Shown here in pieces: positions 1 to 64,000 of a stretch of 64,000 nt of DNA; the first letter of the stretch is position 1; each line of letters begins with the position of its first letter. A model generated the notes under the pieces. It worked only from the letters and a program-made list of their open reading frames with translations, was not told the origin of the DNA and did no database searches. The position numbers were made by a program, and so were the translations under genes. Origin of the DNA: Heliocidaris erythrogramma (taxonomy: Eukaryota > Echinodermata > Echinoidea > Camarodonta > Echinometridae); contig CM046867.1 in assembly GCA_025617745.1 (NCBI GenBank), forward strand, positions 29,132,705-29,196,704, in the 5' to 3' direction.

Positions 1-370
1 GGACACGTGTCAAACAAAATACTACGTGGTTTCATTAATAGTTATTTTCAGCAATCTGTCGTTAGTTTGTTGAAATTTCACTGATCCAGATCACCGATTT
101 ACCACATTAAGAACGATTCTGAGCAAGTTTCTATTAAAGCGCTGTCCCATCAACAGAACTACAGATTTGCTCTGAAGTTCAAATTGATAAGTATTTGCTC
201 ATTATCATGTCGCGTTCTTAGCTATGCAACTTAAGGCACATAGAATAGGTCTATGCAACTTTTTATCCATCATTCTAATTATATGCCCCTCCTATCTTTT
301 CGTTATTCTGCGATATTTATACATTAATTAATTAATTTACATTATATGTATGAATTTTCTTTAAACACAG
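1..370. other. intron sequence of copy A, no feature seen
   Basis: AT-rich sequence before the first visible exon of the copy A gene. It ends in a splice acceptor (..aacacag) at 370. I see no coding signal or recognisable repeat. The first exon of copy A must lie to the left of the window, because the paralogue has one more 5' exon. Confidence 0.4.
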
Positions 371-437
371 ATAACCAGTGTCATATACCTCGCGGTATGG
401 TCCGATGGATTGGCTCGATTGGTCTCTTCGTTTGCAG
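371..437 (+). CDS. copy A exon (second coding exon by comparison with copy B)
   Basis: Reads ITSVIYLAVWSDGLARLV..., aligned with ISSAIYLAVWSYDLASYI... of copy B. Acceptor AG at 369-370 and donor GTAAAA at 438. It is 67 nt, ends in phase 1, and lacks five codons present at the 3' end of the copy B exon. It encodes the first membrane span and the start of the luminal loop. Its translation makes sense only alongside the paralogue. Confidence 0.75.
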
Positions 438-779
438 GTAAAACGTTGTTAACTGACTCAGTTCATGCTCATTTCACAAGAGGCGACATCGTACAAAGTA
501 TGATTGCAAAATGAAAGGTGCAACCATTGCTTTGACCTACTGTTGTATGATCTAGTTGCCTTCACAAACTTGATTAGCGGCGCACGAAAATAGAAAATTC
601 CACTATATCGCCAATTTTTCAATTCAATAGAATTCATGCCACAGTAAGCCGTGAATTATATAGGTCATACCAGATTATAACAGCTGCGCCATGCAGACTT
701 GTCACACAAATGTTTTGTAACCATTCATTGGTTTGTGTATACTAATACATCAATGTTCTGTCAAAAGTCGGATTTCGGA

Positions 780-985
780 CATATCCGAAACCGATTTAGA
801 CCAACTGGTCTATATCTGTGATGCCAAAAATTTACATAAATAAAGAAATACAAAAGAGCGATAACTGTGCAATTATGATAGTAATATTTATCAATATGTG
901 ACCGGGTCTTCTCATCAGTCATAGTCCCATTGGTCCTGCATTCCATTTGGTCCTACACCTCATTGGTCTTACATCCCATTATACT
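780..985. repeat. degenerate fragments of the GACCAAATGG minisatellite family
   Basis: Short pieces such as TTTAGACCAACTGGTCTA (798-815) and a run of ATTGGTCCTGCATTCCATTT-like units (929-985) match, mostly in reverse complement, the large array at 14155-14960. They lie in the intron between the first two visible copy A exons. Divergent and possibly only remnants. Confidence 0.4.
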
Positions 986-1104
986 TCAACTGGAGGGAGA
1001 AAATGTCGCCAGAGCCAGTATGTCGGATCATCTCCCGACGGCGCGCCATGATTGCAGGACTCTTATTTTTCTCCCTTTCCCGTCCTGTGCTTGCATTCCT
1101 TTAG

Positions 1105-1232
1105 ATACTGAAGGAGATACTGAAGAGACCAATGCTATACGAGATGGGATCTACGCTGCATACATTATCGACATCATCGTCGCCGTCTTCCTCCTCATCG
1201 CCTCCATTCTTCTTCTAGTGGGCGTGTCACAG
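1105..1232 (+). CDS. copy A exon (third coding exon equivalent)
   Basis: Starts in phase 1 after a pyrimidine-rich acceptor (..tcctttag) and ends at CAG|GTAGGC. Core reads DGIYAAYIIDIIVAVFLLIA then SILLLVGVSQ, nearly the same as copy B at 44219-44322. It carries eight extra acidic/polar residues (around TEGDTEETNAIRD) before the span, so the luminal loop is longer than in copy B. A second in-frame donor (CCC|GTAGGT, 1287) could extend the exon by 18 residues including a Ser run. Confidence 0.8.
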
Positions 1233-1306
1233 GTAGGCCGTTCTTCTTCTTCTTCTTCTTGGGTCTCGTGTCACTGCACAAGTCCCGTAGGTCGTGAAGA
1301 TAAGCG

Positions 1307-1450
1307 ATAGAGAGAGAGAGAGGAAGAAAATGATAGATAGAAAGAGAGGGACAGAGGGAGAGACAGACGTACGCAGAGAAAGTGTGTGTGTGAGAGAGAT
1401 AGAGGTGGGAGGAGAAAAGGGAGAGAAAGAGAGAGGGAGAGAGACATATC
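1307..1450. repeat. (GA)n microsatellite in copy A intron
   Basis: Imperfect GA-rich tract just downstream of the exon. The leading sequence (gtcgtgaagataagcgatag then GA) matches the start of the corresponding copy B intron (gtcatgaagatgagtgatag then GA), so the tract predates the gene duplication. Confidence 0.8.
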
Positions 1451-1620
1451 TTAAGAAAATGAACAAATAAAACTTGAGGCTTATAAAAATATAAATATAA
1501 ATACGAAACTTCGTTTCAAAAAGGGGTCTATGAAATGGTTACAGCCCTATAGCTAGAAGGTCCGATAGTTAGCGGGTCCGATAGACCGACACCCAATAGA
1601 TAGAAGGTTCGATAGACCGA

Positions 1621-3944
1621 ATGTACAAAGCCCCAGGTAATGACGGTTTAACTACAGAATTCTACTCCACTTTTTGGTATGTCATTGATGACCTAGTGGT
1701 TGATTGTTTAAATGAAGCTTTTGATAAAGGTGAATTATCTGCATCACAGAAACAAGGGGTCATTACCTTAATTGAAAAAGCAGGTAAAGACCCTCTATAC
1801 ATTAAAAACTACAGACCTATTACATTGTTAAACACCGATTATAAGATTCTCACCAAAGTTTTAGCTAAAAGAATTAAAGAGGTTCTCCCCGAAATTATAC
1901 AGGTTGATCAGGTTGGATACATTAATAATCGAAATATAGGTGAAGCAGTTCGTCTGATCGATGATATTTTATTTCAGGCTTCGAATAACAGTGTAAACGG
2001 TTATTTGTTAGCAGTGGATTTTAAAAAGGCATTTGACTCTGTATCACACGAGTTCATACACAAAGTATTAGAAATTTTTGGATTGGGGGTATCTTTTAGA
2101 CAGTGGATCAAAACACGGTACAGTGGCGCATGTAGTTGTGTCATGAATGGTGGTTTTACAACAGGTTATTTTGATATACAGAGGGGAGTGAGACAGGGAG
2201 ATCCTCTCTCACCATACCTTTTTATACTAACTATTGAATTACTGGCAAATGTTATAAGAAATGATATAGGTGTTAAAGGTTTTTCATTTGCTCAGAATGA
2301 AGTTAAACAAGTGCTATATGCTGATGATGTAACTATTTTCGTACAAGATGCACATTCCTTAAATAGATTAGAAGTACTTTTTGAAGTCTTTGGTAAATTA
2401 AGTGGTCTCATTTTGAACAGGGACAAAACAAATTTAATGAGATTAGGAATCAATACAAACCAGGATTCTGTCCCAAAAGGGTGGAATATGGTGGAGGTTG
2501 TGAAGGTACTAGGCATTTTTTTTTCCATGGATGTTAAGGTTAAAGAAGAAATGAACTACAAAGAAATATTAAGTAAAATAAAAAAGTTATTGAGTTGGTG
2601 GAAGCAAAGAGATTTGACCATTAGGTAAAATTCATCTTCTGAAAACGTATGCACTTTCAAAATTGATATATGTCTCATCTTTAATCGTGGTACCGAAGTG
2701 GGTTTATGTGGAAATAGAAAGAATTACATTTGACTTTATTTGGAAAGGACAAGATAAAATAAAAAGAAACACAATGTATCAAAACTATGAAAATGGAGGT
2801 TTACGGGTAACAAATTTCGAACTTTTTATTAAAGCACAACGTGTTATGTGGATGAAGAGATTAATATATTGTGAAAATCAAATGAAATGGAAGAAGCTTT
2901 TCAATAGGTGGTGTTTTCATTTTTCAATGTAATTATGATATCTCCACGATCAATGTGAAGATACCAACATTCTATGTTGAAATGTTGAAAATATGGCAAG
3001 AAATGGAAGAATGCAGGACAAAAGGGAATGAATGTGTTTCAAATATAATAATATTCAATAACAAGCACGTACGTATTGATAAAAAAATGGTGTTTGATGA
3101 AAAATTGTACTCTCATAATATATTTAAATTTCTGCATTTGATTGATGGAAACGGCCACTTAAGGCCAGTATCATATTTTCAAAACTGTGGTATGGATTCT
3201 AATGATATTTTGAAAATATATGGTATATATGACGCTCTGCCAACGGGGTGGAAACGAGCATTTAGGCTTAATCCATTACAAAGTAAAAATGTCCAAGACG
3301 ACCATATTTCTCTGGAAATATTTGGAAGAAAAGAAACCTTAGATAAAATTTGTTCAAAACAATTATATAAATATTTCATTAACTGTTTAAAAAAGATAGA
3401 TGACATGCATAAAATAAATCGTATTTTCTCAGGTTTAACAGAAAAACAAATTCAGCACATTTTTTTGAGACCTCGTTTTTCAACCGTGAATTGTAAACTT
3501 TGATAATTTCAATTTAAACAGTTGCATGGGGTTATCTATACAAAGGAAAAACTCCATACAATAGGTTTTATCCCTTCTAATAAATGCTCGTTTTGTGATC
3601 AAGAAGCTGAAACTGTTGATCACCTATTTAAAGGCTGCTTGAAAGTTCAAGCACTGTGGAAAGTTATTGGACACAAATTAAGGTTGAAAGAATTGGAGAA
3701 TCTCTCTTTGGAAGACACTTTATTAGGGATTGATGGAAGTTCAAATAGGATAAAATGTTTAAATACAGTAATTTTAATTGTTAAGAAGGAAATTTATTCT
3801 GCAAGGCAGAAATTTGATCTGCCATCTGTCGAAACTATGAGCAAAATTTTTAAAAAGTATAGGGAAGAAGAATATAAGATTGCACAAGTTAGGAACACAT
3901 TGGCAATACATCTCCAGAAATGGCAACAGGTAGTATTAGAGTAA
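1621..3944 (+). pseudogene. LINE ORF2 fragment: reverse transcriptase plus C-terminal domain, frameshifted
   Basis: First open segment 1621-2628 (335 aa) is a reverse transcriptase: NYRPITLLNTDYKILTKVLA (fingers), AVDFKKAFDSV (motif A), GVRQGDPLSPYLF (motif B), and YADD at 2317-2328 (motif C). It is followed by broken segments 2663-2932 (FDFIWKG...GGLRVTNFELFIKAQ, typical of the region after RT in L1/Tx1 elements), 2955-3503 and 3522-3944. The last carries a CSFCDQEAETVDHLFKGC knuckle-like CxxC..H..C motif. Endonuclease and ORF1 are missing. At least three stops or frameshifts separate the segments, so it is not functional. Confidence 0.88.
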
Positions 3945-4231
3945 TTCCAGATTGGGTGCGCATAGTTCAATATTAATTTTTTTTTTTTTTGTGGGGGGGG
4001 GGGGGGGGTTTGGTATGTGTGTGTGCTGTTTTTTTTTTTTTAAACATGTACATGTATTATACAATTAGTAATCTTATGTTATTACGTAAGCTTCATCAAA
4101 TGCAAGTGTATATGTTACACTTTTGAAAATTATTTGTAATATTTTATTTCATTATGTAATGTTTTATGCCACATGTACGTTTTGTTTGTGAATATATCCA
4201 AATAAAATTTGTTTAAAAAAAAAAAAAAAAA
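1621..4231 (+). mobile_element. 5'-truncated L1/Tx1-like non-LTR retrotransposon
   Basis: Begins abruptly inside the reverse transcriptase (KAPGNDGL...), and ends with AATAAA (4201) and an A-run at about 4215-4231. Inserted into the left arm of the foldback element: the flanking GACCGAATGTAC and GAGGGTCTAATAG rejoin to the sequence seen intact, inverted, in the right arm. I see no clear target duplication, so the insertion may have lost a few bases. Confidence 0.85.
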
Positions 4232-4437
4232 GAGGGTCTAATAGACAGACGGTTCTATAGACCGAATCGGCGGAGGGTCCGATAGTCCGAAGGTTCTATT
4301 GATCGAATGTCCAACGGGGTCCGATAGTCAGAAGGTCCGATAGACAGAAGGTTCTATAGACCGAATCGGCAAAAGGGTCCGATAGTCCGAAGGTTTAGTA
4401 GGGGTCCGATAGTTAGAAGGTCCGATAGACCGACAAT
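4232..4437. repeat. inner part of left minisatellite arm of the foldback element
   Basis: About a dozen ~15-bp units (GGGTCCGATAGTCCG, AAGGTTCTATAGACC and variants). Reverse-complement counterpart of 5880-6200. Confidence 0.8.
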
Positions 4438-5879
4438 AACTTAAAAAAGGTAAAATAATTGAATACAATAGGTTTTTAATAGTTTTATCTCATAAAAGGA
4501 AAAGGATAATGCCTTATCTTTTTCTATGTGTATTGTAATAAACCGATGCACTAGGCCCACCCCCCCCAAAAAAAAAATGGGGAACTTCTTTTAAAGTTTT
4601 GTTTTATACATTTTCAACATGTTAAAAGTATTTTTATCAGAGCATCATCATCACCGTGGGGCGGGGGTGCCCCCATACAGCTCAGCCCCCGGTTAATTTT
4701 GCCACTAAACCGATGTATTGGCAATGGGGAACGCTGACCATTGTTTGAAACATGGAAATCTAATTATATGGTGCACACTAAAGCCCCGAGGCCCATCATG
4801 CCCGAAGCATTTTTTTTCTAGTGAAGCAAGCTGAGGAAAGGGCGTCCCCTTTAAGTGTTATTTTTTAAACAAGAAATCTTTATAGTTGAGTTTTCATTAA
4901 ACTTAACAAAAGATAAGATTCTGACAACAAAAGATTCTGCCAGATAAAAATGAAATTGTTTCAATTAGGCCCTACCACCTTCGTGGGAGGGGGGCGTTCC
5001 CGTTTTTATTTTAGGGTTGTCAGGTGATATTTTCCTACCAGCTATGATGTCAGCTTTTATACTTTTTTGAATGTTCACAGACTACACCCATACTACTACC
5101 TTGTGGCAAATTTTAGTCTGTGGACTCTGTCGGGTAAATTATACCATTTTTTTGTGGGGGGGGGGGGGGGGAGGGAATTCGAGAATGGTCGGATACCTCA
5201 CTGCCCGAATATTATGATATTCAGGTTTCTTGTTGCTGCAGGCCTAGTTACTTGATTGTATGAGCGAGCAAAGCGAGCGAACGAGAGAGACAGAAAAAAG
5301 AGAAAAAATTGGTATCCTGAGGATAGTTTCTAGATTCCGTTCTCATAACCTGTGTAACATGTTTTCGGCATCTTCCGTTCTCATATTGGGGAGAGACTAT
5401 TGGTCACAGGCCATTATTTCTGAAAATTCATCTCCTTAGCCCCTTTAGGTCAACTTGCCGCTCGACTCTTTTCAGTTATGTTGCTAACTTTCTTTGAGTA
5501 GAAAAATAGCATAACATTAGCTAGAGATTCAAGATGCAAACCAAATAACTTCCATGAGAATATGACTTATTAATATAATTGGCATTGGTTTATATACATA
5601 AATATGGCGATTATATTAATAACTAATTAATATCAATAATGAAAATATAATGGGCATTGGTAAATAACCCTAATAATGCTAGTGAGCGAAGTTTTTGCAT
5701 TTTTGTTTTCTTCTCTTTCCTTTCTGATTTCTTGTTTTCTTTTTCTCTTCTTTTCATTACTTTTATTTTCTTCTTTCCTTTTCAACCTCTTCCTTTTTTA
5801 TTTTTCTTTGGTTGGAACGCCCCCACTTATTTTAACGACTTATTTTTACCCACTTTTTTACCCTTTTTACGTTTTTATT
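4438..5879. other. core of foldback element, no coding region seen
   Basis: Contains homopolymer tracts (C-run with A-run near 4560, G-runs near 4985 and 5155-5172) and a T-rich stretch at 5690-5870. No transposase motif was found; open stretches here are low complexity. Confidence 0.5.
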
Positions 5880-6297
5880 GTCGGTCTATCGGACCTTCTA
5901 ACTATCGGACCCCGACTGAACCTTCGGACTATCGGACCCTTTTTGCCGATTCGGTATATAGAACCTTCTGTCTACTGGACCCTCTCGTACATTTATTTAT
6001 TTCTGATATTTATACAGGGTGACTCATTATCACCAATATTGGTGGTCATACATGAGGAAGACCACCAATATTCGGTCTATGGAACCTTCTATCTATCGGA
6101 CCTTCTGACTATCGGACCCGTTGGTCATTCGATCTATAGAACCTTCGGACTATCGGACCCTCCTGCCGATTCGGTCTATAGAACCTTCTGTCTACTGGAC
6201 CCTCTCGTACATTCGGTCTATCGAACCTGCTATCTATTGGGTGTCGGTCTATCGGACCCGCTAACTATCGGACCTTCTAGCTATAGGGATGACCCCG
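5880..6297. repeat. right minisatellite arm of the foldback element
   Basis: Units such as CTATCGGACCTTCTAACTAT and CGGTCTATAGAACCTTCTG repeat across the arm in the opposite orientation to the left arm. Interrupted at 5991-6072 by a short dispersed repeat. Confidence 0.8.
5991..6072. repeat. 82-bp short dispersed repeat inserted in right arm
   Basis: Interrupts the arm between CTCTCGTAC and CGGTCTATGG, with ATT on both sides. The uninterrupted arm sequence is seen at about 6205. It contains a small hairpin (ACCACCAATATTGGTGG). A related copy in the other orientation is at 20418-20496. Confidence 0.65.
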
Positions 6298-6430
6298 TAT
6301 GAAATAAGCCATGCTTACCTAATAGATTCCTACACTTATGTCTTCCTTTAAGTGAATTATGATCTGTTATATCAACGATCAATGTTTCAATTCATTATAA
6401 TTGTTGGTTCCTGTTCTTAATTTTTCATTA

Positions 6431-6494
6431 TTTGGAGCCAGAAGGGCGTTAACCCTGTACAAAAGATAGGAGCTAACGCCCTTCTGGCTCCAAA
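6431..6494. repeat. perfect 21-bp inverted repeat hairpin
   Basis: TTTGGAGCCAGAAGGGCGTT at 6431-6450 reappears as its reverse complement at 6475-6494, with one further base pairing on each inner side and a 22-nt loop. A diverged relative (GGAGTCAGAAG..TTAACGCCCCTCTGACT) is at 33724-33769. Probably a very short MITE. Confidence 0.7.
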
Positions 6495-6829
6495 CAGACG
6501 AATTATGTACTGTTTAGAAAATGGAAACGATATACATGCTTGTGGAAATCAATTAATTTTGAAACATTGAATTTTTGCAAATCAATTTGTTAATGGGAAG
6601 AAACCAAAATCATGTATTTAGTTTGATTAACATTGATTTGAACGATTTTTTAATTCATACCGAATAATCACACACGCGCACGCGCGCACAATCACACACA
6701 CACACACCCTCACACCACACACATACACAGAGTGTCGCCCTTTCTCTGTAAGCATGTACTTAAAAGTAAATATTAGCTGTGAATCTGGATCTGAATCTGC
6801 ATTTATATCTATATTTTTTCTTTAACCAG

Positions 6830-6922
6830 GACCAGAAGGAAATGCTGATCCCGTACATGGTAGCTATCACGGCGCTCATCGCTCTACAGGCTCTTGCTTG
6901 GATTATCATATTTGCCTTAATC
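6830..6922 (+). CDS. copy A exon (fourth coding exon equivalent)
   Basis: 31 codons, phase 0 at both ends, acceptor TTTAACCAG and donor GTAAGT. Reads DQKEMLIPYMVAITALIALQ then ALAWIIIFALI. The copy B exon at 47260-47352 has the same length and nearly the same sequence. Encodes the third hydrophobic span with the LIPYMV motif at its start. Confidence 0.85.
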
Positions 6923-6997
6923 GTAAGTAATACATAAATCGTAAGTCATCCACTATGCATGCTATTAGTGATAGTGTTAATGATAATAATGAAAAAA

Positions 6998-7225
6998 TAC
7001 TACTACTACTACTACTACTACTACTATTGATTGTAATAACACTACTACTAATAATGATACTACTACTACTAATGATTATTATAATGGTATTGATAACAAT
7101 GATTATATTCCACATACTAAGAATCTTGCTGATAGATTGGTCAAAAGGTAATCACGTGATAAAACGTAATAATAATAATAGTAATAATAATAATAATAAT
7201 AATAACGAGAACGATAACAACAATA
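6998..7225. repeat. (ACT)n / (AAT)n trinucleotide tract
   Basis: Trinucleotide repeats starting ~75 bp after the exon donor. Copy B has an (ACT)n tract at the same place after the same exon (47370 onward), expanded there to ~1.7 kb. A Penelope-like element has inserted at its 3' edge. Confidence 0.8.
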
Positions 7226-8249
7226 ATGTTAACCCATTACCCACTGGAACGTCACAATGCGAACATCCAATTTACCATGGAGAGTTCTCGGGAAATAATC
7301 AATTTCTTGGACGTCAATGTATCCTTGGCTGGCAATAAGTTATCGACTAGTGTGTACATTAAGCCCACTGATTCATTTTCGTACCTTGAGTATGGTTCAT
7401 TTCACCCCTACCACATGAAACAATCTATCGTGTACAGTCAGATGCTCAGGTACAAACGGATCACATCTGACCCTCAAGTGTTCGAGACTGATGTCATGAA
7501 TCTAGCTAATCAGTTTCTTAGACGTGGTTACCCCACTCGTCTGGTTCAAACGAGTTAGGCAAAAATCCAGAGAAGATCTCTCGGCCACGGCACCGAAGGA
7601 TAGGTCCAACGACAGAATCCCTCTTGTTACTACCTATAATCCTGACACTACTAAGTTTGTGAGCACTGTCAAGAGGGAGTGGGCTGCGAACATAAATCTC
7701 GACAACACTCTGTCAACGAGTTTGGGTCAAACCCCCCTTCATTCGCAGCGCCAGCCTGCCAATCTTAAGCGACTTTTAGTGAGTAGTTCGCTGCCCAAGC
7801 CTAGACTCCCTAGCGGTAACAGGATGTGCGGCAAACCTCGCTGCCAGGTTTGCCGACATTTGATCACCGACCCTGTTGTTAAAATTTCACCATCGTTTAC
7901 TATCCGACCTCCTAACCATAGCTGCGACGCTGACAATGCTCTCTATTGCATCAGGTGCGCTAAATGTTCAGATATATCCTACATTGGCGAAACAAGCACG
8001 CGATTCCGGACAAGGTTTAATAACCATAAGAGTACAATAAAGATGAGAAAAGATTTCCCAGTGGCTAATCACTTCAATCTACCCAACCATTCAATTGATG
8101 ACCTCAGGGTCTGCATCTTCGGGGGTAACTACAAATCGGCTGACGAAAGGAAATGGGCAGAATTGCGCTACATAGTCGAATCTAGGAGCTTTGAAAACGG
8201 CCTTAACAAGGACCTCGCGTGGCTCAGCCCCTACACATTTCTCCGTTAA
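7226..8249 (+). pseudogene. Penelope-like RT C-terminus and GIY-YIG endonuclease, one frameshift
   Basis: Segment 7226-7558 reads INFLDVNVSLAGNKLSTSVY..KPTDSFSYLEYGSFHPYHMK.., the thumb-side part of a Penelope RT. Near 7550 the frame shifts, and 7556-8249 continues with a linker containing CGKPRCQVC (zinc-binding-like) and then ALYCIRCAKCSDISYIGET...RFRTRFNNHKS, a GIY-YIG nuclease core with its Arg, and a C-terminal E (KWAELRYIVES). The catalytic RT palm is missing because of 5' truncation. Together with the frameshift this makes it inactive. Confidence 0.85.
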
Positions 8250-8640
8250 TCCTGTTGCTTCTGCGTTCTTCTTTACAGTGCTTTCAGACTTGATTCTAAT
8301 TTATATTATTTGTTATGGTATGACCATTCTTCTTTATGCCAAGTGCTTTGTCTCTGTCTCTGTACAGCTTTCGCAGTCTAAACGTCTTCATATTAATTAT
8401 GACGTCTTTTTCATTGTGACGTTTATTACGTCATAATGCCTAATTTTAACCCCAGCAACACTAGCGCATAATGCATTTGCAATATACGCTTAGACTGCGT
8501 TTGCTTTTATTTTGTTATTGTTTGTTATCAGTCGAAATCACTTCACGTTTTCCCTGACGAAGGGGGAGGACCCCCGAAAATTTGGAGAATAAAATATCTG
8601 TAATTGGCAATCAGTGCATTTCAGTCATCCTTTATTTTGA
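7226..8640 (+). mobile_element. 5'-truncated Penelope-like element
   Basis: Covers the end of the reverse transcriptase, the GIY-YIG endonuclease and a 3' region with the phrase CCTGACGAAGGGGGAGGACC followed by an AATAAA-like site near 8590. This kind of ending is usual for Penelope-like elements. The 3' limit is approximate. Confidence 0.75.
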
Positions 8641-8690
8641 TATCATCATAGCCTATGCCAATACGTGGAACATTATGTATATATATATAT

Positions 8691-8725
8691 ACAGTGCGTA
8701 TCGAAAAGAAAACGCAACAAGATTT
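8691..8725. repeat. Tc1/mariner-like terminal repeat
   Basis: TACAGTGCGTATCGAAAAGA follows an (AT)n run. A similar end, ACAGTGCGTCCCAGAAAAAA, is at 60300. CAGTGCGT ends next to TA are common in mariner-type elements. No transposase was found nearby. Confidence 0.45.
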
Positions 8726-9464
8726 TAATTTCAGATTTGTGAAGATTGTGTTAGCTTAATTAACACCAAAGTGAGTAAAGTAACACACTAAAGCCACATA
8801 TCTCCTCTTTCCAATGATATCTTATTTTCAATTTGTAGTACAGAAAAAATGGGAGTGGTCATCGAAATGTACGTCGCAGAGTAGCCGATTCACGATTTCG
8901 CTTAGGCCTTTCGAAAATCATATTTATTATTTTTTATCGGTTTTCTTTCACCAAACTATTTCCTTTCATTTTTTGCTTTTGATTTGAACTTAATATCAGG
9001 GTTGACTTTCTCTTTAATTTGTATTCGTCTTCTACATTTCGTTAACCATTCTGTTTTGAAGTTATGCAGTTCTGATGGTGTAACTAAATATTCTGTAAGA
9101 ATTCTGTAATATTGTAATATTACAAAGGTTGCTAGTTGTTTTTATTATTTGTAAAAAGTGCTAGGTACCATTTCTTAACAATATGTTATTGTTACCCTTC
9201 GTTTACAATAATTCTTACATAACAGTTTCCTTCAGAAATACACATTCATAAATATAATTTAAAAAAAAATAATCTCAAGGGAAAATGGGTATAGATATTA
9301 CGTTTATATTTATTTTATATATTAGGATGACATTATGATCACCATTTACGGAAAGAAATCTAAAACCTGTTCTTAAAAATTGAATTCGCAGAATTTGGAA
9401 GTCTAGATATAAATCTGATATGAAACTTATTCTTGGTGTGTTTTTTTTGTGTTCTCTCACATAG

Positions 9465-9524
9465 GGATTTGAAACTACTCTAATTGTAAATCTCATCTTC
9501 TGGCTTCTATTTACTGCATTCAAC
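9465..9524 (+). CDS. copy A exon (fifth coding exon equivalent)
   Basis: 20 codons, acceptor CACATAG, donor GTAAGT. Reads GFETTLIVNLIFWLLFTAFN. Copy B has GAASYILIIGLVIWLLFTAL+N (one codon longer). First half of the last membrane span. Confidence 0.8.
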
Positions 9525-10439
9525 GTAAGTGCTTAAATATCACGTGTGAGCTCTCTCATTTTTAAGAAAATGTCCTCTATATGGAAAAGGAGCATAATAA
9601 CAGTAACGTGACCTAAAAGTACTATTCTAATCAATCTTTCGTATTTCAAATGTAACCTAAAATAGTTGATCACTTGGACCAAGAGAAGCCACATACATCG
9701 AAGGTGGATCCATTTTGTTTTCTTTTCTTCCCTTCCCATTTTTTTTTTTTTTTTGGGGGGGCTTATAATCCAAAACATTTTTTAGGTGTTTTAGGTTAAA
9801 CGTTTGAAATCTGAATTTAAAACAAAGTTAAAGTGGAGGGGGGGGGGGACAATTTTATTTTTTGTATGTAAGGTGTGCGTATGTACGTAACGAGCACCAA
9901 CTGTTTAGAAGTACTACAATTTACTGATAATAATGACAATATTATTAAGTTGTTTCACGCCATTTTCTATGCCGGTTTGCAGCATGTCTTAACCAAAACG
10001 ACGACAAAATGAGTGAAATTTTCCTTTAGATGTATCTCTGATCATTCTGCTGACACTTCCCACTTTTTTCCCAAACCTTTTAAGGAACTGTCTGACAGCC
10101 TGCACAATAAAAATCAGATGTAGTATAAATCAAAGGTGGGCTCAGTCGGGAGGGGATATAAAACACCCCTCCCCCCAAAACAACCTTGATTAGCTGAACA
10201 TATAGTGTGTTTTCTTTTCATTAACGAGAAAAAAAAGAAAGAAAAGAGGCAAATATTTGAACAAACTTGGTCGTAGTTATTGCTTCGTGTTCTCCTTTCA
10301 AAATTTAATATCATTTAAAAGCCTTCCAAGCAATGGAATACAACAAGTATTACACGATCCGATATCAGTAATTTCACCGCGCGCGCGAATTCTCTAACCG
10401 CCCTGCTTCCAGAGGCGGCGCCCCGGAGGGGCAGTGTAA
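9525..10439. other. intron sequence, nothing recognised
   Basis: AT-rich intron with poly-T/poly-G runs near 9738-9760 and 9836-9850. No coding or clear transposon signal. Confidence 0.4.
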
Positions 10440-10690
10440 AAACATTTCGCCTACAAATGTAAAAATTTCCATTTTTACCACAAATGTCATAACAGTGACC
10501 TTAAATGTAAAAACTCATTGCTTGCATAATGCACCCACGTAAGATAGGTCATTATGATATGCATATGTGTGCGTATGTATGCGTGTGTGTGAGGTTTTCA
10601 TGACCATTAAAATCCCTAAAATATTGAAACACCCTTAACCAGAAATGTCAAAACATGTTTACCGCGAATGTAAAAATCTATTAATTTAGT
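10440..10690. repeat. ACAAATGTAAAAA-type minisatellite, interrupted
   Basis: Units such as ACAAATGTAAAAATTTCC and CCACAAATGTCATAACAG. The array at 15035-15270 has the same words in reverse complement (TTTTTACATTTGTGG). Confidence 0.55.
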
Positions 10691-10992
10691 GGTTTACTAG
10701 TGGTTTCCCTTTTATGATCAGTTTATAGAGACGAGTTGGGAGGGGGGGGGGGGGGGGGGGGGGGGTCGAGGAGCTGATCATAAACTTCAATGGCAGGAAA
10801 CTTCACATAATCCATCGATCTCTACATAGAACAGCAATGTATTTTATCAGTCTCAAAAGGGCGCTTCTAGTCCAGCAGACTGGTGCTGAAAATCGAGGGA
10901 ATTGTGCACTTTTTCATAAAAGCATTAAATTTGACATATAGATAGAGTTCTTGATGCTGAATAATTCTAAAAAAGCTAAAATCTGGGCCCTG

Positions 10993-11152
10993 GGGGTGTT
11001 TCATAAAGCTGTTCGTAAAGTACGAATGACTTTACGAACGACTGGAACATGTTCTTGGGTGCTATAATAATCAGATTCTCAATCATTTAGCACAAGAACT
11101 GATCACCTGTCGTGCGTAAAGTCGTGCGTAACTTACGAACAGCTTTGTTCCC
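10993..11152. mobile_element. MITE with GGGTGTTTCATAAAGCTGTT termini
   Basis: Left end GGGGTGTTTCATAAAGCTGT and a degraded inverted right end (CTTACGAACAGCTTTGTTCC), with CGTAAAGT-type subterminal repeats. Same family as 39483-39797. Confidence 0.65.
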
Positions 11153-12274
11153 ATTGCAAAAAAAAAAACAAAAAACATGGCTATCTCAGGGTATTTTCCT
11201 TCATAATTGATTTATTCATATCTAGTTCTGATATACTAAAACTATGTAGAATATTCGGGCCTCAAAATTTAAACAAGTGCTTTAGGTGGTCATTTTTTCA
11301 AATGACGGTGCTATCCCATATATCAAAATATTTTTTCGCCTAAAACAGACATAAAGCAAGTTTATTTCAGCCATTTACTTTGTTCAAACACAACTAAACC
11401 AAGGTAAAGGTAGATCTTAGAATGCTGAATAATCTGGAAGATTTTGGGCATTTCATTTCCAAATTGCCATCTAATTGGAAAATACTGCATTGGTGTAAAA
11501 ATGTGATAGATTTTGAATAAGGCCAAAAAAAAAAATTGTTGTATTGGCGTAACGTGTCTCTGAAAAATGGGGTAGGTCTGTCGGGATTTTTTTTTTTTTT
11601 TTTTTTTTTACGACAGTATAGTACATAATACACGCAGCTAGTTCTGTTGCTAGTTCTGTCCGCAGCACTTCCGGGTTTTTCGATCGCGATCGCGATCGCA
11701 AAGGCAGCACGATACGCCAATACAACTATTTTTTTTTGGCCTAAAGTATCAAACTGCAAAATAGTTCATATGCTGAAGAATTATGGATTATCATGTTTCA
11801 GTAGTTGCTGTGTAAAAACACAGTCATTAATTGGCATCTTTTCAAATTTGACCATGGTTAAGTTGTATCTATAGAAAATATTTTTTTTTCTCAATATGGC
11901 CGTGCAGGTGTGTATGTTTATAAGTTGGTTATAGGTTTATATCTTTAGTTGTTTTGCATTTGATTGTAATGTACTTTGGCATAATAACATTATTTGCAAA
12001 AGATCAGATTGATATGTTTCATCGGGATATTAATGTATATTGTTCATGTAAAACTCTACAATGAGAGGAGAAACATGTTGGGGTTAGAATAATATTTGTA
12101 TAGACATTTCCGGTACTAACTAAATTCCACAATTTTATCACAGCGACCCTGAGTTATAAGCTTCCGGATACAGAGTAAACTTTAAATGCAAATAGTCATA
12201 TAGTTTATCACACTGGCACACAGGCAGAACTACACTGCCTGCAAAGGTGAAACTCAAGAGATATTTGCATGTAG
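11153..12274. other. intron sequence with homopolymers, no gene seen
   Basis: T-run at 11587-11608 and a GCGATCGCGATCGCGATCGC palindromic run near 11680-11700. I see no coding region. Confidence 0.4.
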
Positions 12275-12379
12275 CACGGGCATAGACACGCATAATTATC
12301 CATTTTTAGTGGGGAGGGGGATGATCTATTCATCATCCCCCCACTAACAATAGAAAGCGTCTTCGTGTCTACGCCACTG
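12275..12379. mobile_element. 105-bp hAT-like MITE
   Basis: Ends CACGGGCATAGACACG and ..CGTGTCTACGCCACTG (inverse CAGTGGCGTAGACACG). Flanked by GCATGTAG (12267-12274) and GCATGTTG (12380-12387), an 8-bp target duplication with one mismatch. CAGTGGCGTAG ends and 8-bp duplications are typical of hAT elements. The interior is a hairpin around AGTGGGGAGGGGGATGATC. Second copy at 60791-60903. Confidence 0.8.
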
Positions 12380-12387
12380 GCATGTTG

Positions 12388-12971
12388 GAATATTTTAACA
12401 TTTCGGCAGCCATTTTGAATTTGGCCATGCTCTTGTTAGGGAATAATTCAAATTTAACAAGAATTGCCTTCAATGGGTCATCGATTGGCCCATGTGACTG
12501 CTAAAGTGGGCTTTTCATATGATCTTGCTTTCAAAATTGTTGTCTACCATAAAAATTAAGACCTACAAAGTGAAAACCCCCTGTTTTGCATATGAATTAA
12601 TTTGGGCCTTTCGTGGGCCTTTTGGTGATAATGGGCACCCAAACCACATAGCTAACTAATTTCAAGGACGTATTGTCTGACTGATCATAATTGGAAGTAT
12701 TTTATTTTATATTCACCAAATCAGCGACTTTGTAACATTTTTATATATGGGATGGCCCGTTATTTGAAGCACCGAAACAACTTGTATGTTTGAGGCCCGG
12801 AAATCCCACATAATACTTAATTATGTCAAAACTAACCCCGGGGCCGGGGCGGGAGAAACTTTAACCAAGACTAGGTACAAATTGCCCTGACACATATACA
12901 TATTCATTTTTTGTGACGTCAAATTGAATGGTAACTTATTACATATCGTATGTGTATTTGTTTGTTTTTGA
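12388..12971. other. intron sequence, nothing recognised
   Basis: No coding signal or repeat structure seen. Confidence 0.35.
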
Positions 12972-14022
12972 AGGGAGGGGTAAAAAAAGAGGAGAAAAGG
13001 GTGACCTGATGGAGCACGGCATGAATGAATGACATGCGCTTAATTATCTAGTGATTGAATTGATTGATTAATCAATTAATATTTTAGTGAATTTTCAGTT
13101 ATTATTTTATTGCACTTTGCTTTTGTTATTTTGTTTTTATCTTTTCATTTCTTTCGTTATCTTCTCTTATGTATATTTTTATTCTTCTATCATTCCTCTA
13201 TTTTTGTTATGTTATTCTTTTACTTTTATCCTTTCATTTTCCATCTTTCCTTTAGCTGTGTTATTCTTCTTCTATTACCTATTCCACCTTTCCGTATATC
13301 AATTTTCATATTCTTTCTTCTATCATCTTTCACTTTCTCTCTATGTCCTTTCTCGCTTTATTCCATTTTTTAAATCTTTCTATCATTTTGCATATTTTGC
13401 ATTATTCTTTCTTTTTATCTTTTTTCCCTCTTTCCTTTTCATCTCTAATTTCGTTATGTTATTCATGTTCTCTATTTTGTTTGGCCTTTTTATTATCTTC
13501 TCTTCCATCATTTGCAATGGTTTTCTTTTTCCTTCCACAATTTCTTTCTCTCTCTCTCTCTCTCTCTCTCCATTTATCTTTACGTTATGTCTTTATCTTT
13601 CTATCCCTTAACTTTCTATCCTCCCTTTTGTAATGTTATTCATCGATTTATTTTTACTTCCGTCTTTCCTTATATTACTCCTTATATTCATTCTTCCATC
13701 ATCTCTCTCTCTTATTATGTCATTATGTTTCTATTCATTATTATCACCATTATTACTGTATGTACCACAATGCAGGGAAGTGGAACGTTTTTGGAAGTGG
13801 GGACTGACGCCTCTTGCCTGGGTACCAACTACCCTTTTCATCATTTTGTGAGGGAGCGTTATATAGGCCTATACATTGCATGGGCCTTGGAACCGGGCTA
13901 CAGCCCCATTGATTAATCAATTAGTTAATTTATTTTTTCACTAGATAATTAAGTACGTGTTATTAATTCATGCCATGCTCCATCGGATCACCTTTTCTCT
14001 TTCCCCCCCCCCCCCCAAAAAA
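12972..14022. mobile_element. ~1.05-kb inverted-repeat element with pyrimidine-rich interior
   Basis: Left arm GGAGGGGTAAAAAAAGAGGA..GGTGACCTGATGGAGCACGG..TTAATTATCTAGTGA, and right arm the imperfect reverse complement (TCACTAGATAATTAAG..CCATGCTCCATCGGATCACC..), each ~100 bp. The interior 13087-13740 is almost pure T/C, so it shows long but meaningless open frames of Phe/Leu/Ser. No transposase motif. Confidence 0.7.
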
Positions 14023-14154
14023 AAAAAGAAATAAAAATAAAATAACATACAATTACTGCAAAAAAATTTCGAAAATTTCGGCCAGTGCGCCGAACCGAAA
14101 CCTGACTGTTTAGTCAAAGCCACTTCAGTAGTATTGTAGGGGAGAATACAAGAA

Positions 14155-14960
14155 GTTAGCCCAGTTGGTCATTAGACGAAACGATGATTAGACCAAATGG
14201 TTATTAGACTAAATGGGTGTTGACTTTAATGTTAACAGACCAACTGAGGTTAGACTAACTGACAAATGGACCTAATGATGTGTAGACCAAATGGGTATTA
14301 GACCATTTCGCGTTGGACCATTTGATGATTAGTCGAAATGGCAATTAGACCAATTGATAATGGACCAAATGATTATTAGACGAATTGACAGTTAGACCCA
14401 ATAGTAATTGGAGGAAATGATGATTGGACCAATTGGTTATTAGTCCAGCTGGCTGTAGACCAAGTGGCAATAAACTTATACATGTATACCCTAACTATGA
14501 CAGGCTAACCTATTTGTCTGTTGTATTAGACGAAGTGAATATTAGACCAAACGGCTATGAGACGAACCGAAATTGGACCAAACGATGGTTAGACAAAATG
14601 GTAATTAGACGAAGTGATGATTGGACGATGTGGGTGTTAGCCCAACTGGGTTTAGACAAAATGGCTATTAGACGAAATGATGATTAGACCATTTGGTTAT
14701 TATTAGGCCAACTGGTTTAAGCCGAAATAGATATTGGACCAAGTGAACATTAGACCAAGTGGTGTTTAGGCCAAATGTGTTTAGACCAAATGGGTATTAA
14801 ACCGAATGGGTTTTAGACGAATTGACAGTATCGACGATGTGGTGATTAGACGAAGTGTTTATTAGACCAAATGGTTATCAGATGAAATGTGGATTAGACG
14901 AATTGTTGATGGACGAATTGTTGTTAGACCGAATGATGTTAGACCATTTGGCTATTACAC
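14155..14960. repeat. GACCAAATGG minisatellite array
   Basis: About 45 degenerate units of ~16-18 bp (ATTAGACCAAATGGTT, ATTAGACGAAATGATG and variants). Fragments of the same family in the other orientation occur at 780-985. Confidence 0.8.
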
Positions 14961-15034
14961 TAATTTGCATTGGAGCAAGTGGCAATATACCATAATAACT
15001 TATCTTACATGGGTGCATTGTGCAAGCAATGAGT

Positions 15035-15270
15035 TTTTGCATGTGCGGTCGACATGTTATGACATTTGTGGTAACAATGGAAATGTTTTACATTTGTAGG
15101 CGAAATGTTTTTACATTTGTGGTTAAACAGATTTTTACAATTGTGCGCGATTAAAAAAACCCAAACTTTTGTGGTTATATTTACAATTGCGGTTGACATG
15201 TTATGACATTTGCTGGTGCAATGTTTTTACATTTGTGGAACTTTTTACATTTGTGGTTGATTTTTACATT
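15035..15270. repeat. TTTTTACATTTGTGG minisatellite
   Basis: Roughly 30-bp periodicity with the word ACATTTGTGG at nearly every unit. Reverse-complement relatives at 10440-10690. Confidence 0.65.
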
Positions 15271-15294
15271 TGTGGGCTCTACAGGGGGTAGGGG

Positions 15295-15560
15295 GCACAG
15301 TGCCCCCACTTGTTCAAGTACCTCAAAAGTGCTCTGTTTATTTATCTGAAAAAATGTCCCCTTTCTCTCTGATAATTGCCCTTTTCTCCTTTTGATTAAT
15401 GCAAGTTTACTTCGGATAGGTGTCCTTTTTCTTTCTAATAAGTGCCCTTTCTCCTTCTGATAAGTGCCCATAATTTTTTTTTTAATTTTTCTCCTTTGAT
15501 AAGTGTATTTTTACTTCTGATAGGTGCCATTTCCCCCTTTTAATACGTGCCACTTTCCCC
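15295..15560. repeat. GATAAGTGCCCTTTCTCCTT minisatellite
   Basis: ~28-30-bp units (CTTCTGATAAGTGCCC...). Related units in the opposite orientation occur at 41005-41175 (GGGGCACTTATCAGAAGGGG). Confidence 0.6.
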
Positions 15561-16067
15561 TTCTGAAAGGTAAGAAATAAAAAGGAAGAAGATGATCCTT
15601 GATCATGTATTAGTCACGTAAATTATACAGTGGGGTATAACAATACCAATGTAATTTTTTTTTTTTTTTTTTTTGGGGGGGGGGGCTTTATTGTTCACCC
15701 CCTTCTAGGTGCCCCCACAGTGCCCTTTATTGCTGGTGCCCCCCACTTTGAAAGACTGTCCGTCGCCCCTACCTTCTTCATGTAACACTGGAGAAGCAGG
15801 ACGTTGAAATATCATGAAGGGTCATAAATACATTCATTGCCCCCCCCCCCCAATCAGAAAAAAAAAACGGATCGACGCCCCAGGCCTCGCCAACAGATCT
15901 ACTGTACAGCTTTCAGAATCCATGCAAGACCGACATGCCGTTTTTGTGGGCTGTTACAGTACGTAGCCCGCATGAATTATGTTGTGTGTGTTTTTATCAC
16001 TAGTGTTATATAACATTCAAACAACTCACAATAATTTTTTTAAATGAATTATTCCACCCTTTTTCAG
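15561..16067. other. intron sequence with poly-T/poly-G, no gene seen
   Basis: Homopolymer runs at 15655-15686 and 15841-15851. Ends with a pyrimidine-rich acceptor (ccaccctttttcag) for the next exon. Confidence 0.4.
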
Positions 16068-16142
16068 ATCGTGTGTTTAATCTGCGTCATCTCGCAATAC
16101 CAAGAACTTCGGGATGGTCGTGGAACTGATACTGGAGCGTAA
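16068..16142 (+). CDS. copy A terminal coding exon
   Basis: 25 codons including TAA at 16140-16142. Reads IVCLICVISQYQELRDGRGT then DTGA and stop. Copy B terminal exon (56777-56851) has the same length and differs mainly in the last four residues. Finishes the last membrane span and gives the cytosolic tail with YQEL, a possible YxxPhi endosomal/lysosomal sorting signal. Confidence 0.85.
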   Translation: MVCLICVISQYQELRDGRGTDTGA

Positions 16143-16225
16143 TCATATCAACAAGCATTTTTCAAAGCAGTATCATCCATGTATAATTATAGAGAGGCTG
16201 ACACCGGATTATTGTCAGACTTATG

Positions 16226-17243
16226 GAAAAAATAGACCTGTTTACTAGTTTTATGCATACTTCATGAACAAAAGTTTATCTTGACGACTCAAATGCTTGC
16301 CAGGGGCTTGCCGACATAACAACTAATATGGATTCCACCCATAGAGAGGCCATTATGCATAGCAGGAGCACTTAATAGTTGGTATCAACACACAGAGAAA
16401 TTTTTACAAAAATTATGTAAAAAATTAGGTTAAATAGGAACTCCATAACTTTTATGTAAAATTTACTTAACAAAATGTTTTACCAAAATTGTTTGTACAG
16501 TCTAGTGCAAGCTCTTATATACCCCTTATAATTTTCTTATGCATTTGGTGACAGTTTTTAAAATCGGGCCACCCCAAACCATACGCTACTTAAAATTCAT
16601 GAATATATATGTTTTCCCCAATATTGAGGGGAAAATACGAAAATGCATTTTTTACAAAACCGTTTGCAAAACATTTTACTTAATGACGACAAATTACATT
16701 GTGCATGTTAAATAAACTTAACGAAAAGGGCAATATTGCAAAATCTTTATGAAGAAATATCTTACAGCAAATATTTTGCAAGATTTGTTCAGTCAGTTTT
16801 ACATAACTGTGTATCAAAATCATGTTAATGTCAACTGACATTCGTAAAATGTATTTTATACACAATAGTTTCCAAAACATTTCACTTAATGATGACTTAT
16901 AACATCTGCATGATAAAATTCCCTTTAAAAAATACTTGTGCTTAACACATTTTACATAATAGGCATTTCTTTTGCAAAATGAATTTTACTTAAATAGTGC
17001 CACGTAAATGTTACATAAAATTTTACATTTTGCATGACACATTATATGCGAAATGTAATTCATTACAAATATTTAGTAAAATACTACATAGAAACATTCA
17101 TTTGAGACAATTTTACATATATTAAGTACAAATTTTACAAAAGGAAGTTTACATAATGAAATATTAAGGAAATATTACTCTGTGTGTAGGGATTCTGGAG
17201 AGAAACATGCATACATTGAAACCATTAGTAAACAGGTCTATTG
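16226..17243. mobile_element. MITE (TAGACCTGTTTACTA ends) with a nested ~0.8-kb insertion
   Basis: Outer inverted ends AATAGACCTGTTTACTA at 16225 onward and TTAGTAAACAGGTCTATT at 17227-17244. The copy at 33785-33985 is uninterrupted. Compared with it, 16390-17188 is an insert that begins CACACAGAGAAATTTTTACA and ends ATATTACTCTGTGTG, itself an inverted-repeat element rich in TTTACATAA words. It lies in or just beyond the 3' untranslated region of copy A. Confidence 0.7.
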
Positions 17244-18069
17244 TTTGATTGTTTAACTGTTTGAAAGATGCCCACAAAATTAATCTTGATATTGTTTATT
17301 CATTGCTATCATTGTTATCTATTCCCTATTGCAATGAGACATATACCATTAATAAATTCATAACTTTGTAAAATACTCTGAATCTTTACCAGCACATGGG
17401 GATTATAACTCCTTGTAGAATTACACAGATTTTGCCTAGTGACAAACTATTACAATTTCAATAAAACATAAAGCAACCCTTTTTCAGTAGCCAGAATGCA
17501 AATTGCATGTATTGAGCGTTATAAGGTTGGAAAAACAATTTGGCTTGCCAAACCTAGCAACACTTAATGTATACAATCTGCATTCTTACAATGGAAATAC
17601 AATGACTTGTAACAGGTGACTGTAATAGTTCATTACTAGATGTTTGACAAAGAGGTAAACATTAAATTTGAATGCTTTACGAAAATGGCCTATTGCAGTA
17701 TTACAAAGTTTTCAAATTTATGGATGTTTCTTTCCTGGGGACCTAGTAACGAAGTATTCCATTAACCTGTTATTACTTAGTGAACTAAAAAACTTGGAAC
17801 CCAGATTGCATATATTATTTGTTGCTATGTTTGACAAGCCTCTGATAAGCTTTCAGGTTGACAAGAACAACCTTTGTTTTAAATGTATGCGTGAAATTTG
17901 AATAATTATATTAGTAAACAAGTTTATTACATAACGTGTCATAAAAATACATGACTATGTCATTTAGTTTATGTAGGACGGAGAATATTCAAGATATTGT
18001 TCAAAGTTTCTGTGTATTTAAATATACTTTGTCAAATATTGTTTTGGGGGAGATTGAGTCTAGAATACA
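17244..18069. other. intergenic, no gene recognised
   Basis: AT-rich. AATAAA words at 17351 and 17460 could serve copy A transcripts, but nothing fixes the true 3' end. The 77-residue open stretch at 17668-17901 has no recognisable motif. Confidence 0.35.
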
Positions 18070-19432
18070 TAGAATCAGGTGATAGCGAAACAGGTGATAG
18101 CGAGATCGTTAACCGATATCATATATGCGTCCTTGACCACGGGATGTGTACCCAAGGGTTGGAAAGAAGCTCGAGTAATTCCAATTTTTAAAGCTGGTGA
18201 TATGTCTGATCCAAGCAGTTACCGCCCAATTTCTATTTTGTCTGTTGTTAGCAAAATCATAGAGAGGGCTGTACATCGCCAGCTTTCTGAATTCATTGAC
18301 GATAATAATATAATTAATTCCAGTCAGTCTGGTTTTCGAGCAAAGCATTCTATCGCAACAGCACTCATGAAATTTGTTAATAATTTATCATGGAACACTG
18401 AAAACAGACAGATCTCTGGGGTAGCTTTCATAGACCTTCGTAAAGCATTTGACACAGTTGATCACAATCTTTTATTAGAAAAGTTATCTGCTATTGGATG
18501 TTCACATGAATGTGTAAACTGGTTCAGATCTTATTTAACAGGTCGTGAACAGTCTGACCATGTTAAAGGTGCAAAATCTAATCCATTAACTCTATTGATG
18601 GGCGTACCACAGGGGTCTATTTTGTGTCCGTTATTATTTTCCATCTATGTAAATAATTTACCAAATTGTATATCTGATGGTTATGTTGATATGTATGCGG
18701 ACGATACCACTTTAACTGTGAGTGGAAGTAGCGTATCTGAGGTTGAAGAAAAACTTTCTTTCGCATTGGAAGAATTAATGGTATGGATTAATCAAAACCG
18801 CCTTGTACTAAACACGGAGAAGACATGCGTGATGCATGGTCATTGCTTCGCGTGCTAATTTAAACAAAATAACATCCTTCAATGTTTCTATAAATGGAAA
18901 GGTATTGAAAAGAGTTAATGTCGCCAAATGTCTTGGTATATTAATTGATGAAGAATTGAATTGGTCCAAACACGTTGACAAAGTAACAAAGGTAACGCAG
19001 AGAAATGTCAGTGTAATAAAACGAGCGAAGGATTATTTACCATTAACATCTTTAAAGATGCTGTATAATGCACTCGTGTTGCCTCACTTTGATTATTGTT
19101 CCTCTGTGTGGTCAAATCGATATCAGGAAAAAACGTATAAGCTTCAGAAAGTTCAAAAACGAGCTGCTAGAATAATTTCAAACAAAAGTTATGACGTCCC
19201 ATCAAGTGAATTAATTAGCAATCTGAAATGGATGCCAATTGAGAAACGATTTGAATTTCAGCGTGTTACTATGATGTTCAAGTGTACACACAATTTGGCA
19301 CCATCCTATTTACAAGGAAGTTTAGTTAAAGTAAGTGACATTCATCAGTACCATACGAGGCAGGCAGATGAAGGTTTACTTAACAGCATAAATGAGTCAT
19401 ATTCATTCTTATTGCTAGAAAATTTCACTTGA
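18070..19432 (+). pseudogene. CR1/L2-like LINE reverse transcriptase, truncated and frameshifted
   Basis: 18079-18858 contains VPKGWKEARVIPIFKAGDMS, SSYRPISILSVVSKIIERAV, the motif-A peptide VAFIDLRKAFDTVDHNLLLE, GVPQGSILCPLLFSIYVNNL and YADD at 18694-18705. This wording is that of CR1/L2-type elements. Near 18840 the frame shifts. 18836-19432 continues with CLGILIDEELNWSKHVDKVT, LPHFDYCSSVWSN, and KLQKVQKRAARIISNKSYD, the thumb/connection region. It stops at LLLENFT, short of the usual C-terminus. 5' truncated: no endonuclease or ORF1. Inactive. Confidence 0.87.
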
Positions 19433-19960
19433 TGCTATTTTATATTTGTCTACATCAGAAATATGTCATTTTTTGTTGCCCTGATTTGCAAAATATGTTT
19501 GGTTTGTTTCTTTGCCCAAAAATGTACGATGACATAATGCTTTTCAAAATGTATGAATGATTTCATATCATTTATAATCAATAATAGATAATTTGTATTT
19601 TATTGTTTCATAAGAGACACTGTACATTGGATTGCTATACTATATTACATGCAATCATTGTATAATCTTTGAATAAGCATACTACCCTATAATATGTTTT
19701 GTAAATATGTATATAACAATTTTGTTTCTATACTGAGCTAAAGTAGTCTTTATACTTCTTGTATGTACTTTCAAAACTATACAATGCATTTCAAAATAAA
19801 CCATATATAAATGGTTATTTTTACAATAGATTTTTAGAAAATATCACCGTCTATACATTATGAATTAAGATGATAGTAATGTGCAACAATTTCAACATTT
19901 TCGTAAAAACCGATGTTGACATACGATATTCTTTGTATATACATGTATATATACGGTATA
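19433..19960. other. intergenic, no gene recognised
   Basis: AT-rich sequence after the LINE, with AATAAA at 19796. No coding signal. Confidence 0.35.
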
Positions 19961-19974
19961 TATATATCATAAAG

Positions 19975-20345
19975 AAATGTGAGAAAATTACAATGCCCCG
20001 ACCGGAATTCGAGCCCGGGACCCTGGATTACATGACCAGTGCTCTACCAACTGAGCTATCTGGGCTCCCGTCGAAGCAAAGTAACAATCTCACCTATAGC
20101 CCCTCTCTTTCCATTGAGCGTAGGGGGTACATCCATACCAATTCCATGCGTACGCTATATAATGGCCTACCAATGAGACAGATCTTCCCTCTAAAGGCGG
20201 GCAAATCCATGCCAACGAATTTCTATAGAGGACAATTTAAATTCGTAATGAAATATTATAATTGATAGGATTGAAGTAAATTGAATATATCATAAAGAAA
20301 TGTGAGAAAATTACAATGACCAGTGCTCTACCAACTGAGCTATAT
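19975..20345 (-). repeat. tRNA-derived SINE, two partial heads
   Basis: On the minus strand AGCCCAGATAGCTCAGTTGG ... GGTCCCGGGCTCGAATTCCG resembles a tRNA with A-box and B-box. The anticodon region is irregular, so it is a SINE head, not a gene. The sequence AAAGAAATGTGAGAAAATTA precedes both this head (ending ~19993) and a second, deleted head at 20318-20345. Confidence 0.65.
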
Positions 20346-20417
20346 ATATATATGTTCTTATTTATTTTTTCATGATTTTGTTGCCTATTATTGTTACTTA
20401 CTATTGCTATCAGGGCC

Positions 20418-20496
20418 TCATGGAAGACCACCAATATTGGTGATAATGAGTCGCCCTGTATAAATATCAGAAATAAATAAATAAATAAATAAATAA
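20418..20496. repeat. short dispersed repeat ending in (AAAT)n
   Basis: CATGGAAGACCACCAATATT..GTCGCCCTGTATAAATATCAG then AAAT units. It is the reverse complement of the insert at 5991-6072. Confidence 0.7.
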
Positions 20497-20546
20497 TTAA
20501 GCAGATAAATACAACCCAAGTGGTTTATTTATGATTTTAAGCCCAG

Positions 20547-20645
20547 GATGAAGATAAAGTGCTTTATAGTGGTCTCAATGACATGAACGCTATTCTCCGT
20601 TCCGGACATCCGGGAACTTTGGTCTTGATGGCTGCTGCTGGGTGA
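20547..20645 (+). CDS. possible terminal coding exon of an unidentified gene
   Basis: A good acceptor (ATTTTAAGCCCAG, AG at 20545-20546) is followed by 32 open codons with balanced codon use, DEDKVLYSGLNDMNAILRSG then HPGTLVLMAAAG, and TGA at 20643-20645. The composition is unlike the surrounding AT-rich sequence. I do not recognise the product, and there is no partner exon in view, so this could be a stray fragment or chance. Confidence 0.25.
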   Translation, partial: DEDKVLYSGLNDMNAILRSGHPGTLVLMAAAG

Positions 20646-21146
20646 AAACAATAGCTTGGCAACGCATAGCAACACACTGACTTTGCACGCATTTTGGTTT
20701 AGTGGCAATAATGCTTTTTTCTTTTCTTCATCAAAATGCCGAAAATTTGATGTGCCACAGTCTATACGAGGTTTGCGCCCCGAGGGGCAACGGCATGATC
20801 AGGTAACGATCACGGTGCCCTCTCGCGGCATTAAAACGTCCACAATCTGCGGTTGAGTATCCCTTTAATAGGGTCATCGTTAGGAAAATCACGTCACGCA
20901 GGAACGCAGAATACAACAAGCCAACATTAAATATACATGTATATTCATGCATGTCCATAGTTTCGTTTTTGTTAAACTTTACAATGTTTCACAACTTTAT
21001 TACCTTATGCCTTCTACTGATGCAAGACTTCTTCATAGGGTCCTCATACAGCATGTGCTGCATCTTTTGAAAAAGAATAAATATTCATATCAAAGCCATA
21101 TCAAAGCTGGTTATCAAATAATTCATTTATTCAAGTAACCATTTCT

Positions 21147-21270
21147 TCTTTGGTTCAAACACTTGACTAGAAATATGAAGGTCATGGGTTCGGCCCCCGG
21201 CACAGTCATAAGCAAGACATTTTATCTACATGGCTTCTATCCACCCAGGTGTATAGGTACCCGGTAGGCA
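21147..21270 (+). repeat. partial tRNA-headed SINE
   Basis: AAGGTCATGGGTTCGGCCCC..GTGTATAGGTACCCGGTAGG matches the head-body junction of the SINE at 59622-60004. The 5' head is degraded and the 3' end is cut by a MITE. Confidence 0.6.
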
Positions 21271-21280
21271 ATTGTCTAAG

Positions 21281-21810
21281 GTACAATGAGGAGCTGTATA
21301 TTTTGTCCGCTTCTTTGTTTGCCATGTTCTTAGTGCGTACTTAAAGGAGAATGAAGGTCAAAACATTGTAATCAAGCGTTTACAAACTAAAATTGTACTT
21401 ATTTGAATGATCCAAACATGTCACAAATCTGATGTACCATATTTGAGTAAATTCAATCTTAAACCATGGACTTGCGACGATCTGGCACGGACATGGGCGC
21501 CGCCATGTTATGCGGAAAGTGACGAAATTGCGCTATAGTGTGTGATTGGCTGTTACCAGTCATAGCTATCATTCAAAATGATGTCTCTACAAAACGTGTA
21601 CAAAATATAATTTAAAGCAGGTCTGTATCTAAAAATATTGAAAATTTGTACGTATATAAAATGAAATAAAAATAGTGATAACAACAATACAATTAACTTT
21701 ACACTGATCTTTAGATTATCAAATAAACCTGTTTCTTAATGTTTCAAATGTCACTATGAACATGGCGAACAAAGAAGCGGAAAAAATATACAGCTCCTCA
21801 TTGTACTTCC
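21281..21810. mobile_element. MITE with GGTACAATGAGGAGC termini
   Basis: GTACAATGAGGAGCTGTATA..TTGTCCGCTTCTTTG at 21282-21335 recurs inverted at 21758-21810. The same sequence marks the element at 57480-57700. Confidence 0.6.
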
Positions 21811-22079
21811 CACACTTGCTCTGGTAGACAATAGAACATCCCTCCACTGCTATTATGTAAAAGTATGTAGAACAGGTGTCACATGCATATTCACCTGTTC
21901 TACTTATTTTATACAATAGCAATGAAGTGATGAGTTATTCCATTCACTTACTACTATAAATACACTTGAAATCCAGCTTGCATACATTAGTCGTTTACTA
22001 TGCCATGCTCTGGTATGCAAGCTATGGAGTTGTCATCAGCAACCTTTGTCAAAAAGGTATGCATACAATTATCTGTAAA

Positions 22080-22108
22080 CAGCGAGAAGTTCATTGAACT
22101 TCTCGCTG
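22080..22108. repeat. 29-nt palindrome
   Basis: CAGCGAGAAGTTCA followed, after one base, by its reverse complement TGAACTTCTCGCTG. Confidence 0.7.
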
Positions 22109-22257
22109 GGAACGCGTCCATTCGAGATAACCGGGGGGTTGTCTCGAAAGGGTGTGCCCGTTCCCGTGCCCGTTCCCGCTCCCATCCCGCTCCCGTAACC
22201 CACACATTCGAGTCAAGCCCATTATTTTGTGTAATTATTTAGTTTTAATGTATTACA

Positions 22258-22950
22258 TCCACAGACAACATCGGGACGTTATTTCAATTTAGTGTGCATG
22301 CAGTAGTCAGAACTCGTTCCAAAGAAATGTATTTGTAAATACTTTGTCTTTTCTACATTTTTTATTTAACCAGTTTTTGTAACAACATTATGTGTATGGT
22401 GAACTTGGTTAAAGTGCCAATCTAAGAGTAAAGTTCTTACAATGATTTAAACTACATGTAGGGCTGAAATTAATCTTTGTAATTGAGTTGTTTTAAAAAG
22501 TAGTCAGCCCTTCAAATTCTGTAATACATTGTTTCGATAATAAAATATTTTAGCTGAACTGATATTTTACACGAATCCCAGAGTCACTGAGACTATGATT
22601 TTTATATTAATGTACTCTGTCTTTGCAAGAAAATCTGATTACACAATAATACTTTTAGAAAAGACTATAAACAAATGGATTGTGTAATCAAAATATTTGT
22701 TTCAACAACTCTACTTGTCTGCTGAGAGACTATGAAGATATATTAAGGTGAATAGCCAGTTCGTAATTAATTAATGTACAAATGACTCTGAAATTATCCC
22801 AATTTAACAAGCACGAACGTGCAAAAATGACTTTTATCTGCACATGCGCAAATTGTAATTACGAACAGGCTTTAATATTTACCATGTGTTTTAAAACAGT
22901 GGCATACCGAGAATTTGACAAACATGGATGAGAGTGAAAACGAGAAAGAC
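22258..22950. repeat. downstream segmental duplicate (left copy)
   Basis: Aligns in patches with 59184-60190: AGTCAGCCCTTCAAATTCTG, TTTCGATAATAAA, GTCACTGAGACTA, AAATCTGATTACACAATA, CTACTTGTCTGCTGAGA, TTTTAAAACAGTGGCA occur in the same order in both. It follows copy A as 59184-60300 follows copy B. Confidence 0.75.
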
Positions 22951-22970
22951 AGACACACACACACACATAT

Positions 22971-22971
<1 letters not shown>

Positions 22972-23028
<57 letters not shown>
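22972..23028. repeat. (TA)n microsatellite
   Basis: Uninterrupted TA dinucleotides next to a CA-rich run. Marks the left edge of a block (to ~25120) that is missing from the duplicate at 59184-60300. Confidence 0.9.
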
Positions 23029-23029
<1 letters not shown>

Positions 23030-23670
23030 AGTGTAAGGAAATAACATATACAACAGCTTTGGAAAATCTCGTGGAAGTAAATACAAATGTGAAAGAAATT
23101 GCGAGAATAACGTTGCGTAGCTAAATCAAAGTTCCCCAGAGCTGTCCTCCCTTTTTGAAATTTTTGCAAAGGCTGAAAACATGTCTCCGCCGGGAATCGA
23201 AAAGGGAGGACAGCTCTGGGGAACTTTTATTGAGCTACGCAACGTTATTCTCGCAATTTCTTTCACATTTGTATTTACTTCCACGAGATTTGCCAAAGCT
23301 GTTGTATATGTTATTTCCTTACACTTGTTAATAATTATTCTAATGTATACATGTATTCAAAGCATTCGCTTGGATCCAGCTGAGGCACGCGGCTTGTCTT
23401 TGTTCAAAACTCACCTGCCCCCGACAAAGGAATTAATTAATAAGGTTGAGGATTTGTCAATCTGTCGGTCAATTGAATCTGGTGTCGCCGAAACCACTAA
23501 CCCGTCTCCGTGGTCTAGTGGTTAAGGCATTGGCGTTCTAAGCCAACGACCCGGGTTCGATTCCCGGCGGAGACATGTTTTCAGCCTTTGCAAAAATTTC
23601 AAAAAGGGAGGACAGCTCTGGGGAACTTTGATTGAGCTACGCAACGTTATTCTCGCAATTTCTTTCACAT
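23030..23670. repeat. composite repeat containing a tRNA-like sequence, partly inverted
   Basis: The right part (23235-23670) is a full unit: CTTTCACATTTGTATTTACT..CATTCGCTTGGATCCAGCTG.., tRNA-like sequence at 23504-23575, then CAGCCTTTGCAAAAATTTC..GGGAGGACAGCTCTGGGG..CGCAATTTCTTTCAC and (AT)n. The left part (23030-23190) is the inverse of the tail joined to the head of the same unit, making a hairpin with 23200-23330. A second unit lies at 32058-32480. Confidence 0.75.
23504..23575 (+). tRNA. tRNA-like sequence, anticodon TCT (Arg), inside a dispersed repeat
   Basis: 72 nt fold as a full cloverleaf: acceptor GTCTCCG/CGGAGAC, D-arm GTCTAGTGGTTAAGGC, anticodon stem TTGGC/GCCAA with loop GTTCTAA, T-arm CCGGG-TTCGATT-CCCGG, discriminator A. 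A-box and B-box are intact. The D-arm resembles Glu/Asp tRNAs but the anticodon reads TCT. The same sequence with the anticodon arm deleted is at 32335-32390 in a second repeat copy, so this is more likely part of a SINE-like unit than a housekeeping tRNA gene. Confidence 0.6.
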
Positions 23671-23758
23671 ATATATATATATATATATATATATAGTGGA
23701 AGAAATTTCCCAAGAGCAAAACACTGGCGGTCACTGATAGTTGTGGAATGGAATACAG

Positions 23759-24912
23759 CGAAAGAAATGGACTATGAAATGGCCGTAGCTTCAATCTATT
23801 CTATACTTCTCTTTTATTCAATCAAGTTTTCGATCTAAAGATCTTCATCAGGACGACTGTGTAAACAAAATACATAAGTACAATATGATGGCTGAAATAA
23901 AAAATAAAGTTTAACTCTTGATTACTTATAATTTGGTTATTATTAATGTTAAAATTAAATCGTGATGAACTACTTATCGTTCTCTACTGCTAAACACATT
24001 ATTCTAGCTAAACTGCTACTACCCGGCACGTATCTGATCTTTATTCCAAATATATCTTTATAATAACTATTAGCACCATAATTGCTTATTACATATTTAA
24101 AATCAGCATAAAAGTGTGATAACAATTCATTTATAAATGTATATGTGTTCAAACTGAGAATATAGAGTAATTAATAAGTATAGACAATGAGAACAAATAT
24201 TTACCATGAAGTTCTTAGTACTCTGAACCTCTCATACATGGTAAATTTTTGTTCTCATTGTCTATACTTACTAATTACTCTATATTCTCAGTTTGAACAC
24301 ATATAAATTTATAAATGAATTGTTATCACAATGTGCCAATATGCCACCCCACACCATAACACTGCCTCCTCCAAACGTTGTTACCCGGTCGATGCAATAG
24401 ACAATATCCAAGATAGCCATTCAATTTGCAACTTTTCACTTTTCACTTTGCCCTCTATTCAGGGGTGCTGTGCATTCAAGGATGACATAACCATTACAAA
24501 TGGGGCATGGATGTGAAGGGGGATAAATGAACTTTCCAATGATCTAAAAATCAAGAATGATTAAAAAGCCGCCAAAAAGATATCAAGGCTCAAAGTTGAA
24601 TTCCAGAACTTTTTTTGAGGGGTTTATTTGGAATAAAGATCAGATACGTGCCGGGTAGTAGCAGTTTAACTAGAATAATGTGTTTAGCAGTAGAGAACGA
24701 GAAGAAGTTCATCACGATTTAATTTTAACATTAATAATAACCAAATTATAAATAATCAAGAGTTAAACTTTATTTTTTTATTTCAGCCATCATATTGTAC
24801 TTATGTATTTTGTTTACACAGTCGTCCTGATGAAGATCTTTAGATGAAAGCTTGATTGAATAAAAGAGAAGTATAGAAGCTACGGCCATTTCATAGTCCA
24901 TTTCTTTCGCTA
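23759..24912. repeat. 1.15-kb inverted repeat of Penelope-3'-end-like sequence
   Basis: Left arm 23759-24055 (AGCGAAAGAAATGG..TAAAGATCTTCATCAGGACG..GCACGTATCTGATCTTTATT) returns inverted at 24628-24912. An inner hairpin joins 24105-24180 with 24246-24325. 24326-24627 is extra sequence on the right side only. CCTGATGAAGATCTTTAGAT is the sort of phrase found at the 3' end of Penelope-like elements, which often carry inverted or tandem terminal copies. No coding region here. Confidence 0.75.
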
Positions 24913-24925
24913 TATATATATATAT

Positions 24926-24960
24926 ATACAACACTGGATAAAATTATCAGACCAAGCTTC
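24926..24960. repeat. possible Tc1/mariner-like terminus
   Basis: TATACAACACTGGATAAAAT..TATCAGACCA after an (AT)n run resembles Tc1/mariner ends. No matching opposite end identified. Confidence 0.3.
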
Positions 24961-25109
24961 TGTAATAAGGGTTCCATAATATGCATACATTAAATGAATA
25001 CCAAATTCCAGCAATTATACCTTGCTTTTATGTAATTTTATTTCCTTCTTACCACAAAACTAACACTATCAGTAATCATGTATGGTCTAGCATTTTTTTC
25101 CATGGCTGG

Positions 25110-25114
<5 letters not shown>

Positions 25115-25140
<26 letters not shown>

Positions 25141-25235
25141 AAGATAGAGAGAGAGAGATAGAGAGAGAGGAGGGAGCGAGAGTTTAAGGGGGTGGCATAG
25201 GGAGACAGAGACAAAAAGAGACAGCGGATATATAT
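25115..25235. repeat. continuation of the left segmental duplicate
   Basis: GA-rich tract then GGCATAGGGAGACAGAGACA and AAAAAGAGACAGCGGATATA, matching 60190-60298 in order. Joins 22950 once the 22960-25115 block is removed. Confidence 0.7.
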
Positions 25236-25354
25236 ATCTATATTATATAAAATTGTAAGAATTTGGGTGACTTTCATGTAGCCCCTTTAACACAACATGA
25301 CGGGCCATATTTGTTGGATTAATTAATTAAATTTAATTTAATATTATATATCAG

Positions 25355-25600
25355 CAGGGGCGGATCCAGGATTTAGTATAAGGGGGTGGAGCACACAAAA
25401 GCAGGTTTGTCAACTTTTGGAAAAGGTAGACCCGTCTTTTTTGGTCTTGCCACCTTTTCGAAAAGTGGGGGTCCAGTTTCCCTCCATAATTTTCTGACAA
25501 GCCCTCCCCCCCCCAAAAAAAAAAAAAAAAAATAAAATAAAAAGGGTATCATTTTGAAGGGGGGGGGGGGCACAATCGACAAAGGGGCGGATCATTTATG
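25355..25600. repeat. hAT-like end (CAGGGGCGGATCCAGG) with poly-C/poly-A
   Basis: CAGGGGCGGATCCAGGATTT at 25355-25374, with a related AAAGGGGCGGATCATTTATG word at 25580. Such CAGGGGCGGA ends are usual in hAT elements. The element is incomplete and has no coding region. Confidence 0.45.
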
Positions 25601-25659
25601 GTAAAAATGCATGCTTTTCTTGCAAAAGGGGTGGGGGCGCACCGACCTGAAGTGTTGTA

Positions 25660-26400
25660 GTTAAGGCACAAACCCTCAAGGCCAAAGCCAAGGCTTTGAC
25701 ACTCAAGGCCAAGGCTAAGGACAAGGGTTGATACCTCAAGGCCAAGGCCAAGGCATTAATAAATAAAGGAGGGGAAATGAACAAAGACGGAGGCTCTGTC
25801 TTACACACATACACACACACCCACACACACACACATACTCATACAGGTATACTTGTGTGTCTTTCCCTTTGTTCTCTCTATTGTTCAAATAGCCACACAA
25901 GCAGCAAGAAAAGCCACACAAGCCTGACGGAATAAAGGCATCTATTGCGTTTGACAGTCCAATTAGTCACACAAGTATACCTCTGTTGGTACACCCCCCC
26001 CCCCCCACACACACACACATTCACATACATGCACTTGTGGGGAACTCTATTCATCACACACACTCACCTCTACACACATTGATTTGTGGGGAACTTTGTT
26101 TTCTCCTATTGTATTTTGTACCCCACAAGCATGACGGAATAAAGGCCATCATTGTGCTCTATTGTTCTCTGTACCCCACAAATCTATGTAAACCCACACA
26201 CACACACACACATACACAAAGTAGGCAATTGAGAGCAGGGGTGGCTGAACATTTTTCAAAAAGGGGTCATTGCAAAAAGACGCCTTTTTATAAAGGGGGG
26301 GGGGGCACATACAAAAACCTGGTGGAAAAATATATACTAATTTTATAACCCCCTTTTCGTGACCTGCTCCTTGTATACGTATTATCATCTTCCTGGACAT
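25660..26400. repeat. AAGGCC-type minisatellite and CA-rich hairpins
   Basis: CTCAAGGCCAAGGCCAAGGC units at 25670-25760 (related words at 27957-28030). Then several copies of ACAAGCATGACGGAATAAAG / CACTTGTGGGGAACTCTATT, with (CA)n runs, between 25800 and 26220. No gene. Confidence 0.55.
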
Positions 26401-27598
26401 AAATAACTTTAATTTTCTATGAACAAGCGAAGTGAGCTAGCTAATAAAGAAGGAGTGTTCTTCATTAAAATATCAGGACTTCATCTTTAACAAAACTTGA
26501 TTGGAAGCTTGCATGTGGTTAATACAATGATTGTAAGTTATGCAAGGCTCTATGCATGTATTTTATTATGATTTTAACAAGAGATATCTCACTGCTGTCA
26601 AACCCACAATGCCATTCTTCTGCAGTTGATTTTCTGTTAGGCCGAATTCACAATTTTAGGTCTCTTGCCAATTGACAAGATAGTGCATGTGAGGTCTCAT
26701 TCGAGGTTGCATAGCAACTAGTGCTCTTGTGGTGTATCTTGGTATGATTATGAAGCGCAGAGCAAATAATGAAACTGCCCCTTTAAAAAATATGTAACTT
26801 CACACGCGAGGGAGCAAAGCAATCGGACAGTAGATTTTTTGCACTCTTAATACTTTTAATGCAATTTCTATGAATTTTACTTGAGAAAATTTCTTAAGGA
26901 GTACTGCAGTCAAGCGTTATACACTTTTTAATAATGTACACTTATTTTTAACGTTTTGTCAAATGGGTCGTCAACTCCATGAAAACCCAGGAGAATTCTT
27001 GTTGAGGAATTTAGTAAGGCAGATTTCTTTCACCCTAAAAAAACCTGTATACTTCGGGGCAAAATACTCAAAAGCAGACTGGTGAACTTCCTACAGGCCT
27101 ACACATGTATTAAGGAAACTTTTTTTTTTTAATTTTGAAACTTTTAAAAAGCCATTTCTAACCTCTATCATCATAATGTACATGTGTATTGGGGCGTGAA
27201 ATTACAACTTTATGAGTGGGAGCAAAGGGAATACGATTTATAAAATCATTTGCATCTTTAAAAAATGTAATCCACAATAACATCATGTTTTTTATCTACC
27301 TTTCCTCTTTCGTAAATTATGTTTTACTCCCCATTCAAGTGCTCGCTGCCAAAAAAAGTACACAAAAACAGATGTAGGCCTAGAGCTAAAACTTAGTACC
27401 ATTGTTTGCATATGACAGTGCCATTAATAAAATAGCAGACGCCATTGACCAAACGCACTAAAAGTTGCGGATACTTTGTTTTAACTTAAAGACAGAAAGA
27501 CAGGAAATGCAAATACATTTATTCAAATCTGCTCCTGTATTTCATATTGTATTACTGTTATCATCTTCATCATGTTATCATCGTAATTATTATTATTA
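26401..27598. other. intergenic, no gene recognised
   Basis: AT-rich sequence with short homopolymers. No repeat structure or coding signal that I can support. Confidence 0.35.
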
Positions 27599-27955
27599 TC
27601 TGTATTATTATTATCATTATAATTATCACTATCATTATCATAATTATCATTATCATTATTGTCATCATTATCACCATCATACCTGAAATGTGTAAAACAT
27701 GAATTAATTTCCCAAGTATATTATGGTTAACTAAATCATCTTGTTTTAGCTATAATTACTGCACAAAATAACCAAACTATTTTTTAAAGATTTGCTTTAA
27801 ATAAATAACAAAAATAGCAAAGTTCCATACGTCTCGAATAAAGCTAAAATAGCACTCGGGAAATTAATTCATGCTTTACACATTTCAGATAAATATGATA
27901 GAATAATGATGACAATAATGATAATGATAATTATGATAATGATAGTGATAATTAT
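27599..27955. repeat. inverted repeat including an (ATC/ATT)n microsatellite
   Basis: ATTATCACTATCATTATCAT..ACCTGAAATGTGTAAAACAT..GAATTAATTTCCC on the left returns inverted as GGGAAATTAATTC..ATGCTTTACACATTTCAG..ATGATAATGATAGTGATAAT. The microsatellite is part of the arms. Confidence 0.7.
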
Positions 27956-28177
27956 AAGATCAAGATCAAGGCTTCGAACCCTCAAGGCCAAGGCATGTCA
28001 AAAGCCAATGCATCCAATTCCAAGGCCAAGTCATTGAAAAATAGGCGCCTTAAGGCTCATTTATTATGCATAAACATTCATTTCACAAAAATCGATACAT
28101 GCACTATTCCCGGACATCTTCAAATAAACATTTCAAACATAAGAACACAACAAAATAATCTCGGTCACATTGTGACC

Positions 28178-28540
28178 GTATCCGGACACCTACCCCCTGG
28201 AAGACCACCCCCCGGATAACCACCCCTAGGATAACCACCCTCTACGACAACTACCCCCTAGGACAACTACCCCCTAGGGCAACCACCCTCTAGGACGACT
28301 ACCCCCCTAGGACAAGTACCCCCCGGATAACTACCCCCCAGACAACTACCCCCTAGGACAACCACCCTCTAGTACAACTACCCCCCGGATAACTCGCCCC
28401 GGACAACTACCCCCCGGACAACTACCCCCTGGACAACTACCCCCGGACAACTACCCCCCGGACAACTACCCCCAGGGACAACTACCCCCCGTAGTTGTCT
28501 TAGGGGGTGGTTGTCCGGGGGGTAGTTGTTTTGGCTAACG
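28178..28540. repeat. 15-bp minisatellite GGACAACTACCCCCC, array 1, with orientation switch
   Basis: Starts with TATCCGGACACCTACCCC, runs through ~20 units of 15 bp (GGATAACCACCCCTA, GGACAACTACCCCCT), then flips near 28491 to CCCCCGTAGTTGTCTTAGGG..GGGGGGTAGTTGTTT, forming a hairpin end. Unit order closely follows array 2. Confidence 0.85.
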
Positions 28541-29520
28541 TCTATTCAGAGCACAATATCGGTACCACGTACGTACGTTATATAGTACTGTGCTGTGTAC
28601 ACATGTACTTGCCTGGCGCGCGTCTTTTCAGAAACCGGAAACACGTAGTTCGTGACCAAAGTATAAAGTCGTTTCAAAACAGCTTTGCGTTTATCTCGCT
28701 TTTTGTAACCTGTTTTTTTAACCTGTTTCTGAAACCTATTTCGGAAAGCACAAATTTGCGACTTTCAAAAAGGTTTTCCGAACCCCATAATCAAAACAGC
28801 TTTGCGTTTATCATCTCTAAAAAAAATCACTGAAAGCCCTTTGGAAAACCTGTTTCTGCCGAAAGAAAAAGTTGATAAACGCACCCTAAGCTTTCAAATG
28901 ACCGTGTTTTTCTTGTCTCGTGATAACAAATAGCTCTCTGATAATTTGTCCATTGCACCATTTTACCTGCATAAGGTGCACACGGTGTTTTATGTGAATA
29001 GCACATTAACCATGTTAACTCAAAAGTCTACCGACCTTAAAGATTAAAAAGAAGAAAAACAAGGATACGTACGTGTGTTGAGAATTACCAAGGTAAATTA
29101 TAGTAGACTTTCAAGAAACAAGATAAGTAAAATAAATATTGTCCATTTTGAATGACTCAGTCAAGAGGCTTACCTTAAAAGAGGGATGAGGATGAAGCCA
29201 AGATTGTGTTATCATGGCAAATGAAATATCATAAATTAAACTTGTAATAAGCCCTTTCTTGAGTTTGAGTTGACTTTAACACCTTTTCTATTCAAATGCA
29301 GAAAATCGATTGAGAATAATTGTTTTCCAACTGGATTTTACCCACATTCGCTACTTCAACCCACACTTGGTACAAGAGGATTTTGACAATACTTTTTGAA
29401 AAGCCTGCTGCTCAGTCATCCGTGGCAGCAAAGTTATGAATAAGGTATCATTACACAGAATATAACATGCTCTATACTATGAAATAAATCTCAAGCTCAT
29501 AGAGGTTAAAACGTTTTAAT
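28541..29520. other. intergenic between the two 15-bp arrays
   Basis: Contains a short inverted/duplicated motif AAACAGCTTTGCGTTTATC (28677 and 28796) and a terminal-looking GATAAACGCACCCTAA (28873-28888), similar to the end at 58260-58273. No gene recognised. Confidence 0.4.
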
Positions 29521-29523
29521 TAG

Positions 29524-29558
29524 AAGCTACCAAAGTTGGGTATACTTTTTATACGCAC
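29524..29558. repeat. 35-bp direct repeat, left copy
   Basis: AAGCTACCAAAGTTGGGTAT.. identical to 31257-31291. The pair brackets the second 15-bp array and the 244-bp tandem array. Confidence 0.85.
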
Positions 29559-29604
29559 TGTGTGTGTGGGCGTGTGTGTGTGTGTATATATATGGTTCTA
29601 GGAC

Positions 29605-29950
29605 TCCTACCCCCTCGACAACCACCCCCCGGATAACCACCCCTAGGATAACCACCCTCTAGGACAACTACCCCCTATGGCAACCACCCTCTAGGACGAC
29701 TACCCCCCTAGGACAAGTACCCCCCGGATAACTACCCCAGACAACTACCCCCTAGGACAACCACCCTCTAGGACAACTACCCCCTGGACAACTACCCCCC
29801 CGGACAACTACCCCCTGGACAACTACCCCCGGACAACTACCCCCGGACAACTACCCCCTGGACAACTACCCCCCGGACAACCACCCCCTAAGACAACTAC
29901 GGGGGGTAGTTGTCCCCGGGGGGTGGTTGTCCAGGGGGTAGGTTTCCGGA
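29605..29950. repeat. 15-bp minisatellite GGACAACTACCCCCC, array 2, with orientation switch
   Basis: Same unit order as array 1. Flips at about 29900 and ends GGGGGTAGGTTTCCGGATA, which is the inverse of the start of array 1 (TATCCGGACACCTACCCC). This suggests the complete unit is an inverted-repeat element with minisatellite arms. Confidence 0.85.
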
Positions 29951-29990
29951 TACGATATATATATATATATATAATTTGTATAAACATTAT

Positions 29991-31223
29991 GTTATACATA
30001 ATTTGTATAAACGCTCGCTGCACATGCAGTTTGAGCACTGTCTTTAGATTGCGTGGAGAGTCTCTATGTGAGACGTTCACTATTTGCGTTATATGCAATG
30101 CTCGCTGCTCGCAGTTTGAGCACTCTGGTGACTCCATTATGCAATTCTTCCCCACAATGTGTAACCGCACAGCAAGGGTCCCAAGTCCTTGTGTTGCCAT
30201 AAAGCCATTATGGTGATAGCCGGGAGGGCGCATTGTTATACATAATTTGTATAAACGCTCGCTGCACATGCAGTTTGAGCACTGTCTTTAGATTGCGTGG
30301 AGAGTCTCTATGTGAGACGTTCACTATTTGCGTTATATGCAATGCTCGCTGCTCGCAGTTTGAGCACTCTGGTGACTCCATTATGCAATTCTTCCCCACA
30401 ATGTGTAACCGCACAGCAAGGGTCCCAAGTCCTTGTGTTGCCATAAAGCCATTATGGTGATAGCCGGGAGGGCGCATTGTTATACATAATTTGTATAAAC
30501 GCTCGCTGCACATGCAGTTTGAGCACTGTCTTTAGATTGCGTGGAGAGTCTCTATGTGAGACGTTCACTATTTGCGTTATATGCAATGCTCGCTGCTCGC
30601 AGTTTGAGCACTCTGGTGACTCCATTATGCAATTCTTCCCCACAATGTGTAACCGCACAGCAAGGGTCCCAAGTCCTTGTGTTGCCATAAAGCCATTATG
30701 GTGATAGCCGGGAGGGCGCATTGTTATACATAATTTGTATAAACGCTCGCTGCACATGCAGTTTGAGCACTGTCTTTAGATTGCGTGGAGAGTCTCTATG
30801 TGAGACGTTCACTATTTGCGTTATATGCAATGCTCGCTGCTCGCAGTTTGAGCACTCTGGTGACTCCATTATGCAATTCTTCCCCACAATGTGTAACCGC
30901 ACAGCAAGGGTCCCAAGTCCTTGTGTTGCCATAAAGCCATTATGGTGATAGCCGGGAGGGCGCATTGTTATACATAATTTGTATAAACGCTCGCTGCACA
31001 TGCAGTTTGAGCACTGTCTTTAGATTGCGTGGAGAGTCTCTATGTGAGACGTTCACTATTTGCGTTATATGCAATGCTCGCTGCTCGCAGTTTGAGCACT
31101 CTGGTGACTCCATTATGCAATTCTTCCCCACAATGTGTAACCGCACAGCAAGGGTCCCAAGTCCTTGTGTTGCCATAAAGCCATTATGGTGATAGCCGGG
31201 AGGGCGCATTGTTATACATAATT

Positions 31224-31229
<6 letters not shown>
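29991..31229. repeat. 244-bp tandem repeat, five full units plus 19 bp
   Basis: Units start at 29991, 30235, 30479, 30723 and 30967 with GTTATACATAATTTGTATAA; a sixth begins at 31211 and runs into (TA)n. Units look identical by eye. Each contains two related words, GCAGTTTGAGCACTGT and GCAGTTTGAGCACTCT, ~90 bp apart. 244 is not divisible by 3, and each unit's open frames end at the unit joint, so I do not treat it as coding. Confidence 0.92.
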
Positions 31230-31256
<27 letters not shown>

Positions 31257-31259
<3 letters not shown>

Positions 31260-31291
31260 CTACCAAAGTTGGGTATACTTTTTATACGCAC
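31257..31291. repeat. 35-bp direct repeat, right copy
   Basis: Identical to 29524-29558; lies between two (TA)n runs. Confidence 0.85.
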
Positions 31292-31310
31292 ATATATATA
31301 TATATATATA

Positions 31311-32049
31311 AACACAACACAAAGAGTAAGTTCCCCCTAAAGGAAAATGGCGTAACATTTTAACGAAAAGGTTTTAAGCAAAATAACTTGGCAAGAGTGT
31401 TCCTACATATATTGACTAACTTATGTGTGAAATGAGATTGATCTGTTAAGTCATGCATGAGTGAGTACACATTAAAGGGAAAATTGTCACTTTTCAAAAG
31501 TCTCAGGAGTCATATTTTATGCCATATATGCCATAACAGTGAATTTTAGCATTTCTGGCTTAATTTTAAAGTGTGCTCACTCAACCAGCCAGAAAATTAT
31601 CTCTTGGGTTTACACAATTGACAACTCATTTTGGTAGCAACATCTGATGTTAATTTTTTCAATAATCCGAATGGATTTTGCCATTTCAAAGTTAATAGGG
31701 TTGAACATCGCTACTTTCCACTAAAATTGTGTTCACCAAACCGTGCAAAACCACGAAAAGTGTCAGGATAGGTGCGAAGGGGTCAAACGATGGATGATAA
31801 ACAACTACAGCACTTGAACAAAAACCAGAAACAGAATTCGCCAAAATGACCCCCAAAATGGCTCTTGTGACTTTTGAATGCCTTGAATGTGTGCTCACTC
31901 ATGCATGACTCGACGGATCGATTTCATTTTCACACAGAACTTAGTCAATAAGTGTAGGAACACTCTCACCATGTTATATTGTTCGAAACCTTTTCGTTAA
32001 AAAGTTATGCCATTTTGATTTAGGGGGAACTTACTTTTTGTGTTGTGTT
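31311..32049. mobile_element. 739-bp inverted-repeat element with TA target
   Basis: Ends AACACAACACAAAGAGTAAG and the inverse ..CTTACTTTTTGTGTTGTGTT, arms ~160 bp with more inner matches (CATGCATGAGTGAGTACACA / GTGTGCTCACTCATGCATG). TA on both outer sides. No transposase seen: a non-autonomous, mariner-type element by its TA target. Confidence 0.75.
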
Positions 32050-32057
32050 TATATGAG

Positions 32058-32480
32058 AGAAATGAGAGAATAATGGTTATAACTGTCATTTCCTTTCAAA
32101 TTGTATTTATTTCCACGAGAGCCGCCAAAGCTGTTGTATATGTTATTTCCATACAAATGTATATGATTATTCTAATACATGTATCTCAAAGCATTCGCCT
32201 GGATCCAGCTGAGGCATGCGGCTTGTCATTGTTCAAAAACTCACTTGCCCCGACAAAGGAATTAATTATTAAGGTTAAAGATTTGTCAATCTGTCGGTCA
32301 ATTGAATCTGGGTTGCCAAAGCCACTGGCCCTTCTCCGTGGTCTAGTGGTTAAGACCCAAGACCCAGGTTCGATTCCCGGCGGAGACATTTTTTCAACCT
32401 TTGCAAAAAAAATGCAGAAATTCAAAAAGGGAGGACAGATTTGGGGAATTTTGATTTAAGCTACGCAACCATTATTCTCT
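32058..32480 (+). repeat. second copy of the tRNA-containing dispersed repeat
   Basis: Matches 23235-23670 throughout. The tRNA-like part (32335-32390) has lost the anticodon arm: TGGTCTAGTGGTTAAGACCC.. runs straight into GGTTCGATTCCCGGCGGAGA. Ends in (AT)n. Confidence 0.8.

Positions 32481-32482
<2 letters not shown>

Positions 32483-32541
<59 letters not shown>
32483..32541. repeat. (AT)n microsatellite
   Basis: Pure AT dinucleotide tract at the 3' end of the tRNA-containing repeat. Confidence 0.9.
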
Positions 32542-32545
<4 letters not shown>

Positions 32546-32549
32546 TATT

Positions 32550-32678
32550 TTCCACCTCATGTAAAAGTATCTACCTAATATAGGGGCACCCATTATGACG
32601 AAATAAACCCCATTGTTGTGTGTCCACCCAATGTACCCTTTACTAAAATATATCTATAAATGTTTATATATTCAGGGA

Positions 32679-32713
<35 letters not shown>

Positions 32714-33780
32714 CATTTATTCGGCAAAGACAAAATCAAGAAAGCAGTGAATTTTCTTGATGACATGGAGTTGTACATGAACCATTGGAAACCCTTCTGG
32801 TTAGGAAAATATTTTTAATCCTCGAGCTAAATTGCTTCCTTTCATTATAAAAATCCCCATATATGATGGAAAATACATAACAGGCGTATACATATATTCT
32901 AAAATTTGAAATTTATAGATTTCTTTTTAAATTCTCTGGTTTTGCTATTTAGAAATTTGCTTGCCTGACAGAGCAGAACATAATTTATGCAACGCGCATT
33001 CTGGCTTTTTAAGTCTATTATCTCAAAGCAGGTGAATGCATAGTTTGTCACTATTGACGCTCTGGAAAGTCATCTGGCATAAATTTGAATTAATTCGCTC
33101 CGTCATGTACGTCATAGTATATATCAATAAAATAGACATATATTGAGTAAAATCGTAATTTTCAAAGAAATATAAAACACATTTTCGTTTTTAGAATATA
33201 TTTATATATCTGTTAAATATTTTAAATCTCAAATTGGGATTTTGTATCAGGAAGAAAGACAATTTTGCATTCGGATTAAAAATATCTCTATGTACACATC
33301 AAGAAAATGGCAGCCCCCTGGTATGGCTAGCAAACGATAAATCTTGCTGAGAAAATCTTGATTTATACCTATCTCTTACATTTTAATGCAAAACTGCGTA
33401 GGACAACAAGAAGGAATAGATTACATCTTTGAATATAAGCACATATATATTAGGAGGTTAATTCCCCTTTAACTAACTATAACCCGAAGGTCTTCTTTTC
33501 CAATCCATGTACCGAATTGGATGTACAGATGTACGGTATTAGTGACAGTTAAAAGTGACACACTTGGAACTTTCACTTATGGTTAGGCATGGCCATAATT
33601 GTATCAAACGCAAATCTTCCTTTTCATCGCATCTATAATCAGTCTATACATCAGTACCTAAAATAAAAATAATAATAATAATAATAATAATATTAATATT
33701 AGATGAAATAATCATCATTACCCCGGAGTCAGAAGAAATTAACGAATTGCAATTAACGCCCCTCTGACTGTCAGTGCAGT
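32550..33780. other. intergenic, no gene recognised
   Basis: AT-rich, with (TTA)n at 32680-32715 and (AAT)n at 33664-33700. A diverged hairpin at 33724-33769 relates to 6431-6494. Confidence 0.4.
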
Positions 33781-33784
33781 AATA

Positions 33785-33985
33785 TACCGTTTATACTTCT
33801 TGAACAAAAGTTTCTCTGGACGACTCATAAGCTTGCCAGGGGCTTTCTTGGCATAGCAATAAGTAATGTATGCAAAATTGATTCCGTCTATATAGATGCT
33901 ATTATGCATAGAAGGTGCACTTAATAGTTGCTAACTAGGGGTTCTGGAGAAAAATATGCATAAATTGAAATACATTAGTAAACTG
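33785..33985. mobile_element. MITE copy lacking the nested insertion
   Basis: TGAACAAAAGTTTCTCTGGA..CTTGCCAGGGGCTT..GTGCACTTAATAGTTGCTAA..GGTTCTGGAG..TTAGTAAACTGGG aligns with 16240-16390 joined to 17188-17240. Confidence 0.7.
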
Positions 33986-34291
33986 GGCCCTGTTTCATAA
34001 AACTTGTCATCAATGAAAAGTTGCAGTAACTGTTATGAGCTACTGAATCCTTACATCTGATTGGCTGAGAGCAAATTTGTCCAGGTCTATTAAAGTCTAA
34101 GCAATCGTTCACACGAAAGTGATACATGTATTTTATTGTCAGTGCAAAGCATACATAGTTGGCCAGTCGGATGTAGTGCCTACCATTTGGAGGACGGTCG
34201 CTTGTGGGTAATTTCCATGAAATACCGCTTCCGGCTTCATTGAAAGTACTTCAAATGCAAAAGTGGATTGCGTACTCGATTAAAATAATAC

Positions 34292-34356
34292 CCAATCAGA
34301 TCCCCACACGCCAAAACGTCACACAGCAAAACATTCCATATGACATCCATAAATAT
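34292..34356 (+). promoter_or_regulatory. possible core promoter of copy B
   Basis: CCAAT at 34292-34296 and an AT-rich TATA-like CATAAATAT at 34348-34356 lie ~215 and ~155 bp before the start codon at 34509. Position is plausible for a promoter, but these words are common in AT-rich DNA. Confidence 0.25.
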
Positions 34357-34508
34357 TGGGACAGCCATGTGAGAGTGACACTCCCCCTCGGACCGAGCTA
34401 CCTTTCATCATCAACAGTGAAGATATTACTCTCCAGCTCTGCAACACTAACGCTCACTTATTATATTCTTTTGCCAAAAGTCATCACCGAAGAAACTAAC
34501 CAGATATC

Positions 34509-34583
34509 ATGGCGATTATGCAAAGCTGTTGTTGTTTTTCGAACGTTAGGAGTGGATCTCTGGCGTGTGGTGTCTACTCCCTG
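34509..34583 (+). CDS. copy B exon 1 with start codon
   Basis: 25 codons, phase 0 at the end, donor CTG|GTGAGT. Encodes MAIMQSCCCFSNVRSGSLAC then GVYSL. The Cys-rich start followed by VRSGS and a hydrophobic run is what a LAPTM4-type N-terminus looks like, and it joins in frame to ISSAIYLAVW of the next exon. No copy A counterpart is in the window to confirm it. Confidence 0.65.
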
Positions 34584-34627
34584 GTGAGTGACTCTTCTTT
34601 CGCTAAGACATCTAAAATTATTGATTA

Positions 34628-34916
34628 TAATAATAATAATTTATGTCCATTTATATAGCACAGCTACTACACAAATATACTCTACTGCGCTTAATACAAA
34701 GTATCACATTATTACCCCGGCTTTAGCCGAGCCGCCATGATAGCGCTAAGCCATTCAAGGAATTTCTTCCTACCGGGTACCCATTTACTTCACCTGGGTG
34801 GAGAGTGGCAAATGTAGATGAATGTCTTGCCAAAGGACATTAGCGCCGCGTCGGAATTCGAACCGCGAACCATGTGATCCAGAGTCCGGTGACTATCCAC
34901 TAGACCACGACACCTC
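34628..34916 (-). repeat. tRNA-headed SINE with (ATT)n tail, minus strand
   Basis: Minus-strand head GAGGTGTCGTGGTCTAGTGG..TTCGCGGTTCGAATTCCG (A-box and B-box), body with ACCCGGTAGGAAGAAATTCC, and 3' trinucleotide tail at 34628-34643. Same family as 59622-60004. Inserted about 45 bp after the exon 1 donor. Confidence 0.75.
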
Positions 34917-35170
34917 TATGATTTTTATCTATTATTTGCTTCTGTCAAATAATACATTATTCAGAAGGTGGAGTGGGAACGTTGGGCCAACATCGAACAG
35001 AAGAAGAATGAGACATCCCCCATTAGTCAACTTCATCATAGACCAATAAGAAGAAACATTATCGTAATGAGTTGAAACATTGTTGACTGCTTCCTCATAA
35101 TTTTGTATCTCCTGTAATATTAAAAGTGTTATCGTGTCATCTGCCAAATTTGTCATTCCATTACTTAATA

Positions 35171-35366
35171 CCTGTTGCACACGAGACGTCATTTCGCAGA
35201 CGTAGAACTGCGTCAATTACTGGCGCAATCTCTGACGCGCAATGAGAGAGACGTCATACAAATAGTAAATGCAAAATTTAACAGTGCAAAAATGCTGGCG
35301 TATTCTTTCACAGGATTGATTAGCGCAGGTAGTAACGCAATAGAAATGACGTCTCGTGTGCAGCGG
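35171..35366. mobile_element. MITE with TGCACACGAGACGTCATTT termini
   Basis: TTGCACACGAGACGTCATTT at 35175-35194 and its inverse AAATGACGTCTCGTGTGCA at 35344-35362. Inner words GACGTAGAACTGCGTCA recur in the copy at 43961-44171. Confidence 0.75.
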
Positions 35367-35954
35367 CTTTTGATAAATATACGTTATTCTCCCGCTTCTG
35401 CAATTTATTTCAATGTAACGATTTCCATTCAAATCTAAGAAACAAATTCTTTTCCAGCTGTTCGTATTTCAAAAACTGTCACTGCCCTAATCATGATGAT
35501 GGTTGCTCCATGTGGTCTATAACTATGCCAAAAATTGGATCGAAGCCCGAGTATTGTAAACGTAGTTAATGTTGTCGCTATTACCTGAGTGTATTTCAAA
35601 TTTGATTGAAGATAAAACTGAATGATGGCCTTCAGCCGTTAAGTTTGTAATCCATTCATGTAATGACTGGAATACCACACAAAAGCACAACACGATAAAT
35701 AAAAATGTAACCGTATGTAATACTCATTTCTTGATATTTAGATTATGAGTATGTGCATTTGTTTGAATATAACATAAGTATATATCAACATTAATCTTTA
35801 AGATAACAAATAGTTCGAGCAAATATCATCGGTGACAACAAAATTTCAACTATTTTCTTTGCTCTTTAAGGATAAGTGCATACAAGTTCTTAATTCCCTT
35901 TCAACTGAATTTTTGCATACTAATTTTGTTCAAAATATACACCTAAGCGTTAAT

Positions 35955-36200
35955 ATATCATTTGTTGGCATTTTAATTCTACTGTACACTATAAAGTAGT
36001 TGATAAATCTTAGCTTAACACATGTTGACAAGATGTATATGGGTAATTTCACGGTAAATGTTCACTTGACAAAATATATCATTTTTGGCATTTGAATACT
36101 ACTGTACACTATAAAGTAGTTGATAAATCTTAGCTTAACACATTTTCATATAAAAAGCCTAAATTGAAACATGTTGACAAGAGGTATTATGGGAAGTTTC
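35955..36200. repeat. tandem duplication of ~120 bp
   Basis: CTACTGTACACTATAAAGTA..TTGATAAATCTTAGCTTAAC occurs twice, ~120 bp apart. The second copy has ~30 extra bases before CATGTTGACAAGA. Confidence 0.75.
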
Positions 36201-37562
36201 ATAAAATTAGCAATAACTTCAGAAATATTTGTGCTTCCGTGACATGTTTAGTATCAAACAAAAAAAGCTTAACAAGTTCTTTAATTCAACTGGTATATTA
36301 ATATGATTCAGGTAAATTTGGGTATTATTTTCTTCGAAAAACTCACTTTTTTAGCAAACAGCAGTGATAATTTTGGTCAAACCATTTTATCTTTGGGTCT
36401 CATTATTTCACACCACAAGCATTTCAGATTTGATTTTTTTTTTTTAAATTGTGATGAATGAAACAAAGATTACTGATATGAGGTTGGCATGAGCCACTAT
36501 AGATATTTTAAAGCAAAGTCATAGGGGTTTTGAAAGAGCGAACAAAAGTGTCATGTCCGTTACGACACTTTTCTAGCTCTGACAAAGAAATGTGTAGTCT
36601 AATTGTTTTACAAACTATATTTATGTTTAGAGCATGAATACATGCTTTTGTTATTACCTACATTAGACGCATTGAAACTAAAAACTCTTCAAGGAGTGGA
36701 AAATCCTTGTCCATTTTGTGTCGTGTCCATTTAAAGAGTCCATTTTCTCTTTAACTATCCAGTGGAATATTGTGAAATTTGCTGTGCATATCCCTGATAG
36801 TCAAACGCGTCTGATTCACTTACTGAAATATGTTTTAGGACTTGATTTTGCTTATCACTTTTTTTTAAATAACCAGAAATAAATCTGAATGTCATGTCAG
36901 TTACGCTGGAATTGACCATATCAAAATGAAACTTGTTAAATGTTGTTCACTGAGTGGACTGTTTCCGATATTGATGACGCCGTAGGAGGAATGCTGAAAA
37001 TGAGAAGGCTGGTAAACAGCAGAGAAGAGAATGTAGAGTTAAGCGAATAAGGCGAAAGAGACAATCAAAATAAAATTTTACTTTTACTGTTAACGATACT
37101 ATTGGTAAAGCAATTTACTTTTATACATTTGGCTATGATTCATTGAATTAACTGAATAGAACGCATCCGAAAAGTGCAAGAGCCTCGTATTTTGTCTTAG
37201 CGTGTCAGAGATTTTGGACTGAAAAGGCACCTGAAACTGAAAATGTAAGAATTATTATTTTGCACGTCGGAGATCTTTGGAACTGTTCACCTATGCAAAA
37301 GAATCCTGGAGCCGTCATGGATCAAATGCAATCCAATCTTTGGTATTCTCATTAAACATGTTAAAATATCTGCAAAAATGTTTATTTCACCCATATATCC
37401 TCTATCAAAAATAATGTTTTTACCAGTTTCCGTGTTCGTGTTTGTCTGATCGGACCCAGAGTCACGTCTTTCGGATGCTAATGATATATCTATTATTCTT
37501 TAAGAGAACCGCATATTTTTCAAAATATGTATAATTGAAATTTTATAATTCATGGGTGCGAG

Positions 37563-37567
<5 letters not shown>
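36201..37567. other. intron 1 of copy B, no feature recognised
   Basis: AT-rich; no coding signal, no clear repeat that I can assign. Confidence 0.35.

Positions 37568-37606
<39 letters not shown>
37568..37606. repeat. (AT)n microsatellite
   Basis: Pure AT tract in intron 1 of copy B. Confidence 0.9.
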
Positions 37607-37610
<4 letters not shown>

Positions 37611-37980
37611 ATATAGAGAGATTTTAAATGGGAGACCGTATAGATGAAATATAATTAAAATAAAGTTCACTCAGAGAATAATGACACAGCAGATATATTC
37701 ACAGGTTGATTTCCACAAGCGCTTTCAATTTATATCTTCAGGTGGAATGATCGTACCTGTAAGTAACATGCGTTTATATACATTAAAAAAGCAAGGTAGA
37801 CATATTAATTGCAGTACAAAAGTCTTTAAAATCTCAGTTATTCAAGTTCCGAGGTACAGCCGGATATGAAGAGATAAGGAGGTACAGGAAAGCCGAAACA
37901 GATGTTCAATAATAGTAGCGGGCAGAATGAATGGAGAGAGAAAACAAAAGACGAGGGTAGCTGGCGAGGGTTATTTTTTA

Positions 37981-38565
37981 AAGGGCAATCCAACCTTGGT
38001 AATAAGTTGATTTGTGTGAAAGCCAAAAATAAGAAAAACAGGATGGTGAAAGTTTGAAAGAAATCGGACAAGGAATAAGAAAGTTATGGATGTTTGAAAA
38101 ATGAGATCACTACATCTATGCGAATCTCAAATCGGCAATTTGGTGAGTCGATTGTGACATACTCGTGGACAACTCTCCCATTTGTCGTACACAAATTTAT
38201 CATTAATTTGCGGTTTTCTCCGAAGCGCCTTTAACCTCGGGGCAGTACTCAAAATTTATTGGAGATAGCATATTGTTATAGGTCCTCATGAAAGAAAAAG
38301 ATTCTACTAATTAAAACATTTTGAAAAAAGTGACATTTTAGTCATTTTATGTGTTGGAGCGAATGGAGGAGTTGTCCACAGCTGCATCACAGTGACATTA
38401 CCTATTCGGCCAATTTGAAATTCCCATATGTATAGTGATTACAACTTTCAAAAATTCATAACTTTCTTATTGCTTGTCCGATTTCGTTTAAACTTTCACC
38501 AAACTGCTTCTCTGATATTTCCTCTTTCTTTCAAAGCAACTTGCTATTAAGGTTGGATTTCCCTT
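37981..38565. mobile_element. 585-bp inverted-repeat element (AAGGGCAATCCAACC ends)
   Basis: AAGGGCAATCCAACCTTGGT at 37981 and inverse AAGGTTGGATTTCCCTT at the right. Arms ~170 bp include GAAAGTTTGAAAGAAATCGG / CCGATTTCGTTTAAACTTTC. A half-copy (TTATTCCTTGTCCGATTTTG) is near 42730-42760. No coding region. Confidence 0.75.
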
Positions 38566-38880
38566 CAATACATAACGCCAAATCGGTATCAATAGAGTGT
38601 AAGAATAATGATAAATTGAATGGCCGTATTTCAAACATGGTGTGAGTAACTGGACTGAATACTGTGCGGGTCTCCTTTATTTCCAGTGTGCATGTATTTC
38701 TTAGGATTTTTCTTACATAGAGATCAGAGATGAAAGATTGTTAACGAGGCAAAAATTCTACGTAGATTATACTACGGAATGTATAATAGTACACATATAT
38801 ATATATGAAAAAAAAATATATACCACAGTGCGTTTGGAGAAACATATAACCGTATAAAAGATCAAAGATCTATTTTAAAT

Positions 38881-39180
38881 TTACATAGCGTTGAGTGAAG
38901 GTTTAAATTTATTTATAAAAAACTCTTCTTTCAGGCAACGTTTAACTTTATCATCATCATTCATTTTGTAAAATGGGGTGATTAAAAAATTGGGTTCTAA
39001 AGAACCAGCACATTTTTCTAGGTTCTCAGTCAATTTTAATTGTCTATATTCTTTCTGTCTTATTTGTTGACGATGAACCCTAACTCTGTTACGAAGACCG
39101 TCCCCCGTCTCGCCAATGTATTGCTGTTTACAGCCAATAATCTCCCCTTGATACGGGGTGCACTTTACAAGAAATAATGA
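38881..39180 (-). pseudogene. GIY-YIG endonuclease fragment, Penelope-like
   Basis: Minus-strand reading frame of 99 codons between stops, with no early ATG. Reads LFLVKCTPYQGEIIGCKQQY then IGETGDGLRNRVRVHRQQIR, and ends ITPFYKM..KRCLKEEFFINKFKPSLN. YIGET with a downstream R..R..H and a Glu in KEEFFINKF fits a GIY-YIG nuclease core. It differs from the GIY-YIG domain at 7900-8249, so it belongs to another subfamily. No RT part is visible next to it, so it is a solitary fragment in intron 1 of copy B. Confidence 0.7.
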
Positions 39181-39482
39181 TTAAGGGATAAACAGAATTA
39201 GATCCGCTCAAAACCGGTGATATGCATGTGATCGCGACCTGGCCAACAGCGCGCATCACATGTGGGTTGATACACATTTCCAATGGTATAAAGAAACAAC
39301 TATACCAGCACCCTGAAATTTGTAACATAATTAGTGAATAAGGCCAGGTTATAGTGAAATGACTATGTCAACCATGGTACCGTGAGTATATTTCTTGACT
39401 GGTTTATTGTTATGCAAAAAACAAAGTTTCAACGGAACATGTAGGCCTAAATCAAGAAACAACTATACTATTTGTGAGCCTA

Positions 39483-39797
39483 GGGGTGTTTCATAAAGCT
39501 GTTCGCAAAGTTACGCATGACTCTACGAACGACTTGAATATGAAGTGCCAGAAAGGATCTCCAAAGTTTTTCCTGATGTTTTAACAGAGTGTGACTGTAT
39601 TTCCAATAACCTGAATTGAATTATGGCAAAAATATACTTTGCATTTAAAAATGTTTGTTATAATAAAAATGTTAATCTACATCTGCACAGTACAACTTTA
39701 GTTGATGCAAATGATTGAGCATCCCATTTCACTTGGCATATTTAAGTCATTCGTAAAGTCATGCGTAACTTTACGAAAAGCTTTATGAAACACTCCC
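39483..39797. mobile_element. MITE with GGGTGTTTCATAAAGCTGTT termini, full copy
   Basis: GGGGTGTTTCATAAAGCTGT..AAAGTTACGCATGACTC on the left, and inverse ..CATGCGTAACTTTACGAAAA..CTTTATGAAACACTCCC on the right. Arms ~55 bp, ~200-bp interior. Confidence 0.8.
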
Positions 39798-40077
39798 TTG
39801 TCACTTAGGTCAGGTACAAGAAGTAACAAAGTTTATTGCAATTTGAGTACATTTATTGATTTTTATTCCAAGTTCTTATGATTTATCATGATTTATTATG
39901 ATTGTATGTTCATATATTTACAATCATTAAATATAGGTACCTCAATAATGGTAAATACAAGTAAAGTTTGGTTTAACACAAAGAAAAAAAAATAATGAAA
40001 ACTAGAGTTGAACAAGTACAACTAAACAGGTAGGCTGTAGAACAGTCATGAAAATTAGGAATGAGTGCCATTTACCA

Positions 40078-40325
40078 GGGGGTTCGCTTGCTATACATGA
40101 GGATCGCTATTCATAGAAAACCGCTATTAATTTAACACGCGTTATGAATAGCGGTCCCTTTAAATAATTATGAATTGAAGTCCTTATGAATAGCGAGGTG
40201 ATTTGTCTACGGTTTGCTCGCTATTTAGAAGGACCGCTATTCATACAAAACCGATATTCATTTAGTTACGCGTTATGGGTAGGGGTCCTTATGAATAAGT
40301 GGTCCTTATGAATAGCGGTCCTAAA
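40078..40325. repeat. GACCGCTATTCATAAGG minisatellite, copy 1
   Basis: Degenerate units of AGGACCGCTATTCATA / TATGAATAGCGGTCCT in both orientations. Unit order matches 60547-60945 (both have AAAACCGATATTCATTTA and ACGCGTTATG in the same places). Confidence 0.8.
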
Positions 40326-40329
40326 GGAG

Positions 40330-41000
40330 CCGTCGCATATCCAAAACTGAGCCCGCCCGACTTCTGTGCGAGCTCAAAATGGCATTTTCGACCGGAATAC
40401 GGCCGGAATGCGGCCGGTGTCTGCTCGAACACAGCGGGCTCCGCCGCGTTTTATAGAGGTCGGCCGACGTCCGAAGGGCACCGAAACCTGCTCCCAATTC
40501 AGCGATTTTCCAGTGGCAATTTTTGAGGTGGCAGAGCTCTTAAACAGGTCCCCCGGAGACCGCTCGGGCTTTGGAAAACATTCGATCGATATTCGGGCAG
40601 CAATCGGACGATTTTAGACCATTCTTTGGCTTCAAAATTCGGACGGGGGTCGAGCGCACTCCGTGCTGGTGTCGGGTCGGAGTCGGGCGACTTCTACGGG
40701 ACCCGGCCGGGCTTTTCCTCTCAACTCAGGAATTTTTCCCCTTGGGTATACTCATAATATAATTATGATATAATTACTTTTAATGTAATTATATTATACT
40801 ATATTATAATTATATTATACTTTAACGTAGAATAAAGGCTCTTCTTGCTCCAAACAGACGATATTTTCGAGACACGGAGGCGTCGGAGGACGCTATACAG
40901 GACGTCGGGCGGAACTCGCCCGGGTGTCGGATGGACACCGACAGAACTAGTGATCATCGACCGAAACTCGGACGGCGTCCGCCCTTATGTCGAGGGGCAC
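40330..41000. other. GC-rich block of unknown nature
   Basis: 40330-40730 and 40865-41000 are strongly GC-rich (GACCGGAATACGGCCGGAAT, GGTGTCGGGTCGGAGTCGGG, GGACGTCGGGCGGAACTCGC), split by an AT-rich palindromic stretch (40755-40820). Repeated CGG/CGA words suggest a dispersed repeat and not a gene. Short open frames here lack motifs. Confidence 0.4.
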
Positions 41001-41004
41001 TCAT

Positions 41005-41175
41005 CAGATTTGAAAAGGGGCACTTATTATGATGGGGAAAGGGCTTAAAATGCAAAGAAAAAAAAAGAGACACTTATCAGAAGGGGAAAAGAGCAGTTAT
41101 AGAAGAGAAAATGGGGCACTTTAATATCAGAGTGAAGATGGGCACCTTTCCAAAAGTAAACAGGGGCACTTTACG
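41005..41175. repeat. GGGGCACTTATCAGAAGGGG minisatellite
   Basis: ~30-bp units, inverse relatives of the array at 15295-15560. Confidence 0.6.
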
Positions 41176-41179
41176 GTTG

Positions 41180-43025
41180 TCGATCGGTCTACTGAGATAA
41201 TCCCAGGATATATTCCAATAATAGCCTAGGTAATGAGCAGTGAAAAAATGTAATAATAATGAAGCTATATTTTGGAAGTCGCGATCCTCTCAGTGTACTT
41301 TCTGTGTCGATACAATTATGGTAACTGCTGTTTGAAGTAACACGAAACAGCGTCAGTTAAAAAGTACGATGAACTCATGTCTGCGTGGGAGAGGGACTTC
41401 GAAAGACATATTCCAGTTTCTGGTTCGGTTCTGTTTTTCAACGTTGAAATGTGGGAAATCAGATTGTTGGTGTGTGACCTCCAAATTCACAGTAGGTTAG
41501 TTATAATCATTGGGTGATTATAAAAGGGCAGTGTATCATGACTCATAATCATGGCATTGAATAATTTTCCACTGTTAATGAATAATATGAAACATGAAGT
41601 CTAGACATGATCAATACATGAGCCAATTGATATTGAACCTGCATTGTTGTTATAATTTGCATTGTAAAATGATACCAGAGACGTACTCAGCATAACCCTC
41701 ACAGACCTAGCGTACTGCCCATGCCCCCAATTACAGGCCCCCAAATAAAAAAGCTTAACAAAAACAAAACAACCCCACTTGCGTCGCAAGCACGGGTCTG
41801 CACGTTTTTCAAAGCACGTAGGAGCACACAAGGAGACTGCTGGACATATGTGTGGCTACGTGTTCAGATGAACGCACGTGACATGTGCAGGCATCGTACT
41901 TCCTGCACGCGCTTCTTGCGACCATCGCACCGGCTCCTTGCGGAGGTCTCAGGAAGCCCAAGGCTCCATACGGAGCCGTGACATGTCGCGCGTCTGTTGC
42001 ACGTCGGTTGCACGGTACCTGTACGGGTCTCTTTGTTGTTTATAAAAAGAAAATCTGAACTATCACAAACGTAATTTCAAATTTATCATAATGAGTATTT
42101 TACAATGCTGTATGATGCTTTATTATTCTTGAACGATTGAATATTAACTCCAAATTATATAGAAAATGGATTTATATTGTAGATTTATATACATGTAGAT
42201 CTGCCGAGACGTTAAATATCCCCCCGCTTTTCCCCGTTTCAGAGAGAGAAAGTGTCATTAATATTACAGCTATTATCTTTATCAAATCAGCCAAGTTTAT
42301 TCAGATCAAGTTTCGACATTGTTTTGTGAACCTAAAAAAAACAGTTGAACGAGCAAACAGGCAAATCCAGATTAAAAAGAACGATTATTTAGATTTCAAG
42401 TTTGATTATACACTTTAACAAGACCCTTCCAAGTGTGTGACGTGCTATTGTCTGTTTTCCCGCTAAAATCAGGAAACAATAACGACATGATCGATCATCC
42501 TTGAACACTGGAGTTCTATGCACAAAATTATCAAAAATATTCCCTTTGTCCATTTTAATGATATCACAGACTTTTTGTCCATGATAATTCATAGGTAATA
42601 TAGGTCATGTCCTTCCATGAAAATTGTCTGTTTTCACCATAAGAATCGAGAAAAGGGGTATTTTGAGTAATTCGTGTACAAAACAAACGGACAAGTTCTC
42701 CATGTACGCCATCACACATTAATAACTTTTTTATTCCTTGTCCGATTTTGCTCAAACTTTCATCAGACTTCATTTTCCCATGTGAGATATCGAAAAGTAA
42801 TATCCCACGGGGCTCCATCCAGCGAATCTGTATTGTCTACAAGGGGTAGGTTTCCGGGAAAGAGGGGGGGGGGGGGCATTTGTCCTTGAATTATTTTAAT
42901 ATATACACATTGGTGTGTATAACGTTTTATCCATCTATTTCTATCCCCCGTGTCTTTTGTTATTATTCGGGATTATCTGTCTTTCGAACCTTACAATTTT
43001 ATATGTTGTTTTTTTTTCTTCGCAG
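41180..43025. other. intron 1 of copy B, mostly unrecognised
   Basis: GC-rich stretch at 41765-42010 (words such as GACATGTCGCGCGTCTGTTG) of unknown nature. 42550-42790 resembles one arm of the element at 37981-38565. GGGGTAGGTTTCCGGGAAAG with a G-run at 42844-42877 recalls the end of the 15-bp arrays. Ends with a poly-T acceptor tract for the exon at 43026. Confidence 0.45.
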
Positions 43026-43107
43026 ATATCCAGTGCCATATACCTGGCGGTATGGTCATATGACCTGGCTTCGTACATCTCCTTGATCAACGGAAATGGA
43101 TTAACAG
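43026..43107 (+). CDS. copy B exon 2
   Basis: 82 nt, acceptor TTCTTCGCAG, donor GTAATA, ends in phase 1. Reads ISSAIYLAVWSYDLASYISL then INGNGLT. Matches the copy A exon at 371-437. Confidence 0.8.
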
Positions 43108-43599
43108 GTAATATATTTATTTTACTAACACAAACTAAAGCCGGTGTCATTTGGGTTGCATCATTACCTGCGCTAATCGAGTCGTGAAGGCAATAAAAGT
43201 ATTGTTTGCGCTGTTCATTTTTGCAATCACTTTTAAAATGATATCACTGTTTCATCACGCGCAAAAGACCCCCGAAAAGACCGTACACGTTTTACTGACG
43301 CGGTCCTAGCGACAGCAAAGGACGCCTTGTGTCAGCTGTGCTTAATGCTCAATAATAGTCGTTGCACACACTGCGCCATTTGCCCATCCGCATCAGCGAA
43401 TGGCGCTGTTTTGGGGGCACCGTGTGAGAGTGATTATCATACAAATGGTGAATAGCACCGGCAGCGGTACGATCAGCTCTCTCTTTGCCTACAAAGTGAC
43501 TTTGACGGACCCTGTTCGAAACTGAATCACGTCTTAAGGTCGATCTCCAGAGGTAAATTATCATATCTGAATGATACACGTCTTTATAAAAGCCTGACA

Positions 43600-43742
43600 T
43601 AATAATAATAATTGGTGCCTTTTTGTATAACGCAAAAATGAGGATAAATGTCTTGCGAAATGACGTTAGTGCCGGGCTGGGATTCGAACCCTGAAACCTT
43701 TGATTGAGAGTCGAGTGAGTGCGCCACTATACTACGACACCT
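43600..43742 (-). repeat. shortened tRNA-headed SINE, minus strand
   Basis: Minus-strand head GGAGGTGTCGTAGTATAGTG..GGTTCGAATCCCAGCCCGG with (AAT)n at the + strand left edge. Most of the body is deleted. Confidence 0.65.
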
Positions 43743-43960
43743 CCACATTGCTCTGTTGTAAATTCACTCAGCGGATAATTCCATACACTAGCCGAATTCC
43801 TAACTTCAACCAGGGACCTAATCCTAACAATAACCTAACCTAACACCCAATCGCAACATTAAACCTCAACTCTATTCCTTTTACTAATCAAACCCCTCAG
43901 CAAATTTCACCGGAGCTATGTCGGATCACCATGATTACCTTTCGGAATATTGACTGTTAA

Positions 43961-44171
43961 GCCTGCTGCACACGAGACGTCATTGTGCCTGACGTGGAAC
44001 TGCGTCACAACTGTTGTGGTCTTTGACGAGCCTTTTGAGGGTGACATTGTTAAAAATATTGCAAAATGAACAGTGCAAATATTGTGTTCAATTACTAGCG
44101 TTTGTGCCATTTGCCTTCATAGGCTTTATTGTCGCTTATTGACACAAAATAAAGCCTCTTGTGTAACGGGC
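43961..44171. mobile_element. MITE with GCACACGAGACGTCATT terminus, second copy
   Basis: Left end CTGCTGCACACGAGACGTCA well kept, right end CTCTTGTGTAACGGGC diverged. Ends ~47 bp before exon 3, close to the branch-point/polypyrimidine region. Confidence 0.65.
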
Positions 44172-44218
44172 ATTACTTTTTTTTCCTCTACATGTACTTC
44201 TTCATGATTCCTTCAAAG

Positions 44219-44322
44219 GAAACGGTGCTGCTGATAGTGTCTATGCTGCATACATTATCGCCATCGTAGTCGCCGTCTTCCTTTTCATCGCATCCATTGT
44301 TCTACTGGTGGGCGTTTCAAAT
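44219..44322 (+). CDS. copy B exon 3
   Basis: 104 nt, acceptor TTCCTTCAAAG, donor GTAAGT. Reads NGAADSVYAAYIIAIVVAVF then LFIASIVLLVGVSN. Second hydrophobic span. The only strong difference from copy A is the shorter polar lead. Confidence 0.85.
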
Positions 44323-44344
44323 GTAAGTCATGAAGATGAGTGAT

Positions 44345-44349
44345 AGTGA

Positions 44350-44394
<45 letters not shown>

Positions 44395-44409
44395 GGATAG
44401 AGAGAGAGA

Positions 44410-44440
<31 letters not shown>
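44345..44440. repeat. (GA)n microsatellite
   Basis: GA tract at the same distance from the exon as in copy A (1307-1450). Confidence 0.9.
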
Positions 44441-44579
44441 GAGGGGTGGGGGTCCTGTGTCATCCGTACCATTTTATTGGTATTTAAACCAATCAAACAT
44501 ACAAAATAATAACATAATACAGTCGCACAATTTCCCGTAATTAGAAACTATAAATAAGGTTACATTTTTTCTGCCAACT

Positions 44580-44848
44580 TCTTCCCTGCTAATGCTGTAC
44601 TCGAGATTAATTTTACCCTATCTCAATTATGGCATTATTGTTTGGGGGGAATACACACAATTCTTATCTTCATAGAATATTACTTCTACAAAAGAAAGCC
44701 ATGTGTGTTATTTGTTACACTTCATGGAGATCCCATACTGATGCCATGTTTATAGAAAATAAGAAGTTAACTGATTTATATCGCTATAACATCGGTCAGT
44801 TTATGTAACAGTTGAATAATAATGCTCTACCTCAATTTGTATCGACAA
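44580..44848 (+). pseudogene. CR1/L2-like LINE RT C-terminal fragment, plus strand
   Basis: Reads LLMLYSRLILPYLNYGIIVW, then LQKKAMCVICYTSWRSHTDA, and DLYRYNIGQFM*QLNNNALP. This is the thumb/connection region usual after the RT in CR1/L2-type LINEs, with one internal stop. No other part of this element is on the same strand nearby. Confidence 0.7.
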
Positions 44849-44849
44849 A

Positions 44850-46190
44850 TAATTAGTCTGAACAGGTGGAATATCCTTGCATAATTTAGCAGGCAAATTA
44901 ATGAAATATTTATTGAAATATTCTGCTTTTTGCAAATTCGATGTTAATGACATCTCCTCATGGTACATTTCAGTTGGGATCGGATCTTTTTTTGCTCTTC
45001 CTAGTAAATCATTTAAATGTGACCAAGTTTTCTTAATATCCTTCATAGTACATTGAAATGCATTATCATAATATCTTTTCTTACTGGAACGAACAGGATT
45101 TGTCAATATATTAACATACCTCTTCCAATTGCCCTCATTTTGGATTTTTAATGTACGCACTAAAAAGTTTGTTTTTACAATTTATATATTTCAGAAGACT
45201 TTGGGGAATCCAAGGTTTCCTAGATTTCTTCTTCACATTTGATTCTATAAGAGGAAAATGCAAATCATACAAGAGAATATATTTATAAAATAATCATTAG
45301 ATTCCTTTGCATCATACAAACTATAGAGACCACGCCAGTCGATGTTCAGAAGCTCTTGCCTAAAACAATTAACTTTCTCGTCTGCAATCACATGCCGTAA
45401 GATAGTGTCATTTTCCTGCGAGTATTGTACAACTTGCCATTATTAATACAAAAAATGGGCATATGTTCAGATAAATCAGAGCAAATTATTCCGCAATCAA
45501 ACTCCTTTTTAACACAATTTGTAAACATATTATCAATTAAGGTTGCAGAAGAATTAGTAATACGTGTTGGTTTAGTAATTAGAGCAAACATACCAAATGA
45601 GTTCATGAAATCAACTAAATATCGTATACTATATCATCATTGTCTAAATTTAACAAATTAATGTTAAAATCACGCATTATATAAACCTCTTTATTTTCCC
45701 TATTCAGAATTAGCATTTCCTGTTCAAAAACTTCCTTCAAGGAAGGAATGGCACGACCTGGTGCTCTATATACACAACCAACAAGAGAATTTGTATCGTT
45801 ATTAATAATTTCTACAAAAACTCGGAGCCCACTTTTGGGCCTGACAAATCATCACGAACCCTATAATCAAGACCTTCCCTAATATATAATGCTACCCACC
45901 ACCTTGTTTTGTGAACAAGAGAATATCCAGATATCCTAAACATGGCTATATATGTGGTGGGCTTGAACCAGGTTTCTGAAACACCAATCACTGAAAAGTT
46001 TTACCTTAAGCAGGACGAAAAAACTATGAGATCTTCATAATTCTTAAAAAGACTCATTGAGTTAATATGCAATTGAGAAAATTTGTTTATATCACTACTG
46101 CTACATTGAAGGTCACTACAGTTCACATAGCTGCAATCACTGACTACACCATCAGCATGATTTCGAAAGTTATCATCCATCATTGAGAAG
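44850..46190 (-). pseudogene. CR1/L2-like LINE endonuclease and linker, minus strand, degenerate
   Basis: Reading the minus strand from 46190: FSQLHINSMSLFKNYEDLIV, then SETWFKPTT..YSLVHKTR (endonuclease), ITKPTRITNSSATLIDNMFT and DLSEHMPIF (C-terminal endonuclease, D/H residues), then at 45160-44850 the linker (SSKKRYYDNAFQCTMKDIKK, TWSHLNDLLGR, EYFNKYFINLPAKL). Several stops and frameshifts. It abuts the plus-strand RT fragment at ~44849, so the two parts are in opposite orientation. Confidence 0.7.
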
Positions 46191-47259
46191 ATTTAATAGC
46201 AAGTCAATGAGAAGAACATACCATATTTAAAATCCACAAGGAATGAAGCACATAATAAATACCTGAACTGGTAAAAGTATTGGATGAGACATGTACAGTG
46301 TAAAACCATGAAAAAAGGCGCTACTGCACATGAAAAAAAATAACGGGAGACATCAAAAAAGGGTTGAAGAAGGGAAAGATAAAGGGGAAAATAGCGTAGA
46401 GTTTTTATAAGCAAGACTGAGCTCAAACAAACATTTAATAATGTATATGTATCATCTTTATTTAGAATAATATGAATAACTTAGAATACAAGTTTTCCAT
46501 CGGCAGGGTGTACGTCACATATACAACATGAAACAAAAAAAAAAACATGGAATAATAAAACATTTCAGCAAATTCCAGAAAGAAACAAAAATAAACTCAT
46601 CGATGGTAATGCGCAAAACTATTTTTCATCACCAAATTATTTGCCGGATGATTACGACTACTATTACTACTACTAATAATAATAACAATTAAAACAACAA
46701 CGGCAACAACAACTGCAACAATAATAATACTAATGATGATGTTAATGATAATGAAATAATAATAATGATGATAATGATAATAATATTGATAATAATAAAA
46801 GTAATGGTGATAGTGATAAGATCAGCAACCACAACACAGTGATAATACAGATAATAAAATTATGGTCTTATTTACCGGGTAGCCTCATCAGTATAAATCC
46901 TGTTCTTCCTGAGGGCTCTGCAATCACATCAGGAACGAATTGACTTGAATGTTTCTGTCAAAGCATGCCTTCTCTCCCTACAATTTCGCATACTAGTCTA
47001 CTACATAGAAAATATTTTTCTACAATATATTCTATATCACGTATTACAGATTTTTATTTCCCTTTTGATTTACAAAATTGTATTTTTATGTAATGTATGT
47101 CTTAATTATCTCGTTATGGCGACCTGATCACAAGCCTTTCAGGGAAACTCGGCTTCTTCTTCCATTTATGGGAAATGTACACTGATTTTATATATTTGAA
47201 AAAAAAAGAAGGAAATAAATGTGTTTTTATCTATTGCCCTTTCCCATGTTTTCCCCTAG
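46191..47259. other. intron 3 of copy B, no gene recognised
   Basis: 46193-46620 is AT-rich with no assignable signal. 46640-46850 is a mixed (ATT/ATG/ACA)n region. Ends in acceptor TTTCCCCTAG for exon 4. Confidence 0.45.
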
Positions 47260-47352
47260 GACAATAAGGCGATGCTGATCCCGTACATGGTAGCTATCAC
47301 GGCACTCATGGCTTTACAAGCTATTAGTTGGATTATCCTCTTTGTTCTCCTC
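47260..47352 (+). CDS. copy B exon 4
   Basis: 31 codons, phase 0, donor GTAAGT. Reads DNKAMLIPYMVAITALMALQ then AISWIILFVLL. Third hydrophobic span. The following intron stays open for hundreds of codons because it is ACT repeat; I take the donor as real because copy A uses the same site. Confidence 0.87.
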
Positions 47353-47369
47353 GTAAGTAATACTAGTTC

Positions 47370-47391
47370 CACTGGAATCCTACTACTACTA

Positions 47392-47427
<36 letters not shown>

Positions 47428-47837
47428 ATGCGGCTGCTACTACTACTACTACTACTTCTACTACTAAGTACCACCACCACCGCCACTACTACTAATTCAT
47501 TTCTAATACTATTACTTATAGAACTACAGCTACTACTACTACTGACTACTACTACTACTCTTTCTAGTACTACTACCACTACCACTACTACTGCTACTGC
47601 TGCTGCTGCTACAACTACTACTCCCATTTTTAGTACTACTCTCACCACCGCTACTACTACTACTACCACCACCAACACCACCACTAGCGGTAGAAGTAGT
47701 CGTAGTCGTAGTCGTAGTAGCAGTAGTAGTAGTAGTAGTAGTAATAGCAATACTACTACCACTACCACCACTATCATTACTTTTAGTAGTACTACCACCA
47801 CCACTACTATATATACCACCACAACTGCTACTACTGT

Positions 47838-47873
<36 letters not shown>

Positions 47874-47893
47874 GACTACTACTACTACTACTC

Positions 47894-47929
<36 letters not shown>

Positions 47930-48139
47930 TTACTACTACTAATAATACAACTATTTCTACTTCTACTACCACCACTGCAACTTCTAGCAGTACTACAACC
48001 ACCAAAACTACTACTTCTCTTACTACTCTACATGCAACTACGACAACTACTTATATATCTATTATTAATACTGCGACTACTAGTAGTAGTACAACTACAA
48101 CTATTACTACTACTACTACTACAACTGATATTACTATTG

Positions 48140-48174
<35 letters not shown>

Positions 48175-49036
48175 TTTACAACTACAAATATTACTGCTGT
48201 TACTACTACTACTACTACTCACACCACCACCGCCACTACTATTAAGTCATTTCTGATACTATTACTTCTTCTACTACTACTACTACTACTACCACTACAA
48301 TTACAATAACAACTACTAGAACTACTACTTCTACTACTACGACGACGACGACGATGACTACTAATTCTACTACTACTACTTCTACTACAATTACTACTAC
48401 TACAACTACTACTACTAGTACTACTACTACTATTTCTAATACTACTACCACCACTACTACTATTACTACAGCTGTTCCTACTTCTATATACTTTTACTAC
48501 TACTTCTACTACTATTTTAGTACTACTATCACCACCGCTACTACTACTACTACCACCACCACCAACACCACCACTAGTGGGAGAAGTATTTTAGTACTAC
48601 TACCACCACGACTGCTACTACTGTTACTACTACTACTACTACAGCTACTTCTACTTCGACTACTACTACTACTACTAATAATACAACTACTTCTACTACC
48701 ACCACTGCTACTTCTACCACTACTACAACCACCACCACCACACCTACTACTTCTCTTACTACTATTACTGCTACTACTACAACTACTACTCCTACCACCA
48801 CCGTCACTACTCTGCCGGGGGATACAACTACTTATATTACTACTACTGTTACTACTAGTACAATTAAAACTACAATGTACTACTACTACTACTACTGCTA
48901 CCACCACTACTAATACAACTACAACTATTAATACTACTACTGCTGCTATTACTATTGCTACTACTACTACTACGATGACGACGACGACGACGACGACTAC
49001 CGCTACTGCTACTACTTCTACTACTAATACTACTAT
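47370..49036. repeat. ~1.7-kb imperfect (ACT)n tract
   Basis: Starts ~18 bp after the exon 4 donor. Units ACT, with ACC, TCT and short AGT-strand interruptions. Resumes at 49155-49240 after a MITE and again at 55780-55905 after a 6.5-kb element. Copy A has a ~50-bp version at the same spot. Confidence 0.95.
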
Positions 49037-49044
49037 GATGACGT

Positions 49045-49145
49045 CATGGGCGCCAATCCTCACAGGAATTCTATTCAAGTGGGGGGGGGGGGGGGGTGTG
49101 TCCCCCCCCACTTGAATAGAATTCCTGTGAGGATTGACGCCCATG
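49045..49145. mobile_element. 101-bp hairpin MITE with perfect 8-bp target duplication
   Basis: CATGGGCGCCAATCCTCACA..TTCAAGTGGGGGG and its inverse, arms ~45 bp around a G/C run. Flanked by GATGACGT on both sides (49037-49044, 49146-49153). hAT-type by duplication length. Inserted in the ACT tract. Confidence 0.85.
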
Positions 49146-49242
49146 GATGACGTTAACGACGACTACCGCTACTACTTCTACTCCTACTACTCCTACTGCT
49201 ACTGCAACTACAATTACTACTACTGTACTTCTACTATTTCTA

Positions 49243-50780
49243 CCCTTACAAAAATATCCTGTGGTATTCCTGTGGTATTTCTGTGGTACTTTATAATACC
49301 ACAGAAAATACCACAGGGATGAAGAGGTACCACACATAAGCATGTGGTACTGCAGAGGTGTAGCCTGTGGTACCCATGTGGTATGAAAAATACCATAAGA
49401 AATACCACAAAGAAAAACTATACCACAAAAATACCATACAGTAGTGCTGTGGTATTTATATAGTACAGTGTACTACCACAGAAAATACCACAGGGATAAA
49501 AAGGCCCACACAGATTCCTGTGGTACTGCAGAGGAGTAGCCTGTGGTACATACTTGGAACTAAAAATACAACAGGGATGAAGAGGTACCACACATAAGCA
49601 TGTGGTACTGCAGAGATGTAGCTTGTGGTACCCATGTGGTATGACAAATACCATAAGAAATACCACAAAGAAAAACTATGCCACAAAAATACCATACAGC
49701 AGTGCTGTGGTATTTATATAGTACAGTGTAATACCACAGAAAATACCACAGGGATGAAAAGGCCCACACAGATTCCTGTGGTACTGCAGAGGAGTATAGT
49801 CTGTGGTACATACTTGGAACTAAAAATACCACAGGGATGAAAAGGCCCACACAGGTTCATGTGGTACTGCAGAGGAGTATAGCCTGTGGTACATACTTGG
49901 AACTAAAAATACCACAGGGATGAAAGGGCCCACACAGATTCCTGTGGTATGTGTCGCCTGTGGTACCCATGTGGTACCCATTTACCCACAGGAAATACTA
50001 CAAAGAAAATTTACCACAGAAATATCATACAACAGTGCTGTACTGTTGTACAGTGTGACAAGGCTGTAAGAGATACCATACAGATTCCTGTGGTGCTGCA
50101 GAGGAGTAGCCTGTGGTACATACTTGGACCTAAAATGAAAAGGCCCACACAGATTCCTGTGGTATACTGCAGATATGATCGCCTGTGGTAGCCATGTGGT
50201 AAAAGAAATACCACAGCACTGCTGTATGGTATATATAGTACAGTGTAATACCACAGGGATGAAAAGGCCCACACCGATTCCTGTGGTATACTGCAGATGT
50301 GATCGCCTGTGGTAGCCATGTGGTAAAAGAAATACCACAGGAAATACTACAAAGAAAGATGTACCACAGAAATATCATACAACAGTACGTGCTGTGTTAT
50401 TTATGTGGTACAGTGTACACGGCTGTAAAATATACCACATAAATCATAAATAACACAGCACTGTTGTATGATATTTCTGTGGTACATTTTTCTTTGTAGT
50501 ATTTCATGTGGTATTTCTTTTACCACATGACTACCACAGGCGATCACATCTGTAGTACCACAGGAATCTGTGTGGGCCTTTTCATCCCTGTGGTATTACA
50601 CTGTACTATATATATACCACAGCACTGCTGTATGGTATTTTTGTGCTATAGTTTTTCTTTGTGGTATTTCCTATGGTATTTTTCATACCACTGTACTATA
50701 TAAATAACACAGCACCGCTGTATGGTAATTTGTGGTATAGTTTTTCTTTGTGGTATTTCCTATGAAATTTTTCATACCCT
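49243..50780. repeat. left TGTGGTA array of the 6.5-kb element
   Basis: Higher-order units of ~200-240 bp such as AATACCACAGGGATGAAAAG..GCCCACACAGATTCCTGTGG..CTGCAGAGGAGTAG. 50450-50760 is the inverse of 50140-50400. Confidence 0.85.
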
Positions 50781-50870
50781 CAGAAGATGCCTCAGAATGA
50801 ATAGCTCGAAACACATTGAATTATTTCAATCAGTTAGTGAATTCTGAACACTTTAGTATGTTTAATATCA

Positions 50871-50998
50871 GGGGCCTGTAACATTTATAAAGATACAATA
50901 AATCTTACAATCAATTGTAACTCTTTAGTACATGGTTTGCCATAGACTTACGATTGATCAATCGTAAGATTGAGTTATCTCTTTATGTTACGGGCCCC
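50871..50998. mobile_element. 128-bp palindromic MITE (GGGGCCTGTAACAT ends)
   Basis: GGGGCCTGTAACATTTATAA and inverse ..TTTATGTTACGGGCCCC. Inner TCTTACAATCAATTG / CGATTGATCAATCGTAAGA also pair. Confidence 0.75.
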
Positions 50999-52913
50999 AA
51001 ATTAAAGTGCTATTAAGCATCAATACCATCGCGACGCGTAGGCCTATTGATTACCAACATATTACATTTTATTGCAAAATGGTCTGAATCTAATAGACTA
51101 TGCACAAGCAACTGCACACACACACAGACACACACATGTATTGGTATACCGGTACACACCATAGAGTTGAGTTCTGTGTATAACTCTATGGCAGACACTA
51201 TGGCAGACATATTTGGCAATATGCCAGCTGTTACATTAACGCGGTCTTTGCATGCATGCAGTTCGGGCATGCGCAGCTAGCTAGAGATTCAAATGATCTA
51301 CAACAGCCAGTGATTGCAAGTGAAAGGCAGAACATGTGCCTACAAGATTTCTGGATTATAAACTTCATTTCAAAGGTGAGCAATGGCAATGTATTTTATG
51401 AAGTAATAGCAATTCATTTAATATTATTCACTTTCTTGATGGGTTTTTTTGTACTGAGCATCACTCGACAGTTGATGAGTGAGAGTAATGAATGAAGGTT
51501 TAAGTTAAGCTTGTAGTTCCACCTATTCATATACATGTATTCGTTGTTTTTGTCCTATGGTGGGTATCAACTTTCTGCATGCATGTTTCATAAATCAAAT
51601 AAGCGATGCTACGTTATTTTATGAGTAGATAGACCTATAGTGTCCCTGAAAAGAGCCAAAATTATTCAAACATTAATGTAGAGGCTGCATGGCCGGCAGG
51701 GGGGGGGGGGGGGGGTGGGGGAGTTGCATCTGATCATCCGGTGCATAAATTTTGTTAGATGTATCAAATTTAATGACGAATCCGGAGGATCTAATAAAAT
51801 TTACTTTGCAATAGTTGCTCAGGAAGACATTTTCTGAAAATATTTTGATGTTTTCTTGCAAGAATGTTGTGAAATTAAATAAAAAGAATGATTTAAATAT
51901 GTAGATATGAACAAAAACATTTTATTACAACTTTGATAATGATATTTGGAAATGGGAAGATGATGCATTCTTTTTTCTTCTGCCATTGTGTAAATTAAAT
52001 TGACACTTTCTTTTTTAATTGTTCATTTTCTTTTATCTGCATGGCAGGAAAGATGGCATTTTGTTCAGTCTGAGGCTCGGCAGGATCAAGCTTATGTCTA
52101 AGGGATTGGACCTGAGCGAAGCGTTCTGCCTACATGTACATGTAGGTACGTGAGGAATTCGGCGAGCATGTCTTAGCTGCGTTAGTAAGAGTGGATCTGT
52201 GGGCACGTGGTACCGTGCTTGGGCTCAGAGGAGTACTTATATGTAGCAGCATGTGTGACTCGTACGTACATGTTTAGAATCATTCATATAAGATTAACTT
52301 ATCATTTGCTAGTCTTTATAATGACACTTTAAATTTCTGAGATAATGTCAAGTCATAATGTAAATGTCTTATCTATTTGACAAGCCTTTTTTAATTTACT
52401 TTTTACTTGTCTCCTCAAAAAAGTGGACTTGGAAGTCAGATTACAAAAATGATTTTAAAAATGTATTCTTCTGTTGGGGCAATGTATGAAATTTGCATAG
52501 TTATGAAAATACATGTATCATAAGAATAGGGGAATATCTTTGGGAAATCCTCACTTTTGAACATGAAACTGAAACAATAATGTAGGTGACATTTAAAAAA
52601 CAGAAATACTATTGAAGACTTTACTCTTACTCAGAGCCCTGCAGTATCCTTGATCATGAGAAGAGGAGACTGATAATATACATGTTATACTTGTACTTGT
52701 TATACTTAACAATTAGCCACTTGTGCATTCTTTCAAAATTGTAATCAAGAGGAAAACTGTGTTCTAAACAAGAGACAATATTTCAGATATGTGTTAGTTG
52801 TGTATTTTTTAGATTATAGTCATGTCCATTCATAGGAATGTAACTGCTGTCCTCATGAAAGTAGCATTTTTAACTGAGAAATGACCAGTAACAAAATTTT
52901 GCAATGTCCCTCA

Positions 52914-53096
52914 ACTCTCTAGTGAGCGTGTGTGAAGAACATTTTATTTGACCAAGTTTATGAGTGAGCACACATCAAAAGAAACTGTCGCTCTTCAAAA
53001 TTCACAATGGTCTCTTCATAAGCTCATTGTACCAAGAATTCTTGGTACAATGAGCTTTTGAAGAATGTTCTTCACACATGCTAGCTAGAGAGTTTT
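52914..53096. mobile_element. hairpin MITE with a 38-bp perfect palindrome
   Basis: Outer CTCTCTAGTGAGCGTGTGTG..AAGAACATT pairs with AATGTTCTTCACACATGCTA..GAGAG. 53020-53057 is a perfect palindrome beginning AAGCTCATTGTACCAAGAA. Inner words (GTGAGCACACATCAAAAG) resemble the subterminal part of the element at 31311-32049. Confidence 0.65.
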
Positions 53097-53976
53097 GTAC
53101 TCATGACTTATTTCATTCAAGTCTTGTGCATCTTTTCGGACAGAAAAAAAAAGAATGTTTCAAAAGTATTATGGCGGTATTCATGAACTGTACTATTCAA
53201 CTTTCAATATAATCAGTAAATCAAACTGTAACATGGGAGCCTGGAACTGGCCTCCAAATGGGAAAATTTGCAGAGGACGTTGGTAGTTCTCAACTACTCA
53301 TCGAGCATAATTTCATGTAGGTGTAAGATGCCAAAAGGGGAGCTCCTCAACAAATGTTGAACTTCAATGTCTTCTGAAGTCAGGTTTTAGTGCTACATTC
53401 ATTCTTGGAGCTTTTTTTTCTCATTCCTGAATTAACTCAATACTGCCTCCCTGTTTTCCATGTAGTATCTATTCAGGGATTTGAATCATATGTTACTAGT
53501 GTTTCAAAGTTAATTTCTTAACAGTTACGGGTCAATTTTACTTCAATACTTTACCTGCCTTTTACCTTGAGAGTGTGTACCACACAAATATTTATTCAGG
53601 TACACTCTGTATTTATTGCATGGCGACATGTTTTTATTATATATCTATCTTAAATGAAACTTATAAGTTCCTCAAGAATTTGTAAGTGTATATCAGATTA
53701 CCAACAAAGTTTATATACTTTTCCTATTTCTTTTTTTAAAGAGAGAGAATATCTGCAAATGCTTGAGGGACTTACAAGTTGTGCAGAGTTTAAATATCAG
53801 TATACACGTAGCAGTTTATATATGTATATTTCCTTTTATTAAAAGTGAAGGAATTTGTTCCCTTAACTTGCAATTTCCACTTTCATTATATGTAGTAAAA
53901 CGTGTTGGTCTGTAGTATTCTGATGGGATCATGCTTGATGGTGAATTATTTTGTGAATGTGGTAATAGAGTGCAAG

Positions 53977-54098
53977 TCACAATTCTTCTACCTGTTAACC
54001 TGCAAGCGCTGAATTCAATAGATATGGTCCGGTGATCCCACTGTGATCCTATTGTGATAAGCTTTTGCAGGTTAACAGGTAGAAGAAGAATTGTGACA
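53977..54098. mobile_element. hairpin MITE (CACAATTCTTCTACCTGTTAACC)
   Basis: CACAATTCTTCTACCTGTTA..ACCTGCAA pairs with TTGCAGGTTAACAGGTAGAA..GAATTGTG (three extra bases on the right arm). Confidence 0.75.
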
Positions 54099-54109
54099 GG
54101 CACTGTACT

Positions 54110-55777
54110 TGGCAAAACCGCACACCAGTAGCATGCATCAGTACCAAACAGAAAACCCACACAGTAGTATGACAGAGCGATACCAGAGAGTACAAGACTC
54201 ACACACAGCAATACCACATAGGAGTACCACAGAGCTTTACCACAGAGGAGTACCACACAGCTTTACCACAGTGGAGTACCATACAGCTATACCACAGGGG
54301 AATACCAAATAGCAGTACCACAGGAGTACCTCACAGCAATACCACAGACGAGTACCACACAGCAATACCACAGATGAGTAGCACACAGTAATACCACAGG
54401 GGAAACTACAGAGCAATACCACAGGGTAATACTACAGAAATACCACAGAGAAGTACCACACAGCAATACTACAGAGGAGTACCGCAAAGCAATACCACAA
54501 GGGAGTACCACATAGTAATACCATATGAGAGTAGCTGTGTGGTACTCTCATATTCAGTATGGTATTTTTGTGTGGTACTTCTCTGTGGTATTGGCCTATG
54601 TCCAAAGATGAACTCAGGTATTGCTGTGTGGTACATCTGTGTGGTACTGGTTTTCGGTACTGCTATGCGGTATGTGGTAAACATCTGTGGTATTGCCCTA
54701 TGGTATACCACAGGAATTGCTATGTGGTACAGCTTTGTGGTACTGCTGTGTGGTACAGCCATGTGGTACTGCTGTGTGGTACAGCCATGTGGTACTGCTG
54801 TGTGGTACAGCCATGTGGTACTGCTATGTGGTACTGCTGTGTGGTACAGCTATGTGGTATTGACGTGATTTGTGTGGTATATGTCCCAAAATACCACATG
54901 TATTGCTGTGTGGTACAGCCATGTGGTACTGCTGTGTGGTACAGCCATGTGGTACTGCTGTGTGGTACAGCCATGTGGTACAGCCATGTGGTACTGCTAT
55001 GTGGTATTGCTGTGTGGTACAGCCATGTGGTATTGACGTGATTTGTGTGGTATATGTCCCAAAATACCACATGTATTGCTGTGTGGTACAGCCATGTGGT
55101 ACTGCTGTGTGGTACATCCATGTGGTACAGCCATGTGGTACTGCTATGTGGTACAGCCATGTGGTACTGCTATGTGGTATTGCTGTGTGGTACAGCTATG
55201 TGGTACTGCTATGTGGTACAGCCATGTGGTACTGCTATGTGCTACAGCCATGTGGTATTGACGTGATTTGTGTGGTATATGTCCCAAAATACCACATGTA
55301 TTGCTGTGTGGTACAGCCATGTGGTACTGCTGTGTGGTACAGCCATGTGGTACAGCCATGTGGTACTGCTGTGTGGTACAGCCATGTGGTATTGACGTGA
55401 TTTGTGTGGTATATGTCCCAAAATACCACATGTATTGATGTGTGGTACTGGCATGCGGTATTGCTTTGTGGTATTGTTTTGTGGTATTAACATGTGGTAA
55501 TGGGCCCGGGGTTCTGTGGTATACGTCCCAAAATACCACAAGATCCACAGGTGAATTCCATGGGTATTTTTCTTGTGGTATTTTCTATGTGGTAATCCCG
55601 TGTGGTATTTATGTGTGGTACTTCTATGTGGTAAATGTCCCAAAAAACCACAGGAATTTTCTGTGGTATACCACAGGAATTTTCCTATGGTATACCACAG
55701 GAATTTTCCTATGGTATATCCTATGGTATATCCTGTGGTAACGTTGTGTGGTATACCACAGAAAATTTTTGTAAGGG
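54110..55777. repeat. right TGTGGTA array of the 6.5-kb element
   Basis: 13-bp-like units (TACCACACAGCAA) up to ~54530, then inverted units (TGTGGTACTGCTG, TGTGGTACAGCCA). A longer word, TGACGTGATTTGTGTGGTAT..GTCCCAAAATACCACA, recurs at 54861, 55034, 55259 and 55393. Confidence 0.85.
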
Positions 55778-55779
55778 TA

Positions 55780-55865
55780 CCACGACCACCACGACCACCA
55801 CAACTACTACTACTACTTCTACTAATACTACTACTACGACGACCACGACGACTACCGCTACTACT

Positions 55866-55902
<37 letters not shown>

Positions 55903-55915
55903 TTTTCAATAAAAT
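55780..55915. repeat. remaining (ACT/ACC)n tract
   Basis: Continuation of the ACT tract after the 6.5-kb element; grades from ACC/ACG into ACT. Confidence 0.9.
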
Positions 55916-56240
55916 GTTCACAAATTGTTACATATGATTTCTTTCAAATGAACTGATCAAGTGAGTTTTCATGAAAAAAATATTTACTCCTGATGTAACA
56001 TAGGTAATCATGGAGAAAATAATGTATATAGGATTTAGTTTACTACCAATATCTACGTTTTCATATTCTATTTTATACACGATTTGACTTAATAATCTTA
56101 TGCCACCTATATTAATCAAGAAAACAATTATGGATAACTTCTTTCAGTTTTCTACTATCCTCTCAAATTTCACATGCTTGGTTCACTCTTTTTATATCTG
56201 GTTTAACACCCATTCTTTATGTTTACTTTTTTTCAAAAAG

Positions 56241-56303
56241 GGAGCGGCGTCTTATATACTTATCATTGGCCTCGTCATCTGGCTTCTCTTTACTGCCCTC
56301 AAC
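56241..56303 (+). CDS. copy B exon 5
   Basis: 21 codons, acceptor TTTCAAAAAG (weak but in the same place as copy A's), donor GTAAGT. Reads GAASYILIIGLVIWLLFTAL plus N. First half of the last span. Confidence 0.82.
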
Positions 56304-56776
56304 GTAAGTATTTTTGGTTTTCCGAAAGTTGATTTTTTTTCTGAAAGTTTTATTCAAAATGCTACCACCAATACGCAACTTAACCTTTGACTCGCATTCC
56401 AAAAATTTCACGACGCCATACCCCGAAACGGGAGCTTTTCAGAGTGCCGTATTACCGTACTTAACTTTAAAAAGACACAAAACTGTTAAGAGCTGTAAGC
56501 TATAACCATGAAACTATAGAACCAGTTGAGATACTCAGAAGAACCAAACTTTCGTAGTGATAAAGAAAAAGTCGGTTTGCAGATGGATATGTGGAAGAAC
56601 AGTTTCAAACACAGACTTTCCGAAGCTGTAAGTCTCGCAGTCATCAAAATAAAGACGCACATCAGAAAGATTTAGCAAGCGTGAAGTACGGGACGCAGTT
56701 TGTATTTCGTGGTTATTTAGTTCCAACAATGAAGTAAATTATGTTTATTCCTTATTTAATGTCTCTCTCTTTCCAG

Positions 56777-56851
56777 ATCACGTGTTTGATCTGCGTCATC
56801 TCGCAATACCAAGAACTGAGGGATGGTCGAGGAACGTCGAATGTAGTGTAA
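56777..56851 (+). CDS. copy B terminal coding exon
   Basis: 25 codons including TAA at 56849-56851, acceptor TCTTTCCAG. Reads ITCLICVISQYQELRDGRGT then SNVV. Same length as copy A's last exon. Carries the YQEL motif. Confidence 0.87.
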   Translation: MTCLICVISQYQELRDGRGTSNVV

Positions 56852-57000
56852 CCATGGCAACGTGCGACTTTCATAATAGTGGGACCCCAAGGAAGAACAG
56901 CGGCATTTTGTAAATACTGCTGAATTTGGGTCATCCTCCGTTTTTTAAGCTCATGTATACGTTGTATTTTAAGAAATGTATGTGGTTTTCTTAATACGGA

Positions 57001-57006
57001 AATAAA
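57001..57006 (+). promoter_or_regulatory. polyadenylation signal of copy B
   Basis: AATAAA 150 bp after the stop codon, followed by an ACAAACAAACAAAC run. Spacing is normal for a short 3' UTR. Confidence 0.55.
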
Positions 57007-57479
57007 TACAAACAAACAAACAAACAAACATAATAGTTTCATCATTCATATAAAGGGGCTATACCACAATCGTTCATAGACGTAGGGAAAAGGATGTGAA
57101 GGAGGATAAGCGAGAGAAAAAATAATCCTCACTTTCTTTATTCATGTTTACAAGAAATGTGATGATAATACAAAGGTATTTTTGAATAAACATAAGAACT
57201 TGTTGAAATCAATTGGTTTGCTTATAGTTACTTGGAAATGGGTGCGTTTATGCATACTTTTGAAGGCAGAATGAGCGTTTTGAAACGCTCATCGTAAACG
57301 CTCATCGTAAACGCAGTTCAACGGGGTACTGTTTATGCTTCGATCCTTCTCCAGGCGGGCTCTGCACAGCTGCATTCGCAAACCTGCACCGTGCATGCTT
57401 CGTTGACCCTGGGAAGGCAGGTCAAGTTGAGGCGCGCGCTTTTTCGAAACTGTATGTCACTATGTACACGGTGACAAAG

Positions 57480-57700
57480 AGAGCGGACAATTTATGCAGC
57501 TAATTGTACCCTCCACAATAGCTCTAGTAGACATCCCTTCACTGCTATTATGTGACACCTGTTCTACATATTTTTACAGGATAGCAATGAATGGATGTTC
57601 TTTTGTTAACCAGTGCAATTGTGAAGGGTACAATGAGGAGCAGCATAAATTGTCCGCTTCTTTGTTCGGCATGTTCATAGTGTGTATACTGTGGTATTTT
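57480..57700. mobile_element. MITE with GCGGACAATTTATGC termini
   Basis: GCGGACAATTTATGCAGCTA at the left pairs with GCAGCATAAATTGTCCGC at ~57640-57657. Inner sequence CTGCTATTATGTGACACCTG is shared with 21846-21900 on the other strand. Confidence 0.65.
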
Positions 57701-57944
57701 CGTGTCGCGATCTCGCACTCGATCGAATTGCTCGGTGTCGATTTACGGTTATTATTTCAGCTCTTTACGTCTATTATTTCGGTTATTACGTCCGTGGACT
57801 TCCTACCATGGTGGGAAAAGTGAGAGCCGACCAACACTGTCACTGACCGGGTACAAGTAATTACAATTGGCAGTCTTGTCCATCTCTCAACTCAGCATTA
57901 CGTTAAAATAGATTTACCACAAAATATCGGTTCGATATAAACCT

Positions 57945-58124
57945 AAATCTACCTTTATTCTGTTTATTTTGTCCCTGCATACTTGCCCGGTTCTCCTTGG
58001 AAACCCTGCAGCCACAAGCTGGTCTGCCAGTGGGTTTGTTCCTCGTCGACCCATTCAATTCATCTTGTATTTCGGGTTCGGACCAAGCGAGGAGAAGGGC
58101 CCTCACTTCCTCTTCGCTGTAATT
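57945..58124 (-). pseudogene. Myb/SANT-like DNA-binding domain fragment, frameshifted
   Basis: Minus strand reads NYSEEEVRALLLAWSEPEIQ and DELNGSTRNK, then after a short deletion in another frame ADQLVAAGFPRRTGQVCRDK followed by INRIKVDLG. This is the helix-turn pattern of the Myb/SANT-like (Myb_DNA-bind_4-type) domains, with the W in helix 1 and QVCRDKINRIK in the recognition helix. The frame break makes it non-functional. Could come from a Harbinger-type transposon or a domesticated relative. Confidence 0.65.
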
Positions 58125-58273
58125 TTAGACCTTGACACTCATTTCAACACAATGATATAAATATGGAAAAAAGTACTAGTATTATTTAAAACAACTGTTA
58201 GATCTTGCTCGGATGACGTCTATATGCGCATGCCTTAAGCTCGAGAAAAAAAAAAGTGAGCATAAACGCACTC

Positions 58274-59183
58274 TAAACTAAAAGCAAGGCTTGTTTGTTG
58301 TAGGCTCCGAAGGGTAATACAATTCTAAGTTTAACAAACTGGGAACGGACAAATCAGAGTTTAAATTAACTTTAAATAAATAATTATAACAATAATCACG
58401 GTGTAAAACAATTCTAAGTAAATAACTATAATTAAAGTTTATAAATAAAACCACAGTGTAAAGTAAAATTTAAGTAACTAACTATGTTTAAATTTTACAC
58501 CGAATAGTAAATTACGAAGAGCTCATAAATGCAATTGGACTTATAATCTGCACCAACCATACGCAATGGCAAACTAGTGAGACGTACCAAAATGTTGTCA
58601 TGACGTTGTCATGTGACTGTGCAGAACACGAGATCCTGATGAAACAATTTACAAAGAAAATCGAAATACTGGCTAAAAATGACGTCAGCATTTCGGTATT
58701 ACATTGTAAGATACATCATCTATAGCAATGAGAGGTCTACCGCTAAAGATGATGTAACTTAGAAAAATATTTTAACTGATCTTTTCCAACAGGCGGAGAT
58801 CATAACTCCCCGAAGAATAAGGAAGTAACCAATCGTAGAGCTGCAATAATACAGCGTGTAATACAGTTACATGGTTATATCGTTTCGGGTTCAAAAGGAT
58901 TTAAAAAAAATACATTTACCCAGTGTATGTATCCAAATTATGTGTATGGTGAAATTGCGACAAAACAGTAATATAAACTATCGGCCTTACAGTAAGCTCT
59001 TTAAATAGTTAAATCTGAGGCTGAAATGAGGCTTAGCTGCAATAGAATACCATTTGTCCATCATAGTGATAGAAAATGGATTTGTATTGGATTTATTTTT
59101 AAATTAATCAATATTTTACATTCTGTAACAAATTCTTAATTTCGAGTATAGAATCTTGAAATAAAAAGCCTTAAATTGACCGG
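58274..59183. other. intergenic, no gene recognised
   Basis: AT-rich. 58917-59090 (GTGTATGGTGAAATTGCGAC..CCATCATAGTGATAGAA) is a diverged tandem duplicate of 59303-59480. Confidence 0.5.
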
Positions 59184-60300
59184 CAGCATCGGAGCGCTGT
59201 TTCAAATGACAGTGATGAGTCGTATGTAGAGTTTAGAAGTCAGAACCCTCTTCAAAGTAATAAACTTGTAAATACTTTTTTTTTAAATACACTTTATATT
59301 TACCTAGTGTTTGTATCAAGCTTATGTATATGGTGAAACTGAGACAAAACCGTAATAAAAACTGTCGGTCTAAAAGCAATAATTAATATTAAGGCTGAAG
59401 TGAAAATGATTACTAGCTACAATAGACTTTGATTTTGACCATCATATCAATAGAACATGTCTTTGTAATTAATTTTTATATAGTAGCCAGCCCTTCAGAT
59501 TATGTAATACATTTATTGTTTCGATAATAAAGTCTTTGAGGTGAACTTAAATTTTAGCCAAATCACAGCGTCACTGAGACTAAGGCTTTTTATGTTACTG
59601 CAGTATTCCGTGTTTGTAGAGGTGTCGTGGTCGAGTGGTTTGAACAGTTGACTGGCGATGCGAAGGTCGTGGGTTCGAACCCTGTCACGGCACTAGGTGT
59701 CCTTTGGCAAGATATAAATCTACATTTGCACTCTCCACACAAGGGCTAAATGGGTACCCGGTAGGATGCGAAGTTAGTGTGATTGGATTAGCATGTGCGC
59801 GCCCGTAAAAAGGCACTAGCTGAAATGCTTCTGAGGGAGTGGCGTTTGTGCATTGTAGTGTGCGGAAGATTACTTGAATCAAGGAGTTATGCTTGAATCC
59901 AGTGAGCGGGGTAATAATAATAATGTAAGCGCTTTGGTCAGTTGTTTCTGGTAAAGCGCTTTATAAGAAACCGCTATTATCATTATTATTATTATTATTA
60001 TTATTTGTAAAAAAAATCTGATTACACAATAGGCCTAATAATAATAATAAAATATAAACAGATTTGATGTTGTTATTGTTTTAATCAACACTACTTGTCG
60101 GCTGAGAAATTTCGAGTATATATTGAGGCGAATTTAGCTTATCTTTTAAAACAGTGGCAGTACCGAGAAGTTGGTAAACAAGAGAGAAAGATATATAGAG
60201 AGAGAGAGAGAAAGAGAGAGGGGGAAAGGTGGAGGAGGGAGGGTTAAAGGGTGGGGGAGGGGGTAGGGAGCCTGAGGCAAAAAGAGACAGCGGATATATA
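59184..60300. repeat. downstream segmental duplicate (right copy)
   Basis: Counterpart of 22258-22950 and 25115-25235. Carries a SINE (59622-60004) that the left copy lacks, and lacks the 2.1-kb block present in the left copy. Confidence 0.75.
59622..60004 (+). repeat. tRNA-headed SINE, full length, (ATT)n tail
   Basis: Head GTGTCGTGGTCGAGTGG..GGGTTCGAACCCTGTCACGG with A- and B-boxes. Body with TACCCGGTAGGATGCGAAGT and a 3' end GTAAAGCGCTTTATAAGAAA then (ATT)n. TTTGTA on both sides (59614-59619; 60004-60009). The matching site in the left duplicate (22630) is empty. Confidence 0.8.
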
Positions 60301-60330
60301 CAGTGCGTCCCAGAAAAAAACGAAACCCTA
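60299..60330. repeat. Tc1/mariner-like terminal repeat
   Basis: ACAGTGCGTCCCAGAAAAAA..CGAAACC next to TATA. Compare 8691-8725. Confidence 0.45.
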
Positions 60331-60546
60331 AAACAAAAGGTTGTGACCACAATATGTGCTCTATGACAAAAATGATCTATATTTTCCATAAACTAGTAGT
60401 ATTATGCTTTTAAATGATACCTTGATGGCATCCATCCGTACATGCTTTACCGAGCAGCAGGATTTTGAGAATGACATGTAAACACACAGTTCTGCCAGAT
60501 TTGGGTAGAACCGTGAAACGCTGGATCACATGCGAACATGACCCAA

Positions 60547-60945
60547 ATGTAACGGGGTCCGCTCGCTATTCATAAGGACCGCTATTCATGGAAAACCGAT
60601 ATTCATTTAACACGCGTTATGAATAGCGGTCTTTATGAATAGTTATGAATAGTTGTCCTTATGAATGGAGGTCCTTATGAATAGCGAAGTAATTTGTCTA
60701 TGGTTTGCTCGCTATTCAAAAGGACCGCTATTCACATAAAACCGCCATTCATTTAGTCACGCCTTATGGATAGCGGTCCTTATGAATAAGCAGTGGCGTA
60801 GATACGAACACGCTTTCAATTGTTAGTGGGGGAGGGGGGGGGGGGGGTGATGAATAGATCACACCCCACTAACAGTGGATAATTATGCCTGTCTACGCCC
60901 ATGTGAATAAGTGGTCCTTATTAATAGCGGTCCTTATGTATTTTT
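60547..60945. repeat. GACCGCTATTCATAAGG minisatellite, copy 2
   Basis: Same unit order as 40078-40325. Interrupted at 60791-60903 by a MITE. Confidence 0.8.
60791..60903. mobile_element. 113-bp hAT-like MITE with perfect 8-bp target duplication
   Basis: CAGTGGCGTAGATACG.. to ..CTGTCTACGCCCATG, flanked by TGAATAAG at 60783-60790 and 60904-60911. Interior G-run and AGTGGGG/CCCCACT stem as in the copy at 12275-12379, which is in the other orientation. Confidence 0.85.
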
Positions 60946-61208
60946 CAAAGTGGACAGAAAGGTGATATGTTTCATAAAAGTAAAGTAAGTAGCACTTTCA
61001 TTGTCATCAAATGGATATACAAGGTAGAAAGGGCACATAAGGCAGAAAAAATATCAAGATTATGGCAATTTGGTATGGTGTCTCTCTAACCCACACTTGT
61101 GAATAAGCCACTCCGAAAGATATCTTTATTACACAATAGATAACAACCCTCAACAGTTAGCAAGCTGCAAATAATCTTTGGGAATCATCTTGGACTCATT
61201 CCTTATAT

Positions 61209-62084
61209 TTGGATAAAACCATGGCTGGTCATCAACAGAAAAATGGAGGAAATAGACGGAATCAGAGGGAGACCAATATATTCTCAATTTTGAACGATGA
61301 GCTGGATGGTGCTGCTGCCGCCCCTGTCGGGCCAGTTGATCCCCCGATTCCTGCTACTCTTTCTGCTGCTCTCCAAGAAGATGACCCAGACTCTCTCCAT
61401 CACTCAGACCTTGTGGAGTACCTTAAAGGTGCATCGTGCCAATTCGAAAAGATGATGGGCAAGGCGATGGAAACTATGCTGTCTAGCATACAACAAGTTC
61501 AGAAGGCCTTAGTGTTTGAGGGGCAACGAGTGAACGACCTCGAGGAGAAAAATAAAATGCTTGAGACCAGACTGACCAAGATGGAAAAGCAATACAGCGA
61601 ACTCCAAGCTAAAGTGAACAGTCAGAATCACGAGGCCAACAAAGCAGAAAGATTTACGCGGCGTAATAATCTACGCATTGTTGCTCTAGAAGAAGTGACT
61701 GGGGACCAGCAAGAAGATTGTGTTAAGATTGTCGAGAACTTAATTAAAACCAAGTTTGAGATGGATGTAAAAGTTGAACGTGCTCATCGAGATGGTTCTA
61801 GGGGTGAAAAGCCACGTCACATCCTCATAAAGACTCTGTCATATCGTGAAAAGGTCGATATTATGAAGAAGGCAAGGGAGGCTCTGAAGAAGGAGAAGTA
61901 TTACATCGTTGACGACCTTACAAGAGTGGACCTTGCAGAGAAGAAAAGGCACAAAAGGAGGTACAAGATCTTTTCACAAAGGGAACGAAACTGCGATTTT
62001 ATGCTGGAGCCTGGAGGGGAAATGGAGGTGGCCCATATTTCTCCTAATTCACGAGTGCTGTTTAACCCTACAATGCAGCTTTAA
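61209..62084 (+). CDS. LINE ORF1 protein (coiled coil plus RRM-like domain)
   Basis: 291 residues, intact. The first ~75 are low in structure (Asn/Gln, then Ala/Pro-rich). About 85-145 form a coiled coil (LEEKNKMLETRLTKMEKQYS, ELQAKVNSQNHEANKAERF). From ~148, RRNNLRIVALEEVTGDQQED..KVERAHRDGSRGEKPRHILI..SYREKVDIMKKAREALKKEK is the RRM plus C-terminal domain of L1-type ORF1 (Transposase_22) proteins, which bind RNA as a trimer. The start is the first Met of the open frame; a second Met follows at codon 5. It is a retrotransposon gene, not a host gene. Confidence 0.82.
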   Translation: MDKTMAGHQQKNGGNRRNQRETNIFSILNDELDGAAAAPVGPVDPPIPATLSAALQEDDPDSLHHSDLVEYLKGASCQFEKMMGKAMETMLSSIQQVQKALVFEGQRVNDLEEKNKMLETRLTKMEKQYSELQAKVNSQNHEANKAERFTRRNNLRIVALEEVTGDQQEDCVKIVENLIKTKFEMDVKVERAHRDGSRGEKPRHILIKTLSYREKVDIMKKAREALKKEKYYIVDDLTRVDLAEKKRHKRRYKIFSQRERNCDFMLEPGGEMEVAHISPNSRVLFNPTMQL

Positions 62085-62762
62085 CTTAACCACATGCTTT
62101 TTACCAGGACCTGACTTTGTTTGTTTTTAGAGCTTACCTTCTGGGAAACAAGTCAATGACTTCTTTGTTTCTCTGGCACTGTTATCTGCCAGGATGGTAG
62201 TGTGTGTGTGTGTGTGTGTGTGTAGGGTCTGCTATGCTTTGCTACTATTCAATTCATTCATTGACATTTGTGTTAGCTACTTCAACTGATACATTCTCAC
62301 TGGAGTGTTTATTTTATTACCAATTTTATCTCTCTAATTTAGTATATTTTCTGGTACCTTTTCACTATTCTGTTTGTGTGTTTGTTTGTTGTTTTGTTTT
62401 GTTTTGTTTTTGTTTTTTTTTCCTTCAATTTTTGTTATATTAAGTTGCTGTTTGCATGTGTAGTGTTATAATCATACAAACATGTTGTAGAAGTTTTAAT
62501 GACACTGTAATCCTCTCCATCTTGAATTCATTCTTAAATCTTTCTTTTTTTCTAGTGAACATGCTATTGTTTTTGTATACCTTGTCTTCCATTCTCATGA
62601 GCATGTATGTCTCTTATGTACAAAACTTCTATATATGTTTCTGTTTCTGTTCTCTCCTGCTAACCCTTATTAGTCTTAACTCATACCAATTACATGTCCC
62701 TATCCTAATGCCTGATTGTGCATTGTTTTCTATGCTTTTAAATATCACACTTGTACGTATAA

Positions 62763-63371
62763 ATGATGCTTGAAGAATATAATTTGCAGGAAAGTTTTGA
62801 TTGCAGGTATTATGTACCCAATGAGTATAACCCTTTCATAAATGTTCAGCATTCTCACCACTCACAGTGCTTAAGTTTCTTACACTGTAATGCCAGAAGC
62901 ATCTCAAAGAACTTTGAAAGCATTAATATCATGCTGTCCTCATTAAAATTTAACTGTTCCATTATCGGTATTTCCGAGACATGGTTGAATCAATCATCAC
63001 CCCCTCTATTTACTTTGGAGGGATATAGTGCAGTTCGTAAAGACAGACCCAACGGAAGAGGTGGTGGTGTTCTCTTGTACATCTCAGATAAGTTATCTTT
63101 CAAAATTGGAGAAGACCTTTCATTTTCAAGTCAGAGTGCCGAGCTTTTATGTATAGAGGTAGATCTGCCCGCCGAGAGGAATTTCATAGTGTGTATAGTG
63201 TATAGACCACCAAGTAATGATGTTGATAGTTTTCTTGACGATCTTGAATCACTAATGTGTGCAATTAACACATGTGAAAAATCAGTCTGTATTATGGGTG
63301 ATTTTAACATAGATTTTTTGGCAACTAATTATATCCTGATACAAGTGTTTTCATTTCTAATCGTGACATAA
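62763..63371 (+). CDS. LINE apurinic-type endonuclease, C-terminally truncated by deletion
   Basis: 202 residues. Endonuclease/exonuclease/phosphatase motifs: SFLHCNARSISKN (Asn), IIGISETWLNQSS (Glu), RPNGRGGGVLLYISDKLSFK, FIVCIVYRPPSND (Tyr), CIMGDFNIDFL (Asp/Asn). This cuts target DNA to prime reverse transcription. After TNY the sequence jumps to RT C-terminal sequence in another frame and stops, so the last endonuclease motif (SDH) and most of the RT are gone. Confidence 0.82.
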   Translation: MMLEEYNLQESFDCRYYVPNEYNPFINVQHSHHSQCLSFLHCNARSISKNFESINIMLSSLKFNCSIIGISETWLNQSSPPLFTLEGYSAVRKDRPNGRGGGVLLYISDKLSFKIGEDLSFSSQSAELLCIEVDLPAERNFIVCIVYRPPSNDVDSFLDDLESLMCAINTCEKSVCIMGDFNIDFLATNYILIQVFSFLIVT

Positions 63372-64000
63372 ATTTGCTAGAAGACTCAATTAATTCAGAA
63401 CTCCCCAAATTAGCCAATTGGTTCCAAAGTAATAAGTTGTCTCTGAACGTCCTCAAAACAAATTTTATTCATTTCAAGGGTAAGAAATCTTGTCAACGTA
63501 AGCTCTCTATAAAACTTGATGATGTCATATTAGAACAGAAAACTTGCACAAAATTTCTTGGCGTTCTCATAAATGAGAAACTGAACTGGACAGATCACCT
63601 GCAGCACATAAGGGTGCCGATCTCTCGTGGTATTGGCATATTATACAGGGTCAGATATTTTGTACCATCCAGAACATTATTCACATTATATAATACTCTC
63701 ATCCTACCATACATTTCTTATTGTAATATCCTCTGGGCAACATCAAAGAGTACAACAGACAATATTCTCCTGCTGCAAAAGAAAGCAATTCGGATATGTT
63801 GTGGTGCTGGTTACCTTGACCATACACGTCCCCTGTTTATTGAGCTGAAAACTCTGAGAGTCTGCGACATTAATTTCCTTCAAACCTCCATATTCATGTA
63901 TCGTTATAACACCAAGATTTTACCTGTTACTTTTTGTTCAATGTTTCAACGGAACGATGCGGTTCACGCTTACCAAACAAGACAATCAGCAAATATACAT
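63335..64000 (+). pseudogene. LINE RT C-terminal part joined to the endonuclease by deletion
   Basis: Open frame to the window edge. Starts PDTSVFISNRDINLLEDSIN, i.e. just at the YADD-type motif (one Asp left), and continues LANWFQSNKLSLNVLKTNFI, FLGVLINEKLNWTDHLQHIR, LILPYISYCNILWA and LLQKKAIRICCGAGYLDHTR. It is out of frame with the endonuclease. Motifs A and B are missing, so there is no polymerase activity. Confidence 0.78.

Follow-up and report, generated by a model that had tools for sequence, protein, structure and literature searches.

A 6.5-kb insert with TGTGGTA-rich arms in the Heliocidaris erythrogramma genome, very probably a non-autonomous CACTA/EnSpm transposon of the animal TRC type

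The subterminal repeats of CACTA transposons are bound by the protein TNPA and are able to form stem-loops (available part of PMC2613891). Animal elements of the "TRC" type are characterized by CCC ends and by 2-bp direct repeats (available parts of PMC1636069 and PMC4298943).

An insert of 6,535 bp, marked by exact 13-bp inverted repeats at both ends, is compared here with these systems. It lies within the window, i.e. the whole stretch of 64,000 nt analyzed, where self-comparison revealed no large duplication around the element. Its features, by position in the window, are as follows; the inner edges of the arms and the edges of the interior are approximate.

47380..49242, no strand: host CTA/ACT tract at the left of the insertion, resuming at about 55780-55902 (tandem repeat detection, flank reading)
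49241..49242, no strand: left copy of the target duplication (TA), 2 bp (2-bp duplication in 17/20 elements)
49243..49255, + strand: left terminal inverted repeat CCCTTACAAAAAT (exact inverted ends; genome counts of the end)
49256..50779, no strand: left arm, 57 TGTGGTA/TACCACA words arrayed in the two orientations, flip near 50400
50780..54138, no strand: interior without recognised coding sequence, conserved across copies (similarity elsewhere, no frame up to a Pfam cut-off)
54139..55764, no strand: right arm, 13-bp-phased TGTGGTA array, 90 words, four TGACGTGATTTGTGTGG, flip near 54530
55765..55777, - strand: right terminal inverted repeat ATTTTTGTAAGGG (exact inverted ends; genome counts of the end)
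55778..55779, no strand: right copy of the target duplication (TA), 2 bp (2-bp duplication in 17/20 elements)

The initial annotation had read two arrays as a single inserted element, with exact inverted ends, TA outside them and an ACT repeat beyond. All these features are present, and the one-element reading is borne out by paired ends, many genome copies and a common interior; the annotation's further view of TA as the target fails, as detailed below.

The arms are as rich in TGTGGTA as had been claimed: the element contains 149 exact TGTGGTA/TACCACA words, 147 of them in the two arms and 2 in the interior, versus 13 in the remainder of the window. The predicted change of orientation is found inside each arm: segments 50289-50386 and 50460-50557 are 96% complementary on the left, segments 54202-54359 and 54673-54830 74% complementary on the right. 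The long word said to recur four times, TGACGTGATTTGTGTGG, occurs exactly four times, only in the right arm (54861, 55034, 55259, 55393), and never in shuffled sequences. Both extremities tend to fold: z is -6.1 for the first 150 bases and -6.5 for the last 150, relative to shuffles, while one interior piece scores 0.0. Subterminal repeats in both orientations, adjoining the element ends, are a CACTA/EnSpm feature. The subterminal arrays of plant CACTA elements are generally shorter than these arms.

The ends are found well outside the window. Genome-wide counts are 227+226 for the 13-mer and 37+33 for the same sequence reversed, as a control; a 22-base left-type end occurs 92+95 times and a right-type signature 98 times (52+46), both against 0 for the reversed controls. 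Counts so far above the controls exclude chance as the origin of the window element's ends. The genome search proposed in the annotation, for ends pointing inward, was also positive: among the ends listed, 43 of 56 right ends are paired, at 5.2-9.7 kb, with a left end in the correct orientation, 13 are unpaired, and only 2 pairings show the wrong orientation. Sequence similar to the interior is present at 15 other genome places; its 41 genome matches are all at 95-100% identity, and the mean divergence among fourteen copies of the element is 1.5%. Four shorter elements of 0.66-1.5 kb (L009, L010, L011, L023) feature the same ends and word arms; at 1e-20, blastn does not match them to the window element. 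The 6.5-kb insert is best read as a recently mobile transposon, devoid of its own transposase.

Tandem-repeat detection reports both arms as minisatellites, as would be expected if two unrelated minisatellites within the ACT tract happened to have matching edges. The probability left to such a coincidence is practically negligible: like edges pair at similar spacing 43 times among the ends listed, target duplications are present and the interior is common to the copies, which refutes it. Such a report of the arms implies that arrays of this sort at other places could be transposon arms not yet recognised as such.

A 2-bp target duplication was found in 17 of 20 elements, and a 3-bp one in none; three elements lack the 2-bp duplication. 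When the same test was slid outward, as a control, only 0-3 elements were positive. The duplicated sequences are varied: TC, CT, TT, AG, CA, TG, AT, GA, TA, AC and GT. Among the 20 elements TA is found only for the window copy and L025, while the other 15 of the 17 duplications differ from it. TA is therefore the duplication of the window copy, not the target rule of the family. The two TA cases are what an element of the Tc1/mariner, PHISTA or ESTA type would produce, as the window copy alone would suggest, but these TA-specific superfamilies are rejected by the variation of the duplications, provided that the 20 elements are representative, and are left with a very slight probability. Equally slight is that of a PHIS-group element such as ISL2EU, whose 2-bp duplication fits in length: ISL2EU duplicates AT within A|AT|T (available part of PMC4482050), whereas AT accounts for only 2 of the 17 duplications. 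The variety of the duplications already refutes this assignment, and the CCCTT ends are instead like those of Transposase_21 elements.

No gene was recognised in the element. The two longest interior stop-to-stop frames encode 103 aa (51184-51495) and 148 aa (53816-54262, extending into the right arm); none of the four element frames searched against Pfam scored up to the cut-off, and Rfam, at gathering thresholds, reported nothing within the element. The transposase frames of L029-L042 gave no tblastn match (1e-2) to a set including the window copy, 18 other places and L055, with L023 left out. Lacking a Transposase_21 match of its own, the element cannot be an autonomous member and must be a non-autonomous derivative.

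Longer copies were considered as autonomous candidates and rejected, none of them giving a transposase match. L014 (8,971 bp) carries an extra repeat-like insert, edged by GGCTTAGGAA and TTCCTAAGCC; L015 (9,685 bp) contains a second left part; in L017/L018 (12,802 bp) internal segments are duplicated in tandem; L055 (9.3 kb), a related variant, is negative by tblastn at 1e-2.

Transposase_21 (EnSpm/CACTA) genes are present in the same genome, with 14 profile matches; four frames score in Pfam with E from 1e-7 to 7e-15, and family E with 2e-7. Three of these families end in sequences resembling that of the window element. The end of family C, which has an 835-aa frame and copies on C13 and C2, is CCCTTACAGAAAT, identical at 12 of 13 bases; that of family A is CCCTTATAGAAAT (11 of 13) and that of family E CCCTTGTAAAAAAT (10 of 13); for family B the candidate end, CCTATACAAATTT, shares only 9 of 13. 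At the edges of A and C (two copies each) and of E (six ends), sequences agree up to the end while flanks diverge; in a third family A copy, L069, the end is absent from the 1 kb read. Directly inside the end, families A, C and E feature an array in which one short word is densely repeated. As array word, families A, B and C have GCAAGCTTGC, the L040/L077 group has AACTGGAACC and family E has AACCATGGTT. Yet other array words were seen at the related loci L037 and L062.

As a 13-mer, CCCTTACAGAAAT occurs genome-wide 33 times versus 22 for the control, barely above chance, so that the link to family C rests on its position at the element edge. No left end was found near the family C copies by searching for CCCTTACAGAAAT, nor upstream of A (within 10 kb), B (5 kb), C (5 kb) or E (8 kb).

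The search, also proposed in the annotation, for an autonomous TGTGGTA-armed copy was negative, both among the longer copies and downstream of transposase loci: no copy with the window-element ends and TGTGGTA arms was seen carrying a transposase, and none of 19 loci is followed by a TGTGGTA array in the 2-5 kb read. About half of these 19 show no array of any word, and their ends may lie past that distance. Of 39 transposase-like places, none lies closer than 245 kb to any of the ends listed.

The failure to find a TGTGGTA-armed partner that encodes a transposase would suit a non-autonomous element of an undescribed superfamily, having 2-bp duplications and CCCTT ends acquired by convergence. 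This origin is improbable, given that 12 of 13 end bases are those of a Transposase_21 element of the same genome, and that the word-array architecture is also the same. Ends and repeat-filled arms like those of enzyme-encoding CACTA transposons point to a new family of CACTA-type transposons, with very long arms. The insert is very probably a non-autonomous CACTA/EnSpm DNA transposon of the animal TRC type, presumably moved in trans by a transposase of the Transposase_21 class whose gene lies elsewhere. The family, which the annotation did not recognise, may now be placed, by resemblance of ends and architecture, in the CCC-ended TRC branch of CACTA/EnSpm, and we regard its assignment as resolved at this level. 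The best reading is that of a young TRC/CACTA family, whose TGTGGTA arms are a putative binding array for a TNPA-like protein.

The mobilising transposase and the binding of a protein to the arms are inferred. Cut-and-paste would be performed in trans by the Transposase_21-class enzyme, the 13-bp ends serving as cleavage sites, while the arms, of about 1.5 kb, would form the subterminal array to which a second protein, DNA-binding and TNPA-like, attaches so as to draw the two element ends together. The earlier suggestion that the arrays are binding sites finds partial support, as their position and appearance fit a predicted subterminal region bound by a transposase or a TNPA-type protein.

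The array words of three transposase groups are the basis for a wider, tentative and rather doubtful hypothesis: each CACTA lineage of the genome might keep its own amplified word, following the transposase lineage. The TGTGGTA family would be the extreme case, with kilobase-scale binding platforms that win a lineage-specific dimeric binding protein away from other copies, and would perhaps be mobilised although the assembly retains no autonomous element to match it. The pairing of transposase lineage and private array word would make a natural series for testing the co-evolution of binding protein and sites, an issue already raised about plant CACTA elements (available part of PMC2613891).

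The superfamily itself is ordinary: the notable features are the arm size and the family-specific words, showing that CCC-ended CACTA-type elements can bear subterminal arrays large enough to be reported as minisatellites. A literature search found no publication on the element's end sequence, or on EnSpm elements with both 2-bp duplication and subterminal repeats. Ends starting with CCC are shared with SmTRC1 from Schistosoma and with the Tribolium and Aedes TRCs, and a 2-bp direct repeat is found at the insertion in 7 of 14 SmTRC1 copies (available part of PMC1636069). The presence of Transposase_21 relatives in the element's own genome adds to the likeness; in contrast to TRC elements, the window element has no recognised gene and features arms of about 1.5 kb made of one repeated word. 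The repeat described for SmTRC1 is a 15-base motif inside a 54-bp end, and the term "subterminal" is absent from the available part of the same source (PMC1636069). Spongebob/EnSpm-4N1_HM, from Hydra, has CCC ends, a 2-bp duplication and a similar total length, 5,836 bp, while its end sequence, CCCAGCCAACATTGAC, is unlike that of the element; the available part of PMC4298943 gives no description of its arms. Plant CACTA elements (Spm/En, Tgmt*) differ by their CACTA start, 3-bp duplication and motifs of 12-17 bp; as in the element, however, their ends are short and conserved, and their subterminal motif occurs in both orientations, is stem-loop-capable and varies between subfamilies, as the array words do here (available part of PMC2613891).

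The inserted element is arranged in the window as follows:

49243-55777: the whole element, 6,535 bp, with TA on both sides and ACT/CTA tracts beyond
about 50780-54138: its interior

The element starts with CCCTTACAAAAAT and finishes with the exact reverse complement of CCCTTACAAAAAT; the exact inverted ends reported in the initial annotation, with their TA and ACT/CTA flanks, are present at these positions, as are its four long words. Within the element, 149 instances of TGTGGTA or its complement are counted, of which the left arm has 57, the right arm 90 and the interior 2; the 64-kb window has 13 more outside it. Each arm holds the word in both orientations, with the internal flip that had been claimed. 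When folded as single strands, the terminal 150 bases perform far better than their shuffles (z -6.1 for the first, -6.5 for the last); a 150-base interior piece shows no folding excess (z 0.0). Within the CTA tract that flanks the element, close to its left end, positions 49045-49145 form a 101-bp palindrome, matching its own complement, with a G/C run mid-way: it has the look of a short MITE-like hairpin that inserted there.

Elsewhere in the window, a 244-bp unit is repeated five times in tandem at 29990-31229 (100% identity across 1,240 bp), adjoining 15-bp GGACAACTACCCC-type arrays; this reflects either amplification in the very recent past or an effect of assembly. At 1600-2625, 18073-18855 and 62763-63368 lie frames for reverse transcriptase (PF00078) and endonuclease (PF03372), which come from fragmented retroelements, probably of the non-LTR kind.

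Both arrays had been read as parts of one element; the observation is sound and that reading correct: the ends are paired, and copies along most of the length are found elsewhere, as expected of a repeated mobile unit. A genome-wide count (1.06 Gb) gives 227+226 instances of the 13-base end and 37+33 of its reversed control. Among the 100 matches listed, at least 20 inward-pointing, convergent pairs are present, 19 of which were fetched (20 regions). Fifteen of these 19 places align with the window element over most of its length, with interior identity, where compared, of 93.6-99.5%. The remaining four, of 0.66-1.5 kb (L009, L010, L011, L023), feature the same ends and word-filled arms, and give no match to the window element at 1e-20. 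In most copies the two ends can be told apart: past AAAAAT, the left one continues as ATCCTGTGG, the right one as TTTCTGTGG. The right-end signature is found 98 times in the genome and the left-type one 187 times, with no occurrence of either control. Left-type ends among the 100 matches listed reach C12:4.35 Mb, and 22 of these are of the short-element type; up to the same point, 43 of the 56 right ends listed are paired with a correctly oriented left end, 5.2-9.7 kb apart, while 13 are unpaired and two lie near a wrongly oriented left end.

A search with the interior (best 40 of 223 candidates) returned 41 matches, at identities of 95-100%; they lie at 40 places, one of which is the window's own. 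Mean K2P is 0.015 (range 0.003-0.025) over the 14 copies whose interior aligns for 2 kb or more, two shorter copies being left out; of these 14, the one nearest the window copy is L024 (K2P 0.004). In evolutionary terms, then, the movement of this family is recent. One copy (L014:1300-4234) carries another insert of about 2.9 kb, with edges GGCTTAGGAA...TTCCTAAGCC and recurring GGGGCTCGGATATCATTGAGCCCC-like words; it may be a further transposon that bears arrays of words. In a 12.8-kb copy (L017 and L018, G000:C2:70505100-70518500), an internal segment, about 2361-5788 of the element, is tandemly repeated, in the pattern that unequal exchange would give.

The initial annotation proposed TA as target. 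In the 20 elements having both ends (the 19 fetched and the window's own), a 2-bp direct repeat flanks 17 and a 3-bp repeat none; the same test, shifted outward by 2-7 bases, scores 0-3. The duplication is missing from L015, from L026 and from the 12.8-kb copy with the internal repeat. Since the repeats vary (TA, AG, GT, TT, TC, CT, CA, TG, AT, GA, AC), the target duplication is 2 bp and sequence-unspecific, and the window's TA is a single case of it. Identity with ISL2EU (PHIS group), for which duplication of AT in AATT is described (PMC4482050), was rejected, as this rule does not fit.

The longest stop-to-stop frames of the interior measure 103 aa (51184-51495) and 148 aa (53816-54262, extending into the right arm). 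A Pfam scan of four interior frames gave nothing at cut-off and one sub-threshold match (E 0.11); in the majority sequence for 2.4 kb of interior, built from 14 copies, the frames do not exceed 86 codons. The element has no match in Rfam at gathering thresholds, nor by tblastn with the transposases of loci L029-L042. The suggested autonomous copy did not emerge: the genome searches made found no TGTGGTA-armed element with a transposase, and no TGTGGTA array lies in the sequence read downstream of 19 transposase loci. About half of these loci showed no word array whatever there, so that their ends may lie farther out. Among the matches listed, the nearest of 39 transposase-like places to an end of the family is a weak match at 245 kb; the next is at 263 kb. 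The element that mobilises the family may have diverged and been missed here, may be absent from the assembly, or may have been lost.

Transposase_21 (PF02992) genes are present in the same genome: 14 matches are found by profile and 56 by translated search with one such protein (best 54 of 85 candidates), with Pfam confirmation for five translated frames. The EnSpm/CACTA families compared include:

Family A: 877-aa frame, three copies, 99.6-99.8% identical
Family C: 835-aa frame, two copies, 99.7% identical
Family E: 751-aa frame

Copies at G000:C8:46491240, C21:95430 and C21:41632516 are 99.6-99.8% identical over 3.5 kb, and those at C13:5347449 and C2:23338409 are near-identical likewise, in the same range and length; CACTA elements have therefore moved very recently in this genome.

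Right ends were placed by comparing two A copies, two C copies and six E ends, including five further ones for which gene carriage is not established: sequences agree to ...AAGGG and diverge after it. The end of the third A copy is absent from the 1 kb read. Read inward, the ends are CCCTTATAGAAATTC (A), CCCTTACAGAAATTT (C) and CCCTTGTAAAAAATAACC (E), whose first 13 bases agree with those of the window element at 11, 12 and 10 positions respectively. A dense one-word array lies directly inside each, of GCAAGCTTGC in A and C and of AACCATGGTT in E; family B has GCAAGCTTGC arrays too, and a less certain end (9 of 13 bases). In the transposase-core tree, A, B and C, which have their word in common, cluster (68-75% identical), while E, with its own word, stands apart. 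The transposase loci L040, L041 and L077 form a group (85-95% identical), with AACTGGAACC common where read, downstream of L040 and L077. This relation of words to lineages comes from a small sample; at other loci the words differ or are missing. Left ends of these relatives were not found within the 5-10 kb read upstream, and lie beyond it.

The sequence of the ends, then, the array architecture and the short duplication place the window element beside the Transposase_21-encoding CACTA elements of its genome. The initial annotation had not recognised the family; its superfamily is a known one. The family itself does not appear in the literature searched; its interest lies in the size of the arms and in the words private to each lineage.

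Animal CACTA members (TRC elements) are described with ends starting with CCC and 2-bp direct repeats (PMC1636069), as is the TRC-type Spongebob of Hydra (PMC4298943). For Spm/En, PMC2613891 assigns recognition of the subterminal repeats to TNPA and the role of putative transposase to TNPD. By analogy, the 13-bp ends would be cut by a Transposase_21 protein provided in trans, and the TGTGGTA arms would be bound by a partner protein that aligns both ends; protein binding to the arms and the identity of the mobilising enzyme are what we infer from this parallel. In its inverted words and hairpin potential, the window element is similar to the soybean element, as described in PMC2613891.
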